Below, one piece after another: positions 1-64,000 of a DNA stretch of 64,000 bases. The notes below the pieces were generated by a model. It saw nothing but the letters and a program-made list of their open reading frames with translations. It did not search any database and was not told the origin of the DNA. Origin of the DNA: Planctomycetota bacterium (GTDB lineage: Bacteria; Planctomycetota; Planctomycetia; JALXBF01); assembly GCA_026991575.1 (NCBI GenBank), contig JALXBF010000027.1:1-64000 (forward strand), given 5' to 3'. Numbering within the stretch: the stretch's first letter is position 1; every line of letters starts with the position of its first letter. The position numbers and the translations under genes were made by a program.

Positions 1-125
1 GGCATGGCATAACGGCGAACGGCCGATTGCCTGCGGCAAACCCCGCACCGGACAACGCGCGAACCAGACTCGCCCCGATCCCAAGCGACCACCAAGAAGG
101 GGAAACTTCTCAACTTGAAACGGCA
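1..125 (+). repeat. Dispersed repeat copy 1 (possible orphan CRISPR leader plus one repeat)
   Basis: This stretch matches, in inverted orientation, 56839-56960 over about 122 bases with only scattered differences, and it starts at the window edge, so it may extend further left. The similarity stops just after a short block ending in TTGAAACGGCA (to base 125). That block has a G/C-rich middle (CCAAGAAGGGG) and ends in CTTGAAAC, which resembles the 3' end of many type I/III CRISPR repeats and their 8-nt crRNA tag; the part before it would then be a leader. No second repeat follows, so this is not an array. The repeat itself is seen directly; the CRISPR reading is inference. It could instead be the end of an unrecognised mobile element. 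Confidence 0.6.
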
Positions 126-194
126 TCAGGATACGATGACTCTGTCGGAAAATGCTGGTCGCATGAAATCCCCTGCGTCGGGGAAGGTCGCTGT

Positions 195-360
195 TACGCA
201 ACCCGACCCCGAACGCAGGGCCGCGCCGCATGGACGCACGCTATCGTTGTCCGAAGCCAATTGTAGCGTTGATCAACGTGAACGTAATTGTGGCGTCCCT
301 GGACGTTGGACCGCGTTGTGGGCCGGATCGGCGCAGTTGGCCAGCCACGTCGCTGAGGCG
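195..360. repeat. Dispersed repeat, pair member of 2593-2760
   Basis: Roughly 165 bases here align in the same orientation with 2593-2760 at an estimated 70% identity. Shared landmarks are GCGCCGCATGGACG, a block CATTGTAGCGTTG (here AATTGTAGCGTTG), and CAACGTGAA. On the minus strand both copies carry TACAAT preceded by an inverted repeat, perfect here as CGTTGATCAACG, which could be a -10 box in a mobile promoter or leader. No protein function is visible. The right part overlaps the start of the IS5-like remnant. Confidence 0.5.
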
Positions 361-1005
361 GATCTGCAACTCGATCTGGTATCAGATGCGTTCGGGTTGC
401 CAGCGGAAGGCCGTCCCAGCCACGCATGAGCTGGCCAATGGGCGCACGGCACACGGGTGGTTCGCACGGTGGACGGAGGCTGGGAGGTTCGCACTGTTGC
501 ACCTGGTGCTGGTGGGATTGTACGTGGAGCGTGGTCGGGCACGGCTACGTTGGCTCGGGATTGACTGCACCCTGGTGCCGGCGCCGCTGGAATGCGCGGG
601 CAGCGGGCCCAATCCAGCAGCCCCTGGGAAGGAGGGGATGAACGTGTCGGTGGTGGTCGACAAGACGGGTGTGCCGCTGGCAGGGCAAGTGGCTGAGGCG
701 AACACCCCGGACTTTAAGCTGTTATGCGAGACGTTGGCGGCGTTAGCTGGGCCGGTGTTGGACGGGTGGGCCAGGGCAGGATCCGACCTGAGCTGGTCGC
801 ATACAAGGGCTATGACCACAACCAGGCCTGTGACCAAGCAGCCGAGTACGATTTCACGCCACGGTTCGCCAAGCGGCGTGCCTCCTACAGGCGGGCGCCG
901 AAGAAGGTGCGTCGAGTGCGGGCCAACACGGAACGCGCTGCAGCTTGGCTGAAGTCCTTCCAAGGGGACGCCTGTGCTGGGCCCGCAAGCGGTGCTGCTA
1001 TCTGA
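293..1005 (+). pseudogene. IS5-family-like transposase remnant (frameshifted)
   Basis: Translation in two plus-strand frames gives the core of an IS5/IS427-type DDE transposase. One frame reads a first catalytic region 'WLGIDCTLVPAPL', then 'GPNPAAPGKEG' and 'VDKTGVPLAGQVAEANTPD'. The other frame, from about 780, continues with 'AYKGYDHNQACD' and ends with 'RANTERAAAWLKSF', like the family's C-terminal glutamate helix. A frameshift near 770-790 joins them, and the usual N-terminal start is not clear. It is therefore a dead copy. The family assignment rests on motif recognition only. Confidence 0.65.
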
Positions 1006-1313
1006 CCGCTGTCGCCCTCGCCGCAGGGCACTATGTCGTGCGAGCTCTTCCTAAGAGCCTCGTCTGTGCGATCACGCCTTGTCCCCGATAGTGCAGCGCC
1101 GCCACTCTGCCTTTCCTGCATTTGCACCTTCGGCTCGGCCAGCCTATCCCGAGACCCGCTCTGTGGTCCGTGCGCTATCTGTTGTATGACGACCAGCGGG
1201 GCAACCTATCCATACAATGCACCGCCGTCTGCCGCCGTTCGCAACCTTTCCCTCCCCTATGCCCCTTATCTCGCATACCTGGAACGCAGAACTCCCGGAC
1301 AGGCTCGACGTCA
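1006..1313. other. Intergenic, no gene seen
   Basis: About 300 bases between the IS5 remnant and the end of the next minus-strand gene. No open frame here has convincing codon use or a recognisable product. Confidence 0.5.
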
Positions 1314-2513
1314 TCAGCGGCCTGCACGGTTCAGCCTGCGGCGGAATCCCCACAAGATCGCCACGGCAGCACTAATCACGGCCACACCCGCGCCCACAGC
1401 GACATAGGCCCGACTGAGCTCGCTCGGCTGACTGGGCTTCGCCGGCTGACTCGGTGCGGACGGCGCGTGAGCAAGATACCAGCTTCCGTCCGCCCGCTTC
1501 CGATACCCCGCCATCGCAACGTCCTCGCCGCTGATGTTGCGGAGATCGATGATGTTGCCTCTTGGCGGCTTCCGCGACCCGATGACGGAAACGACACCGT
1601 CGGGGATCCGGAACACAAAGTCCTCCGCGAGCGGCTCCTCCCCCGGCAACTCCGACAGTTCATAGACAGCCACAGAGACAGTCGTCTCGTCCGACTCCCT
1701 AAACGCCCTTACATGGCGACGCGGCACCGGTACGCCTCGGACAAGGTGGAACTCCTCGTTCAAATAGTGAGCCTCAAACCGGCGGGCCCCGGATTCGCGA
1801 ACCTGGATGCATGCTACAGGGACGTACATGCCAGACCGAAGTTCCAACCGGACTGTCGTGCGAGTGGTTTCTGGTGGACTACCGCCTCCGAGCGTCCGCG
1901 ACTCGAAGTAGTACTCACGCACACGGCGCTCCCCCTCGCGGCTTTCCTTGCGGCTCCCGGCCACCAGCTCCTCTGGCAAGCCCGGTATGCCCTCTCGGAT
2001 CCTGACCAACTCGCCTCTCGCCGTTGCCAGATCAGTCCAACAAAAGTCAAGAAGCAGGCGTTGGTCGCCCGATGCGCGCATGACCTTCACATCCGCCGTA
2101 CCCTGCTCGTAAAGGACCATCACCGGGTCCACGAAGTCGTTGCGGAAGAGTATTGTCCTGGGCATCGGCGAGCCAGGCCGCCCTGCGACGCCCGGAGGAA
2201 GCTGTGGGAGGCGGTCAGGCACGGGAGGGACGACCTCGAGACGAACCAGATCACCATCCACGGAAATGAAACCGCGGTAGTCCTTCCGTGGTTCCTCGAT
2301 CCACTCGCGGCTCTTTAGAGATTGCCAATTCCCCATGGTCCGTGACCAGCTTGTCCGGAACCGCCAACTCGTCGTCCAGCTGTGCAGGATCTCGAGCAGC
2401 TCGTCGTGCAACGCGATAGGCTCGTCCGCCGCAGCGAGCCGAGCTCCGACGGTCCATGCAACCACTAGAGTCACAGCAATGGACGCCGAGCTTACTCGCC
2501 TCGCCCCGTTCAC
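1314..2513 (-). CDS. Secreted or membrane-anchored protein of unknown function
   Basis: The proposed start is a GTG at 2513 with GGGAGG about 6 bases upstream. It places a signal-peptide-like segment (SSASIAVTLVVAWTVGA, then AAADE) at the N-terminus, giving about 399 residues. An upstream ATG at 2645 is in frame but would bury the signal. The C-terminus has a Pro/Ser linker followed by a hydrophobic helix (VAVGAGVAVISAAVAILWG) and Arg-rich residues, as in a single-pass anchor, so the protein probably faces the periplasm with a short cytoplasmic tail. The middle is rich in charged residues and beta-like segments, similar in feel to planctomycete outer-membrane-lipoprotein-sorting-like proteins, but I do not recognise a family. 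It lies downstream of the kinase/CHAT pair on the same strand with a gap of about 400 bases that holds a dispersed repeat, so it may have its own promoter. Confidence 0.7.
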   Translation of the reverse strand: MNGARRVSSASIAVTLVVAWTVGARLAAADEPIALHDELLEILHSWTTSWRFRTSWSRTMGNWQSLKSREWIEEPRKDYRGFISVDGDLVRLEVVPPVPDRLPQLPPGVAGRPGSPMPRTILFRNDFVDPVMVLYEQGTADVKVMRASGDQRLLLDFCWTDLATARGELVRIREGIPGLPEELVAGSRKESREGERRVREYYFESRTLGGGSPPETTRTTVRLELRSGMYVPVACIQVRESGARRFEAHYLNEEFHLVRGVPVPRRHVRAFRESDETTVSVAVYELSELPGEEPLAEDFVFRIPDGVVSVIGSRKPPRGNIIDLRNISGEDVAMAGYRKRADGSWYLAHAPSAPSQPAKPSQPSELSRAYVAVGAGVAVISAAVAILWGFRRRLNRAGR

Positions 2514-2592
2514 GACATGCCTCCCGTCTCGCGCTGCGTATCTGCCCGAACAATGCTCGTCGTATAAGCCCTCTGCGGGGGGGAGGATTGCG

Positions 2593-2760
2593 GTCGCCAA
2601 ACGGGTCCCGACACAGAGAGGCGCCGCATGGACGTACGGTATCACTGTTCGGAACCCATTGTAGCGTTGCTCAACGTGAAGGTAATTGTGCAGTCTCTGA
2701 ACGTTGGGCCGCCTTCTAGCCCAGGTCGGCGTGGTCGTCCGGCCACATCGCTAGGCGAAG
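2593..2760. repeat. Dispersed repeat, second copy; possible promoter/leader for the 2513 gene
   Basis: This aligns with 195-360 in the same orientation. On the minus strand it carries TACAAT near 2660, about 150 bases upstream of the GTG start at 2513, preceded by the sequence CGTTGAGCAACG. The -10-like hexamer is conserved between copies although the flanks differ, so a promoter or 5' leader role is possible. No clear -35 box is visible. Confidence 0.45.
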
Positions 2761-2835
2761 CGACCCCGCACGGGGGGGCGTCCGAGTCGGCGCAGCGGTT
2801 GAACAACGCAACCCACACCGCTCTCTGTTCGGGGT
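2755..2835. repeat. Short intergenic repeat family, copy 1 of 3
   Basis: The block containing GGCGAAGCGACCCCG and CAGCGGTTGAACAACGCAAC recurs at 27395-27515 and 54055-54235 with moderate divergence. All three copies are intergenic. The last two also lie next to hairpins downstream of the duplicated nuclease-zipper genes. Nothing indicates that it codes for protein. Confidence 0.5.
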
Positions 2836-2921
2836 CGTTCCGCTTCTGGGCGAACAGGCTCAGCGTGAAGCGACCCCGTCCGAAAAACGCAGCAGCCGGG
2901 GGGCTTGATTGGTGTTGGCCG

Positions 2922-5900
2922 CTACGGGTGCCCGTGGGTGATGAACGCAGCCCAGTACAGTGGCGGGGCAATACGGCGGCGAGCGTCCTGCTCGGCGCGC
3001 AGGGCAGCGATCAGCTCCAGCTGTGCCTGGCGCAGCGCTGCGGCAGGCCGCTTGCCTTCGAGCCACAACTGCACGAACCGGCCCATCAGCCGTTGCGTTT
3101 CCCGGTCCGGCACCTTCCACAACGACGCAACCACCGTCCGGGCACCCGCCAAGCGAAACGCCCGTCGCAAACCGATCACACCTTCGCCGATCTGCACTTC
3201 CCCCACACCAGTCTCGCACGCGGACAACACCACCAATTCGGTCCCCGTCAGGTCCAGTCCCGCGACGTCCATTGCGGTCAGCAGCCCGTCGGTAAAGCCC
3301 GCCGCCAGCCGCTCCTGCCAGCGGTTCGCCCCCGCCAACGCCAGACCGCTGCGCAGTTCAGGGGCTCCGAGGCCGTTGGGCTGGTTCGCCTTCGGCGGAT
3401 CAGCACCAGGCTGCGGCACCAGCTCAATGCCGCGTTGACCGGGCCCGGCGAGCGCGACCGGCGGAAGCAGGTCGGGCAGGAAAAACCCGTGGGTGACGAA
3501 GTACAGGAACCGGGGCCGACGGATAGCAGCGACCGCCTCTTCTGTGGCCGCCGGTCCGCTGAGCAGCCGCGCAGGAATGCCTTTAGCACGGAGGTTGTCC
3601 AGGACCGTTTCGGCCTCTCGGGCGAACCCCGGCAGGCGGCGGAAGCGGAGCCCGTCGAATGCTCGGAACCCACTGGGCGTCGTCTGGGCCAGGAGTCTCA
3701 ACGGCGGCTCCTCGCGCGTCCCATCGCTACTGTTGTAGTCCGGATCAGCAACCACGACCGCCACAGGGTTCCGCCCTGCTAACTCCGGCTCCGGCATCAG
3801 CTCGCGTCCGTGTGCGACGTAGCTGACCTGGTATCGTTCGATAAGGTAGGACTGGCCGTCTGGACGCAGTGCCTCCAGTGGCAGAAGAGCCAGCGTTCCA
3901 TCGGGCGACACGTGCAACGTGCGGATGTCTGGTCCGAGGGCTTCGTACAGCGGCCGCCAGAGCCGTTCGACCAGGGTTTTTTCCGCCTGGCTGTCCAGGC
4001 CACCTGCCTGGACGGCCCGCCGCCACCGAACGATCGCCTGGTCAATCGGTGCGGCTTCGCCCAGTTGGACGTAGCGCACGTATGGCCGACCACCTTGCCT
4101 CCGGAGGATGATCGCTGCGTAGCGAGGTGACACCCAGTCGGCAAGTTTTCTTTCGCGGTCGTAGCGGAACGGCTGGTAGTGGACAAACTCAATCAGCGCG
4201 GCGTCATCGCCAAGCTGGTTGGCGAGTTCCGCGGCTCCTGCACGCTCGGCGCGTTGCAAGGTGGCGTAGGTGGGCAGACGCGCTGTCAGTTCGGCTTCAG
4301 CCCGTTCCAGTCGTTCCTCGTGCCGTTTGCGCCGGGCTTGAAACTCCTCTGGGCTCTCGCCAGGTTTGGGCCCGCGCATGAGGACGGCTGCCAGTGTGGC
4401 CCGCTCTGCGAGAACGCGGCGATGCAGTTGCCTGATTTCGGGGTCGCTTGCCCGCACGAGCGCTTCACGCTGTGCCCGTAGCGCTCGAGCGGACGGTGCT
4501 TTCCAGTCCAGTACCAGCTCCAAAATCTCCTCGTACGACTCGACGGCGTCGGCCAGGGTGAGCGCTTCGTAGAGGTGATGGCGCCACCGTCCGGCCAGAC
4601 CGCTGTGGCGGGCCTGGGTCGAGGCAGCCACCTCTCGGGCAACCGCGCTCGCGTACGCGCGAGCCGCCTTCACGAACGCGTCCCGAGCCTCGGGTAGACG
4701 GTTTCGGGCAGCGAGAAAATATCCCAGCGCCCGTAGCGTGCCGGCGAAGCTCGGATGGTGTTCCCCCAAAGCTGCTGCTTCGATTTGGAGTGCCTCGCGG
4801 TACAGCCGCTCAGCCCGGCCGTAGTCCTCCAGAGCGAAATACACACGCGCTAGGTTGCCGAGTGTGCTCGCGTAAGTCGGATGGTGTCTGCCTAGCCTTT
4901 CCCGTTCGATCTCAGCTACTTTCTCTAGCAGGTCCCGGGCCTTGCTGTACTCCCCGCGCCGAGAATACACAACGGCAAGATTGCCCAGCGTAGTCGCGAA
5001 GCGAGCGTCTCGCTCGCCGTACACCGTCCGTTCGATTGCCAGCGTTCTCCTGAGAAGTTCCTCGGCGCGGTCGAGGTCACCGACCGCGAACGCTAGCACA
5101 GCCAGGGCATTGAGCGTCGCTGCGTAGTCGGGGTGCTTCTCTCCAAGAACTCGACGACGGATCTCCAACGCACTCGTTAGGTGCTCCTCGGCGCGCACGG
5201 CTTCCCCCATCTGTACGTAGAGCATCGCCAAGTAATAGAGTGTGGTGGCATAGAGCGGGTGGTTCTTACCTAGACGCTCCTCCTGCCATTGCAAAGCTTC
5301 CTTCAGTAGCGCTTCCGAGCGGGCATACTCCCCTCTTTCCCGATACAGGTCCGCCACGTTAACAAGGATCGCTGCGTACCAGGGATGGCGGTTCCCGACA
5401 GCATCTCGCGCCAGTTGAAGCGCCTCCAGCAGAAACGGTTGTGCTCGATCGGGATACCTCATGCCCAGGTACATCGTCCCGACATTATTCAAGATTTCCA
5501 GATAGACCGGGTGATGCTTCTCCAGAACCTGCCTGGCAAGGTTCAGGGCTTGAAGCAGGATCGGTTCGGCCCGGCCGTAGTCGCCCAGATTCATGTACAA
5601 CCCTGCAAGGTTCTGCAGGCCGCGAACATAACCAACCGAGCGCTTGCCAATGGTAGCCTCCTTGATCGCTAGCGATTCTCGCACTAGCGGAACGGCCTTC
5701 ACATACAGGCCCGCCGCAGCGTAGGCCCGTGCCAGGTTGTGCAGCGCTGTGGCATAGGTCGGATGGCGCTCACCGAACGATTGCTTGGCAATCTGCGTGG
5801 CCTGTTCCAACAGTTGCAACGCCCGCCGCTGGTCGCCGGTGATGAGGTAGCGGGCAGCCAGGTTGTTCAGCGCGCGGCCGTAGTGGCGGTGCCCCTTTCC

Positions 5901-6494
5901 CAGCAGCTCACCCCGAATAGCCAGCACCTTTTGCAGCCGCTCGATGGCTTCGCGCTGACGGCCAATCCGGGCAAGCTGGCTCGCCTCGACCTCCAATGCG
6001 TCGGCCACCTTCAGACGCTGGCGCTCCTCCGCGGACATGCGGGACAGGCGCTCGGCATCTTCCAAAGCCAGTCTCGCATCTGTCACGCGCCAGTGTTTCG
6101 GATGATCTGGCGATGGATACAGTTTTCGGTAGATCTCCAACACTTCACGGCGGCGTTGCCGGGCGGCCTCCCACTGGTCGGCCTGCTCGTGCAGTCCGGC
6201 CAGCAGTTGCAGCGTCCCGGCCACCTCTTCGTGTACCGCGCCATAAACCTCCCGCTCGATGGCCAGAATCTGTTCGGCTGCCGTCACGGCCTCGTCGAGT
6301 TGCCCCTCGGCCCGCAACTGACGGACGCGCTGCACCAGCCGGTCGCGTTCTTGGAGCTTGGCTTCCAACTCCTCCGGAGTACGCTGGTCCGCTGCTGGTG
6401 GCGGCGGCGGACTTTCGGTCGACTGAGCGCCCACGCTGCCGGCCAGGATAATCAACGCAACACCGATAGCCGATAACAAACGTTTTCGAGCCAT
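2922..6494 (-). CDS. Secreted TPR-CHAT protein (caspase-like protease), paralogue 1
   Basis: A 1190-residue protein with a clear signal peptide (residues 1-23, KRLLSAIGVALIILAGSVGA). From about 100 to 620 there are some twelve kinesin-light-chain-type TPR units (LxNLAxxYxxxGxYxxAExL...LGxxHPxYA). The C-terminal CHAT domain holds the caspase-type dyad: His1002 in 'YFVTHGFF' and Cys1093 in 'LSACETG', followed by the family's 'GARTVVASLWKV' segment. CHAT domains are cysteine peptidases of the caspase-separase clan; the TPR part would bind partners or substrates. Export implies action outside the cytoplasm. The gene follows a Ser/Thr kinase gene on the same strand after about 105 bases, so the two probably form one transcription unit. 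A full-length paralogue lies at 37518-41069. The catalytic residues are visible; the substrate is unknown. Confidence 0.93.
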   Translation of the reverse strand: MARKRLLSAIGVALIILAGSVGAQSTESPPPPPAADQRTPEELEAKLQERDRLVQRVRQLRAEGQLDEAVTAAEQILAIEREVYGAVHEEVAGTLQLLAGLHEQADQWEAARQRRREVLEIYRKLYPSPDHPKHWRVTDARLALEDAERLSRMSAEERQRLKVADALEVEASQLARIGRQREAIERLQKVLAIRGELLGKGHRHYGRALNNLAARYLITGDQRRALQLLEQATQIAKQSFGERHPTYATALHNLARAYAAAGLYVKAVPLVRESLAIKEATIGKRSVGYVRGLQNLAGLYMNLGDYGRAEPILLQALNLARQVLEKHHPVYLEILNNVGTMYLGMRYPDRAQPFLLEALQLARDAVGNRHPWYAAILVNVADLYRERGEYARSEALLKEALQWQEERLGKNHPLYATTLYYLAMLYVQMGEAVRAEEHLTSALEIRRRVLGEKHPDYAATLNALAVLAFAVGDLDRAEELLRRTLAIERTVYGERDARFATTLGNLAVVYSRRGEYSKARDLLEKVAEIERERLGRHHPTYASTLGNLARVYFALEDYGRAERLYREALQIEAAALGEHHPSFAGTLRALGYFLAARNRLPEARDAFVKAARAYASAVAREVAASTQARHSGLAGRWRHHLYEALTLADAVESYEEILELVLDWKAPSARALRAQREALVRASDPEIRQLHRRVLAERATLAAVLMRGPKPGESPEEFQARRKRHEERLERAEAELTARLPTYATLQRAERAGAAELANQLGDDAALIEFVHYQPFRYDRERKLADWVSPRYAAIILRRQGGRPYVRYVQLGEAAPIDQAIVRWRRAVQAGGLDSQAEKTLVERLWRPLYEALGPDIRTLHVSPDGTLALLPLEALRPDGQSYLIERYQVSYVAHGRELMPEPELAGRNPVAVVVADPDYNSSDGTREEPPLRLLAQTTPSGFRAFDGLRFRRLPGFAREAETVLDNLRAKGIPARLLSGPAATEEAVAAIRRPRFLYFVTHGFFLPDLLPPVALAGPGQRGIELVPQPGADPPKANQPNGLGAPELRSGLALAGANRWQERLAAGFTDGLLTAMDVAGLDLTGTELVVLSACETGVGEVQIGEGVIGLRRAFRLAGARTVVASLWKVPDRETQRLMGRFVQLWLEGKRPAAALRQAQLELIAALRAEQDARRRIAPPLYWAAFITHGHP

Positions 6495-6599
6495 GGCAGC
6501 CCCCCTTGCGCAGACGAGCTACCGCGCGCGCAGCGAACCGTGAAGGTGCTGCTCAGATGGTGCGATCCGCGCCGCCCGCTGATGGTCGCCTTACCGCTG

Positions 6600-8420
6600 C
6601 TAAGGCCCCGGGCCTTCTGCCACGGACTGGACCCGGAACGGAACCATCAGCTCAGCCACCTGCGACTGTTCGCTCTTCGGTTCGATCAGCACGCCACGCA
6701 GCTGGTCCTGCCAGCGGTTCAGCTCTCCAGGACTGCGGAAGGCCAAGTAAGGACCGAGTGGAACGCCTCCGTCCGGCTGCCACGGACGCGTGGACGCAAC
6801 CACGTAGAACCGCTCCAGCCCGCTGGAGGCTGTGGCCCGCAGCACGTACCGGTTGTTGCCAGGAATCGTCCGTACTTCTCCGGCGCGGATCCGCGTGTCA
6901 GTTTCGTATTGATTGGGAAAGATCTGCGTCACCTGGCCGTTCGGGTCGATCCACCATACCGCCACATGGCAGTCCTGGTCCGCCCGAACCTGCAAGGTGA
7001 TGGAATCACCCGCACGCAGCAGAATAGGCCTGTCTGGCGAGGCACGGACTCCGGACACCTCCAGCGTCAGGCCGAAATCTTGCCGCAGCAATCGGGCAGG
7101 ATCCAGTACATCCACGTCGGGAACCGCAACGGATGACTGGCCAGAGGCAACCGCCTTAGCCGTTGGGGCAATGCTCAGGCGAGCCGGTACCGACGGAGAT
7201 GATTCGTCGGGTTCCGCCTGGCCCGGTCGAAGCAGGGCCAGCCCCGTTCCGGATGCAGCGAGAACGACTGCCGCAGCGGCGGCCCAGATCCTGCGCCGCT
7301 TCACGGCCTGCCGGGACTGGCGGATCGCACGGGCCAGTTCGCTGGCCGACTCGAACCGAGCCTCCGGCGCCGGAGCCAGGCAACGATGACAGATGGTTCG
7401 AATCCATCGCGGTACGCGCCGGTTCAGTTCCTCTACAGGAATGATGTGCCCCTTGCACGCTAGATCCCAGGCCAAGATCTGCATCGGAGCGTTGAACGGG
7501 GCCTGGCCCGTGAGCAACCAGTACAGCACCGCACCCAGGCCGAACAGGTCGCTTCTGGGATCGATGCGTTCCGTTTCGCCCCGAGCTTGCTCGGGCGCCA
7601 TGTACGCCGGCGTTCCCCGGATTCGCCCCGGCTCCGCGTCCGCCGCGGACCCGGCGAGCCCAAAGTCGATGAGTCGCGGCACGCCGTCGTCACCCACGAG
7701 AATGTTGCCCGGTTTGATGTCCCGGTGCAGAAGCCCACAGGCATGCACCGCAGCCAGACCTTCGGCCACCTGAGCCACGAGCTCTACCGCTTGCTCTGGC
7801 GTGAGCTGCCGGTGACGCCCGACCTCTAGTAGAGACCGGCCCGAGACGTACTCCATGACCAGGTACGGTGTCCCGTCGGGCAGCCGTTCCGCTCCGAAGC
7901 ACTGCGCGACGTATCGGCTTTTCACTCGCGCCAATGCGCGTCCTTCACGAAGCACGGCCTCCCGATCCGCCTCGGTCCGCAGTTTGTGATAGAGCTTGAT
8001 AACGACGTGCCGTTGGAGATCCGGGTCGAAGGCAAGCAGCGTGTTTGCCTGCCCACCCATCCCCAGCTGCCGACGGACTTCGTACTTGCCAATCCGCCGA
8101 ACAGGCTGGGCTGGCTCGACACCGGCGGCAACCGCGTGCCGAGATACGGTAGCATCGCCTGGCGAAGCTGTCCGCCCGGCCTGTTCAGGCGGACACAAGG
8201 GCTGCCGGTCGTCGGCTTGTTGCGGCGGTTTCTGGAACCGACCCGTGGCATTGGCGTCTGTCGACCCGTCGGGCCGAACGGGTACGGTCTCAGCCGCCCC
8301 GCTGGCAGCCTCCGGCTGAGGGGAATCTTCGGACGAGTCCCGACCGTGCTCAGCTTCCCTGGCCTGTCCTGCCGGTTCACGCTCGTAAAGATCATCGCGT
8401 GGGTTGTCAATCGGACGCAT
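6600..8420 (-). CDS. Membrane Ser/Thr protein kinase with DUF4384-like C-terminus
   Basis: About 606 residues. A low-complexity N-terminus (1-110) precedes a Hanks-type kinase domain: Gly-rich loop 'LGMGGQANT', invariant lysine in 'VVIKLY' (about 142), 'HRDIKPGNIL' with catalytic Asp about 234, 'DFG' about 252, and 'GTPAYMAPEQ'. A transmembrane helix follows (IWAAAAAVVLAASGTGLAL). The outer part reads like DUF4384 (sensor-like, 'HVAVWWIDPNGQVTQIFPN'). The kinase would sit in the cytoplasm with the DUF4384 domain across the membrane. The ATG at 8420 has GGGAG 9 bases upstream, better than the ATG at 8441. It lies upstream of and probably co-transcribed with the secreted CHAT protease gene. The link suggests that envelope stress signals and the protease belong to one response (inference). 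Confidence 0.93.
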   Translation of the reverse strand: MRPIDNPRDDLYEREPAGQAREAEHGRDSSEDSPQPEAASGAAETVPVRPDGSTDANATGRFQKPPQQADDRQPLCPPEQAGRTASPGDATVSRHAVAAGVEPAQPVRRIGKYEVRRQLGMGGQANTLLAFDPDLQRHVVIKLYHKLRTEADREAVLREGRALARVKSRYVAQCFGAERLPDGTPYLVMEYVSGRSLLEVGRHRQLTPEQAVELVAQVAEGLAAVHACGLLHRDIKPGNILVGDDGVPRLIDFGLAGSAADAEPGRIRGTPAYMAPEQARGETERIDPRSDLFGLGAVLYWLLTGQAPFNAPMQILAWDLACKGHIIPVEELNRRVPRWIRTICHRCLAPAPEARFESASELARAIRQSRQAVKRRRIWAAAAAVVLAASGTGLALLRPGQAEPDESSPSVPARLSIAPTAKAVASGQSSVAVPDVDVLDPARLLRQDFGLTLEVSGVRASPDRPILLRAGDSITLQVRADQDCHVAVWWIDPNGQVTQIFPNQYETDTRIRAGEVRTIPGNNRYVLRATASSGLERFYVVASTRPWQPDGGVPLGPYLAFRSPGELNRWQDQLRGVLIEPKSEQSQVAELMVPFRVQSVAEGPGP

Positions 8421-9189
8421 AGCGAATGCTCCCGATGCCATTCAGCGGCGAATCAAGCGACGTGATGGAACACCAGTGCCGAAGAAGGCCAGTCCCCGCA
8501 TCGGATGTACCCGCGGGCTCAGCCACCGCCAGTGCCGAAATCGCCTGCCGGGGCACGTGCGCGCACGCACCAAACCCGGACAGCAAGATGTCGAGCTGTT
8601 GCTCGTACACGGACCGCGGAGTCATGTCGTGACTACCCAAGCGTTCCAGACGACCTCCTCGTGATTCACTAGAACCACCCGAAGAGGAAGTCCCGAGTGC
8701 CGCTGCCTGATGCTCGCCGGGTCCCGGCCCCGAGCCGGCCGAGCGCACGCAACAGTGCTGCCACTGGTAGGAAACGCTTCAGCAACTGCCCGGCGGACGG
8801 TTCTGGAAATCAGCGGCGCTGCGTGTGTCTCTCCTTGTGCAACCCGGGTGTCGGAGCAGGGACAGGCTCAGTGGATCGACGTGCGTTGCCACCGTCTTGC
8901 CTAGGCCAGCCAGTGTGGTCGCTCCGCGAACGACGTCCGGCTGCCGCGGTCAACCCAGCAGCGGTTTCCGCGGGTTGTAGCACGACAGTGCCTTGTCACA
9001 CTCGATCCGCCTGAGGACACAACCAAAACCCATCCCACGCGGTTGAATATACCGCAACGGCGCAGCAGTGCCAAGCCCCTGCGCGGCTTCGGGTGCGTTT
9101 CAACTTGTACGCGGGGTGGTACGTCCAATCCCCTCGATCGAACTTACGTTCCGCCGGTCAGGTCGATGGGGCAGCAAGCCCGGGGTGGC
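8421..9189. other. Upstream region of the kinase, no convincing gene
   Basis: A minus-strand frame ending at 8407 overlaps the kinase start, and from an ATG at 8625 it would give about 72 residues. It has no clear ribosome-binding site and no recognisable motif, so it is not called. The rest shows no feature. Confidence 0.4.
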
Positions 9190-9818
9190 TTGGGCCAGTC
9201 CCCTCCGAACCGAACGTGCGGTTCTCCCGCATCCTGGACCTTCCGCAGTGCGAGCGGTGCGGGACATACTCCGAACCGCACGTGCGGTTCTCCCCCATCC
9301 GGCTCTCCGGTCGGCGGTCTTACCTCAATGAGGACCAACTGACCTTCTGTGTGCGGGCTGCCTCCAGGCTCAACAACCCACACCGGGCCGGGACCTCTCC
9401 GTCCCCCCCTGTCACCAGGGCCGGCGCCAGACAACCTCGAGCTTCACGGCTTCCGCCACGGCCTCGCTCCAGCTTCTCCACCTGGTCTAACCCATGGCGG
9501 ACACACATGGTGGGGCTCACTGCCGTTGCACCTTCCAGTCATCTCCGCCTTCCTGGGTCCCTTCGCTCTGCCGGCACTACCCCCCTTTCCTCGCTTGTTT
9601 CTGGTCCGTCGGGCTCCCGACGGCCCCCCTCTCCTGTCGGTTCGGTGCTTTGGTTCGCTCGAGCTCACCGAGGACCTAGCGGACCGCCGCCCGCGGCGCT
9701 GCTGCGGTGGATTCGCGCCGGCGCCGGTACCGCAGCGAAGCTGCTTCCGCTCGCCGCCTGCCCAGGAGAATCCCGCCACTCGGGCCGCGGGCGGGATCGA
9801 CCCGCCCGCGACCCGGCC
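9190..9818 (-). mobile_element. Group II intron 3' fragment, copy A (no reverse transcriptase)
   Basis: On the minus strand, 9305 to 9273 reads GAGCCGGATGGGGGAGAACC then GCACGTGCGGTTC. This differs at about three positions from the widespread bacterial group II domain V form GAGCCGGATGCGGGA...GCACGTCCGGTTC. A second domain-V-like tail (GGATGCGGGAGAACCGCACG, then TTCGGTTCGG) lies at 9234-9206. About 540 bases upstream in the intron sense (9274-9815) are nearly identical to 33669-34207. No RT/maturase frame is present, so this is a truncated or ORF-less remnant. It ends in strong hairpins near 9780-9865. The domain V call is pattern recognition; a covariance-model search would decide it. Confidence 0.55.
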
Positions 9819-11151
9819 CCAGGGACACCGCCCTGCCGCCGCGGCCTACGCCCGCGGCGGCAGGGTAGAAGGAGGCTCAAGTGGATACCGAGGGCGTCAT
9901 GGAACGAACTTGCGGTGTGGGGGTGTAGAACACGCGCTGTTCGCTTCCCGAAGGCTGGCCCGTCACCCTGGCCATCACGTCACCTAGCGACGGCGCCACT
10001 ATGGTTCTGTAGGAGCTCAAACGCCCCATCGAGGCCCAGCCGGTTGACATCGCCTGGCGACGGGTGGAAACTAGGATGCTGGATTGCGATAACCGCGAGC
10101 TCTGCGTCGTCGCTGCAGCGTTGCTTCGTGCACACGAAGCGCCAGGCGACGCGTTGGCGACCGGAGAATTGGCTGCCTGAGGATCCAAGACGGACGCTGT
10201 AGAGGCTCGCTCCGGAAGCCAAGGTAGAGTGCCGAAACCGACGGGCCTGAGCTGTTTCGCGGGGCGTAGTTCGCCTCACCGTCTCGGTCGGCCCCGGGGC
10301 AGTCCGGCCGATTGTCCCGGGTGGGATGCACTGCGCTGACCCGAACGGGAGGTGATTCGGAACCCACGAGGTAGTCAGATACAAGTGATGCAAAAGCTGA
10401 ACCGTGGCGTGCTGGCAGCCGGGTCGCCACTGGCGCTTCCCAGAGGATCCGTTCGAGCGCCGAAAGGATCACTAGGGCGTGCCAAAGCCGGAGGGACTGA
10501 CTGATGGCGGAACGCTCGGCCGCTCGAGTTCTGCGAAAGATCGACAACACTCGCGCCGCCTACCACCGCCCGCCCCTGCCTGTCGTCCCGGGGGAAACTC
10601 GGAAGTCCCCCGCTGTGCGGCGCACGTTGTCCTCAATCTGCCATCCACGCGCCGGCGGCCAGCTCGGACAAGGTCGCAGATTGGTGGACGTAACTCAACA
10701 CACTCCGCGCTGCCCCCGAACATCTGACAACAACGCCGAGACACCAACGGGGACTTCCGGGTTAGGGAGGAGAATTCTGCGAACGCTACGTGACAGCTCT
10801 CCCGCTAGCACAGGCGGTGAGCGCCGCGCGAGGGACCGGGTGGAGTGCATGCGGGCACGGCAATCTCTGATCAATCAGCCCTGTGGATCAATCAGCGTCG
10901 TGGCCAGCCGTCGCGGAATCCGAGAGAGGCTCCGCATTGGTCGACCTGCCCGTGGTCTGCCGGTGGAGAGCGGCGCAGCTACGAGCGCCCGTGTACCGTG
11001 AACGCGAGCGAAGCGGAGAAACGACATCAGTCATGCCGAGCTCGTCTCAGCAGCGTGCCGCTCCTGATGCCTTGCTCGGCTGCTGCCACATACGTGAACG
11101 GGCCACTGCCTCAGGCCTCAGGCGTCGAAGGATGCCGTGGAGGTGGGCCGT
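9819..11151. other. Intergenic with hairpins, no gene seen
   Basis: More than 1.3 kb ahead of the methyltransferase gene. A GC-rich inverted repeat at about 9826-9868 (CCTGCCGCCGCGG ... CCGCGGCGGCAGG) resembles the palindromes elsewhere in the window. Frames such as 10504-11001 have no family signal and poor codon use. The region probably holds decayed DNA. Confidence 0.5.
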
Positions 11152-14100
11152 ATGAGCGATTTGGGCTCGATTAGAGAGGCCATCCAACAGGTCGATTCCG
11201 TCCAGTCGGCAGCAAGTTTCTTCCAGGAACTCGGTTATCCCGTAATTCTGCCGCTGCCCGACCGCCTCCAGGAACTGCCGCGTGGCGCACGCCAGGGGAT
11301 CGACCGAATTCATCTCCTCGCTGAGTTGGGGAATGGGTCACCGTTGCGGATCTTTCATGTCGAGGTACGTGCAGCAACGATCCGGCGCACGGACGTACGG
11401 CGACTCCTGGAGGCGTTTTACCGGCACTATCCGCAGGGTGAGAACCTATTCGTTTTTGCGCCGAGCTCTCACGAGGAGATCGTGTTTGTTTCGCCAAGGC
11501 GCTTGCCGGATCCTAGAAAACCGGGAAAGGTCCGCCTCTGGCTGCGCATTCTCCCGGTTGACCGGCAAAGGCCGTGCCGCACAGACCTCGAGGTTCTGGA
11601 CCGGATACGCGCAGATGGCATCCGCGATCCTCAGGAGCTGTGGCGCCGCCACGAAGAGGCCTTCAGCGTCCAGCGCGTCACGGAGCAGTTCTTCCGGGAC
11701 TACGCCGAGGTCTTCGAGAAGATACGGAACCGACTGAGCAGGACACATCGCAGACACGACAACGCATGGTCTCGCGAGTACGCCCACCAGCTGCTCAACC
11801 GCATCATGTTTCTTTACTTCATTGCCCGCAAGGGTTGGCTCCTCGGCCCCGACGGCAGCCCCGACCGCCACTTCATGCGCCATTTCTGGGAGGCCTATCG
11901 GGACGCGCAGGAAGCGGGCCGTGCCGGCCGGGACACATTCCACAGCGAGTGGCTTCCTGTTCTGTTCTTCGAGGCCTTTAACAACAGGTGGAAGAACCGT
12001 CGCGAATACATGAGGCGTTTCCCGGAGTGGCTGCGCCGGTCACTAGCTCTCGCGCCCTTTCTGAACGGTGGGCTTTACACCGAGCGACACAACCTAGACG
12101 GTCTCCTGAAAAAGCCGCTGCCCGATGAGATCTTCGAACTGCTCTTCGACAAATGGACCGACGGCACCTTCCCCGGTCTGTTTGAGCGCTACAACTTCAC
12201 TGTCGTGGAGAGCGGCCGTTTCGACGAACAGGTCGCCGTTGATCCCGAGATGCTCGGCATGGTCTACGAGCGTCTTGTCAACATCAGCTACGAGTCAGGC
12301 GAAGACGATCTCCGTAGCGCCGCCGGCATCTTCTATACCCCGCGGACCGAAATCGATCTGATGTGTCGGCTGTCTCTGGTCGACTGGCTGGGTAACCACC
12401 TGGGCCCCCAGCACAAGAGCCTGCTGTATGAATGGGTGTTCGCGTTCACCGAAGAAGAGAAAGAGCACGCCGACGCGGCAGTCATGAAAGCGCGCCTCTG
12501 GGCGCGCCTGGATGAGCTCGTCCGCCAGGTCCGCGTCTGCGACCCTGCCTGCGGGTCAGGGGCTTTCCTGGTCGGCATGCTTCTGGTGCTCGATGACCTG
12601 CAAGCCCGTTGCAACGCCGCGCGCGGCGTGCAAGAATCACCGTACGAGCGCCGCAAACGCATTCTGCAGGACCAGCTCTACGGCGTCGATGTAATGGAGT
12701 GGGCGGTCAGGGTGGCCGAACTACGCCTGTGGTTACAACTGGTCGTCGAAACCGATATCCCAGAAAGCGAGCGTAAGTCCACGCCGCTCCTCCCTAATCT
12801 CGACTTGAAGCTCCGGCCGGGCGACAGCCTGGTCCAGACGGTCGGCGGCTTCGATCTGAGTCCCTTCCGACGCGCGGAATTCTCTTTACCCGGTGCGCTC
12901 AAGAGAAGAATCACGCAATTGAAACGCAAGAAGCAGCGATTCTTCCGCGGACAAAACCGTGAACTGGCGGAAGACATGCTCAGGCAGGAGGAACTTACCC
13001 TGTTTCGTGACATCCTCGCAGCGAAAGTGCACGAACTGGGTGAGCAGCTAAAGAAGGCGCGCAGGCACCTCGATAGCATCGGGGCCCAACGAGGCCTTCC
13101 TGGCATGGAGGCGGCTGACAGGGCAAGCGAGATCGCTGCACGCGAACGGCTCGAAGCGGGCATCCAGGAACTCACCGCCCAGCGGGAGCGCTACGAGCAG
13201 GCTCTCCGCAGCCTCCGACCCGACCAGCCCCCACCGTTCGTCTGGGACCTGGCCTTCGTGGAAATCTTCGCGGACGAGAATCCTGGCTTCGACATCGTCA
13301 TCGGCAACCCGCCATACGTGCGTCAGGAGCAGATTCGGGACTACCTCGAACGCTTTAATCGCTCGACGTACCTGAACCGGCTCAACGACGGCCTGCGCGC
13401 GATCTACCCCGGCTTTATGGGACCGACGCGTAGGATCAGCGGTCGCGCCGACTACTACGTGTACTTCTGCCTCCATGCACTCTCACTTGTCGCCAAAGGG
13501 GGCAGTTTCTGCTTCATCACCTCGAACTCCTGGCTGGACGTGAAGTTTGGAACAGTCCTCCAGGAGTTCTTCCTCCGTCACGGACATTTGAAGATGGTCA
13601 TCGACAACCGAGCCAAGCGGAGTTTTGCTCAGGCCGACGTGAACACCGTCATCGTGCTCGCCGGGCAACCGCAGCGGCGAACTCCGCTCACCGAGGACGA
13701 GATGAAGCAGCGCCGGGTGCGATTTGTCGCGTTCCGAGTGCCCTTCGAAGAAGCCATCAGCCCAGTTGTGTTCAGCGAGATCGAGGACGAGGCACTCTAT
13801 CAGCCGCTGGCGGGCTTTCGGGTGCTCAAGCGGCCGGAATATCGATCCGTCCTCTGGGACCAGCACGCCCTGTATCTTGACGGCACGGCCGCAGACCCCG
13901 GGCGGCGAATCGGCCTGCCTCCTTACGAGGGCAACAAGTGGGGCGGCAAATACCTGCGGGCGCCCGACATCTATTTCACAATCCTAGAGAAAGGCAAAGG
14001 CAAGTTCGTTCGTCTGGGAGACATCGCTAGAGTGCGGCGCGGATTCACGACCGGTGCCAACGACTTCTTCTACCTCGAGCCCGTGGGGCGAACGGTCAAG

Positions 14101-15009
14101 GACGTGGCCGAACTGCGAGAGAAGAATCCTATGGTACCCGTGCGAGTGAAAAACGAAGCCGGCTGGGAGGGCGAGATCGAGGCCGCCTGGCTCCGACCGG
14201 CCATCAAGTCCCCGCGCGAGATCCGCACCCTGCGTGTGCGACTGGACGACCTGCGCTACGTGGCCTTCATGCCGCCCCCGGATGTGCGGGAAGCCATTGA
14301 CGAACGGAAAAGCTCGGCACTTTCCCGTTATCCTAAGGCCGCTGCTTATATCCGCTGGGGCAAACGGCACGGCTACTCAGACGGGTCTACCTGTTCCAGC
14401 CGGCCGTGCTGGTGGGATCTGGGACAACGTGCTACTGCAGATGTTGTGTGGCCTATGATTCACAATGATCGATTAGTGTTGGCCATCCACGACCAGTCCG
14501 TTGTCGCAGATCATAATCTCTTCGAAATCACTTCACCGCATGGTGTCTCGTTAGTGTTTTCCCTATCTGCAACGTATCAGGCGATGGTCAGAGAACTCGT
14601 GGGGCGCGTCAACTTGGGCCAAGGGGCGATAAAGACCGACGGGGTAGACATAAAGCGTTTAATTACTGTCACCCCAGCATGCCTACCATTCTCCGCGCAG
14701 CGCCGTCTCCGCTCTGCCCTTGACCGTCTAGAAAACCGCCCCGTTCGGAGCATCTTTGAGGAGCTTGGCTTTACGCTATGCCCGGTGCGCCGGTGCGACC
14801 ATAGCGAACACCCCTACGAACATGTAAAGGCCGAGACCCTCACCCTCGAACAGGTGTGTCGCACATCGCCGGACCGTTACGAGCTCGATTGCGTCATCTT
14901 CGACGTGCTGGGCCTGACGGATGAGGAGCGCCTGGCGGTTTACCGTGCCGTCGTCGAGCTGGTCAAGGACCGACTGGTCAAGGCGAGGAGCGTGAAGCAG
15001 AGGTCGTGA
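11152..15009 (+). CDS. Large N6-adenine DNA methyltransferase (type IIG/DrmMI-like)
   Basis: About 1285 residues. The ATG at 11152 is preferred because GGAGG ends about 10 bases upstream; an ATG at 11137 lies inside that site. Residues 1-150 form an alpha/beta N-terminal domain that may derive from a nuclease, but no clear ExK pair is visible. The methyltransferase core has motif I 'VCDPACGSGAFLVG' near residue 461 and motif IV 'IGNPPYV' near 718, so it should transfer methyl from AdoMet to adenine N6. A coiled region lies between them. After about 950 there is a target-recognition-like segment ('VRLGDIARVRRGFTTGANDF'). The stop overlaps the start of the PLD-SNF2 helicase gene (TGATG), so the two are translationally coupled. 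The pair resembles the DrmMI/DrmD half of class 1 DISARM or an ATP-dependent restriction system; DrmA, DrmB and DrmC are absent here. Confidence 0.9.
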   Translation: MSDLGSIREAIQQVDSVQSAASFFQELGYPVILPLPDRLQELPRGARQGIDRIHLLAELGNGSPLRIFHVEVRAATIRRTDVRRLLEAFYRHYPQGENLFVFAPSSHEEIVFVSPRRLPDPRKPGKVRLWLRILPVDRQRPCRTDLEVLDRIRADGIRDPQELWRRHEEAFSVQRVTEQFFRDYAEVFEKIRNRLSRTHRRHDNAWSREYAHQLLNRIMFLYFIARKGWLLGPDGSPDRHFMRHFWEAYRDAQEAGRAGRDTFHSEWLPVLFFEAFNNRWKNRREYMRRFPEWLRRSLALAPFLNGGLYTERHNLDGLLKKPLPDEIFELLFDKWTDGTFPGLFERYNFTVVESGRFDEQVAVDPEMLGMVYERLVNISYESGEDDLRSAAGIFYTPRTEIDLMCRLSLVDWLGNHLGPQHKSLLYEWVFAFTEEEKEHADAAVMKARLWARLDELVRQVRVCDPACGSGAFLVGMLLVLDDLQARCNAARGVQESPYERRKRILQDQLYGVDVMEWAVRVAELRLWLQLVVETDIPESERKSTPLLPNLDLKLRPGDSLVQTVGGFDLSPFRRAEFSLPGALKRRITQLKRKKQRFFRGQNRELAEDMLRQEELTLFRDILAAKVHELGEQLKKARRHLDSIGAQRGLPGMEAADRASEIAARERLEAGIQELTAQRERYEQALRSLRPDQPPPFVWDLAFVEIFADENPGFDIVIGNPPYVRQEQIRDYLERFNRSTYLNRLNDGLRAIYPGFMGPTRRISGRADYYVYFCLHALSLVAKGGSFCFITSNSWLDVKFGTVLQEFFLRHGHLKMVIDNRAKRSFAQADVNTVIVLAGQPQRRTPLTEDEMKQRRVRFVAFRVPFEEAISPVVFSEIEDEALYQPLAGFRVLKRPEYRSVLWDQHALYLDGTAADPGRRIGLPPYEGNKWGGKYLRAPDIYFTILEKGKGKFVRLGDIARVRRGFTTGANDFFYLEPVGRTVKDVAELREKNPMVPVRVKNEAGWEGEIEAAWLRPAIKSPREIRTLRVRLDDLRYVAFMPPPDVREAIDERKSSALSRYPKAAAYIRWGKRHGYSDGSTCSSRPCWWDLGQRATADVVWPMIHNDRLVLAIHDQSVVADHNLFEITSPHGVSLVFSLSATYQAMVRELVGRVNLGQGAIKTDGVDIKRLITVTPACLPFSAQRRLRSALDRLENRPVRSIFEELGFTLCPVRRCDHSEHPYEHVKAETLTLEQVCRTSPDRYELDCVIFDVLGLTDEERLAVYRAVVELVKDRLVKARSVKQRS

Positions 15010-18000
15010 TGCGAGGCATCCCTGATCTGATCGACAACCGCAAACGCAAACTCGCCGAGGTCCTGCGAGGCCTTCTGGAACAGAGCCATCAGGCGCAGCT
15101 GGATGTGGTCACCGCATTCTTCAACCTCAAGGCACTGGAAGTCATCCAGGTGAAAACGGACGCCGTGAAGCACCTCCGGCTGCTGCTGGGCAAGGAACAG
15201 GACCGGGAGTTCGTCGTCGGCCAGCGTCTGCTCGTCGAACTTGAGGACGCTGCCTCACACGGCCAGACAACCCAGTCCGAGATCGCCCGCTGGCGGGACT
15301 TCCTGTCCGGAGAGCATGTCGAGGTCCGCTGGTACGCCCAGGCTTTCTGCCACGGCAAGGCGTACATCGTTCGCGGCGTGCCAGCGCTGGGGGCAGTGGG
15401 GATCGTCGGGTCGTCCAACTTCACTGGCGCGGGGATGACCACCAACCTGGAACTGAACGCCGTGCTGAAGCAGACCGCAGCAGTCAACGAACTCCAGGCG
15501 TGGTTCGACGGCCTCTGGAGCGAAGCCCAGGACTACAAGGCCGAACTGCTCGAGCTGCTGGAGCGCTTCACTCGCACATACAGGCCGTACGAGATCTACA
15601 TGAAGGTCATTTACGAGGCGCTGCGGGACAAGCTTGAGCAGGAACTCGCCGAGCACGACGAGAAGCCTTCGCCGATCGCCTTGGCTGACTTTCAGCACGA
15701 TGGGTACCTGGCAGCCCGGGAGATTCTGGAGAACTACGGGGGCGTGCTGATTTCGGACTCCGTGGGGCTAGGCAAGACCTACCTGGCCCTGCGGCTGCTC
15801 GACGACTACGCCTACCGCGAACGCCAGACAGCGCTAGTCGTGTGTCCGGCGGCCGTCGCCGAAACGATTTGGCGGCCACTTCTTCGCCAGCACGCTATCC
15901 CGCATGAAGTGGTATCGATCGAGCGGATCAGCCGACGCGACTTTCCCGTGGAGCACTACACCCGCTTTCGGGTGATCGTCATCGACGAGAGCCACAACTT
16001 TCGCAACCCTGATACCAACCGCTGGCCGAACCTGTTTCGTATCATCACGCAGGGCGATCCCGAGAAGAGGGTGGTCTTGCTGACCGCCACACCCGTCAAC
16101 AACACGATCTTCGACCTGTATCACCAACTGTCCCTGATTACGCGGGCGGACCGCAAGGCCCTGCTCGCTGCGGGCATCCCCGACCTGTGGGAGTACTTTC
16201 GCCGGGCCGAACAGAACAAGGACTCGCTATATGAAGTGCTGGAGGCCCTCGCGGTTCGGCGCAGTCGTCAGTTCATCCGCGAGCACTATCCCGACGCCGA
16301 GATTGACGGGCAGCGAATCTACTTTCCCGAACGCAAACTGCACACCGTTAGCTACAGCCTCAAGCGGACCTATGGAGCCGAACTCTATGGGACACTAGCT
16401 CGCATGATTGAAGGCTTGCTCTTGGCGCCCTACCAGGTGGACACCTACCGAAAGGACATCATGGAGGCCCGTAAGGCACACATCAAGGAATTGACCACTT
16501 TTGAGGCTGCAGAAGAGCAAAGCGCCGGCGCGGTGCAACGGATTCAGGACGCTCTGGGATGGTCCAGAGAAGAGGCCCACCAGTTCCTTATGGCGGTGGG
16601 CCGTCAGGTGGCTTTGGCACACATCATGCGGGTCCTGTACCTCAAACGACTCGAATCGTCTATCGAGGCACTGCGCGTGTCTCTGGAGCGTTTGCTCAGG
16701 TTCCTTGAGCTGTTCTCGCAGGCACTGGACGAGGGTAGGCTGCTCCAGAGTCAGGACTATCGCAGATGGCTTCAAGCTGAAACCTCTGATGACGCCGAAT
16801 TGGCAGAGCCCCTCGATCTGGAACACTTCGTCGCTTCTCTGCCAGAACTTCCGGCGGAGCGATACGACGTTAAATCCCTCCGTGCCGCCGTGTGGGCAGA
16901 CCTCCACGCGCTCCGAGGCGTGCTGGCAGAGCTAAAACGCGAACATCCCGACGATAAGTTGGAGGAGCTGAAGAACCTCCTCGTTTCTCCTGACTTGACC
17001 GGCAGGAAAGTCGTGGTGTTCGCCCATTTCAAAGACACGGCAAGGTACGTATACCGAGCCCTCATGAAGGACGATGCTTTTCTTCGTCGCCTGGGACATC
17101 GGCGGCTGGCAGTCGTGGACAGCGGCGTGAAGCCCCCTGAGCGCAACGATCGCATCTTGCGCTTTGCTCCAAGGGCTAATGGCAGGCCCGACCTACCGCT
17201 AAGCAACCAGATCGATCTGCTTGTGAGCACGGATGTGCTCTCCGAAGGTCAGAACCTGCAGGACGCCGAGGTCGTGGTGAACTATGACCTGCATTGGAAC
17301 CCAGTGCGCATGGTTCAGCGTGTGGGGCGCCTGGACCGCATTGGGTCGCCGCACGACATGATTCACGTCTACAACTTCTTCCCTGAGGAGGAATTGGAAC
17401 AGATCCTTGGGCTCCTGAACCGACTGCGCGAGAAACTGGACGCGATCAATCGCACCGTGGGCCTAGACGCGTCGGTACTCGGAGAAACGCCAAACCCGAT
17501 GGACTTCAATATGTTGCGTCGGATCGCTCGTGAAGAAGTCGAAACTCTCGACGAGCTGGAGGCAGAGAGCGAGCTCACGATCGGTGAGTTCCTCAAGCAG
17601 GATCTGCTGCGTTTCCTGAAGGAAGTTGGCGAAAACGAGCTGAAGCGCATACCGCTAGGCATAGGAACGGCGCGGAAACGCCGGGTGGGCCCTTCGGGGT
17701 TTTTTGCTGCATTCCGCAACCCGCTGACGAATCAGCACCACTGGCTCTTCCTCGACGAGCAGAGGGGCCGTATCGTCGATGGGCGACTTCAGGCGATTCG
17801 GTTCGTCCGATGCGGCCCAGAAGAGGACGCAGAGCCTCTGCCTGAAGACTTCGACCCGCGGCCAGTGCTCCAGAGGTTGCGCAGACACCTTTGGAACCAG
17901 ATTCGGCGTGCCCAGATGGCGATCGGTACCCTGCCAGCCCCCCAGCGCCAGATCGTAAACTGGCTCCACGCGCTACCACCAGCCGCCAACAGGAACCGCC

Positions 18001-18227
18001 TGCTGGAGTATTTCGAAGCTCGCGCGCTGACAGGACCTGACCTGAAGGAACTGCGGCGCTTGTGGCGGGACCGGTCATCCCTGCGCGAGGACGAGTGGCT
18101 GAACCGGCTAGCTCGTTTTATGCAGGAACACCCGCATCCGCCTGCAAGTGGTACCAACAAGCAGAATGTGGTGGCACCCCAAAGTGAAGAGGAGCTCGAG
18201 TGCGTCGCATGGATAAAAGTGGTTTGA
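15009..18227 (+). CDS. PLD nuclease-like/SNF2 helicase fusion (DrmD-like)
   Basis: About 1072 residues. ATG 15009 overlaps the methyltransferase stop; a GTG at 15006 is the alternative start. Residues 1-200 are a phospholipase-D-type domain with one HKD-like motif ('CHGKAYIV', about 114, and 'GSSNFTGAG', about 133), often a nuclease in defence proteins. A superfamily 2 SNF2-like motor follows: Walker A 'SVGLGKT' near 249, DExx box 'VIDESHNF' near 323, 'LTATPVNNT', and the C-terminal lobe with 'STDVLSEGQNLQ' and 'QRVGRLDRIGS' near 767. It would translocate on DNA and may cut it. The stop is only about 5 bases before the left end of an IS701-like element, so the last residues could have been altered by the insertion. 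The original downstream partner was probably the DUF3800 gene now at 24332. Confidence 0.9.
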   Translation: MRGIPDLIDNRKRKLAEVLRGLLEQSHQAQLDVVTAFFNLKALEVIQVKTDAVKHLRLLLGKEQDREFVVGQRLLVELEDAASHGQTTQSEIARWRDFLSGEHVEVRWYAQAFCHGKAYIVRGVPALGAVGIVGSSNFTGAGMTTNLELNAVLKQTAAVNELQAWFDGLWSEAQDYKAELLELLERFTRTYRPYEIYMKVIYEALRDKLEQELAEHDEKPSPIALADFQHDGYLAAREILENYGGVLISDSVGLGKTYLALRLLDDYAYRERQTALVVCPAAVAETIWRPLLRQHAIPHEVVSIERISRRDFPVEHYTRFRVIVIDESHNFRNPDTNRWPNLFRIITQGDPEKRVVLLTATPVNNTIFDLYHQLSLITRADRKALLAAGIPDLWEYFRRAEQNKDSLYEVLEALAVRRSRQFIREHYPDAEIDGQRIYFPERKLHTVSYSLKRTYGAELYGTLARMIEGLLLAPYQVDTYRKDIMEARKAHIKELTTFEAAEEQSAGAVQRIQDALGWSREEAHQFLMAVGRQVALAHIMRVLYLKRLESSIEALRVSLERLLRFLELFSQALDEGRLLQSQDYRRWLQAETSDDAELAEPLDLEHFVASLPELPAERYDVKSLRAAVWADLHALRGVLAELKREHPDDKLEELKNLLVSPDLTGRKVVVFAHFKDTARYVYRALMKDDAFLRRLGHRRLAVVDSGVKPPERNDRILRFAPRANGRPDLPLSNQIDLLVSTDVLSEGQNLQDAEVVVNYDLHWNPVRMVQRVGRLDRIGSPHDMIHVYNFFPEEELEQILGLLNRLREKLDAINRTVGLDASVLGETPNPMDFNMLRRIAREEVETLDELEAESELTIGEFLKQDLLRFLKEVGENELKRIPLGIGTARKRRVGPSGFFAAFRNPLTNQHHWLFLDEQRGRIVDGRLQAIRFVRCGPEEDAEPLPEDFDPRPVLQRLRRHLWNQIRRAQMAIGTLPAPQRQIVNWLHALPPAANRNRLLEYFEARALTGPDLKELRRLWRDRSSLREDEWLNRLARFMQEHPHPPASGTNKQNVVAPQSEEELECVAWIKVV

Positions 18228-19050
18228 ACTCAACTTTTGCGGTTTCTGAACGTCACGTGGCGATGCTTAGTACGGTGAGCGTGGGACGTAGGAATGATGA
18301 GGGTAATTTGTGCAAGTGGGGTGCGAGGGGGTTATTTGGAAAAATGCAGTGTTCCCAGATGTGGGTCCGAACGACGGAGAGCATCTCGGAGAAGCAGATG
18401 GTCTTCTTCCCCTGCCAACTGATAACCGGTTCGGCGCCTTGTTTTGTGGAACGAAGGCGCCCGTAAATGAGGAAGACAATGGAGTAGAGGCCGAATAGCA
18501 AGGGAGTAGCGCGGAAGACGGACCTGGCGAGGCGACAGCGCAGGGTTTCTGGCCGGAAGTAGGTCTTGACCTCCTGGAAGGTGGTTTCGATGTTCCAGCG
18601 GCCGGTGTAGATGGAGACGATCTCTTCGGGGGAGAGATTCGGATCGGTACAGAAGAGGTACTCATCGCGGTGGGTGCCGTCGAGATCCCTGACGTGCACC
18701 CAACGCATCGGTACCAGAGCCTGACCACGCCGATACCAGAGGCCGGTGGTGCTCAGCAGGGCAACGCGGCGTGTGTTTCCACCGTACTACGACACGGTGG
18801 CCGTGCGAGCCTTGCTCCGATGAGCCTGGACAAAGTCGACAGGCCGGGGCAGTCGCTGGCCTAGCTTGCGTGGCCGACCGCGGCGTCGCTGAGAACGGGC
18901 AGGCGGAGCCGCATAGAGCAGGCAGCGTGGATGGCATTTGCCGACCAGGGTGAGGTGGTCGGCGTGACGCACTGCGAAGCGGGCGAGCAAGTGCGTGCTG
19001 AAGCCGCCGTCGACGGCCAGAGTGAAGCGAACTCCTGGCAGCCACCTAAA

Positions 19051-21052
19051 CCATACTTTCGCAGCTGTTAGCAGGTCAATTCTTGCGAATTCTTGAGCCT
19101 AGGGCACTCTGGGCAGCAAATCTGCGCTTTTTTGTGCAACATTTGTAGCCAGAATAGGCACTTGCCATGTGCCGCAACAATGCGTATAATCCAGCGTGGG
19201 TGCGATTGGAGACATCTATGTACGTGGACAGAGTTAAGAAGCGAGTCGGCGACAAAGTCTACTGCTCCGTCCTGATCCGCGAGAGCTACCGGGACGAGAG
19301 CGGAAAAGTCCAGCACCGCACCCTTGCCACCCTGACCAAACTGCCCCCACCGGTCATCGACTTGGTCGAGCGGTACCTGAAGGGGGAGCTGCAGCTGGTT
19401 GACAATGGCGTCATCGTGATTCAGTACAGCCTGCCCCACGGCCACGTGCTGGCCGTGCTGGGGACCATCCGGAAGCTGGGTTTGGCGAAGCTGATGGATC
19501 CGCGGCCATCACGGCAACGCAAGCTCGTCGTGGCGATGATCTGCGGGCAGATTCTGTGGGGGAGTTCGAAGCTAGCGTTGGCGCGGAGGCTTTCTGAGGA
19601 GAGTGCGTGCAGCACGTTGGGCCTGGAGCTGCGGCTGGGGAAAGTGAGTCGTGACGAGCTGTACCGGGCGATGGACTGGCTGCTGCGTCGCCAGGAGAAG
19701 ATCCAGCAGGGGCTGGCAGCCAGGCATCTGAAAGGTCAGACACTGCTGCTTTACGACGTAACCAGTGCGTACTACACGGGTCGGGAGTCGGAGTTGGTGC
19801 GGTACGGCTACAACCGGGACGGGAAGAGAAGGCACCCACAGATTGTGTACGGATTGCTGTGCGATCGATCGGGGTGTCCGATCGCGGTGGAGGTGTTTGC
19901 GGGGAACACGGCGGATCCGACGACGCTGTCGTCGCAGATAGAGCGGATCCGGGAGCGATTTGGGATCGAGCGGGTGGTGTTGGTGGGGGATCGCGGGCTG
20001 ATCACCAGTCGACGGATCGAAGAGGAACTCCGGGACGTGGAGGGGCTGGATTGGCTGACTGCGTTGCGTGCCGATACGATCCGGAAGCTGGCCCGGCAGG
20101 GCAGGATTGAGCGTTCGCTGTTTGACGAGAAAGACCTGGCGGAGATCCGCTCACCGGATTTTCCGGGGGAGCGATTGATTGTGTGTCGCAATCCGTTTCT
20201 GGCCGATGAGCGTGCGCGGAAGCGGGAGGAATTGCTGAAGCGTACGGAACGTGACCTGGAACGGATTGCGGCGGCGACCCGTCGGTCACGGCGTCCGCTG
20301 CGTGACCGGATGAAGATCGTGGAGCGGGTCGGACGAGTGCTGGGGCGAAGCAAAGTGGCGAAGCACTTCTGTTGGGAGATTACCGAGGAGGGGGTGCTCC
20401 GCTACTGGCGTAACGAGGCATCGATCGAGGCGGAAGCTGCTCTGGATGGCATCTACGTGATTCGCACGTCCGTACCCGAAGAGAAGCTGGACGCCCCGGA
20501 GGCGGTGGCTGCGTACAAGCAACTGAGTCGGGTGGAGTGGGCGTTCCGCGCGATGAAAACCGTTTTGGACGTGCGTCCGATCCGGCATTGGCGTTCGCCG
20601 CGGATTCGGGCCCACGTGTTCCTGTGCATGCTGGCCTACTACGTACGCTGGCACATGGAGCAAGCGTGGGCGCCGTTGTTGTTCGTGGATCACGAACGTC
20701 AACAGGACGAATCGCAGCGTCGCAGCGTAGTGGATCGTGCACCACGTTCGGAGGCGGCACGCAAGAAGGAGGCACGTGGTCGCACAGTGGATGGGCAGCC
20801 GGTTCATTGCTTCCGGACGCTACTGGACCATCTTGCAACTCTGTGCCGCAACCGCGTGCAGGCAGGTGAGAATCCGGAGCACAGTTTCTGGTTGGACACC
20901 TCGCCAACGCCTCTCCAGGCGAAAGCCCTCCAGCTCCTTGGCATCCGCACCACCACCCCTAAACGCTGACCGGTAGCCAGAAACACACCGCCAGATTCGC
21001 CATAACCCATTGACGCGACTTGTCATGTCGCCCACCCTCTGCGAAAGTATGG
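19051..21052 (+). mobile_element. IS1634-family element, complete, with target duplication
   Basis: Perfect 14-bp terminal inverted repeats bound it: CCATACTTTCGCAG at 19051-19064 and CTGCGAAAGTATGG at 21039-21052. The target CCTAAA is duplicated at 19045-19050 and 21053-21058. The element is 2002 bp with one intact transposase gene, and the insertion looks recent. It sits inside the IS701-like transposase gene. Confidence 0.95.
19218..20969 (+). CDS. IS1634-family transposase
   Basis: 583 residues, starting at ATG 19218 after GGAGA. Recognisable DDE parts are 'YDVTSAYYTGR', 'VLVGDRGLI' and, late in the protein, 'YKQLSRVEWAFRAMKTVLDVRPI' carrying the Glu. A long insertion rich in Arg and Glu separates the second Asp and the Glu, as is usual in this family. 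It catalyses excision and insertion of its own element. The frame is intact, so the element may still be active. Confidence 0.95.
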   Translation: MYVDRVKKRVGDKVYCSVLIRESYRDESGKVQHRTLATLTKLPPPVIDLVERYLKGELQLVDNGVIVIQYSLPHGHVLAVLGTIRKLGLAKLMDPRPSRQRKLVVAMICGQILWGSSKLALARRLSEESACSTLGLELRLGKVSRDELYRAMDWLLRRQEKIQQGLAARHLKGQTLLLYDVTSAYYTGRESELVRYGYNRDGKRRHPQIVYGLLCDRSGCPIAVEVFAGNTADPTTLSSQIERIRERFGIERVVLVGDRGLITSRRIEEELRDVEGLDWLTALRADTIRKLARQGRIERSLFDEKDLAEIRSPDFPGERLIVCRNPFLADERARKREELLKRTERDLERIAAATRRSRRPLRDRMKIVERVGRVLGRSKVAKHFCWEITEEGVLRYWRNEASIEAEAALDGIYVIRTSVPEEKLDAPEAVAAYKQLSRVEWAFRAMKTVLDVRPIRHWRSPRIRAHVFLCMLAYYVRWHMEQAWAPLLFVDHERQQDESQRRSVVDRAPRSEAARKKEARGRTVDGQPVHCFRTLLDHLATLCRNRVQAGENPEHSFWLDTSPTPLQAKALQLLGIRTTTPKR

Positions 21053-22798
21053 CCTAAAAACCCTGTACAACAGGACGATCGCCAGCTCGCTGGGACTGCG
21101 GTACTTCCGGCCCAGGGCTCCGCATAGGTCCTTGGGCAGGTACAAAGCCACGGCAAGCGGTAAGGCAAGCTTGCGGGTGGTCCAGGGCACAGGTACCAGA
21201 AGGGCCAACACGATCCAGCGGTGCCCGTAGACGGTTACCGTGTGTGACTGCGAAGAGCGGACCCCGTCGCGATGGCGTCCCTTGCCCCAAACATGTTTGC
21301 CGCGGTGTTCTACGGTCGTGTCATCCAGAACAAGCTCGAGCACACCCACCTTGGCCCGGAACGTCTTGACCAGCTGCCTGGCCAAGACGCCGCCCACCAC
21401 CCATAACTTCCACGGAGCCTCCGACAGGAACCGGCAAAAGTTGCAGAGGTGCAAGTCAGCGATCGGCTCGATGGTCCGGACGATGTTTGCCACCGTGCGT
21501 CGTCCGTTGCATACAATAGCACCGAGCAGCAGGAAGATGAACCGACGGAACGACCGCTCGGTGAAGGCAACCGCGAAGGGCTCAACGACGCTGACGAGCG
21601 AGTTGCTGAGGCGCATCTTTGCCCTCCCTGGCTGGTGGTTTCGGTTTTGTCACCGAGGCCCAGGTGGCCTCACTCACAGTGAATCCTACCGCCAGGGAGG
21701 TTTTTTGTCCCCCTCTGCTGCCCCAAGAACTGGCTGCCTCAGCCCCTACCACGCCCACGCCGGATGACAAAAACCGCAAAAGTCGAGCTAAACGACTTCC
21801 CTTGTGTCGTACGCAGTCACAACGTCCGATGAGCGTGGTTTCCTTTGCCATGGATCGCGGCGAAAGCGTATGGTGTTAGAACGTGATCGGTGTGAAAAGT
21901 ACCTCTTGGCACGTGCCATAAGGCTTGCCATGTTATCCTGAGAGTGCAAAACGGTCACTTCATTGTGGAAGGCCTGCCACTCCCTTTCGACCGGGTTCGC
22001 ATTCGGACAGAACGGTGGCAAGAACCAAGACTTGAATCCAACCGGCTTCCGAGCAAGGTACATTTGCACCGGCTTCGATTTGTGGATCGCAGCATTGTCC
22101 AGCACAATGTGGATCCGGCGCTTGTCCGCACACACCCGGTCCGAACGTTTCAGCAGCGATAGAAACAAGTCACTGTTCTTCCGTGCTCGCCACGTGGCAA
22201 TCAGCCGCCGAGTGCCATGCTCCAACGCCAACGCACCATAGGCCCGTTGGTCCGTACCAGGCGTCCGCACCCGACGCCGATGACCACGCAGACACCAGTC
22301 GTAGCCCATCTTCGGATTCAGATGCACCTCACTCTCATCAGCAAACACCACCACTTCGTCCGGTCCCAGCCGCCGCACTTGCTCGGCAATGTACCGTAAC
22401 CGGCGTACTGCACGCTCCTTAGGCCATGGACTCTCAACGTATGGCCGAGCACGGAGCCACCGAATGCCAAGCTCCCGCAAGTAACGGCACATCGTCGACA
22501 CAGACAACCGCAATCCCATGCGGTCCTCTACCAGACGCACCAGCCGCTGCAGCGTCCAGTGGTTCCACCCGTAGCCGAACGCACTCGGCTCCAAGCGCAC
22601 CGCCCTCCTCAGCAGCTCCGCCAGCTCGGGCGTCAGGTGCGGTGGTCCTTTCCTCCGAAAACGAGCATCGGACAACGCCTCCAGACCGCTCTCGATGAAC
22701 CGCTGCGTCGCCACCCGTACAAAACGGTCACTGCACCTCAGTCGGCGTGCCGCTGCCCGGCACTTCTGATCTTGCATACAATACTTGATTGCCCGGGC

Positions 22799-24094
22799 CA
22801 CGGCTGACGCACTTGGACTGGGGTAGTGAGGCTCTGGTCGGAGGTTGCATTGGGGAGGAGGCCGTGGCAAACTGTCTGCGCTTGAGGAGTGCAGGCCCGA
22901 GGATAACGGAGGAATGTCATGGCCCGGACGAAGAGGATTCCCCTGGTGGAGTATTTGTCAAGGGTGCCTGACCGACGGCGGCAGTGTGCGAACCTACGCC
23001 ATCCGCTGGTGAGCGTCCTTGTGCTGGCGTTGTGTGGGATCCTGTGTGGGGCCAGGAGTTTTCGGGCGATTGAGGCGTTCTGCCGTAAGAACGAGGAGTT
23101 TTATCGCGAGTGGCTGGACTTGCCGCATGGGATTCCGTCGCACGACACGTTTGCCCGGGCGTTTCAGGTGGTGGACCCTGAGGAGGTGATTGGGGCGTTG
23201 ACGGAGTGGCTTTCGGATTTGCGTGCCCGTCGTGGGGAGGGCGCTCGGCCGTTGGTGGCGATAGACGGGAAGGCGTTGCGAGGGACGCAGCGTGGGCGGT
23301 CTGGGGGAGCGGTGCTGCAGGTGGTCACGGCGTGGGCCACGGAGGCGGGGCTGGTCTTGGCCCAGGTCGGGTCGGAACCGGACACGAACGAGACGGCGGT
23401 GATTCCGCATCTGATTGATTTGCTTGAACTAAAGGGTGCCATCGTGACGATCGACGCGGCTGGCTGCCACGCGCACATTGCAGAGGCGATTGTGGCGAAG
23501 GGCGGGGACTACGTGCTGGCGTTGAAGGGCAACCAACCGACGCTTCACCAGAAGGTGCAGGACTATTTTGTGGCCATGGGGGAAAGTGGGGAGCTGTCCC
23601 GGCTCCCGAGCTACTCGGAGGAGGAGCGTGGGCATGGCCGTCAGGAGACTCGCTGCACGACGGTGGCGCCCGCTCCGGCGGAGATTCGTGCGCTGCCTGG
23701 CTGGGAGAGCATCAGGACGATCGTACTAGTGACAACCGAGACGATTCATCTGTCGTCTGGGCGTAGGACAGAGCAGGTACGTTACTACGTATCCAGCGCC
23801 GAGCCGGATGCTGAGCTCCATGCGAAGGTGATTCGAAACCACTGGTCGATCGAGAACCAGCTGCACTGGGTTTTGGATGTTTCGTTTCGCGAGGACCAGA
23901 TGCGCATTCGCCATCTCGTGTCGGCACAGAACATGGCGTTGGTACACCGATTAGCGCTATCCTTACTCAGAGGTGCCATCGGCCCCGAGGAAAGCATTGA
24001 CTCGGTTCGCTTGCGACTCGCGTCCAACCCGAACGATCTGCTAGAACTGCTCTGTACGGGCTCCCTGCCCACGATTTGAAGTGCGTCAGCCGTG
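22799..24094 (+). mobile_element. ISAs1-family element, complete
   Basis: 16-bp perfect inverted repeats CACGGCTGACGCACTT (22799-22814) and AAGTGCGTCAGCCGTG (24079-24094). The 10-bp target TTGCCCGGGC is duplicated at 22789-22798 and 24095-24104. Length is 1296 bp. It interrupts the IS630 transposase gene. Confidence 0.95.
22919..24079 (+). CDS. ISAs1-family transposase
   Basis: 386 residues, starting at ATG 22919 with GGAGG about 7 bases before it. It has the family's DDE parts: 'VAIDGKALRGTQ', 'VTIDAAGCHAHI', 'EERGHGRQETR', and the conserved 'HWSIENQLHWVLDVSFREDQ'. The stop codon touches the right inverted repeat. The frame is intact and probably active. Confidence 0.95.
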   Translation: MARTKRIPLVEYLSRVPDRRRQCANLRHPLVSVLVLALCGILCGARSFRAIEAFCRKNEEFYREWLDLPHGIPSHDTFARAFQVVDPEEVIGALTEWLSDLRARRGEGARPLVAIDGKALRGTQRGRSGGAVLQVVTAWATEAGLVLAQVGSEPDTNETAVIPHLIDLLELKGAIVTIDAAGCHAHIAEAIVAKGGDYVLALKGNQPTLHQKVQDYFVAMGESGELSRLPSYSEEERGHGRQETRCTTVAPAPAEIRALPGWESIRTIVLVTTETIHLSSGRRTEQVRYYVSSAEPDAELHAKVIRNHWSIENQLHWVLDVSFREDQMRIRHLVSAQNMALVHRLALSLLRGAIGPEESIDSVRLRLASNPNDLLELLCTGSLPTI

Positions 24095-24331
24095 TTGCCC
24101 GGGCCCGCATTCGTGCCGTCGCGTTGGTGCTGTACTTGGCGGCCTGCTCCAGTTGCTCCTGTTCCGCAGGCGAAAGCGAAAGCCAACGCTCCATGAGCCG
24201 TGTCCGTCTTTCCTTCGGGCTCATTTGAGGTTCCTCCTCGTTCTCCGAGAACGCGATTCCTTCCGCGACAGCGACCGACCTATTTTCGCGCCCTGCCAAA
24301 GGGCGTACAACCCGTGTAAAGCCGTTTAGAG

Positions 24332-25099
24332 ATGTTTCTTGTATTCGTCGACGAATGCGGTTACGCAAAAAATTGGAAAGCTGAAACCAGCATCAAACAG
24401 CAGCCGGTGCACGTTGCTGCAGCCGTCGCTATAGATGCAAATGACATCAACGGCGTCTACAAGCAAGTGCGCGACAGTCTTCGAGCGTGCAACCTTCCGC
24501 ATACCGATGTTGATGTGCTCGGCAAGGGCGAGGAGATTAAAGCGGCTCCTGTGGACAGAGGAGAAGGCTTTTGGGGGAAGAACTCACTGGTTAGGGACCG
24601 AGTACGACAGGCCTACCTGGATATTTCAGGAGCGTGTTACATCGTAGTCTGCATTGACAAGGCTCGACACAAGGCCCAGTATTCGCATCCTCAAGATCCC
24701 GCTGTATGGTCACTGCATCTGCTCGCGGAGCGAATTCAGGGATTCGTACAGGAGGGGAACACACAAGCGATGGTGCTCATAGACGTCAACAAGCGGGAGG
24801 AGGTAGCCCAGCGGTCATGGCTATCGCGACTACAGCGCCTGGGGTCATATGGCTTCGGCGTGAGCAGGTTCTACGGAACAGTTTACAAGTGGAAACTAAC
24901 CATGGCAAACATCCTGGAGATCCATTTCGGAGACAGTAGCCATTCGCTTGGTCTTCAGATAGCGGACTTCGTTGCGCGGCATACATATTCGTGGTGGAAA
25001 TCCGGAAAGCGGCAAGACTATCCTGGATGGACGCTTATCGAACCGCGGCTTTGGCGCTACCCACATTATAATGGTTGGGGTTACAAAGAATTCCCCTAG
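24332..25099 (+). CDS. DUF3800-domain protein (predicted RNase H-fold)
   Basis: 255 residues. The N-terminus 'FVFVDECG' type motif (LVFVDECGYAKNW) and the later 'HSLGLQIADFVARHTYSWW' match the DUF3800 pattern (IDESG near the start, Ser-x-Gly-Leu-Gln-x-Ala-Asp near the end), a predicted RNase-H-like nuclease often found in defence islands. The ATG is five bases behind the IS630 target TA, so the usual ribosome-binding site has been replaced by the IS end, where no Shine-Dalgarno is visible. Expression is therefore uncertain. In the ancestral arrangement the gene would follow the helicase closely on the same strand. Confidence 0.8.
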   Translation: MFLVFVDECGYAKNWKAETSIKQQPVHVAAAVAIDANDINGVYKQVRDSLRACNLPHTDVDVLGKGEEIKAAPVDRGEGFWGKNSLVRDRVRQAYLDISGACYIVVCIDKARHKAQYSHPQDPAVWSLHLLAERIQGFVQEGNTQAMVLIDVNKREEVAQRSWLSRLQRLGSYGFGVSRFYGTVYKWKLTMANILEIHFGDSSHSLGLQIADFVARHTYSWWKSGKRQDYPGWTLIEPRLWRYPHYNGWGYKEFP

Positions 25100-25107
25100 G
25101 TGGAAGG

Positions 25108-26739
25108 GTAACCGCTAACGGGGCGCAGACGGGTGGCGCGGGGCGAGGATCGAGGTGAGGTTGAGCGGCGCAGGTAATGCTTGATGAGTGTTGATAGATA
25201 TAGAGGTAGTCAGTGGCGTCAGGTGGCAGGTTCGGGAAGCAGGCGGGGAGGCTGTCTTCCTTGGCGATAGGCTAGCAGTGCTTCGGTGAGGAAGGTTCGG
25301 ATACAGCGTCCAATTTGTCCGCACGTCTCGGCGATGATCAGCAGCCGTTCCGTGCAGCGAGCACCAGATTCGGTGTCATTGCCGAAGCTGATCTTCCGCC
25401 AGATCACCGGTGGCCGCAGGGCCCGCTCGGCCGCGTTGTTGGTTGGCTCAACGCCCTCGTGGTACAGGAACACCCACAACGACGGCTCGTGCCGCAGCAA
25501 GAAGCGGCACGTCGCCGCTAGCTTCGGACACTTCAGCCTTGCCCCCTGCTGAAGCAGGTCTCTGATCCGCCACCGTGCGTGCTTCAGGATCGAGTCCCGC
25601 ATGGTGCCACGCGTGATCTCCCCACGACACATCCGGGCATGCTGCAAGCACACAAAGTCCAGGTTGTTCAGCAGAAGCGCCCCACTCATGCACTCCTCCC
25701 TCACCGTTCCAGCATCGCCTTTGCCTGCCGCTGCTCGTGCGCCAGGCACAGCTGACGACGACGGGGCCTCGTCCTGCCGTACGCCGAATACCCGTCCGTG
25801 TGCACAATCGCCCGTGTCTCCGGCCGCAAAGCTGGTTCGCCACCGCCCGCGATCGGTTCCGGCGAATCAGGCAGTACGTCACCCTGTCCGTCACCGCCAC
25901 CCAAAGCCATGTCCCCTTCTTCTGCACGCGCCAACTCGTCTTGTCGGCATGCACCACCGACGCCGACCGCACCACCTAGCCAATCTGCTCATGCGGCTCC
26001 GCCAACGCTTGTGCCGCCACCGTCACACACGCTGACACCTGCCCCGGCGACACCCTGATCCCCAAGCACTGCTCGAAAACACGGTGCATCCGTCGTAGCG
26101 GTAGGATGTAAAGCCCCAGCTGAGCAACAAGACTCATCAGACGAGGACCGAACGCAGTCGGCTTGGCCGCAGCCACTTCCCCACCGTCACGCAGTGACAC
26201 CGTGGACGCACCAGGCAGTGGACTTGGTAATCGATACGGAATCCCTGGGCTCCGTGACCTCCGTTGCCCGGTACCGCTTCGGTCTCGGATCCTCTCCCCA
26301 CGCCCCCCGAAGCACGCTCGGCATCCAGGGCTCACCGAGCGACAACTTGTTCAGGCTTCAACCATGTCCTGCTGCGCACGTACTGCCTCGACCGCATCGG
26401 CGTAGCGCTAGGCGCCTTCTCAAACCCGCTTAACTGCTGATCGCGCTGCGGGCGACCGGGGCCGGTCAACTCGGTCACGGCCCGTCAGCACCTTCTATTC
26501 ACGGTTCTCGCCAATCCGACGACGGCGCTGCGATGAGTCCCGAGAGCTGCGCCTCAACTGGACTTCCAAATCCTGAACACGCCGTTCTAGCTGACGGATC
26601 CTATCCATGTGCGCTTTCAGCACCGCCCGTACCACGGCGGCCGCGTCGCGGGACATCTCGTTCCACACCTCGTTCGGCAAGAGTTCCCCTATCATGGTTG
26701 CCTAAGCCTCTCTACGAGCCTCGCCTCGTAAACGGTCAC
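25108..26739 (-). mobile_element. IS66-family element, decayed
   Basis: The left end GTAACCGCTAACG (25108-25120) and the right end, read on the minus strand as GTGACCGTTTACG (26739-26727), form an imperfect inverted repeat starting GTAA-like, as in IS66. No 8-bp target duplication is visible. A related but truncated copy lies at 60217-61230. Confidence 0.7.
25219..26695 (-). pseudogene. IS66 TnpC-like transposase, multiply frameshifted
   Basis: Pieces in different minus-strand frames follow IS66 order. There is an N-terminal coiled coil (26695-26495, 'HMDRIRQLERRVQDLEVQL'), then 'YILPLRRMHRVFEQCLGIRVS' (to 25976), then 'VVHADKTSWRVQKKGTWLWV' (about 25960) with a catalytic Asp, and the C-terminal 'GVEPTNNAAERALRPPVIWR' (about 25420) with the Glu. 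Several frameshifts and stops separate them. The accessory genes tnpA and tnpB are absent. Confidence 0.85.
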
Positions 26740-27221
26740 AACTTCACCGGCAGGATTTGCCGGGTGGACGTGTCCCGAGAGTGCCACCCCACCCTCGGTG
26801 CATACGTTCACCGCCTGGGAAGAGGGTTCGATGGGCCGATCGCCGGTGGCCATGATAGCGAGCTCGAACTGCCTCGGCCACGATGAGCCGTTGGTGGGGG
26901 CGTTTCAGCTTTGTGCCCACTCTAGCGGTCGGTCGCTCGCCGCGCGTGCTGGCGAAACGGTGAGTGAGGGGCTCGCCACGTCAAACGAGCATTTCGCAAA
27001 TCGGAGGCTGATCGATCGGGCCGTTTGATCGAACCGGCGGGTCGGGGGATCGACGTCCCCACCCGCAAGGTTGATTCAATAGCGCGCTGGAGGCAAAAAG
27101 CTTCTTCTGGAGCCGTGCCGCGGGAGGGTTCGCTCGCGGCGGGGTTGTAGGATTTGCTTGGGCGGGCGGTGTGCAACAAGAGATTTCGCTGTCGTCCCGA
27201 CGGGAGCACGATCGCACCTCG

Positions 27222-27260
27222 CCGACGCCGCGGATCGCGTCCGCGGCGTCGGGGGTTTTT
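27222..27260 (+). terminator. Rho-independent terminator-like hairpin
   Basis: A 13-bp perfect stem (CCGACGCCGCGGA / TCCGCGGCGTCGG) with a 5-base loop is followed by GGGTTTTT. No gene on the plus strand ends just before it, so it may be a mobile palindrome. A near-identical hairpin is at 53916-53948. Confidence 0.5.
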
Positions 27261-27315
27261 CAAATGGGAAAGAGAAAAACAAAACGGGGTACCGCCCGCG
27301 CTAGCCATCAACAGA

Positions 27316-27346
27316 GCGGGAGGAGGGCGTAAAGCCCCCCTCCCGC
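27316..27346. repeat. Palindromic repeat (GCGGGAGG hairpin)
   Basis: GCGGGAGGAGGGC and GCCCCCCTCCCGC pair around a short GTAAA loop. Near-identical hairpins sit at 54012-54042 and, in variant form, at 53759-53789 and about 34268-34295. All are intergenic. Confidence 0.6.
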
Positions 27347-27394
27347 GAGTTCACGGCAGCTGGTGAGTTGAACGGTCCACCGACGCAGACGAAA

Positions 27395-27515
27395 CCAACC
27401 CGCCAACGCGGGCCAGCCCATCGCCCAAACGTAGGCGAAGCGAACCCGCGCAGAGGCGTTCGCGTCGTAGCAGCGGTCCAACAACGCAACCCGCACCGTT
27501 TGTATCCGACGATCC
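27395..27515. repeat. Short intergenic repeat family, copy 2 of 3
   Basis: It shares GTAGGCGAAGCGAACCCGCG and AACAACGCAACCCGCAC with the copies at 2755-2835 and 54055-54235. It is non-coding as far as can be seen. Confidence 0.55.
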
Positions 27516-27978
27516 GCACTCTCTAGCCAGGGGTTCATGCTCAAGCCCGCAAGAAAGTCCCGTCTGCTGAACCAGCCCTTCCGTCCCTGGCTCAGTCGAA
27601 CCGGCCGGCTGACGCTCCGCGTGGGACGCGCCCACAACCCGTGCTCAAGCAGCACAACCGCCAGCACCACCTCCTCTCGCTGGCACCCGTCGGCCGTGGA
27701 TTGGTCCCGGTTGCTCTGCCGTTCGGCTCCTGCGCAGTACTGGGCACCTAGCCGGAGCAACCGCCCGGATGAACGGGATTAGCTCTGTCGGGGGATCGCA
27801 CGTTTTGAAGGTGTGTTGGGACGGAATGCGCGAGGTCCGATTTCCCATGTGGTCATTCGACCGTAACAAGGCGACTACGCAGGATGGCTGGGGACCCTTC
27901 GCACGGCCGTCCAGTACGAGGGGCGTCGCAGCAGCGGCACCGGGCCTGGACGGCCGTGACGACGAAGTCGCCGGGCCA

Positions 27979-27998
27979 GGGGCTGAGGATCAGCCCCC
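27979..27998 (-). terminator. Hairpin across the stop codon of the nuclease-zipper gene A
   Basis: On the minus strand GGGGGGCTGATCCTCAGCCC folds into an 8-bp stem with loop TCC; the TGA stop is inside it. Copy B has a related but imperfect stem at 54428-54446. No U-tract is evident. Confidence 0.4.
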
Positions 27999-29195
27999 CA
28001 TTAGCCGGTTCCAGGTTCGTTTGAACCAGCCTTGGCGTTTGGGGGAGCGTTGACGGGACGGCCCTGGGCTGTTCCACCAGCGCCGTACCTTCTTGGAGAA
28101 ATCAACGGCAGCTTCGCCAAGGCGGCTCCCCAGCTCAGAACCGCCGACTGCCCCGGCGATACCGCCAACCACGCCTCCAACCACAGTACCCACCGGGCCG
28201 GCAGCGCTGCCAATAGCCGCGCCGGTATAGGCTCCGACCCACGCTCCGGCCGCCCCGCCCGCGGCGCCTCCGGCCGTACGTGCTCCGAGCTTCACGTGGG
28301 CTTCGACCCGTTGGCTGTGCGAAATCGCCCCGCGCTGGTACTGTTTCTCAATCTGGTAAGCGTCTATACCGTAGGCAGCGACCTCAGTAGCCACGACCAC
28401 AATACCAAGCCCTTTACCCGCTTTACGCGCGACCTTTGTGGCACGCCGCAGCCCCTGCGTGGACCCCAGGGCGTCCTCGGTAGCGGCTACCTTTCCCAAC
28501 CGACGCGGCAACCGTCGAGCCCCTTTGCCCGTTTGTGGCGCGTGCTTCGCGCCGCCTGTCACTTCGCGACGCAGCTGTGCGTAGGGCCGTCCGTATGTTC
28601 CCCTGGGCAGCGGCAGCTTGCCCTCACGCTGGAGGGTATCGAGAATCTCTCGAGCGAGCTGCCGATCGTATCGCGAAGCTTGCTTCACCCGGACCAGCTT
28701 AGGGCGTGCGCCCGCCTTTGGCGTGTGGATTACCTCGACCCGAAGTCTGCCCCGCTCCGCATACTCCAGCACGAGCTGAGCCGCCTTCCGCTCGCGCGCG
28801 GTGGCCTTCGGGCTGCGCAGCATCCGCTTCGCACTCTGGATCGCATGGTCAATGGTTTCCTGACCAGGCCTCAGCCGCCCGGCTCCTCCCTTCGCTTCAA
28901 TGCAGACGACCTCTCGCCTCTTCGCGTCGAACCAGACCTGGTCCCAGCCATGAAGATATTGTTTTTCGGTGTGTTTGAGCAGCGGCTTGTAGCCACGCTG
29001 TTCGCAGTAGAGCTCCGCGCCCTCTTCGCCGATCAGCTCCATCACCTCTGTGGCGACCTGGTGCACCGCAGCTCCCGCCACCGTCGCCACTGTCGCGCCG
29101 TTCAGAGCCGCCTCACACGTCACAGAACCAGCAACAAGCGCCACAACGGCTGCCGCCAACCACCAGACCAGCTTGGCTAGCTTACGTCGTGCCAT
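27990..29195 (-). CDS. Secreted nuclease-like (PD-(D/E)XK-type)/glycine-zipper protein, copy A
   Basis: 401 residues from ATG 29195 (GGGAGGTG 4 bases upstream). Residues 1-29 form a signal peptide (WWLAAAVVALVAGSVTCEA). Residues 50-125 look like a restriction-endonuclease fold: Glu in 'MELIGEEGAE', Asp in 'GWDQVWFD' (85-90), 'CIEAKGG' with Glu100-x-Lys102, and Gln112 in 'RPGQE'. This E-D-ExK-Q spacing fits PD-(D/E)XK toxins. A basic linker leads to a glycine zipper (about 305-360, GGAAGGAAGAWVGAYTGAAI and on), of the kind that inserts in membranes, and a basic tail. No family name can be given. A secreted small protein gene precedes it, and the whole pair is repeated at 54438-56294. Upstream in-frame sequence back to 29342 is partly conserved in copy B, so an earlier start cannot be excluded. 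The nuclease activity is inference. Confidence 0.8.
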   Translation of the reverse strand: MARRKLAKLVWWLAAAVVALVAGSVTCEAALNGATVATVAGAAVHQVATEVMELIGEEGAELYCEQRGYKPLLKHTEKQYLHGWDQVWFDAKRREVVCIEAKGGAGRLRPGQETIDHAIQSAKRMLRSPKATARERKAAQLVLEYAERGRLRVEVIHTPKAGARPKLVRVKQASRYDRQLAREILDTLQREGKLPLPRGTYGRPYAQLRREVTGGAKHAPQTGKGARRLPRRLGKVAATEDALGSTQGLRRATKVARKAGKGLGIVVVATEVAAYGIDAYQIEKQYQRGAISHSQRVEAHVKLGARTAGGAAGGAAGAWVGAYTGAAIGSAAGPVGTVVGGVVGGIAGAVGGSELGSRLGEAAVDFSKKVRRWWNSPGPSRQRSPKRQGWFKRTWNRLMGG

Positions 29196-29373
29196 AGCAC
29201 CTCCCCGGACACAGTTACGAACGGACCGATCGACCTCGACAGACCACCGCTCGGAACCACCACCGCTGTGCACATGTCCCGCCGAACCGGACATCGGAAC
29301 CCCTCGTTCAGCCGAGTTCGCTCTCATTGCTTCGGCGTTCACCCCTTCGTTGCAGGTATCCGGCCACGCCCGT

Positions 29374-29742
29374 CTACTCCCGGCCGAAGAACCACTTTTT
29401 CCCCGCGCGGCACGCCTCGTACATGAGCCGCCAGCCTGGCGGCAGCAGGGTGTCCTTCAGTGCCTCCAGGTGTTCCCTCCGCCGCTGAGCCGGCGTGATC
29501 TCGCCACGCCAGTACCTCCACTCAATGGAAAGCACTCGCCACGCGTACGGGCTGGCGTCAGGGCCCGGCACACAGCCGCCCGGGCGATAGCACATCGGCA
29601 CCGCGGTACGCACCACCTTGGCCGCGCTCACGGAGCCATCGGATGACTGCGCTGCGACCGGATGGGCGAGCCACCCGACGTTGAGCGTCAATGCCACCAG
29701 CAGAGGTCCTACCGCGTTCGTCAGTGGCTTGGCAATCAGCAT
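29374..29742 (-). CDS. Small secreted partner protein, copy A
   Basis: 122 residues from ATG 29742 with GGAGG 10 bases upstream. A signal peptide ends near 'HPVAAQ'. The mature part is short and basic with a conserved core shared with copy B: 'YRPxGCVPGP', 'WRxLSIEWxYWRG', 'TPAQRRxEH', 'PPGWR' and a terminal 'KKWFFGR'. One conserved Cys lies in the core. No family is recognised. It lies 178 bases upstream of the nuclease-zipper gene on the same strand and is likely co-transcribed. It could be an immunity protein, chaperone or co-toxin; nothing in the sequence decides this. Confidence 0.75.
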   Translation of the reverse strand: MLIAKPLTNAVGPLLVALTLNVGWLAHPVAAQSSDGSVSAAKVVRTAVPMCYRPGGCVPGPDASPYAWRVLSIEWRYWRGEITPAQRRREHLEALKDTLLPPGWRLMYEACRAGKKWFFGRE

Positions 29743-30206
29743 ACGTTGAGATCCTCCGGCAGTCTGACGGAGACAGTATCGCTCAGTGCTGCACGACGCC
29801 CGAACCATCGCTCGGTTGCTCCCACCTGACAGTGCACGGCGGTCCCGTGTTCCACTCGCACCCTTCTATTACATCTACAGGCTCATTGCCCGATTCCTGA
29901 CAGCGGATCGCACGTCTCAAGCCGACGCCTCTCTTTCCGTACACGCACCGCACCGGCGAGTCCTGACAAAGAGCCATTCCGCTCTTGCCTCGGGTGCCCT
30001 GGAGCAGCTCGGGAGCGGCCCCACTTCCGCGGCTGTCTGTGGGCCAGATCTCTTGTCACTCCGGTGGCTTCCCGAGGCGATCGGGTCCGCACCACGATGA
30101 ACCGCAAGGGCTGGATCCATGGGCCTACGACTCAGTCCCGCCGTCGCGGAAGCGCCCCTCTGTCTGTTCTCTGTCACCGCACGTCGTCCACGCTTTGGTT
30201 GCCTTG

Positions 30207-30458
30207 TTACTCCTCCATGCAATGGACGACCACCGCGGCCACGGCATGCACTGCCGCACTGATCACGGCATAAGCAGCCACCACGGGCCAGGACACCACC
30301 GTTGCTGTTCCGACCTTGATCAATCCCCACAAGATCGTCACGGGAACCATGGTCAGCGCCGCCCCCGACAGGAAGCTCAGCGCCACGCCCCGCACGGCCC
30401 CGTCCACCGCCGCGTCTACGGCTCTTGGTGCTAAGCTGTTACCGTGTTTCATGGCCAT
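30207..30458 (-). CDS. Small hydrophobic membrane protein
   Basis: 83 residues from ATG 30458; a second ATG six bases on is possible. Two hydrophobic segments are visible (about 26-45 and 50-75), rich in Ala and Val, with a short charged end. No clear Shine-Dalgarno is seen, and no family is recognised. It lies about 460 bases upstream of the copy A pair on the same strand and could be connected to it, for example as a membrane immunity protein, but copy B has no such neighbour. Confidence 0.4.
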   Translation of the reverse strand: MAMKHGNSLAPRAVDAAVDGAVRGVALSFLSGAALTMVPVTILWGLIKVGTATVVSWPVVAAYAVISAAVHAVAAVVVHCMEE

Positions 30459-31530
30459 TCACTCGGCGAAGCACTTGCGGCCTATGATGTCGCCGCTACG
30501 TGTTCGCCTCCTGCTCCTCACTGAGTAAACGGACCACCCGATCAAGTCATGACACCGTCCCGCCGGAGATTCCGCCACTGGTCTCGGTCGGGTAGGAAGA
30601 AGGGCGTGTCTCAGGTCTTGCCGAACACCGTGGCAGTCGGGGCAGCGGCCCGGCCTCGTGCTATCGTCCGGTTGGTGCCGGGTGGACTGCTGGTCACGCG
30701 AGAGAAGCCGGCGCTGCCCCGACCGATCGGGGCAGGAGGCTTCACGCTCCGGCCGGAGCTCAATGGATGGCGCCCACGGTGATCCACGAGTCTTGGCGTG
30801 CCGTGCCGCCGCGGTCGCGGAACGCGGCGGCACGGCCGAGAGAGGAGCTGTATCAATCCGCCGCGCTATTCAATGAAGCTCGAGGTTGGAGCGCGTGAAG
30901 GCCACAGCCACGCGTTTACGCAAGCGGCCCGATTTACCGGCCTCCGGGGCTACCAAATGCTGTACTGACATCGTTTCCAGCCCGGTCCCGCCGGCGCACA
31001 CATCGAGCGGCGTACGGCTTGAGCGGGTGCAAGAGCTGAAGCGCTCCCGTCGTGCGTGTCTGCTCCATGCACCGGGGCCGCCGGGACCACGCTGTGGGCT
31101 CAGTTTGTCCCCAGCGTGGCCCCCGCGCAATGAGCGGAGGGGAGCCGTCGAGACGACCGGCCCGACGGAATGGGGCCCGATCGAGACGATCGGGGGGTAC
31201 TACTGCCGCGCAAGAATAGAAACGTCGCCGCGGGCAGAAGCGTCCAGGTTGCCGCGATGCTGATCTTCCTGGTGTCGCGTTCGTCCTCTGGAGCCGCCGG
31301 AAGCCGTCTCTGGCCCATGCCCCTGGACCTCGGCCCGGTGGCAACGCGGTTCTGTTCCGGCCAAGCCAGCCCGAACGCGCGGGCGGTGCGTCGAGAATCA
31401 GCCGCTTCGTCGCACGTATGCTCTGCCAGCGTGCCGCTTCGGCTCAGCGCCAGTGCCACCACAGCTGGTGCTGCGGTCGTTGCGTGCCGTACGGCACCGC
31501 CCGGGTTCTGCAGGTCGGATCCCACTCAAC
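30459..31530. other. Intergenic, decayed sequence and a palindrome
   Basis: No gene is supported. A perfect 14-bp palindrome (GCCGTGCCGCCGCG / CGCGGCGGCACGGC) lies at 30800-30836. The segment 30920-31045 shares short blocks (AAGCGGCCCGA, ACCGGCCTCCG, CGGGTGCAAGAGCT) with 34485-34610 at the same spacing, which hints at an old repeat. Confidence 0.45.
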
Positions 31531-33378
31531 TCAGGGAAGCGGTTTCCTTTTGGGCCCGCTCGGCCGTGGAAAGCGCGCCTCCCAGAGGTCGTAGGAGCTC
31601 GGGATGCCTGATGCGGGAATGGCCAGGGCAATGAGCGTCGCCACTTGTTCGAGCGCTGCCGTGCTAACCCGCGTGTTGGCTGCCAGGGCCACGTGGGTCT
31701 CGCTCAGGTCGACGCCAGTTCGCGATCGGTAGCCCTTCGGGAAGATGGCCACGTAAGCGGTACCGCCATCGATTAGCCCGCTATGTTCGAGTTTGCCGCG
31801 TGATTCCCGCCCCCAACCCATCGCATCCAACTCCTCCGGGGAATACTGCTTGGCAAGCCGGGTGGTGATCCAGAGCAGACTCCGAGCCGAAGCGGTCCAG
31901 CCTCCGGCAGCTAGACCAAGGCTCGATTCCTTGTGTGCAAGGCGTACGGGTCGGCCGTCCACAATGTTGTACGGGTCGGCATCGTAGCGGTCCGGTCGAG
32001 CCGACATCGGACGGACCGAGGTTGCCATTCCCAGGGGGGCAAGGTAACGCTTGGTAACGTAGTCGCGATAACTCTCGCCGGAAACCTTCTCGATAATCAG
32101 CGTCCACAGTCCGAACCCGTGATTCGAATAGGCCCATGCCGCGCCGGGTCGCCAACGCAACGGCCGGGTTCGCAGGAAGTGCCGATGTACGTGCTCGTAG
32201 GTCAGGTTGCTTTCCGGCACACCAAACATCTTGACGGCTCCCGCGACATCGCCGCTGCCGTAGAAGCCACTGCGGTGATCCAGCAGGTGCTGGACCGTCA
32301 CGCTGCGCCACCAGACCCAACGATCGTTCGCGCTGCCCCGGATGTTCAGCGGCGGTAGGCTGTAGGAGTATGGTGAACGTTGCTTGCCCAAGTTGATGCG
32401 CGTGCCGACGGCGACTTTACCATTGGCAAACCAGGTGTAGACGTCGTCATCAGACGCCATCCCGATTCCACGGATCTGGTACGGAGAGAAGCCGCGGCCG
32501 GCCGGGATACGGAACAGGCCCGGTCCCACGTAGCGAGCAAAGTTGCGGCTGGTCCCGATGCTGGTCGTGCCATCGTCATACCAGACGTGGACGCGGTCGT
32601 TGGACTTGGCAATCGCAACTCCGACGACGTTGAACATGGTCTTGCCCCGCGGCAGCGTCACTGTCTGCTCCGGGTCCGGGGCGCGGACCGCACCCAGATC
32701 CCAGGACCGCCCGACACTGACTGTGCCGTCGTTGTACCAGGTGTAGACGAGGCTGCTGGAGCCCGCGATGGCAATTGCACGAATGTCGGTGATCCGGCGA
32801 CCGGCGGGCAGCTTAAACGGTCGCCGGCCCTCGTAGCGGTCCAGATCGCGGCTGGAGCCGACACTGTACGTGCCATCGACGTACCAGGCGTAGACGCGGT
32901 CGCGTGGCGAGATGGCCAGCGCAACGATCGGGCTGAAGCGGTTGACCCCGATCCGGATGTCGTTGTCAAAGCGTGTTCCGAAGATCCCTCCTGGCCCATA
33001 CACTCGCTTTGATTTCGGGTCGATCCCCTTACTGCGCAACAACTGGTAGCCCGCAGGGCCGGTAATGGTCGCTTTTGAGACGGAACCGATGCGGGTCCGG
33101 ATCATCGGTCCCATTGGAACAAACTCCAGCCCACCAGACGTGGCGTTCGCCTTTGCATAGCCATAGCCCTTTACCAACACCAGGCGTCCGCCCTTGGTGA
33201 CAGCCACCGTCATCCCCACGATCCGGTGTTCGTGCATGATGGTGGCAACGATCGGATCGACCCGTTTCGCCAACTCGCCCCAGCCTGCCCCCTGCGATGG
33301 CGGCTCCGCGGCTTGAGTCGGCGCGAGCGACAGGAAGAGCCGGACCAGTGCAACAGTGATGAGAACGCGCCCGGTCAT
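31531..33378 (-). CDS. Secreted class C beta-lactamase-like serine hydrolase with inserted four-repeat domain
   Basis: 615 residues from ATG 33378 with GGAG upstream; the signal peptide ends near 'PTQAAE'. The beta-lactamase/transpeptidase fold carries Ser99-x-x-Lys102 ('GSVSKAT') and Tyr417-x-Asn419 ('AYSNHG'), the nucleophile and base motifs of the class C/esterase group. Between them, about residues 145-345 contain four repeats spaced about 50 residues apart, each with a segment like 'VYTWYNDGTVSVG' (aromatic, Asn/Asp-Gly, then SVG/SIG). These look like blades of a beta-propeller and are not part of normal family members (about 350-400 residues). The frame is intact throughout. It may hydrolyse peptides or esters at the cell surface; the inserted part may bind polymer or partner. 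Confidence 0.88.
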   Translation of the reverse strand: MTGRVLITVALVRLFLSLAPTQAAEPPSQGAGWGELAKRVDPIVATIMHEHRIVGMTVAVTKGGRLVLVKGYGYAKANATSGGLEFVPMGPMIRTRIGSVSKATITGPAGYQLLRSKGIDPKSKRVYGPGGIFGTRFDNDIRIGVNRFSPIVALAISPRDRVYAWYVDGTYSVGSSRDLDRYEGRRPFKLPAGRRITDIRAIAIAGSSSLVYTWYNDGTVSVGRSWDLGAVRAPDPEQTVTLPRGKTMFNVVGVAIAKSNDRVHVWYDDGTTSIGTSRNFARYVGPGLFRIPAGRGFSPYQIRGIGMASDDDVYTWFANGKVAVGTRINLGKQRSPYSYSLPPLNIRGSANDRWVWWRSVTVQHLLDHRSGFYGSGDVAGAVKMFGVPESNLTYEHVHRHFLRTRPLRWRPGAAWAYSNHGFGLWTLIIEKVSGESYRDYVTKRYLAPLGMATSVRPMSARPDRYDADPYNIVDGRPVRLAHKESSLGLAAGGWTASARSLLWITTRLAKQYSPEELDAMGWGRESRGKLEHSGLIDGGTAYVAIFPKGYRSRTGVDLSETHVALAANTRVSTAALEQVATLIALAIPASGIPSSYDLWEARFPRPSGPKRKPLP

Positions 33379-33668
33379 GATGGGTCTCCGTATGGTTGGG
33401 CCAGCGGTGGCAGTCGTGCCCGAAGATAGCAAGGTTTTACACGATTGGGCCCTCTGGCACAACACCATCCAGCGGCCAGGGTGCATTTCAGCTTCTGGGC
33501 CCGCTCTGCCGAGAGGTCATCCGCTGCATGTGCCAGCGAGGCAATGCTGGAGAAGCTGGCCACCCCAGGGGAGCATTTCGCAGAGCCGGAGGCTGATGGA
33601 CCGGCCTGCTACCCATCAACAGACATTAGGAATAGCAAGCCACGATTGTCTGGGACCTGCCGCCTCCC
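33379..33668. other. Upstream region of the hydrolase, no gene
   Basis: Just under 300 bases; no coding signal apart from the hydrolase leader. Confidence 0.4.
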
Positions 33669-34207
33669 AACCGCACGTGCGGTTCTCCCCCATCCGGCTC
33701 TCCGGTCGGCGGTCTTACCTCGATGAGGACCAACTGAGGTTGTGTGTGCGGGCTGCCTCCAGGCTCAACAACCCACACCAGGCCAGGACCTCTTCGTCCC
33801 CCCTGTCACCAGGGCCGGCGCCAGACAACCTCCAGCTTCACGGCTTCCGCCACAGACTCACTCCAGCGTCTCCACCTGGTCTAACCTATGGCGGACACTC
33901 ACGGTGGGGCTCACTGCCGTTGCACCTTCCAGTCATCTCCGCCTTCCTGGGTCCCTTCGCTCTGCCGGCACTACCCCCCTTTCATCGCTTGTTTCTGGTC
34001 CGTCGGGCTCCCGACGGCCCCGCTCTCCTGTTGGTTCGGTGCTCTGGTTCGCTCGAGCTCACCGAGGACCTAGCGGACCGCCGCCCGCGGCGCTGCTGCG
34101 GTGGATTCGCGCCGGCGCCGGTACCGCAGCGAAGCTGCTCCCGCTCGCCGCCTGCCCAGGAAAAATCCCGCCACCCGGGCCGCGGGTGGGATCGACCCGC
34201 CCGTGGC
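33669..34207 (-). mobile_element. Group II intron 3' fragment, copy B
   Basis: This is nearly identical to 9274-9815 over about 540 bases. The same domain-V-like sequence lies on the minus strand at 33700-33669. There is no reverse transcriptase frame. The sequence beyond the domain V differs from copy A, so the second domain-V-like tail is absent here. Confidence 0.55.
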
Positions 34208-34930
34208 CCAGAATGGACCAAATCCTTTGGAGTTGCGCTCGCACCATCCCATCAACCCTGCCGGGGGGATGGAGCCCCCCTGCCGCCTATCCACGCCAGC
34301 TGCCGGGCCAGTCCACCCATGCCCTCGGTGGGGCTGTCGCTCCGCGAGCCCCCCTCACGAGGACGCAGTTACCTTCGGCTACAGGGTCCAGACCAAACCC
34401 TCGCGAGGACTTTCATCTCCCTGAACCGACGCGCTCCGACGCGCACCAGACGGGGAGCGTCAGGACGCCCCACCGGCCCGCTCAAGTAAGCGGCCCGACC
34501 TACCGGCCTCCGAGTCTGCGGAACGTCCCGGTGACGTTTCAACTGTCTCCGCTGTCGCGCGCCCACAGATGGCAAGCGACCCAAGGGTCGACCGGGTGCA
34601 AGAGCTCGACGCACCCTCGGTTCGATGGTGCTATTGCCGCCACCCTTGCCGCGACGCATGGTACGATGACCTCGGTTGGGAAACGTGCTCCGGGTTCGGA
34701 GGCGACAGCCTGCCCAAGCCGCCGCGGCGCAAGCGCTTCATAGACGAAGGGACGAGCTGCCCCACGAAGGTACTGGAAGTGATCGTTCGAGGCTCTGCCG
34801 ACCGAGGCTCTCTGGCCACGGCAGCGGTCGTTCGCGCACGATCGGTTACTACGGCATAGGCGCGGACCGAGACGGACGAACGTACTGAGTGCGGGACACA
34901 ACCGAACGCCCCCCCGACCGAAGAGCTGCG
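34208..34930. other. Intergenic with hairpins
   Basis: Holds a G/C hairpin (CCGGGGGGATGGAGCCCCCC, about 34263-34282) and degenerate sequence. No gene is supported before the CPBP protease. Confidence 0.45.
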
Positions 34931-35794
34931 ATGCAACCACGGCACTCACCGATCCCGCGACCGGGAACGCTTGTCGCCGCCATCGTCACCACTGAAATGA
35001 TCCTCCTGTGGTTCCTCAACGGGGCCATGGTCCAGCCAGCCGTCGGGCGTGTGTTGAAAGCGATCCACGGCGCCACCGGGGGCCTGATCGAACCAACGCT
35101 GATCGCCGGGGTCTTCTCGCTGAGCATCGTCGCCACAATCCTGTTCGGCCCAGGCGGTCTGCATCCACGTGACGTGGGTTGGAGGATCGAGCAGCTGCCC
35201 GGTGCCGCCGTCTGGACAGTCGCTTTCTGGACTACGTTGCAGCTCTGCTACGCAGCGGCCGCCGTCACCCTGCAGATGCCGCTCGAACTGGCAACCGTTT
35301 GGTCCAGCCCAGGGCCCGGCTACGCGGCCGGTGGCTTCATCGCGCAGGTCTTCGGAAACGCATGGCACGAAGAGACGGTATACCGCGGCTTCTTGATAGC
35401 GGCGTTGGCACAAATGTTTCACGGTCGCACCGGGCGTGGGCGCGGGCAGCTCAAGGCGCTGGTCGCTGCACTGGTCGTATCGCAACTGTTGTTCGCTGTC
35501 AGCCATGTGCCGAATCGGTTATTCATCAAGGGGGTCCATGGAGCCGCCCTTGTCGTGGACCAGGTTCGCCTTTTCGTCTGGGGACTTCTGTTCGCTACCT
35601 TCTACCTGGCGACGGGCAATCTGTTCGCGGCGGTGGGCATACATGCATTGTGGAACGACCCGCTTCCGGTGCTGCGGATTCAGGAGACGAATCGCGGCTT
35701 GGCTCCCGTGGTGACCTTGCTCTTCATCGTGCTCTCATTGGCTCTGAAACAGTGCAGACGCTGCACCTCCAACGGGGAGCTGAATCGGCGTTGA
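34931..35794 (+). CDS. CPBP-family intramembrane glutamic protease (CAAX/Abi type)
   Basis: 287 residues from ATG 34931; a GTG at 34889 is in frame but has no better start signal. Several hydrophobic helices are visible. The family's motif 1 is 'EETVYRG' (Glu147-Glu148...Arg152), motif 2 'FAVSHVPN' with His192, and a later 'GIHALWND' supplies the third conserved His. These form the active site of Rce1-like intramembrane endopeptidases. In bacteria such proteins process peptides or act in bacteriocin self-immunity. It stands alone, with a pseudogene downstream. Confidence 0.9.
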   Translation: MQPRHSPIPRPGTLVAAIVTTEMILLWFLNGAMVQPAVGRVLKAIHGATGGLIEPTLIAGVFSLSIVATILFGPGGLHPRDVGWRIEQLPGAAVWTVAFWTTLQLCYAAAAVTLQMPLELATVWSSPGPGYAAGGFIAQVFGNAWHEETVYRGFLIAALAQMFHGRTGRGRGQLKALVAALVVSQLLFAVSHVPNRLFIKGVHGAALVVDQVRLFVWGLLFATFYLATGNLFAAVGIHALWNDPLPVLRIQETNRGLAPVVTLLFIVLSLALKQCRRCTSNGELNRR

Positions 35795-36120
35795 GACACA
35801 CCGACGACCTGATTCAACGCGTGCTGGCTAGGGCCTCATCACGTCCGCGACAACGTTCCCGTCGACCGGTGCTAACTTGGCCTCCGTTGCAGCATCAATC
35901 AGTGATCGGGTCGAACAGCCGGGCCAAGTTGCGACGATCGAGTCGATCGGACCGAGTAGAGTCGGCGCTGAGGCTGGACTGGCCCGGCGGTGTGCTCCCC
36001 GGCCCAACGGATAATAGTAGGGCCATACGATAGCCCGGGTTGTGACCTTGGTGCTGAGCGTTGGCTTCTGCCTCCGCTGTACGGGTGTCGACTGCGGCCG
36101 GGCAAGAGCAGATCGCCTAG
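35795..36120. other. Intergenic, no gene seen
   Basis: About 325 bases between the CPBP gene and the broken glycosidase, without recognised features. Confidence 0.45.
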
Positions 36121-37285
36121 GCTAACTCGTCATCCGAGGCGTTCCGCATCGTCCTCCGCCAGCGGATCCCGGCGGCCGATGTCGCCTGGCTGCGTGAGGC
36201 CACAAGACAACAACTGGCAGGCTGCCGGGTGCGTGGTAAAGGTGGAGTATGGCTGTACACTGCGGACAGGCACGGGCACTACCGTGCCCTGTGGACGCGC
36301 GACTTCGACTACATGGTCGAATACGCCGAATACCTCCTTGACCCGGCCCACATCAAGGCAGTAGCCCAATACCTGCTCGCGGGCCGGCGGCCCGACGGCT
36401 GCATGCCGGACCGAGCGACGGTCACGGGTAGACCTGTCCACAGCCCCGGATCGGAAACGTCGCCACTGGCCGATCACGCCCTGGATAACGGAGCGTTTAT
36501 GGCCAAGCTGGTGTGCAGCTATGTTGACTTGACGGGCGACCTCGAATCGTTCCGCCGGTGGCAACCCGCGGTGCGCAGGGGGTTGGACTTCACGCTGCGT
36601 GCCCCCAATGGACTCGTGTACAACCCGCCTGAGGCCCCTCAATGCCCCTACGGCTTCACGGACCGCGTCGCCGAGACGGGACATCTTCTGTTTTGCTCCG
36701 TGCTGTACTACGACGCCTGCGTCCGGATCGAGCGACTGCGTCGGCAGGCGGGCTGCGGTGACCCGGCCGAGTATGGCCGACGGGGAGAGGCAATCCGCAA
36801 GAACCTCAAGGCGCTCTGGTAATGATCAAGAGGGCATGTTCTGGGCAGCGGACCGGGACTGCAAGCAGATCGACATCTGGAGTAGCGCATTGGCCGTTCA
36901 GGTCGGCTGCGTGGACCGTGCGCAGGCACACCGGATCGCAGACTATCTGGTGCGCCACTACAACGAAGTCGTCCGGCACGGGCATGTGCGGCACCTGCCG
37001 GGGCGGCAAACATGGCGACGGCTGCTGGTTCGCACGATACGTCCGGGCGCGTGTCAGAACGGCGCCTTCGGGGCAACTCCGGTCGCATGGGTCGCGCCGA
37101 CAATCGCACATCGCGACCGCGACCTGGCCGTACGAGCGGTCCGCGACGCGATCAGCTCGTTTCGCCGCTACGGAATCTACGAGTGCATCAACGGGTACTG
37201 CCGCAAGCTGCGGGACTGTGTGGTGGCCAGCGTCACGAACGCCTATGGGCTGGTGAGACCACCTCCACCTGCGCGGCACCGCTAG
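36121..37285 (+). pseudogene. Six-hairpin glycosidase-like protein, truncated and frameshifted
   Basis: The reading starts without a start codon after a stop near 36118 ('SSEAFRIVLRQRIPAADVAWLRE'). It continues with 'WLYTADRHGHYRALWTRDFDYM', the conserved TRDF segment of glucoamylase-like alpha/alpha-barrel enzymes. It runs to 'NLKALW' near 36820, where an extra T makes a stop. A shift restores 'DQEGMFWAADRDCKQIDIWSSALAV' and leads to 'YECINGYCRKLRDCVVASVTNAYG' at 37260. The usual signal peptide and N-terminal region are missing. Both lesions indicate a pseudogene; a sequencing error could explain only the frameshift. Confidence 0.75.
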
Positions 37286-37517
37286 TCTCTTCGAACCACC
37301 GGTGCCCTAGGAGCACCGCTTCGCTGCAGCCTACCCAAAATGTCGGACCTCACAGAGAAATGCTCGTGCTCCGGCCAAGTCCGTCAAGGAGACAAGCCTC
37401 CTCTCCTGGATTGCCTGCACCACGAAGTACGCCACTATACACACTCTACCGGTCAATTGCCGATCCACGCAGTCCCAGCGCATGCCTGTAGAAAATGAAT
37501 AGGCTTTCTGTTCCCGC

Positions 37518-40500
37518 TTACGGCTGCCCGTGGACAACGAAAGCGGCCCAATACAGCGGCGGAGCCGTTCGCCGTTCCGGTTTGGGATCTGCACGCAGTG
37601 CGGCGATGAGCTCCAATTGAGCCTGCCGCAAGGCGGCAGATGGAGGCCGTCCACTCAACCAGAGCTCTAAGAAACGCGTCATGAGCTTTTCTGTTTCCGC
37701 ATCGGGCACCTTCCACAGGGATGCCACGACGGTCCGTGCGCCGGCTAGCCGGAAGGCCCTGCGTAAGCCGATTACGTCTTCGCCGACTTCGATCTCTCCA
37801 ATACCAGTCTCGCAGGCAGACAGCACAACCAGTTCGGTGCCCCATAAGTCCAATGCCGCCGCGTCAAGTGCTGTCAGAATCCCGTCACTGCTACCGCGTG
37901 CCAGCCGCTCGCGCCACCGGTTGGCACCGGCCAGGGCCAAGCCACTTCTCAATTGCGGGCTGACAAGCTGCGGTGTCGCGGGATCACGTTCGTGCGTCTC
38001 GGTTGGCACGAGTTCTACGCCTCGTTGGTTGGATGAATCCCTCGTGTCTGGCGGCAGCAGTGGCAGGAAAAAGCCGTGCGTGACGAAGTAAACGAGTCTA
38101 GGCCGCCGCAATGCCATCACCGCTTCTTCCGTAGCCCGATCCCGCACGAGCATACGGACGGGTATACCCGACCGCAGGAGGATGCTGTGGACTGCCTGAG
38201 CTTCGCGGGCGAAGCCGGGCAAACGGCGGAAGCTGAGTCGTTGCAGAGCCTGGAGCGATCGCGTGCGCGCTTGCACCGTCACCGGTAGTTGTTCTGCGTG
38301 CCGTTTGCCGTTCGGTCCCAGGTCATAGTCAGGATCTGCAACAACGACAGCAACGCCGTTCTTGGGCGGCGTTCCCGCCTCCAGCGTCAGTTCTCTGCCG
38401 TACGCCACGTAAGAGATGTCATACTGCTCCAAGAGGTAGCTGTGTCCGTCGGCACGAAGAGCCCCGATTGGTAGGAGGGCGAGCGATCCGTCAGGCGAGA
38501 AGCACAATCGACGGACCTGCCTTTTCATGGCTTGGCGCAGCGGCATCCACAGCATCCGTACGAGTGTTCGCTCAGCACGACGATCCAGTTTCCCTTCTTG
38601 CACTGCGCGGCGCCAGGCCGCGATGGCGCTGTCGATCGGCTCTACGGGCCCCAACCGTATCAGCTGTACCTGCGCCTCGTTCCCACCGTGCAACACGAAC
38701 GCGACGTATTCCGCCGGTCCCCAGGCAGGTTCCCGGTGGCTAAAGTCATGTGGCCGGAACTCTACAATGTCGACAAGAGCTGCGTCGTTACCTAAACGTG
38801 CTGCCAGTTCCGCGATGCCAGCACGCTGCATCCGCCGTAGCGCGGCGTATACAGGCAACTGGGTTGACAATTCTGTCTCTAGCCGTTCCACTTCCTGTTC
38901 CAGCCTGCGCCGGCGGCTGCGAAACTGGTCGGCCGGTTCGTTCCGCGTTGGTCCTCGGAGAGTCATGGCCGCTAGGGCGGACCGCTCCGCCAAGAGTCGC
39001 CGCCACAATCCTCGCACCTTGGGATCAGCTGTGCGTGTGATTACCTCTCGACGCGCCCACAGGGCCTGTCCCACGGGTCCCTTCCAGTCCAGCACCAGGA
39101 GGTACACGTCCCGTGTCGCCGGTTCTCCGGCTTCGCTCGCCAGTGTTAGAGCCGAATAGAAGTGATGCCGCCAGCGACCGGCCAGTCTCCGTTGTCGCAC
39201 CTCGGCAGCACTGACGAGCTCCCGAGCAACGGCGGCGCCAAATACCTGGGCAGCCTTGATGAGCGCCTTCCGTGCAGCGATCGTTTTCCGCTGAACCGCC
39301 AACACATGGCCCAGGTTGTTCAGTGACGCCGCGTAGCTCGGATGCCGCTCGCCCAGTGTCCGCGCGCGTATCCGCAGTGCCAGCCGGTACAGTTCCTCCG
39401 CTTCTCGATAATCCCCTTTGGCTTCGTAGACAGCCGCCAAGTCATTCAGCGTCCCTGCGTAAGCGGGATGCTCCTCTCCGAGCCCGCTACTCAAGTTCTC
39501 CAACACCAGACGATACAGCTCTTCGGCGCGCGCGAGCTGTCCCTTCTTCAGGTACAGCCGTGCTAGATTAGACACACTTCGCAGGTAGTCCGGATGCCTC
39601 GGGCCGAGCGTGGAGCGAAGCAACTCGCTAGCGCGTCGATACGCCGCCTCTGCTTCGGCGTATTTTCCTGCCGCGTGGTATAGCCAACCCAGGTTATTGA
39701 GAGTTACACCATACTGCGGGTGCTTCTCGCCAAGAACCACTCGACGGATCTGTTCGACACGCCGGAACAGACCCTCGGCGCGGGCGTACTCCTTCATCTC
39801 TTGGTACACAATCGCCAGGTTGTTCAGCGTAACAGCGTACTGGGGATGCATTTCTCCGAGCAGGTGTCGCTGGATTTCGGCCGCCCGCTGCAGAAACACC
39901 TCGGCACGTACGTAGTCGCCCATCTGGTAGTAGAGCGAGCCGAGATTGACTAGTGTCAACGCGTAATCCGGGTGACGCTCGCCCAAGGTCCGACCTTCGG
40001 CCGCGAGGACCTCTTGCAGCAGTGGTTCTGCGCGATCGTAGTGCCCCATGATCTGATAAAGCAGTGCAAGGTTGTTCAGACTGGTCAGGTACTCTCGGGG
40101 ACGCTTGTCGCGTAGTCGGATGGCGATTTCGAGTGCCTCCCGGTATAGCTCCTCGGCGCGGGCGTACTCTCCTAGCTCAATGTACACTCCCGCTAGATTG
40201 GACACGCTACTGGCGTAGTCCGGATGACCCGGCCCCAGCGTCTCTCTGCGGATGTTGAGGGCCTGTTGGTGCAACTCGACAGCCTCCCTGTACTTGCCCA
40301 TTGCCTCGCACAAGAGTCCGAGGGCGTTAAGACTTGCGGCAAATTCCGGATGCGCCCGGCCTAGCACTTCCTCACGGATTCTCAAAGCGCGGCGCAGCAG
40401 CGGCTCGGCGCGGGCGTAGTCGCCAAGGGCGTAAAACATGGCCCCGACGTTGTGCAAACTGGATGCGTAATCACGGTCCCTCTCCGGAAGCACATCCTTG

Positions 40501-41069
40501 CAGATTCGGAGTGCTTCCTCGGCGACGCGGATCGCTTCGCGGGCTTTGCCAGCCCGCCAGAGGCGAACCACCTGGATGCTGAGTGATTTGGCGCGCTGCC
40601 ATCTCGCTCGCTGTTCGGGAGTCATCTGCGCGAGGCGTTCAACCCTTCGTACGGCCAACTCGGCGTCTCTCACACGCCATCGACGCGGGTGTCGGTCGGG
40701 ATAGATCTGACGATAGATTTGCAACGCCAACTGGCGCTTCTGGCGCGCTTGGTCCCACTGTTCGGCTTGCTCGTGTAGACGTGCCGCGAGTTCACACGCT
40801 TCAGCTACCTCCTCGTGGACGTCGCCGAACAATTCTCGCGTCAACACCACCAGCCGTTCGGCCGTTGCAATGGCTTCATCGATCCTTCCATCAGCGCGCA
40901 GGCGCAATACCTCTCGGCGCAGGCGGTCACGTTGATCGGACCGTGCATGCAGTGCTCTGTCCGATTGCGATTCCCCGTGATGTGTAGGGAGTTGGTGCTG
41001 CCGACCGTCAGCAACCTGCAGACAGGTCACAGTCCACACTGACCAGAGAACCATGCGCCATCGTTCCAT
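37518..41069 (-). CDS. Secreted TPR-CHAT protein (caspase-like protease), paralogue 2
   Basis: 1183 residues from ATG 41069 (AGGGG upstream); the open frame reaches back to 41486 but only this start gives the signal segment (MERWRMVLWSVWTVTCLQVA). About twelve KLC-type TPR repeats fill residues 130-640. The CHAT domain has His998 in 'YFVTHGFF' and Cys1086 in 'LSACETGIGE'. The architecture and length match the 2922-6494 protein closely, so they are paralogues. Here no kinase gene adjoins; the gene is alone, between a glycosidase pseudogene and an acylase fragment. It may share substrates or be the target of the same kinase. Confidence 0.92.
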   Translation of the reverse strand: MERWRMVLWSVWTVTCLQVADGRQHQLPTHHGESQSDRALHARSDQRDRLRREVLRLRADGRIDEAIATAERLVVLTRELFGDVHEEVAEACELAARLHEQAEQWDQARQKRQLALQIYRQIYPDRHPRRWRVRDAELAVRRVERLAQMTPEQRARWQRAKSLSIQVVRLWRAGKAREAIRVAEEALRICKDVLPERDRDYASSLHNVGAMFYALGDYARAEPLLRRALRIREEVLGRAHPEFAASLNALGLLCEAMGKYREAVELHQQALNIRRETLGPGHPDYASSVSNLAGVYIELGEYARAEELYREALEIAIRLRDKRPREYLTSLNNLALLYQIMGHYDRAEPLLQEVLAAEGRTLGERHPDYALTLVNLGSLYYQMGDYVRAEVFLQRAAEIQRHLLGEMHPQYAVTLNNLAIVYQEMKEYARAEGLFRRVEQIRRVVLGEKHPQYGVTLNNLGWLYHAAGKYAEAEAAYRRASELLRSTLGPRHPDYLRSVSNLARLYLKKGQLARAEELYRLVLENLSSGLGEEHPAYAGTLNDLAAVYEAKGDYREAEELYRLALRIRARTLGERHPSYAASLNNLGHVLAVQRKTIAARKALIKAAQVFGAAVARELVSAAEVRQRRLAGRWRHHFYSALTLASEAGEPATRDVYLLVLDWKGPVGQALWARREVITRTADPKVRGLWRRLLAERSALAAMTLRGPTRNEPADQFRSRRRRLEQEVERLETELSTQLPVYAALRRMQRAGIAELAARLGNDAALVDIVEFRPHDFSHREPAWGPAEYVAFVLHGGNEAQVQLIRLGPVEPIDSAIAAWRRAVQEGKLDRRAERTLVRMLWMPLRQAMKRQVRRLCFSPDGSLALLPIGALRADGHSYLLEQYDISYVAYGRELTLEAGTPPKNGVAVVVADPDYDLGPNGKRHAEQLPVTVQARTRSLQALQRLSFRRLPGFAREAQAVHSILLRSGIPVRMLVRDRATEEAVMALRRPRLVYFVTHGFFLPLLPPDTRDSSNQRGVELVPTETHERDPATPQLVSPQLRSGLALAGANRWRERLARGSSDGILTALDAAALDLWGTELVVLSACETGIGEIEVGEDVIGLRRAFRLAGARTVVASLWKVPDAETEKLMTRFLELWLSGRPPSAALRQAQLELIAALRADPKPERRTAPPLYWAAFVVHGQP

Positions 41070-41500
41070 GTTAGGCCCCTTTCGCGATAGCGTCACCCGC
41101 ACTATTGGATTCGAGGGCCACAGCTTTGACGAGGACATACGAATGCGAGTCGCGGACCAAGGATGCCCCTGTCGGGACCCCAGACCTGGACAAGTTGAGA
41201 CCAGGCTGCTGCCGATACGGGCCCGCGGACTCCGTCGCGTCCCCCGGCGAGATGATCCAAACTTCCCCGAGGGACAGCGACGGCCGCCATAGCAACAACA
41301 CACACATACGCTGCATTGACGCGTGTCTTCCGGGCAAGCCCTCAGCGCCGGCAACCGACGCTTACGTCGAACACCGGCTGGCCAAACTCGCCTTGAGGTG
41401 TGATGCGCGTCCCCGTGGCGCCTACCTGCGACACGCATCGAGTCGCCAGCACTGAGCTCTTCCGGATACGGGAACAAGTTTAGCAAGTGCGCGCGGTAGA

Positions 41501-41863
41501 TTGGTTCCTACAGTAGTCGACCGGTTCCCCAGCGGGAAAGTGGACGTTCCACTATCGGGCGGAGACCTTCAGAATCTGGGCCTGGACACGCTACGCGCAG
41601 GCGGAGGGGGTGAACCGGATGATCAGGGCATTTTCTGGTTCCGCGGGGAACAGTCGGTCACAACGCTCGTCATCCTGTCCGATCCCCCGTGCGTCTTCAG
41701 CGTCGTGCTCTACGGCCAGAGCGAGCAGCCTGACTCGCGTCACTTCGCGGACCAGATGCCGCTGTTCAGCGCCGAGCGGTTCCGGCCGGCATGGTTCACC
41801 AGGGAACAGCTTGAGGGACACATCGAATCCAAGACGGTCTTGCAGAAGATCCCTGTACACTGA
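41501..41863 (+). pseudogene. Penicillin-acylase-family C-terminal fragment
   Basis: About 120 residues resembling the end of N-terminal-nucleophile amidohydrolases of the penicillin/AHL acylase group: 'FSVVLYGQSEQPDSRHFADQ' followed by 'LFSAERFRPAWFTREQLEGH'. The nucleophile region and most of the beta chain are missing, so this is a fragment left by deletion. The apparent start at 41501 has no meaning. Confidence 0.65.
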
Positions 41864-42146
41864 CGGCGCCGAGGAAGCAGAACGGTCCCCAACACCGACC
41901 CGCTCCCCTGCGACCTCGTTGCACGACAGCCCATATGCGAAGGGGCCCAGGCAGCATTCGGCTTCACCGGTCTGGCCTGGCATGGTTATGGATCGGTAAA
42001 CCTTAAACCTTAGGCTCTCTAGGGCCGCGTGACCGGTGCGGCCGGTGTTTCGCCCACGATCCTGGCGGCACACGCTGGGAAAGTCATGCCGGCCTGTGTC
42101 CGTGTAAGCTGCACTGGCTCCGGCGCAAGCAACAGGAAGCTGAACG

Positions 42147-44930
42147 ATGCAACCCACCGAGCACGGCTACTATGGGACGCCAGCATCCTGGTGGATCGGT
42201 CTGGCGCTGATGCTCCATCTGGCCACCGTTCCGGGCATCTCAGGTGAGGAGACCACTCACCCGCTGCTGCCCGGGCTCCGTAGCCACGCTGTGCTCGACC
42301 CGGCCTGGCCCGAAGTGTTCCACGATCCGCTGCGCACGGGCTTTTCTCCACTGCGCTGCCAGATGGTCCAGAAGCCACGGCGAATGGGCTCGTTCCAACT
42401 GCCCGGGAATGCAGCGTGGGTTTGGGTCGGAGAGTTTCCGCAAAGTACCCCCGTCATCCTAGTCCAGGACAGCAGGCTGCGGCGGATCACTCTCCGCGGC
42501 GAGGTTCTCTGGGATCTTCCCCATGCACGGGCCCTTTTCTGCGACCAGCTCTGGCCGTCAGCCCCGCCCACGGTCGGCGCTGTCCGCGGTTCAGAATTGC
42601 TGCTGATCGACTCGGCTAGCGGAGAAATCTACTGGCATCGCCGATTCCCGGGCTCACTCGGGCCAGCTCAGGTCCGCGTCGGCCGTTTCATCCCCGGCCA
42701 GCCGGGCAAGCAACTTGCCGTCTTCCCCATGCACGCCCACGTCGGGTTCCTCTTCGTCCACCGCGGACCGCAGGATGTCCACGAACTGTGGCAGACGTCT
42801 GAGGCAAAGGTGAACCGGTGGCCCGAACAGGCCGACCACGGCGTCAGCGTCCTTGCCTCACCGGATGGCCATTTTCTCTGCAATGTGCGGCATCACACAA
42901 TCAACATCTTCGATGCCGCCACGGGCAAGCTGCTGTCTCGGCAAGAGTTTTCGGTCGCAGGTGCTCGCCGGCGGAATTACGGACCCGTCGTCCTGGGCCG
43001 GGCCGACGGTGGTACCCACGCGGTAATCATCCTCGCCTCCCGCATCGAACTACACGTCAGCGTGCTTGGGCTGTCGAAGTCGTGGCAGATCCGCCCGCTG
43101 GCCCGGCGGTTCCTGAGCTATGTCTACGACGAGGAAACGTACGGGACAGCGTTGCACACAACACCGCGAGCACTTGGTGACCTGGACGGTGACGGATCCC
43201 CGGAAGCCCTCTACTCGGTGCGGTCCGTCTCACCACAGCCGCACAGCACCCTGTTCCTGGCTGACACGCGCTCAGTGGAATCAGCCCGCTTGGCTGAGCT
43301 CTGGCTCTGTGGACTTGCGGACCTGGACGGCGATGGCCAACGCGAGGTGCTGGCGTATGACGATCCCGACGGCATCATGCCCGAGGCCGGAACGCTTGCC
43401 GTGCTGAAGCTCGAGCGGAACGGCCGGTTGAACATCGTTGGCCGACAACCAGGCGTTCGGGTCGTGAAGCTCCCTGTTGCCCCGCTTGATCAGCCGGACG
43501 ACGTTGCCTGGTTGCACCTGTCGCTGCAGGCTCCAGCGCAGTCCACTCGCCCGCCGGGAATCTTCGTGCAGGAGACTCGCACGGGCAAGTTGAGGCTGCT
43601 TGGCCTGCGCGATGGGGAACTGCGAATGCTTCCAGCGCCAGTTCGCTGGACGCGAGAGAAACGTCTGCTGGCTATCTGGACTGACCGACGCGAGCGGAAC
43701 TACTACTTCGTGCAGCAACCGGACGGCACACTCGATATCGAATCCGAGCAGGGACAGGTCCGTGGGTCCGTGCGTTTGCGTGCACGGAAGCAGCCCCTTC
43801 TCAGCGCTGCCGACCTGGACGGTGACCAGGGTCATGAACTGATCGTGGCCGACCAGGAAGGGAGGGTACACGTGTATGACTGGGCGGGCAAAGGCCGATA
43901 CCGGCGGCTGTGGAGCGCACCGTTTGCAGCGTCGTCAGCACGACTCGGTCCGCAGGTGGTTGATCTGGACGGTGACGGGAGCCGTGAGGTGCTGACTTTC
44001 GACCGAAACGAGGAGGGGTTTCCGGTCGTCGTCGCACGTGCTGCTGACGGCACCGTGCGCTGGCGGCAAACGCTGCCTGCTGTGCCATCGGCCACGGTTA
44101 CCCGCTGGGTGGCCGCCCGGTTCTTCGGGCGCAAGCACCGAGGGGTGTTTGTTGCAGCGGAGCGGGACCACGCGTGGGAAGGCGCATTCCTGCTCGACGG
44201 TAGAGACGGTCACGTCGTTTGGCGCGGTCCTGCTTTCCGGACGCCCGAAGGCTACCGGCGGTGCCGGCCGCTGGGCATCCCAACAGCCTGGGACATCGAT
44301 GGCGATGGTGACGAGGAACTGATCCTCGACTACCTGGACTACGTGGCGGTGTTGGATGGGCGGACCGGGCGTGCCCTGGTCGGGCCGGTCAGTACGCCGG
44401 CGATTCCGGGCCGATGGAAGCTCGCGTACAACACGTTCGTTCCGGTGGTTCGAAGGGGGGAGCGGGAAGCATTTTTCCTGGTGGTCCTGGGCCACGGTGG
44501 AGTCGGGCTGCTGCGGCCCGGGTTTACGCGACCAGTTTGGCTGGACACGCCGTACTACGACACACCGTACAAGGTCGGGCTGGTGGATGTCGATGGCGAC
44601 GGTCGGCTGGAAGTCGGCTACGAAGAGGCGCGCAACGGCTGGTTCGTGTGTCGGGACGCGTGGAGCGGCCGGGTGCGGTGGCGACTGAAGCTGCCCGGGG
44701 CCGGGTATGGCGCTTGCATCACGGCGGACTTCGACGGCGATGGCCGAGGGGAGTTTTTCCTGGGTGACTGCTGTATCGACGTCGACCAACGGGGTAAGCC
44801 CCGGATCCTGTGGCGGACGGGTCGCCTGGCCTCAGCCATGCCCCTGGTCGCCGATGTCGACGGCGACGGTACGGGCGAGCTGATCCTGCCCCTGCCCGAC
44901 GGCACGGTTGAGGTACTGGGCACCGGATAG
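42147..44930 (+). CDS. Secreted FG-GAP/VCBS repeat protein
   Basis: 927 residues from ATG 42147 with AGGA upstream. An N-terminal hydrophobic segment (WWIGLALMLHLATVPGISG) acts as a signal. Many calcium-loop repeats of the DxDGDG type follow (e.g. 'GDLDGDGSPEAL', 'ADLDGDGQREVL', 'VDLDGDGSREVL', 'WDIDGDGDEELIL', 'VDVDGDGRLEVGYE', 'ADFDGDGRGEFFL', 'ADVDGDGTGELIL'), spaced as blades of one or two beta-propellers, integrin alpha-like. No catalytic domain is visible. A role in surface binding is likely (family knowledge). It stands alone. Confidence 0.88.
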   Translation: MQPTEHGYYGTPASWWIGLALMLHLATVPGISGEETTHPLLPGLRSHAVLDPAWPEVFHDPLRTGFSPLRCQMVQKPRRMGSFQLPGNAAWVWVGEFPQSTPVILVQDSRLRRITLRGEVLWDLPHARALFCDQLWPSAPPTVGAVRGSELLLIDSASGEIYWHRRFPGSLGPAQVRVGRFIPGQPGKQLAVFPMHAHVGFLFVHRGPQDVHELWQTSEAKVNRWPEQADHGVSVLASPDGHFLCNVRHHTINIFDAATGKLLSRQEFSVAGARRRNYGPVVLGRADGGTHAVIILASRIELHVSVLGLSKSWQIRPLARRFLSYVYDEETYGTALHTTPRALGDLDGDGSPEALYSVRSVSPQPHSTLFLADTRSVESARLAELWLCGLADLDGDGQREVLAYDDPDGIMPEAGTLAVLKLERNGRLNIVGRQPGVRVVKLPVAPLDQPDDVAWLHLSLQAPAQSTRPPGIFVQETRTGKLRLLGLRDGELRMLPAPVRWTREKRLLAIWTDRRERNYYFVQQPDGTLDIESEQGQVRGSVRLRARKQPLLSAADLDGDQGHELIVADQEGRVHVYDWAGKGRYRRLWSAPFAASSARLGPQVVDLDGDGSREVLTFDRNEEGFPVVVARAADGTVRWRQTLPAVPSATVTRWVAARFFGRKHRGVFVAAERDHAWEGAFLLDGRDGHVVWRGPAFRTPEGYRRCRPLGIPTAWDIDGDGDEELILDYLDYVAVLDGRTGRALVGPVSTPAIPGRWKLAYNTFVPVVRRGEREAFFLVVLGHGGVGLLRPGFTRPVWLDTPYYDTPYKVGLVDVDGDGRLEVGYEEARNGWFVCRDAWSGRVRWRLKLPGAGYGACITADFDGDGRGEFFLGDCCIDVDQRGKPRILWRTGRLASAMPLVADVDGDGTGELILPLPDGTVEVLGTG

Positions 44931-45307
44931 GGCGTTCTGCTCCAGTGCTTCGTCCCGATCGGATCCTATCGACGCCGGAAACCAAGTGGCAATTGGTCCC
45001 TTGCGCCCAGTCTCTATGTCGCATCGACAAGGACTGACACGGTGAACCTCTGGTGCAGTCGGACGGCATGCTGACCGTCCGGATCACCCCCCAAAGCGAA
45101 CCAAACCAGCATTGTCGAGCTTCCGATAGCGTAGCACGTGCTGCGTGGCCGCTCCTGGTTAGTCCGGAAATGGGCGTGCGCGGAACAGTAGCCCGCTGCC
45201 CTGCTCGACGCCCTACCCGGTGATGTTGGCAGCCGAACGCCTAACTTCTTTCGCAACCACGTGGCCCGCCTGAGCGACTGTGCAGCTGTCCGCCAAGTCA
45301 CTCCCGC

Positions 45308-46885
45308 TCATGCGGAGTCGAACCTCAGGGCCTTTGTCACCGCCTCCCACACCTTAGACAGGGCACCTGATCTGTAGCGCACGTAGATCCGGCCATGGTC
45401 CGCCGGCTGGACGTCAAAGAGCGTTCTTTCCAATCCTGCGTGCGCGATAACGTTTCTCAAGTCTGGGCTTGACGTCGTGTTCGACCCCCCGTGCTCAAAG
45501 AGCCACTCGCCGGGCACCCACTGTCCCGCTTGCAGCTTCCGCTTCCTCGTGCGGTTCCTCAGGTCGCTCAGTTCCCTGCTGACCACGAGCCGAGGGTAAC
45601 GCGCGCGGAGTTCCTTGCAGAGCTCCTCAAACGCCGTCTTCAGCCCCTCGATCTCGGCGCCTTCGTTCTCTAGAGCCGCCGGATAGTCAACCTTCTCTGC
45701 TGCTTGCCCGATTCCTCGGTACAAGCTCAGGGAAAACAGTACCTGGCGGGCAGCCTGCCCAAACTCACGGAGACGCGCCACGTATTCCTCGTCCTTCGCA
45801 GCCTCGCCCGTGCGTTTGCACGCCTCTTTGCTCTCGGCACGCACCTTGTCGATGACTAGGTGCATAGCCCTGTCAACGCGCTGGATCGTTCCGTCCGGAT
45901 CCTTTGCAACGTCGTGGTAGGCCAGCGCCAGGGGCAATCCCAGATGCACACACGCCCACGCCCGCGCTCCTTCCAGGAGGAGCTCACGCAGTTTGCCACG
46001 CGTGCGCCGATCTTCCTCGTACAGCGTCTTCACTGCAGGTATGTGGCCCCCCCCGTGATAGTCCTTTGGCTGACATGGATACTCAAAGAACGCCTGCGGC
46101 GTCACATCGTAACGCTCGATCTGGTGAGGCCCATGACCACCAATGACGCTGGCACCAAGCATGTGGAACCTCAGGCTCTCGTCCTCACGCGGATCGCTCA
46201 ACTTCATGCACACCACGAAATCGGCAAAGGCCTGAGCCATCGTAGTCGTCTGAACGTTGAGCCCTGAGCTCACATCACAGTAGTACTCAACGGTGTCGCC
46301 CCTCCGGGTGCCGAGAGCCAGGTGAACAGCCAGCATCTCTACGAGTATGGCCGTACGTACGAATCCTAGAGGCGTTCGGCATACGAACACGCGCTCGGCC
46401 TCGTTCGGTCCCTCTTGGCTGTAGGGAAAAGCCCCGGAGGCAGGAATGACGGCAAAACGGCTGGTCCGAGGATGCCAGGCTGGCTGCTCCGTAACGTGCG
46501 GATGCACCCCAAACAGTTCCCCCGGATTCCCGAGATAGGCTTCCTTGTGGCACCAGGCGTTTCGTAGCTTCGCTGCCAGCGGGGCTATTCGGGGGTCCTT
46601 GTCCCACCACTTCAGCACGCGTGACAGCTGGCCATTGAAAGGCAAGCTGACCGGGAAGAAGAGGAATACACGCGCGTCGTAGCCCCTCCTACCCAGTGCT
46701 TGGGCAACGGCTAGCCCGGATAGCTCCGCCTCCTCCTCATGGTCCTCGTATGCGAACCGTGGAGGACTGCTACGCCCAGCGTCTAGCCGATGCGCCGCGC
46801 TGGTGCCCGGCGAGTAGCCGCTTGCGCGAGGATAGAATGCCGTTGTGTCTAGCCGACCAATTTGGAATATGACCGCTCGCTTCAT
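45308..46885 (-). CDS. csx1: CARF-HEPN ribonuclease, Csx1/TM1812-like, orphan
   Basis: 525 residues from ATG 46885; GGAAGGG touches the start, and a TTG at 46915 is the other option. The N-terminus 'KRAVIFQIG' begins a Rossmann-like CARF domain; the 'YCDVSSGLN' motif (about 202-210) matches the D-x-[ST]-x-G-x-N ligand loop of Csx1. The C-terminal HEPN domain has 'RNVIAHAG' with Arg477 and His482, the R-x4-H RNase motif. Such proteins bind cyclic oligoadenylate made by Cas10 of type III CRISPR systems and cleave RNA. No cas10, cas7-like or CRISPR array is present in the window, so the source of the second messenger must lie elsewhere or the gene is a remnant. The frame is intact and the catalytic residues are kept. 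Confidence 0.78.
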   Translation of the reverse strand: MKRAVIFQIGRLDTTAFYPRASGYSPGTSAAHRLDAGRSSPPRFAYEDHEEEAELSGLAVAQALGRRGYDARVFLFFPVSLPFNGQLSRVLKWWDKDPRIAPLAAKLRNAWCHKEAYLGNPGELFGVHPHVTEQPAWHPRTSRFAVIPASGAFPYSQEGPNEAERVFVCRTPLGFVRTAILVEMLAVHLALGTRRGDTVEYYCDVSSGLNVQTTTMAQAFADFVVCMKLSDPREDESLRFHMLGASVIGGHGPHQIERYDVTPQAFFEYPCQPKDYHGGGHIPAVKTLYEEDRRTRGKLRELLLEGARAWACVHLGLPLALAYHDVAKDPDGTIQRVDRAMHLVIDKVRAESKEACKRTGEAAKDEEYVARLREFGQAARQVLFSLSLYRGIGQAAEKVDYPAALENEGAEIEGLKTAFEELCKELRARYPRLVVSRELSDLRNRTRKRKLQAGQWVPGEWLFEHGGSNTTSSPDLRNVIAHAGLERTLFDVQPADHGRIYVRYRSGALSKVWEAVTKALRFDSA

Positions 46886-47865
46886 CCCTTCCGGCCGTGT
46901 CTCGAGGCCCGACAACTACGATTCCGGTAAACAACATCGAGAAACCTGAGCCTACCTCAATCCGCTATCAGCAGGGGAACAGACCAGCGAGCGAGTTTCA
47001 GCTCTAGCTCGGGCCGCCTGGCGCGACGGCGGCCGGAACCGCTCGGGCCGCACGAACTGATACCGGCGGCGGATACGCACGTACTCACACCGCTGACCTC
47101 CGTCCAACAATGGAAGCCCCGTCAGCTGGGATCAAGGCGCAGAGCAACTCCTTCAGCTCGGACACCCCAGCAGGATCGTAGGCCATTCTCTACCGTCCTC
47201 GTCCGGCTACACCGCGAGAAGGTTGAGCGCTTCTCGCTGGGACTTCTGAACGCAGCACTGCACCGAGTGCCAGCGCCAGGCAAGCGGTTGTCCCCGTTCC
47301 GTTGTCGATACTCTCCCTACCGATTGGCAAATGAGTTAGCACCGGCGCAGGAACACCCGGTCTTCACCGAAGGCCCGTTGGTACCCAACCCGTCCACCGA
47401 AGAGGCCTCGCGTAGCCTCACTTCGGCCCCCCAGGAGCCCGGGCGGATTCCGCCTTACCAATGCACACGGGCTGCGCTAGAGCAAGTAGGTCAATGCGAT
47501 ACTAGCCAGTGGCAGCCAGCGGTTCAACTGCACCGGCGTCGTGGGCCCCAGCGGGCCCTCGCCATTGGAATAGCCCAGAATACGTGGAGTCCTAATCGTG
47601 TTGATCGGTACTAGGGCAGCCCTCGGGTCGAATCCGGCTGCCCGCGGAGACGACCAGTGGCAGAGCCTGTGGATGACAGTCGCAGTGGACCGACGGCGTG
47701 CAGCTACGTTTCGCCGATTGCTGCGCTCGCCGACGGCATCGCTTGGTCGTTCGGCCCGCGTGCCAGGTGTGCACGACGCAGGCCGCCTCCGCTGCGCGCC
47801 AGCTTGGTCGGTCCACTGCGATCCGTGCCGGGCTCTTCACCCGGTGCGGGACAACAGGGCCCCCT
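46886..47865. other. Intergenic, no gene seen
   Basis: Nearly 1 kb without a supported gene. A hairpin GGGCAGCC...GGCTGCCC lies at 47612-47642 and resembles a tRNA arm by chance; no other feature. Confidence 0.45.
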
Positions 47866-50178
47866 TTACCAGCAGGCCTCCGGCGCAAAGACGGTCACCT
47901 GTTCGATGAAGTCCACAACGGTAGCCAGGATCTCGTTGATCCTCTCCTCCTGTACTCCGTCCAATAGCACCTTTTCGTCCCTTAGGAGCTTGTCCACCAC
48001 CCGGAAGAGGTCTATTACCTCGCGCACGGACGCATGGACGTCGTGCGAGCCCACGCACTTGATCAGCCACTCGCGGACCTCTGTCAGCCAAGCGTGCAGG
48101 TCCCAGGCCTTCTCCGCCAGGTAGAAGCGCGCCAACAGGTCCGCGGCCTTCCGATGCACCGTCTCCTCGCGGCGACGCGAGCTGGGTTCGGTCGGAGCGG
48201 CGAAGTGCTGGCATACTCCGTCCGCTACGAACGACAACGTCGCCACACCGACACGGGCGCAATACAGCACTGCGGCGTCTCGCTGCGCAGGCTCTGGCAT
48301 TCGCCAGCCAAAAGGTACGGGCACAGGCTGGACGACGCGCCGGATTCCGTTGTCCGTCTCCATCTTCGTGTCGCGATCCACGGCAACCCAGGCGGTGAAA
48401 CGCGACAGGACGTTGTATCGCAGCGATAGTTCGGTGATCCGCTTCTCCAACCTCGGCTCACCATTCAAGCGATAGCACCGGTCCAGTTCTTCGATCATGG
48501 CACGTGCCCATGCGGCTGGGATCGCGTTGCCCTGGACAACGGTTGGCGTCAGGGGGATGCTCTGGGACTTGTCGTTATGGTGCAGGAGCAGCTCGAACGA
48601 AGCGTTCTGCACGTTGCCCCGGTACCTCCCCAAGACAAGCACTGGAAGACCGGGCGTAAGGGTATGAATGGACCGCGGCACCGTCTGGTTCAGCAGCAAT
48701 CGCACGCCCGTCGCACGGATGCTTGCCCCATTGGCTATTGAACCGGCAAGCCGCTGCACCGCCGTGGCCAGGGCAGCCTTGATGCGGGACGGAGCCTCAA
48801 CCACCTCGTACCAACCGTCGCAGCTGCGGGCAAGCTGGCGCATCAACGCCGTGTTCGGGGCCGTGTCAACGCCGAGCACGCACAGCCTGGCGTTTGCGGC
48901 TCTGGCCCTGCGTAGCACCATGTATTCCGAGCCGACCTGCGCGTCGGTAATGAGCAGGATCACCCGCTGCGCATCGGGCCGGGCCGAGCGCATCAAGCCT
49001 TGCGCTGCATGCAGCGCCGCTTCCAGCTCCGTACCCCCGGCGGCCCCTAGGGTTCGAACCCACTGGATGGCATAGTTCTGTAGGTTCGGGTGCAGGCTCA
49101 GCCAGGGGCAGGCGGGGTTGTAGAGCATTGGGTATGACGAGAAAGCCACCAGGGCAACGCGATCGGATGGGCGCAGTCTCGAGAGGACGCCGATGGTGAG
49201 CTGTTTGGCGGCGTCCAGTTTCCACCCGTCCATGCTGCCGGAGCAATCGACCAGAACAACCACGTCGCGCGGGGGAGTCTGGTCGGGACGCGGTGCGGGG
49301 GGATGGACCACGACCATGTACGTTCCCTCGTCCTTGTCAGGGTCGGGTGTCACCCACACGTGCTGGCGCAGCTCGTTGGCAGGGAGCTTGTATCGGATCA
49401 CGAGGTCCCTGTCCGGCACGGCGTCCGGGTTCGTAACCACGTCGAAGCCCGCGTCCGTATTCGTCACGACGCACGGAATCAAAGGGGTCGTATCCTGGAC
49501 GGGTGAAATGCCTCCCGTGTCGATGTGGACACGGAAACGGAACTGAAGTTGTCCCACCTGGCTGCCGACCAGGCGAGGTGGCGTGATGCGTGAGCCGTCC
49601 GGGACACGGTCCGTGTCGGGTCCGACACCGGCACCAACACAGCCGGGAAGGACATGTCCGCCGATGTAGCGTGGGGCAACAACCAGTGGGAACCGGAACA
49701 CGATCTCGTCCTGTTCGTTGACCTCCAGCGGCCAGAACAGCTCGAGCTCGACCTCGACCGATTCCATCGGCGGGACGTTGCCGACTCGAATGGTGAACAC
49801 GTTGGGCCGTTCTTCCTCGGTGACGGCCGCCAGGTGACCGGCTGCGACGGCTTCTTCATACCGGCGGCAAGCCGCTTCCCGCTCGTCGATCTTTCCTTCA
49901 GTGATCCGCTCGCCGCACTGGATACGGAACGACTGCACCGCGGCTTCGGGTGGCAGCGGGAAGATGTAGGTAGCTTCAAGGGGTTCCGTAAGCGGGTTGG
50001 AAAACACCTGCCGCACGACTGCCTGGGCCAGGATCCCGGACACCTGACTCTCGATCGACAGTTCGCGCAGGGGCAGGACGCCCCGGCCGGTAATCATGTG
50101 CATCAATGTGCTCATATCCCCTCCGTTCGCTGACACGGCCTGCACGTCGCCGGTTTCGGGGTATTGCGTCTTGCTCAT
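47866..50178 (-). CDS. VIT and von Willebrand A domain protein
   Basis: 770 residues from ATG 50178 with AGGAG about 10 bases upstream. An N-terminal VIT domain (about 35-165, 'ATYIFPLPPEAAVQSFRI') is followed by linker and a VWA domain with the MIDAS 'VDCSGSMDG' near 308 and 'LLITDAQVGSE' for the metal-coordinating Asp. No signal peptide is seen, so it should be cytoplasmic. A C-terminal helical part follows. The gene is preceded by a MerR regulator on the same strand 98 bases away and may share its operon. In other bacteria VIT/VWA proteins act in metal-dependent protein assembly; the exact role is unknown. Confidence 0.93.
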   Translation of the reverse strand: MSKTQYPETGDVQAVSANGGDMSTLMHMITGRGVLPLRELSIESQVSGILAQAVVRQVFSNPLTEPLEATYIFPLPPEAAVQSFRIQCGERITEGKIDEREAACRRYEEAVAAGHLAAVTEEERPNVFTIRVGNVPPMESVEVELELFWPLEVNEQDEIVFRFPLVVAPRYIGGHVLPGCVGAGVGPDTDRVPDGSRITPPRLVGSQVGQLQFRFRVHIDTGGISPVQDTTPLIPCVVTNTDAGFDVVTNPDAVPDRDLVIRYKLPANELRQHVWVTPDPDKDEGTYMVVVHPPAPRPDQTPPRDVVVLVDCSGSMDGWKLDAAKQLTIGVLSRLRPSDRVALVAFSSYPMLYNPACPWLSLHPNLQNYAIQWVRTLGAAGGTELEAALHAAQGLMRSARPDAQRVILLITDAQVGSEYMVLRRARAANARLCVLGVDTAPNTALMRQLARSCDGWYEVVEAPSRIKAALATAVQRLAGSIANGASIRATGVRLLLNQTVPRSIHTLTPGLPVLVLGRYRGNVQNASFELLLHHNDKSQSIPLTPTVVQGNAIPAAWARAMIEELDRCYRLNGEPRLEKRITELSLRYNVLSRFTAWVAVDRDTKMETDNGIRRVVQPVPVPFGWRMPEPAQRDAAVLYCARVGVATLSFVADGVCQHFAAPTEPSSRRREETVHRKAADLLARFYLAEKAWDLHAWLTEVREWLIKCVGSHDVHASVREVIDLFRVVDKLLRDEKVLLDGVQEERINEILATVVDFIEQVTVFAPEACW

Positions 50179-50251
50179 CTCGTGTCTCCTCGCTTGCCTC
50201 GCTTCTACTTCGCTTACGGCCGGCGGCCGCGAAACCTGACACGGAGCAGCG

Positions 50252-50280
50252 CACTGTTACATCAGCGTCATAACTGTCAC
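50252..50280. promoter_or_regulatory. Possible second MerR site before the VIT/VWA gene
   Basis: Two copies related to the operator half-site occur: CACTGTTAC at 50252-50260 and AACTGTCAC at 50272-50280, 20 bases apart in the same orientation (two helical turns). They lie at the end of the regulator gene, upstream of the VIT/VWA start. Confidence 0.3.
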
Positions 50281-50960
50281 GTGCCTCGGCCTTCGTCATC
50301 GCAGCCATGGCCCCAGTCTCCGGTCTGATCTCGTCGCAGATCAGCGGCAGGGCCAGCACGCCCGCAGATGCCGAGTTCTCGGAGCAGCGTGGCCAGCGGC
50401 TGAGCTGCCCGTGCGACGACGCGCACGATGCTTGGATTGAGCGGTCTTGGGGTACGCACCAGGAGCATCAGATCGGGGGCCACGTCGATGGCCTGCCAGA
50501 CCTGGGGGACTGGTGGGCGGCTCGGACGCGGAACGGCCGGTTCAGAGTCGCGTGGGACGCGCCACCATGCTGTCCTCCGGGCCGATTCGCCGACTGCTTC
50601 AAGCTTCAGCCGTGGTTCACGCCGGAGCAGCGCCTCCGGGTCCACGCCGGCCAGCTGAGCCAGTTCCGCGTCGGTGCGGCCGTAGAGCGTTTGCTGGATC
50701 TCCGCCAGGGAGAGGCCTTCGTCCTGGAGTCGCCTGATGGCAAGGAGTTGGAGCAGGTGCCGCAGGCCGTAGTAGCCGGTGCGGCGCCGCAGCACGGGCC
50801 GATCCAGCAGGCCCAGCGTCGTGTAGAACCGCGCGGTTCGCAGCGTGAACCGCGACCGCCTGCTGCCTTTGGCGTCGGCTCGTTCGCCGACAAGTTCCCG
50901 CGCCAATCGAACCAACTCCGTCAAGGTCAGCCCGGTCGGTTTCTGATTTGCCCCGTTCAT
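50277..50960 (-). CDS. MerR-family transcriptional regulator
   Basis: 227 residues from ATG 50960 with GGAGG 8 bases upstream. The winged HTH is seen at about 35-90: 'FTLRTARFYTTLGLLD', then 'GLRHLLQLLAIRRLQDEGLS' and 'LAEIQQTL', typical of MerR. The C-terminal part is Arg/Pro-rich with no effector-binding Cys cluster, so it is unlikely to sense metal through thiolates. It precedes the VIT/VWA gene, and a promoter with a palindromic operator lies upstream (51004-51031). It probably controls its own expression and that of the VIT/VWA gene. Confidence 0.88.
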   Translation of the reverse strand: MNGANQKPTGLTLTELVRLARELVGERADAKGSRRSRFTLRTARFYTTLGLLDRPVLRRRTGYYGLRHLLQLLAIRRLQDEGLSLAEIQQTLYGRTDAELAQLAGVDPEALLRREPRLKLEAVGESARRTAWWRVPRDSEPAVPRPSRPPVPQVWQAIDVAPDLMLLVRTPRPLNPSIVRVVARAAQPLATLLRELGICGRAGPAADLRRDQTGDWGHGCDDEGRGT

Positions 50961-51003
50961 GTTCAGCCTCCAGCGGGAGGGTGATGGAGCGTGACGACAA
51001 CAG

Positions 51004-51031
51004 ATTTTATTCACTGTCACGACAGTGTCAA
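51004..51031 (-). promoter_or_regulatory. Sigma70-type promoter with palindromic operator for merR-VIT/VWA
   Basis: On the minus strand TTGACA (51031-51026) and TAAAAT (51009-51004) are separated by 16 bases. The perfect palindrome CACTGT-CGTG-ACAGTG (51012-51027) fills the spacer. MerR-type proteins bind dyads between -35 and -10, usually with a 19-bp spacer; the short spacer here is unusual. The start of merR is 44 bases on. Confidence 0.65.
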
Positions 51032-51850
51032 GATGCGCCCGGTCTCGGCCATTGACACCGTCGATGGCTCGCACGTGCGGCGGCGGTTGGCGATGCATTG
51101 CTCGGCGGTGGACTCACCGCAGACACACAGAGGGCACAGAGAACTCAGAATGTCGGCGAGCGAAAAGGAAGCGAGGCGATGCTGCGGCGTGGCCGCGTTG
51201 GGCGTCGCCACCTGGCACCGACGAACGCAGACGCACCGGTAGGAGTTGGCAGTTGTTGGCAATGGCCTTCCCCGCGCACCGACTGTTAGCCCAGCACCGA
51301 AAAAAGAACGCAATTCGCCATCCGCATCCACTCAGTCCGTCCGGTCGGCAAGGCCGTTTTCGTGTAATAACGCCACGCGTTGTTGAGTGATCGTTTCATA
51401 GCGGAGGCGACTACCGATGAAGCGCGGCCCGACGGGGCGGTACGAGGTGACGTCGATTGGTGGCGAGACTATCCGAGCACTCGTGCTGGACGCTCTTCCC
51501 CCCAAGCCACCGTTGGAGATAACTCCGGCACGTCGCAAATTGCTCGAAGGGGCCACAGTAGCCATTGGGCGGCCGATGCTGACCCTCCCTCGCGATCGCC
51601 TCGATCGGGTCCAATTCCGTTCGGCAGGTCTTCCAGACCCGGCCGCGCCGGCCACGGTGCACGAGGCCAGTCGGAGACGATCAGAGGCCGTAGCGTGTTC
51701 GGACGCTTCCGATCCAAGAGCTGGAACGCGCCCGCGTGAGCTTGTCGGGCTGGCAATCCGTCCCGAACGTGGTTATCCTCAGAGCACGGGCTCGTGTGTT
51801 GGAGTGAGTTGAGGATGTGGCACGGACCTCTTGCCGAAAGGAGGCAACGC
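51032..51850. other. Intergenic, no gene seen
   Basis: About 800 bases between two divergent genes; no open frame with family signal. Confidence 0.45.
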
Positions 51851-53056
51851 ATGAGCCAGCCGAAGGTGATTGACCATGACGTGCCGCGAGACCAGCTGTG
51901 TCATCGCTGCAGAAGGTTGCGGGAGTGGGAGAGGCTCGACGAGGAAGCACGGAAACTGCTGCAAGAGGGCCAGTACGAGCGGGCTGCAGCAATAGCTCAG
52001 AAAGCTCTGCAGGCCGCTGAGCAGGAACTGGGGGTGGACCATCCAGATCTGGCACTGATCCTGGCGAACCTGGCCGCCGCCTACCGGGACCAGGGGGACT
52101 ACACGAAGGCCGAGCTGCTGTACCAGCGGGCACTGGGAATCCTCGAAGCAGCCGACGTTGGTCTTCACCCGGATAGGGTTACTGTCCTGAACAACCTGGC
52201 CGTCCTCTACAAGAAGCAGGGCGAACGCGGCAGAGCCATGTCGCTCGTCCAGCGTGCGTTGGCCATTGCTACCAGAACCCATGATCGTCATGATCCGGAG
52301 GTGGCAGGCGTGCTGTCGAATCTGGCCACCCTGTATGCGCAGGAGGGCAGCTACGCCGACGCTGAGCAGGTCATGAAGCGCGTGTTAACCACTTGTCAGA
52401 AAGCATTCGGTTCGGAGAACATTAATGTGGCGAACAGCTTGACCTATTTGGGCCATTTCTGTCGCGAGCAGGGCAAGCATGCCAGAGCAGAGCGGTTTTT
52501 TCAGCGTGCGCTGTCGATCCTGGAAAAGATTCATGGCCCCGAACACCAGGCGGTGGCCACCACTCTGCATAATCTGGCCTTCTGCTGCTGTGCCCAGGGC
52601 AAGTACGCCAAAGCGGAGCGGCTCTATCGCCGCGCGTTAAGCATCCTGGAAAGCCGTCTTGGTCCCGAACATCCCGATCTACTGCCGACGCTGAACAATC
52701 TGGGCGGCCTCTGCCACGAACTGGGCAAGTTCACGGAGGCCGCGCGGCTTTGTCGGCGTGTGCTCGCAATCTGCGAAAAGACGTTTGGCCCAGAACACCC
52801 GGACGTGGCCATGAGCCTGCACAACCTGGGCGCGGTCTACCACGAGCTGGGCCAGTACGCGAAGGCTGAGCACTACTACACGCGGGCGCTGGCCCTTCGA
52901 GAAACATTGTTTGGCCCCGATCATCCTGCCCTGCTCACGACGCTTGAGCACCTGGCAGTATGCTATCGCGACACTAACCGGTTTCAGCAAGCAGAAGCGC
53001 TCGAGGCACGAGTAGCAAGAATTCGCGCAACCAGGCCGACCACTACGGCCCCATAG
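51851..53056 (+). CDS. TPR repeat protein (kinesin light chain type)
   Basis: 401 residues from ATG 51851 with AGGAGG 6 bases upstream. No signal peptide, so cytoplasmic. Eight or so 42-residue TPRs fill residues 30-390, each with 'GPEHPDxxxxLxNLxxxxxExGxxxxAExLxxRAL'. A basic N-terminus with 'CHRCRRL' could be a partial zinc site, but only two Cys are seen. The repeats resemble those of the TPR-CHAT proteins, but no CHAT domain follows. It may be an adaptor; no partner gene adjoins. Confidence 0.88.
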   Translation: MSQPKVIDHDVPRDQLCHRCRRLREWERLDEEARKLLQEGQYERAAAIAQKALQAAEQELGVDHPDLALILANLAAAYRDQGDYTKAELLYQRALGILEAADVGLHPDRVTVLNNLAVLYKKQGERGRAMSLVQRALAIATRTHDRHDPEVAGVLSNLATLYAQEGSYADAEQVMKRVLTTCQKAFGSENINVANSLTYLGHFCREQGKHARAERFFQRALSILEKIHGPEHQAVATTLHNLAFCCCAQGKYAKAERLYRRALSILESRLGPEHPDLLPTLNNLGGLCHELGKFTEAARLCRRVLAICEKTFGPEHPDVAMSLHNLGAVYHELGQYAKAEHYYTRALALRETLFGPDHPALLTTLEHLAVCYRDTNRFQQAEALEARVARIRATRPTTTAP

Positions 53057-53836
53057 CATCGCGCCCGCAGCACGCTCGACCAGGCGTCGCACCGCCGTGC
53101 TGACCGCCTTGCTGCTTGGAGTGCCGAAACGAGCGGATGCCCTGCGTTGGCGCGGGCGTTGAGTCGCCCCCCTTGCTCGCGCGACGACAACCTCGGCTCA
53201 GAACGCAACAGGACGGATATGGATCCAGTTGCACGGCTGTCGAGCCGGCTAGCGCTGCCCTCGCCCAGCATCGCCCGAAACACCCGCCTTCCTCTTCGCG
53301 CGCGTTCGCGTCTGGGCGTAGGCGTAGCAGGGGAGTCGTGATCAGGGAACGAACGTGTGCGCGGTGATTCCGCGTTTGGGCCTGCTTGAGTTTGAAAGGA
53401 CGGCTGCGGCCGGCGATGCGGCGGGTTGTGACGCAAATGTGGCGGCGGTGATTGGGACCAGGGACGGAGACAACGTGCTGCGGTCGAGCTAGGTTGCTCC
53501 GCCGAGACAGGAAACGGCCGAGGACCACTCCGACACGGTGGCCGGCACGGCAGCCGGTCGAGACGCAAGTGGTTCTGGTGTGGGAGGTGGCGCCGCTGTC
53601 GCTACTGGCGCCCACGACGCACGACTGTCTGTCGGATCCGACAGAGAATCGGGCGCTGTCCGGATGATGGAACATTCCAGCCATCGCTTGGGTGACGCGG
53701 GAGTGCGTACAGTCAAGCACTGGGCGGCGAAGATGGCCCCGCCAGCTTGCTTCGATGGGCGGGAGGGGGGTTTCATGTCCCCCTCCCGCAAGGTTCATGG
53801 GCAGCGCCGGCGTATCGCAAGAAGTTTGTTCGTTGC
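53057..53836. other. Intergenic, no gene seen; palindrome at 53759-53789
   Basis: Nothing coding is supported. An 11-bp perfect hairpin (GCGGGAGGGGG / CCCCCTCCCGC) at 53759-53789 belongs to the same type as 54012-54042. Confidence 0.45.
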
Positions 53837-53870
53837 CGAGCCGCGGGCGGGTCAATCCGCCCGCGGCTCG
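53837..53870. repeat. Perfect 14-bp palindrome
   Basis: CGAGCCGCGGGCGG and CCGCCCGCGGCTCG are separated by GTCAAT. Variants with GGGCCGCGGGCGGGATCGA loops occur at the ends of both group II intron fragments. Confidence 0.6.
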
Positions 53871-53915
53871 CGTGGTAGCGTTTCTTTGGTCGCGTCGCGT
53901 GCGCAAGTTGGCCTC

Positions 53916-53957
53916 GCCGACGCCGCGGATGGAGTCCGCGGCGTCGGCGGAGATTTT
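53916..53957 (+). terminator. Terminator-like hairpin, copy of 27222-27260
   Basis: A 14-bp stem (GCCGACGCCGCGGA / TCCGCGGCGTCGGC) with loop TGGAG... is followed by GGAGATTTTT. It is nearly the same as the hairpin at 27222, including the tail CAAATGG. Confidence 0.5.
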
Positions 53958-54011
53958 TCAAATGGCGGGGTGACAAAAAATCTGGTATTGCCCGCGCTAC
54001 CCATCAACTGA

Positions 54012-54042
54012 GCGGGAGGGGGGCGTAGAGCCCCCCTCCCGC
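54012..54042. repeat. Palindromic repeat (GCGGGAGG hairpin), second copy
   Basis: GCGGGAGGGGGGC and GCCCCCCTCCCGC pair perfectly. It is followed, as at 27346, by GAGTTCACGG. Confidence 0.6.
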
Positions 54043-54054
54043 GAGTTCACGGTC

Positions 54055-54235
54055 GCTGGCGAGTTCAACGCTCCTCCGACGCAGGCGAAACCAACTCCTA
54101 ACGCAGCCGAAACCGACCCGCCTACGTCTGGGCGAGACCAGCGCCCAGACGTAGGCAAAGCGAACCCGCGCGGCGCGTTCGCGTCAGAGCAGCGGTTGAA
54201 CAACGCAACCCGTACTGCGGAAGTCGAGTTCGGAC
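54055..54235. repeat. Short intergenic repeat family, copy 3 of 3
   Basis: Contains GTAGGCAAAGCGAACCCGCG and CAGCGGTTGAACAACGCAAC; see the copies at 2755 and 27395. It lies between the hairpins and copy B of the nuclease-zipper gene. Confidence 0.55.
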
Positions 54236-54437
54236 CAGGCTGGGTGGTGATGGGGACATCGGAACACAGAAACATAGGTAACTACGCCCATCGCCTCCGA
54301 CCGGGGACATCGACTTACACCGCATACGTGGCGACGCCGACTCCGCTTGCAGGGCCGCCCAGGAAGAGGGTGCCACAGCAGTAGCAGCAGGCCTGGACGG
54401 CCGTGAGCACGGAGCCGTGCAGGACAGGGTCTGAGGA

Positions 54438-55748
54438 TCAGTCCCCCGTCAACCAGCCCCAGGCTCGTTTGAGCCAGCTTCGGCGCTTGGGGGGCCGTCG
54501 AGGGGGTAGGCTCGGGCCGCTCCACCAGCGGCGTACCTTGCTGGGCAGTTCGGTCACCGCTTCGCCAAGCCGGCTGCCGATTTCGGAACCGCCGATTGCT
54601 CCGGCGACGCCGCCCACCACTCCTCCAACCACCGTACCCACCGGACCGGCCGCGCTGCCAATGGCCGCGCCGGCAGACGCTCCGGCCCACGCGCCCGCCG
54701 CTCCGCCGGCGGCGCCTCCGGCGGTACGTGCCCCGAGTCTCACGTGGGCTCGCACCCGCTCGCTAGGCGAAATCGCCCGGCGTCGGTACTGCTGCTCGAT
54801 CTGGTAGGCTTCCACTCCGTAGACGGCCACCTCAGCCGCCGCCGCGGCAACTCCCAGCGCCTTACCGGCTCCGCGGGCGACCTCCGTGACGCGTCCCGCT
54901 CGCCGTAGCCCCTTCACCGCCTCCAGCACCTCCTCGCCAGCCACAATCCCTTCCGTCGACCGCGAGCCGCCCCGAACACCTCGATTTACCGCCGCAGCCG
55001 CACCCCGGGCCACGTCACGTGCGTCCTCAGCCGCATCAGCCGCCCGGTCCAAGTACCTCTGGAACTGCCAACCTCCTCTGCCTGTCTGGGAAGCACGCTT
55101 CAGACTGCCGGTCACCTCGCGCCGCATCTGCCGGTAGGGCCGTCCATATGTGCCTCTGGGCAGTGGCAGCTTGTCCTCACGCTGCAGCGTATCGAGAACC
55201 TGTTGCGCAAGTCGCCGCTGGTGCCGCGTAGCCCCCACCTGCCGTAGGACCTTGCGAGCACCACCTGCTCGGGACGTATGGACCACCTCGACCCGAAGTC
55301 TGCCTTGCTCGGCGTACTCTAGCACGAGTTGGGCGGCTTTCCGCTCACGTGCAGTGGCCCTCGGGCTATACAGGATACGCCTCGCGCTGTCGATCGCGTG
55401 CTCGATGGTCTCCTGACCGGGCCTCAGCCGGCCGGCTCCCCCCTTCGCTTCGATGCATACGATCTCTCGCGCTTGCTCGTCGAACCAGACCTGGTCCCAG
55501 CCGTGACGGTACTGCTTTTCAGTGTGCTTCAGCAGTGGCTTGTAGCCTTGCTCGCGGCAGTAGATCTCTGCTCCCTCTTCACCGACCAGTTCCATCTCCT
55601 GAGTCGCGACCTGGTGCACGGCAGCTCCCGCCGCTGTCGCCACCGTCGCGCCGTTCAGAGCAGCCTCACACGTCATGGAACCAGGAACGAGCGCCACAAC
55701 GCCTGCCGCCAACCAGCAGACCAGCTTGAATAGCTTGATTGAGGTCAT
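54438..55748 (-). CDS. Secreted nuclease-like (PD-(D/E)XK-type)/glycine-zipper protein, copy B
   Basis: 436 residues from ATG 55748 (GGAGGTGCG just upstream). It has the same layout as copy A: signal peptide 1-29, Glu57/Glu58, Asp85-90 in 'GWDQVWFD', Glu100-x-Lys102 in 'CIEAKGG' and Gln112. Then comes a longer linker with an extra Ala/Arg-rich region (about 235-270), the glycine zipper (about 340-395) and a basic tail. All putative catalytic residues are kept, while the linker and tail have diverged, which suggests selection on the first domain. It follows a small secreted partner gene (55932-56294). Activity is inferred. Confidence 0.8.
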   Translation of the reverse strand: MTSIKLFKLVCWLAAGVVALVPGSMTCEAALNGATVATAAGAAVHQVATQEMELVGEEGAEIYCREQGYKPLLKHTEKQYRHGWDQVWFDEQAREIVCIEAKGGAGRLRPGQETIEHAIDSARRILYSPRATARERKAAQLVLEYAEQGRLRVEVVHTSRAGGARKVLRQVGATRHQRRLAQQVLDTLQREDKLPLPRGTYGRPYRQMRREVTGSLKRASQTGRGGWQFQRYLDRAADAAEDARDVARGAAAAVNRGVRGGSRSTEGIVAGEEVLEAVKGLRRAGRVTEVARGAGKALGVAAAAAEVAVYGVEAYQIEQQYRRRAISPSERVRAHVRLGARTAGGAAGGAAGAWAGASAGAAIGSAAGPVGTVVGGVVGGVAGAIGGSEIGSRLGEAVTELPSKVRRWWSGPSLPPRRPPKRRSWLKRAWGWLTGD

Positions 55749-55931
55749 CGCACCTCCACGCTTACACTTACCAGCATTCCCCTCGACTCCGAAAAAAGAT
55801 CGCTCGGAGTCACCAGCGGCCTCGCCGTGCCCCGTTAGTCCGGACACCGGCGACTGACGCTTGAACGCGTTCGTTTTCATCGACGTCGGTATAACCTCCC
55901 TTTGGTGCAGTTGCCCAACCACGGCCGTCTA

Positions 55932-56294
55932 CTACCGGCCGAAGAACCACTTTTTCGCTGAACGGTACGCCTTATGCACTGCGCGCCAGCCCGGCGGCAC
56001 CAATGATTCCCGCACCGCCTTCCGGTGCTCTTGCCGCCGCTGGGCCGGTGTCATCTTGCCACGCCAGTACTTCCACTCAATGGAAAGCAGTCGCCAGACG
56101 TAACGGCTCGCGACAGGGCCCGGCACACAGCCAGCCGGACGGTAGGACGCCCGCGCGGCGGTGCCCACCACCTTGGACGTTCGCCCATGGCTAGCGGATG
56201 CCTGAGCTGCCACGGGCTGAGCGAACCATGTAACGCTGAGCGCCAGCCCCACGAGGCCAGGCAGAGCCACGTTCGTTAGCAGTCTGCTACTCAT
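55932..56294 (-). CDS. Small secreted partner protein, copy B
   Basis: 120 residues from ATG 56294, the only start that gives a signal peptide (LLTNVALPGLVGLALSVTWF, cut near 'PVAAQA'); GGAGG lies about 13 bases upstream, a little far. The mature part matches copy A at 'YRPAGCVPGP', 'WRLLSIEWKYWRG', 'TPAQRRQEH', 'PPGWR' and 'KKWFFGR'. It lies 183 bases before the nuclease-zipper gene. Confidence 0.75.
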   Translation of the reverse strand: MSSRLLTNVALPGLVGLALSVTWFAQPVAAQASASHGRTSKVVGTAARASYRPAGCVPGPVASRYVWRLLSIEWKYWRGKMTPAQRRQEHRKAVRESLVPPGWRAVHKAYRSAKKWFFGR

Positions 56295-56838
56295 GAGAGG
56301 GCTACAACCTCCACCGCTCACACGCATGCCGTTGCACACCGTGTCAACTGATCTTCGGCCCATCGCTTCCTCCACTGGCGGACCCACGACTGTTTGGCTG
56401 TACGCCTTTCTCGCGTGCTTCACGCGGCTCCACAGCGACGCGAAAGCGTTTGACACACAGCCCCAGGGTCTGCGTTCCCGAGCTTCCGCTTTGTTTACGG
56501 CCCCACCGCTGCATTCCTGACAGCGGATTGCATCTGCCAACACCACAGCCGCTGTGCTCTTTTTGCGTATACGGACGGCCGCGGCAGAATCTGACAGCGG
56601 GCCACTGAACTCTCGCGTCGGATGCCCCCCAACACACGAACGGCCCGCCAATCGTGTCCCACTGGCATCTCGTCCAGCGGACGCAGGCCACGGCCCATCG
56701 AAGCTGGTGCGATACACGAGTTCCGCTCAGTCTCCTGGCCGACCGACGTCCGGCTGGGCGCGGCGGCCGCCGATCTAGTCCCTCTGCTTGCTACGGGCCC
56801 CTGTTGCCTCCCACAGGATGATGGCACCGACCACGAGT
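56295..56838. other. Intergenic, no gene seen
   Basis: About 540 bases upstream of the copy B pair. In-frame sequence continues upstream of the partner gene but lacks coding signal. Confidence 0.45.
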
Positions 56839-56960
56839 GCCGTTTCAAGCTGAGAAGTTTCCCCTTTTGGGGGGTTGTTGGATCGGGGCGAGTCTCGTTC
56901 GCGCGTTGTCGGGTGCGGGGTTTACCGCACGCAATCGGCCGTTCGCCGTTATGCCATGTC
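56839..56960 (-). repeat. Dispersed repeat copy 2 (possible orphan CRISPR leader plus one repeat)
   Basis: Inverted relative to 1-125. On the minus strand it ends with CCCCCCAAAAGGGGAAACTT followed by CTCAGCTTGAAACGGCA; the CCCC/GGGG pair could form the small hairpin of a CRISPR repeat. Again no second repeat follows. The region between the two copies spans almost the whole window. Confidence 0.6.
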
Positions 56961-57010
56961 ACGTGGCTCTTGATCGCCCCTCCGAGCTGTCCATGGGACC
57001 GATAGTACGA

Positions 57011-57996
57011 TCAGGCAAGGGCGAACTTCTTCAACGCCCCAAAGTGGCACTCGATTCGGTTCAGCCAGGAGGCATTGGTCGGGGTGAAGGAAAAGAGCAT
57101 CTTGTTCGCCTCCGCCCACTCCAGAACCCTTGAACTCAGATGGGGACCGTAGTTGTCCAGCACCACATGCAGAGTCTCCTCCACTGGATAACGACACCGG
57201 CCCCGCTTCAGAAAATCGAGGAATTCATCCGTTCTCTTTCGCTCGTGGAACCAGCCGTCGAGCCGGCCTGTCTCCAGATCGTAAAAGGCCAGCAAGTGCC
57301 GCACCCCGCCGTCGCGGCGATACGTCGCCGGCAGCCGGCCCGGGCGTCGGCTGCCCTCATGCTCCCAGCACATACCAGACCGCGGCGCCAGATTCAGTGG
57401 CCCAAACTCGTCGACACATATCCGCCTTCAGCACGCCTCTCGTACAACCCACCGATCCGGCGGGACTTTTGCACAAATTGCGGATCTTTCGACTCCTTCC
57501 AGGTTTTCGTCCACCTCAAGCGCACACCCGCACGTCTCACGATCTGACGCAACCGCTCCAGACTGATCTCCTCGACAATCCCCTGTTCGATCAGATACTG
57601 CCGCAGCTTCGCCAGGGACCACGGCGTCATCCCGATCAGCTGTTGCGGAGGCGACAGCGCTGTGTCGACGATCCGCTGGATGACTCTGGCGGAAAACTTC
57701 CGCGCCCTGGCCCGTTTCCCCGCACCGGGGTCCCAGTCAATGGCCTTCAATCCTCCTTCATTGAACCGATGAATGATCTTCCGTACCCACTGCACCGTGT
57801 AGCCCACGCCCTGGGCGATCTCCCTTGTGCTCCAACCTTCTGCCGAGAGTAGAATCACGCCGGCGCGTTTGGCCTTGACAGCGTTCCCTCTGGCACGTTT
57901 CATTGAACGGAGTCGCCTTCGCTCAGGCGGGGCAAGCGACGAACACGAACTCTGTACATCCTTGGAGCCTCCACGTTTTCTCCCTTTGACACCCAC
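57011..57996 (-). pseudogene. IS630-family transposase, frameshifted
   Basis: The first part starts at GTG 57996 (AAGGAG 7 bases upstream) with two HTH-like regions ('LLSAEGWSTREIAQGVGYTV') to about 57420. A one-base loss then shifts the frame; the other frame reads 'RICVDEFGPLNLAPRSG' and continues to 57011 with 'HVVLDNYGPHLSS' and 'TNASWLNRIECHFGALKKFA'. These supply D, D and E. This subgroup differs from the IS630 at 21.8 kb. No slippery sequence is seen at the shift, so it is likely dead. Element ends are unclear, about 57003 and 58105. Confidence 0.85.
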
Positions 57997-58441
57997 TGTG
58001 GAGGCTCCTTTTTACGTCATCACCCCCTGTCCCGCAAGCAGGGTCGTCCTCCGCCCCGTCCCGCCAAGGAAACTCTTCTAGTTGAGACCGCACTAGCACC
58101 GATCATACAACTGTAGGAGCGTTTGGCGTTGGCTCCGAATGGGGATGATACCTCTGGCTAGCAGCCCGTGCGGAACTAACCTGCAATGCGACCTGGTTCA
58201 GCGTACGCATGGGGCTCCAGATGACATCCCGTCGAAAAGATGTTCGTACCCTGCTGAGCTCGGCAAAGCCAATTGACCTACGGCAATCCCACGTCGATTT
58301 GGCACCTGTCCCAGAAACAGTGTTCCGACAGTGCCGGCTCCGCAGTCCCTGCCCCATCTGGTCCCGCCCGGCCCCTCGAGAGCAGCCTCGTCGACGGCTG
58401 CCCCCACCGGCGCCCGCCCGTGATCAGAGCGGTGTCCCAGG
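57997..58441. other. Intergenic, no gene seen
   Basis: Between the IS630 and the protease gene; contains the presumed right end of the IS (near 58105) and nothing else recognised. Confidence 0.4.
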
Positions 58442-59356
58442 CTACTGGTCCAGTTTCACTTCCCGCCCGAACACCGCCTGAATCACGTCCGCGGCACCGG
58501 CCGCATCTGCCGAAACCCACGGGTACTTCAGCCGCAGAGCGTCCCACAGATGGTAAGCCATGCTGATGCCCGTTCCCGTACCCGCGTGCGCAAAGTTCAC
58601 TCCGACGCAGAACCAGCCGTCTTCGGTGTTGACAAACAGCGGGCCTCCGCTGTTGCCGGGGTTCACCAATCCGTCGTGCTGGATGATCCGCAAGCGGGGA
58701 ATGTAAGCTCTGATTGCACTGACACGACCGAACGTAACGGTTCGCTCGAAAGCCAATGGATCCAGTGGATTGCCAACGGCGGCAACCTCACTGCCAATGC
58801 TCAGTCCTCGACTTGAGGTCAGGACAGGCGCGACCACGTAGTCTTCGCCCTTGCTCAGGCCGGAGGCGTCCACCGTCAGCAGCGCCACATCGGCCGACCG
58901 ATGCTCTGGTACCGCCATGTAGCGTACGGGTACCTTCTTGCGTCCGAACCGCACCGTCAATCGGTAATGCCTGATTTCTGGAATACCATCGGTGAACATG
59001 TCTCCCTCGGCCAAGTCGCTTAGCCCAAGGCAATGCTGGTTAGTTGCCAACACCAGCTCCGAGGAAGTCCACGCAATGACCACAGTCGATCCGTACCACT
59101 TCTGTGTGTCGTCGAAGAACCTGTCGGCTTCTTGCCAGTACCCCTCGAGTACCCCACACGTCAGCGGTAGCTCTTCCTTGGTCAGACCTTCTGTTGCCAG
59201 GATAGCCTCTTCGCCTGAAGGTGTCGGAATCCGGGGCCCACAGCCGCCGGCGAACCAGCATGCCATAGCGACAAGAACGGCGTGAACTGATGTACGCACG
59301 CAGCTTGGACAAGGATGGGTCGGGAAGTAAGCCAGCACCCGTCCGCCCCAGCACAT
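58442..59356 (-). CDS. Trypsin-like serine protease, putative lipoprotein
   Basis: 304 residues from ATG 59356 with GGGAG 7 bases upstream. A signal segment (SVHAVLVAMACWF) ends in a lipobox-like 'AGGC', so the protein may be lipid-anchored. The chymotrypsin-fold catalytic triad is visible: His108 in 'ATNQHC', Asp156 in 'SADVALLTV' and Ser236 in 'NPGNSGGPL'. There is no PDZ domain, unlike DegP/HtrA. It probably cleaves misfolded or specific proteins in the periplasm. Upstream in-frame sequence to 59578 lacks a good start. It is not in an operon. Confidence 0.9.
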   Translation of the reverse strand: MCWGGRVLAYFPTHPCPSCVRTSVHAVLVAMACWFAGGCGPRIPTPSGEEAILATEGLTKEELPLTCGVLEGYWQEADRFFDDTQKWYGSTVVIAWTSSELVLATNQHCLGLSDLAEGDMFTDGIPEIRHYRLTVRFGRKKVPVRYMAVPEHRSADVALLTVDASGLSKGEDYVVAPVLTSSRGLSIGSEVAAVGNPLDPLAFERTVTFGRVSAIRAYIPRLRIIQHDGLVNPGNSGGPLFVNTEDGWFCVGVNFAHAGTGTGISMAYHLWDALRLKYPWVSADAAGAADVIQAVFGREVKLDQ

Positions 59357-60216
59357 CACGGTCTCCCGTTGACACACGGTGAGGCGTCTTCCCTTGGGAC
59401 ATCCACGTCTCTTGTATCGTGTCCTGTCGGGCCGATATTCTAGCAGGACCGATCCGATCCGCACCACGCGTTGCGACACATGACCCACGATTCCAATTCC
59501 ACGACACAACGATGAGCCACGTAACCGTTCACAGGGTGCTGGCTGGCGAGGACGTAGTGCATGCCGTCGTACCAGCAACTAGCTCAGTACCGCGTACGTC
59601 GCGCCTGGCCAGACACGTGGGTCCGCGCATACCGGCTGCCAAATCGAAAGATTCGGCCGGATCTGAACGCCCTCCATAGCGAGATCGATCGATAGTACGT
59701 ACGCGTCCCTTCTGAACTATCCGCTGCTGAGCCAGCAGTGCAGGAATGTAGCTTCGCGAGCGTGGATTGCTGCCGGTCGTGCCGTGGCCAGGCTCCTCTG
59801 CCGCGCCGCCGCCCCGTTACGCCCTCGGAGCTGCGGGCATGTCTTTTCGGGTACGCTTCAGATACGGTTGTCAGTGTGGCGCATGCCTGTTCTCTCCGAC
59901 ACCTGCATCACTCTTTGCTCAGCGCACCTGACTATCAGCTTGTCATCCTCAGGACCGACGGACCGGACTGTAACCGGAAGCTACTCGGGGCGAGGGCACC
60001 ATTGCGGTTGTACAGACGGTCGGTGCCAGGCTGCGACCATCTTCCATAGTTGGACAGGGCCAGTCTTGGGGGTATTGTGTGCGCAACCCTTGTTGCGGCT
60101 AATGGTTGCGCTAGGGACAAGCAGTCGCAGCCGTAGTAGAACCGGCCGAAAGGTGGAGGCTATGCACGTGGCTATGGACCGCCGGCTACAATCCGCCGCC
60201 AGCGTCGGCCAGTACG
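59357..60216. other. Intergenic, no gene seen
   Basis: About 860 bases of non-coding sequence between the protease gene and the IS66 remnant. Confidence 0.45.
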
Positions 60217-61230
60217 GTAACCGTTCACGGGGCGCAGACTGGTGGCGCGGGGCGAGGATGGAGGTGAGTTTAAGGGGTGTCGGTAATGCTTGATGCGTGT
60301 TGGTGGTGCTAGATAGAGGACGAGTTGCATGCGTCACGCAGCAGGTTCGGGTAGAAGCCGTTGGAGGTCGTCTTCCTTGGCGGTAGGCAATCAGTGATTC
60401 TCTGAAGAAGGTCCGGATGGAGCGTCCGATCTGTCGGCACGTCTTGGCGATGCTCAGCAGCCGTTCTGTGTAGCGACCACCAGATTCGGTGTCGTTGCCG
60501 AAGCTGATCTTCCGCCAGATCACCGGTGACCGCAGTGCCCGCTCGGCCGCAGTCTTGGTCGGCTCAACGCCCTCGTGGTGCAAAAAACGCCCACAACGAC
60601 GGCTCGTGCCGCAGGAGGAAGCGGCAGGTCGCCGCGGTCTTCGGACACTTCAGCCGTGCCCCCTGCTGAAGCAGTTCTCTGATCCACCACCGTGCGTGCT
60701 TCAGGATCGAGTCCCGCATCGTGGCACGCGTGATCTCCCCACGACACATCCGAGCATGCTGCAAGAACGCAAAGTCCAGATTGTCCAGCAGAAGCGCCCC
60801 GATCCATGCACTCCTCCCTCCCCCGTTCCAGCATCGCCTTCGCCTGCCCCTGCACGTGCGCCAGGCACAGCTGACGACGATGGCGATCCAGCCAGCCGTA
60901 TGCCGAATACCCGTCCGTGTGCACGATCGCCCGTGTTTCCGGCCCCAAAGCTGGTTCGCCATCGCCTGCAATCGGCTCCGACGGATCAGGTAGTACGTCA
61001 CTCTATCCGTCGCCCCCACCCATAGCTATGTCCCGTTCTTCTCCACTCGCCAACTCCTCTCGTCGGCATGCACCGCCGACGTCGACCGCACCTCCTGGCC
61101 AATCTCCACATATGGCTCCGCCAGCGCTTCCGCTGCCTTCTGCACACTCGATGACAGCCGTCCCCGCGAGATCCTCACCCCAAACGCCCCCTGCAACAGA
61201 CACTGGATCGGCACACCCGCATGGCTCTAT
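60217..61230 (-). mobile_element. IS66-family remnant, truncated
   Basis: The left end GTAACCGTTCACGGGGCGCA matches the IS66 at 25108 and the internal sequence follows it: 'GVEPTKTAAERALRSPVIWR' (about 60560), 'TDRVTYYLIRRSRLQAMANQL' (about 60990), 'VHADERSWRVEKNG' (about 61050) and 'LLQGAFGVRISRGRL' (about 61190). Frames are broken, and the N-terminal third and right end are missing. The truncation lies just before the start of the next gene, which may have gained its upstream region from it. Confidence 0.8.
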
Positions 61231-61297
61231 TGACATGGCAGCAGGAGGCGTCTATGCTATGGCTGGTTCTGTCTTGGACCTGGATGGCGTTGTAGGC

Positions 61298-62701
61298 ATG
61301 CGGTCAAGCTGGGATAGGGTAGCAGTCGTCGGTCTTCTTGGCACGTTCTTGACCGCGTTCTGTACTGCTGCGCGAGGCAGTGGCGCGCGCGAGACCGCAG
61401 ATGCAATTTTGGAGCGCTACGGGCCCGATGCAGCAATCACGTACTTGTATGCGGTCTTGCGTGAGAATCCTGCTAACCTGACGCCGCTGCGGCACCTCGT
61501 CGATATAGCGTGCAGTACAGCTGACGTCGCTACCAGGCGGCGCGCCGATGCGATTGTTCGGGAAATAGCTCGTCGGGTAGCGGTGGAGGACGTGGAGGAG
61601 TGTTACCGGCTGCTGGAGCGCCTGTGGCGCGATGGGGCGGAGGGACAGCGCTCAGACGAGACGCCCGTCCCAGTCGAAGAGTTGCTCCGGGCCGTCCGGC
61701 AATTGACACGCCCTGGCGACGCGGATAACCCCGACGCTCCCCCCTGGTCAGACATCGAGGCAGTTCAGTTCCGGCTATCTCAAGTTCGCATCGTCCTTTC
61801 GGGAGATATCTCCGATCAGGAACTGCGGTCGCGCTTGGCTGCAGCGGAGCGAACGCTGGAGCGCGCCCTGGCAGCGGCGACTGGGCTGACAGAGGCACGG
61901 CGCGTCCTCGCGGCGATGCGGGAGGCGGTGGGTACCGGGAAGGCCACAAGGACGTGGTTAGTCCAGAAAGACATTGAACTAACCCTTGCTCTCAAGCCCC
62001 TCCTGGATGCCGGTGATGATAGCTGTCCCGGGGCCGTCCGTTTGGCAATGGAACTTATGAGAAACTCCGAACAGCTCCTGGAACAGGCCCAACGTCGAGA
62101 TGAGTCCGAACAGCTGGCACGGCTCACCGACAAAGTGGCGCGCCTACTGGAAGCCCTACCACCGGTTGACTCAGAGCCACGCTGCGCCTGCCCTGTGGCG
62201 CGTTGGTGGCAGGGGTCGGTCAGGCCCATCAACCGAGGTAGAATCTGCTTCCCCGGCATTCCCAATCCCCCTGGGCCTGCTACTCGACAACTCTGGTCCG
62301 TGATGCGGGTCCGCAACTTAGTGCGTCGCAAGTTGACGGGATCTCTGCAGAGCCCGGAGACACTCGCCGAAGCGTCCAGGTTGTTGAGACAGCTCGATGA
62401 TCGGATCGAGCTCTTGCGACGGTGGCGCCGCGAGCGATACCGCCTGTGGGCCCTGCACGCGCTGGGAAAAGCCCTTCAGAGATGGGCGGCGGACAGAAAC
62501 TGGACCAACACCGACGCTGAAGCCCTGTGGAAGCACTACTACCTGGACAGGGTCATCGTACCTGTTGCTGGAGAACACTTTTCCGAGACGTTCTATTGGC
62601 TACGTGATCGCTGGATACTGGACGAAGTGGACGCGAACACGAGCGCGAGAATTCGGCTCATGTTCGCGATCCGACCTCCCGTGACACTTGAGCACTTTTG
62701 A
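61298..62701 (+). CDS. Exported protein of unknown function, alpha-helical
   Basis: 467 residues from ATG 61298, chosen because it gives a normal signal segment (RVAVVGLLGTFLTAFCTAARG). An ATG at 61259 has GGAGG 11 bases upstream and is the alternative. The open frame runs back to 60917 only through the IS66 remnant. The mature part is helical, rich in Arg, Leu and Ala, with a heptad-like stretch ('LRSRLAAAERTLERALAAAT'), and has a Cys pair 'CACP' in the middle. No family is recognised. It is 10 bases ahead of the next gene and probably in one operon. Confidence 0.72.
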   Translation: MRSSWDRVAVVGLLGTFLTAFCTAARGSGARETADAILERYGPDAAITYLYAVLRENPANLTPLRHLVDIACSTADVATRRRADAIVREIARRVAVEDVEECYRLLERLWRDGAEGQRSDETPVPVEELLRAVRQLTRPGDADNPDAPPWSDIEAVQFRLSQVRIVLSGDISDQELRSRLAAAERTLERALAAATGLTEARRVLAAMREAVGTGKATRTWLVQKDIELTLALKPLLDAGDDSCPGAVRLAMELMRNSEQLLEQAQRRDESEQLARLTDKVARLLEALPPVDSEPRCACPVARWWQGSVRPINRGRICFPGIPNPPGPATRQLWSVMRVRNLVRRKLTGSLQSPETLAEASRLLRQLDDRIELLRRWRRERYRLWALHALGKALQRWAADRNWTNTDAEALWKHYYLDRVIVPVAGEHFSETFYWLRDRWILDEVDANTSARIRLMFAIRPPVTLEHF

Positions 62702-62711
62702 GGGGCTCACG

Positions 62712-64000
62712 ATGTACGGGACACGCGCACGGTCTGCGGCGTTAGCAACGCTTGTCGTCGGGATAGTCGCGATCGCGAGCGCGTACTGGCTGGGCGGAGA
62801 GACGTCCGAGCACGACCAAGAATCGGCCGCAACGGGCGCCAACGGTTCTGCCAGCGCGCCAACACAGGCGGCACAAGCGAAGCAACCTAGGGTAGAGAGC
62901 AGCAGGAAGTCTGCGAGATCGCAACCCGATGCCACAACAGCCACGGCATCCGCACGGAAGCGCCAACAAGGCAGCACTGCCCAGCACCGAGAAACTGCCG
63001 ATCGTGGGCACGACATGGCTGGGCCCACTTCGGAACACATCGATGCAGCCCTGCACCATGCCCGCCGGGCCGCCGAAGCAAAGAACTGGGAACTCGCACT
63101 GCTTTATGCCGCGAACGCTCTAACAAGAGACCCGAACCACAGTGAGACTTACTCGGTAATCCGGGAGGTGGCGGAGCAGTCAGGGGACAGCGCGGTTGTG
63201 ACTCGGTGCATTGGCCTTCTGGCCAGCGCGGCAAACGTGGCTCACCCGGACCGGGTCCGGCCCCTGCTCGATGAAATCGCCCGCCTCCAAGAGTTGGCCA
63301 GCTCGGTTACTCAGCAAGTCGATGCGAACCGCTTCAAGCCCGAGCAACTGGTTCAGCTGTTGAACGAGATTGACCGAGGTGTGCGTAGCGCTCCCCAACA
63401 ACCCGAACGGATTAGGGAGTGGCGAGACCAGCTCACGGAACTCCTTGCCCTCGCACAGGCGGCCGGTGAGGTCGAAGAAGAACCAATCGAGCGCGGCACA
63501 AAACAGCTCGAAGAGCTAGCAGTTCTGGAGGGAATCGCCGCTGCTATTCAATCCGCTGACATGCTCATCCGGCAACTCAAAGCACACGTACAGCGTGGCA
63601 CCCCAGAGCGGGCAGTCGTCTCCCGGTACGCTTTCTTGATCAGCACGCAGCTGGATACCGCCCTGGTCAGCACGCACCTCCCCGAGACCTGGCGCAAGGC
63701 TGTGGAGCAGAGGCACAAAGACCTCAACGATCTCCTTCACCGTGCAGAATCTATCTGGTCGGCCCAGTACTTGCAACGGATGCGCGAGGCGTTGAAGCCA
63801 GCTATGGAGCAGGCACGCCAGGCCTTGCGAGCGCCCGTCGTCGGTCCGGTTCGCAAGAGAGGACGCCTCACCCTGGCTCTGGACCGCCTTCAAGCTGAGA
63901 CAACGCGTGTTCAAATTGCTATTCTCCCGCATATCAAAGACCCGAACGCGTCGCTGGAAGCAACCAAGTTGATGCGCGAAGCCGCGCAGCTTGCACGGCA
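62712..64000 (+). CDS. Membrane-anchored helical protein, partial at the window end
   Basis: The ATG at 62712 has GAGGGG about 7 bases upstream and lies 10 bases after the previous stop. The frame stays open for 429 codons to the window end. An N-terminal helix (ALATLVVGIVAIASAYWLGG) anchors it; a Ser/Ala/Thr-rich linker follows, then a TPR-like unit ('LLYAANALTRDPNHSETYS') and long helical, Glu/Arg-rich sequence. No family is recognised. With its neighbour it may form an envelope complex. Confidence 0.75.
   Translation, partial: MYGTRARSAALATLVVGIVAIASAYWLGGETSEHDQESAATGANGSASAPTQAAQAKQPRVESSRKSARSQPDATTATASARKRQQGSTAQHRETADRGHDMAGPTSEHIDAALHHARRAAEAKNWELALLYAANALTRDPNHSETYSVIREVAEQSGDSAVVTRCIGLLASAANVAHPDRVRPLLDEIARLQELASSVTQQVDANRFKPEQLVQLLNEIDRGVRSAPQQPERIREWRDQLTELLALAQAAGEVEEEPIERGTKQLEELAVLEGIAAAIQSADMLIRQLKAHVQRGTPERAVVSRYAFLISTQLDTALVSTHLPETWRKAVEQRHKDLNDLLHRAESIWSAQYLQRMREALKPAMEQARQALRAPVVGPVRKRGRLTLALDRLQAETTRVQIAILPHIKDPNASLEATKLMREAAQLAR

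Follow-up and report, generated by a model that had tools for sequence, protein, structure and literature searches.

A probably secreted serine hydrolase of a planctomycete carries four tandem repeats inside its catalytic domain, between the S-x-x-K and Y-x-N motifs of the active site. Its gene lies in a 64,000-nucleotide stretch of contig JALXBF010000027.1 (the window), and the features discussed here are listed in Table 1. Our main reading, to which we give a probability of about 0.55, is that an S12 hydrolase holds a self-contained four-bladed propeller that would act as a substrate-docking or gating module at the active-site rim. As part of this explanation, the inserted build appears, from sequence comparison, to be ancestral to a small gene family of which we found three members in two phyla.

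The open reading frame (31531-33486, minus strand; P0001) has 651 codons and is unbroken. Starting at the ATG at 33378 gives a protein of 615 amino acids whose N-terminus, MTGRVLITVALVRLFLSLAPTQA, resembles a signal peptide; the hydrolase is probably exported or secreted. PF00144 is the only Pfam model above its cut-off in this protein. It passes the gathering score with 107.7 bits against a cut-off of 27, and its match falls into two stretches with the repeats in between. The motifs SxxK, YxN, and HxG are those described for S12 enzymes in the work on Pab87 (PMC2651629). A preliminary description of this DNA had placed S-x-x-K at residues 99-102 and Y-x-N at 417-419, and both positions hold in the 615-residue form (SVSK 99-102, YSN 417-419, HSG 532-534). 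In P0001 they correspond to 135-138, 453-455, and 568-570, and their order is that of S12 enzymes. Judged by motif and profile, the query is a predicted hydrolase and a member of S12/PF00144 with an unusual insertion, and the Ser/Lys, Tyr-x-Asn, and His-x-Gly centre is intact in its residues.

We considered two other assignments of the enzyme. The NCBIfam model for class C beta-lactamases (AmpC) gave 38.9 bits against a cut-off of 415, and the protein has no KTG, its third motif being HSG. Thus, the enzyme is an S12-type hydrolase or peptidase and not AmpC. A prolyl oligopeptidase (S9) or alpha/beta-hydrolase domain was also rejected: the query matched only PF00144 above cut-off, with no S9 or DPPIV match. 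The query has SxxK, YxN, HxG, and PF00144 in common with Pab87 (CubicO, PDB 2qmi), Flp, and the R61 DD-carboxypeptidase, and 2qmi is its best sequence match among solved structures. However, the extra domain of Pab87 is a lipocalin domain at the C-terminus (PMC2651629), whereas the putative propeller of the query lies within the catalytic domain.

The preliminary description had proposed that about 200 residues with four repeats lie between S-x-x-K and Y-x-N in an unbroken frame. This was borne out. There are four copies of 45-52 residues each, about 200 amino acids in total, in gapless tandem (P0001 residues 187-382), with the consensus IxGxxIASNDxVYxWYxDGxxSxGTSxDLDxYxAPYxYxLPxG. Their mean pairwise Smith-Waterman score was 75.5, compared with 21.3 +/- 1.8 and a maximum of 28.8 for shuffled sequences (n=1000), and the periodicity is visible in the DNA too, at a spacing of 147-156 nt. 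The same description held that normal members are short at this site. From the Lys of SxxK to LLxHxSG we counted 262 residues in the query and 40-56 in 12 relatives without the insert, these being the relatives in which both motifs were located. A short segment here is usual in S12 enzymes, though not strictly defining, and the query departs from it.

The G+C content and GC3 of the insert are 0.64 and 0.80, near those of its flanks (0.62-0.63 and 0.72-0.74). Thus, the insert is not foreign by composition. A phage or plasmid origin was rejected, as there were no matches, and a search of the query's own genome found no other copies of the repeat.

The window has other repeated features. A DNA repeat at 9404-9703 recurs with 96% identity at 33798-34097, just upstream of the hydrolase gene, and a second DNA repeat (25247-26003 and 60363-61122) is 86-92% identical. 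A pair of secreted-looking genes is also duplicated (27990-29342 and 29374-29808; 54438-55922 and 55932-56717 on the minus strand), with 76-81% DNA identity; the larger gene of the pair encodes a glycine zipper and a nuclease-like GWDQVWFD..CIEAKGG motif and has no Pfam match. Transposase genes seem abundant in this region. On each side of it lies one gene for a very large protein (2922-6494 and 37518-41486, both on the minus strand), which we read as TPR repeats with a CHAT-like protease domain.

Table 1. Features of the hydrolase gene and of related loci (window positions unless a locus is named)
Feature	Location	Strand	Basis or remark
Whole gene (615 aa): S12-type serine hydrolase, probably secreted, interrupted by the four-repeat domain	31531..33378	-	ORF; PF00144 Beta-lactamase E=8.6e-31, two stretches
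Signal-peptide-like N-terminus MTGRVLITVALVRLFLSLAPTQA	33310..33378	-	sequence reading; aligns with hydrophobic N-termini of L066, L067
N-terminal part of S12 catalytic domain	32929..33309	-	PF00144 first stretch; 41%/36% identity to L066/L067
S-x-x-K motif SVSK (nucleophile Ser, general base Lys)	33073..33084	-	motif search, alignment
Repeat (blade) 1	32785..32928	-	P0001 residues 187-234; repeat alignment
Repeat (blade) 2	32629..32784	-	P0001 residues 235-286; repeat alignment
Repeat (blade) 3	32476..32628	-	P0001 residues 287-337; repeat alignment
Repeat (blade) 4	32341..32475	-	P0001 residues 338-382; repeat alignment
LLDHRSG motif, normal S12 sequence restarts after insert	32266..32286	-	motif search, alignment
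Y-x-N motif YSN	32122..32130	-	motif search, alignment
H-x-G motif HSG (KTG-box equivalent of S12 peptidases)	31777..31785	-	motif search, alignment; S12/CubicO motif set from PMC2651629
Astacin with inserted four-repeat domain, Sorangium cellulosum So0157-2	L002:3248-5632	+	repeat and PF01400 matches
Other myxobacterial astacins with insert before HExxH	L028/L050, L029, L033, L038, L039, L040, L041/L045		one or two blocks
S12-like hydrolase, C-terminal repeats	L049:2656-5829	-	repeats fused, not inserted
S12-like hydrolase, C-terminal repeats	L068:3524-6121	-	repeats fused, not inserted

The same architecture was found in other genomes. In the order of genome G644, 5 of 29 genomes have the repeats, and 2 of these 5 share the architecture of the query. 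One of the two proteins (L066) reads SISK, four repeats, LMNHAAG, YSNYG, HSG, and the other (L067) reads SVSK, four repeats, LLSHTAG, YSNHG, HNG; in both, as in the query, the PF00144 match is split in two stretches around the insert. Identity to the query for L066 and L067, respectively, is 41 and 36% before the insert, about 40 and 37% within it, and 36 and 29% after it. That the insert (36-40%) and the catalytic parts (29-41%) have diverged equally suggests that the insert is old and has been maintained. In a tree the three hydrolase inserts cluster together with support of 93/92, which is consistent with a single fusion event in S12 enzymes. The samples of the query phylum and of Myxococcota, to which the L066 and L067 genomes were assigned by way of Sorangium, share no genome, and thus the architecture spans two phyla. 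The count of three members is a lower bound, since our initial scan across genomes relied on short exact patterns and, with the repeats, got no further than Sorangium. Among 397 sampled genomes of Actinomycetota, a sample without a positive control in that group, we found no repeats.

L066 also carries a second, N-terminal repeat set, made of a half blade (the second half), three whole repeats, and a half blade (the first half). This arrangement reads as a circular permutation with Velcro-type closure, as would be expected of a closed four-bladed ring. Other S12-like hydrolases have the repeats at their C-terminus, in about eight copies (L049, L061) or fewer (L053, L055, L068), as does a related hydrolase, L060. 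A further protein (L051:1683-4523, minus strand) combines roughly eight divergent repeats with a C-terminal part that is very rich in glycine; it has no Pfam match.

The repeats are not confined to serine hydrolases. In the genome-wide scan, the repeats matched a protein of Sorangium cellulosum at 41% identity (E 4e-38). This protein is an astacin metalloprotease in which PF01400 is split in two; one four-repeat block stands directly before HEIGHAVGLQHE, and another lies past the SIMQY turn but before the domain ends. Sorangium and no fewer than six further astacin loci have the insert before HExxH, always with four repeats. A second block past the Met-turn was seen in Sorangium, in G512, and, divergently, in G849, and copy numbers across loci are 4, 4+4, or about 8. 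We also compared blade registers between the query and astacin inserts. Identity was 0.42 in register against 0.39-0.40 in shifted registers, values too similar to support inheritance of the insert from astacins as one block.

The preliminary description had called the domain propeller-like and named structure prediction as the check. AlphaFold predicted the isolated repeats to be all-beta, each repeat having three to four strands in a blade-like order, at a pTM of 0.70 and a mean pLDDT of 65.6; the alignment had 3 rows, and the five models varied in pLDDT from 39 to 66. The first PDB match of this model in Foldseek was 3c7x, the four-bladed hemopexin-like domain of MMP-14 (E 1.3e-7, TM 0.57/0.61), followed by other propellers at lower TM; the TM of 0.57 indicates resemblance at the level of the fold only. 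In the full-length model the repeats reached a pLDDT of 82-91 over most of their length and 63-82 in the last blades, and the catalytic halves were mostly <50. With this model, larger propellers ranked first in Foldseek, and no hemopexin domain was among the best 50 matches. From the model of the isolated repeats, the insert is tentatively predicted to be a four-bladed beta-propeller. The outcome that the repeats belong to the helical domain of normal members, which the preliminary description had set against its own proposal, did not occur, given the all-beta prediction and the long spacing between SxxK and LLxHxSG.

We found no convincing match for the repeat in Pfam, NCBIfam, PHROGs, or PDB sequences, no model of Pfam, NCBIfam, or PHROG covers it, and our literature search found no paper describing it. 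At E<=1, PF00045 (hemopexin) matched neither the query nor any of seven domain sequences, so membership by sequence was rejected and the likeness stays at the level of the predicted fold. PF00415 (RCC1) had no match in the query genome at E<=1. Although RCC1/BLIP-II propellers resemble the query in repeat length and strand motif, and BLIP-II binds beta-lactamases, they have seven blades, whereas the query has four repeats and its propeller would act in cis; membership was rejected. SH3-C_UBE2O reached E 8.9e-6 in one repeat member and was also rejected, because the same model covers only 26 residues in L050, which is too short for assigning a family. PF13540 reached E 0.057 in one of seven members.

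How might such a module work? The preliminary description had suggested that it could be a lid or could bind substrate. In our main reading, the four-bladed propeller would interrupt the helical region after the SxxK helix and before LLxHxSG. Its N- and C-termini would lie close together, so that a surface loop could carry the ring and leave the enzyme intact, and a ring at the rim of the cleft would form an exosite or gate. A macromolecular substrate, such as a cell-wall, peptide, or polysaccharide ester, may bind to the propeller faces and so be offered to the serine, and the ring may restrict other access to the active site. We infer docking or gating from where the module lies: insertion near the active site in two unrelated folds, with persistence at 36-40% identity, argues for an active-site role.

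Several other explanations of the insert have to be weighed against this one. The repeats could be an oligomerisation module, in which pairing between two chains (or between the two inserts of Sorangium) builds an eight-bladed propeller around the active sites, as the lipocalin domain of Pab87 forms a closed chamber. The repeats do come in multiples of four (4, 4+4, about 8), larger propellers and the designed half-propeller Ika4 are also among the Foldseek matches, and Pab87 (2qmi), the closest solved relative, assembles via its accessory domain (PMC2651629). A weak match of the repeat profile to L042, an RCC1-type protein (genome E 4.6e-4), also counts against the main reading and leaves some room for seven- or eight-bladed assembly by pairing. 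However, inserts of just one four-repeat block are frequent, the isolated domain matched a four-bladed hemopexin domain best, and exactly four blades close the permuted copy in L066; we consider pairing unlikely. We hold it similarly doubtful that the propeller is an anchor to the cell surface or matrix with no direct role at the active site, its insertion site being a historical accident. Such a role would suit the many related hydrolases whose repeats are C-terminal and distant in sequence from the catalytic centre (L049, L060, L053, L055, L061) and the second, N-terminal set of L066. It does not fit well with a module placed into the catalytic domain of two unrelated folds, in astacins directly before the active-site helix, or with an S12 insert retained there at high divergence.

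An open beta-structure, either a single long sheet or a solenoid, is less probable still. It would agree with the modest model confidence and with some very weak Pfam matches to beta families that are either G-box-like or unrelated (Tcp10_C at E 0.007 in a single member), but each repeat has a four-strand pattern, the propeller matches have E values of 1e-6 to 1e-7, a permuted half-blade copy exists, and the copy number is fixed at four in five or more loci. The preliminary description had also raised an assembly artefact. The repeats were found in no other of the 392 sampled genomes of the query phylum (apart from one weak WD40 match) and in no other of the 249 of its class, and the query genome is a draft of 191 contigs. 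An artefact or a chance in-frame fusion in one genome is nevertheless close to negligible: L066 and L067 carry the same fusion at this site, the frame is unbroken, and the composition is like that of the flanks.

For the docking or gating module that we favour, the propeller of prolyl oligopeptidases and the fibronectin-like module of MMP-9 are precedents. Prolyl oligopeptidase and DPPIV (S9) are serine hydrolases in which a propeller controls access to the active site (PMC9218822). The hemopexin-like domain of MMPs has, like the query, four repeats of about 49 amino acids, is attached to extracellular hydrolases, and provides the best structural match (3c7x). However, it is C-terminal in MMPs, whereas the modules of the query and the bacterial astacins are inserted, and the PF00045 sequence match is absent. 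S9 enzymes have an alpha/beta-hydrolase fold and a seven- or eight-bladed propeller. In the gelatinases MMP-2 and MMP-9, extra fibronectin-like binding modules interrupt the catalytic domain close to the active site (PMC2886829), a location comparable to that in bacterial astacins, but the fold of such a module is unrelated to the query repeats and the gelatinase catalytic fold is unrelated to the query. More tentatively, at somewhat less than even odds, the repeats would represent an undescribed, mobile family of four-bladed propellers, a bacterial counterpart of hemopexin domains that was spliced independently into S12 and astacin catalytic domains by their active sites as an interchangeable exosite.

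The accessory domains of secreted hydrolases are usually terminal; here, a repeat without a Pfam model lies inside two unrelated catalytic folds and has been retained. The repeat family is now flagged, and a domain model can be built for it. If the insert is a closed four-bladed ring, it would be a natural insertion-tolerant module that resembles the gelatinase modules and the prolyl oligopeptidase gate and may determine which substrates are used.
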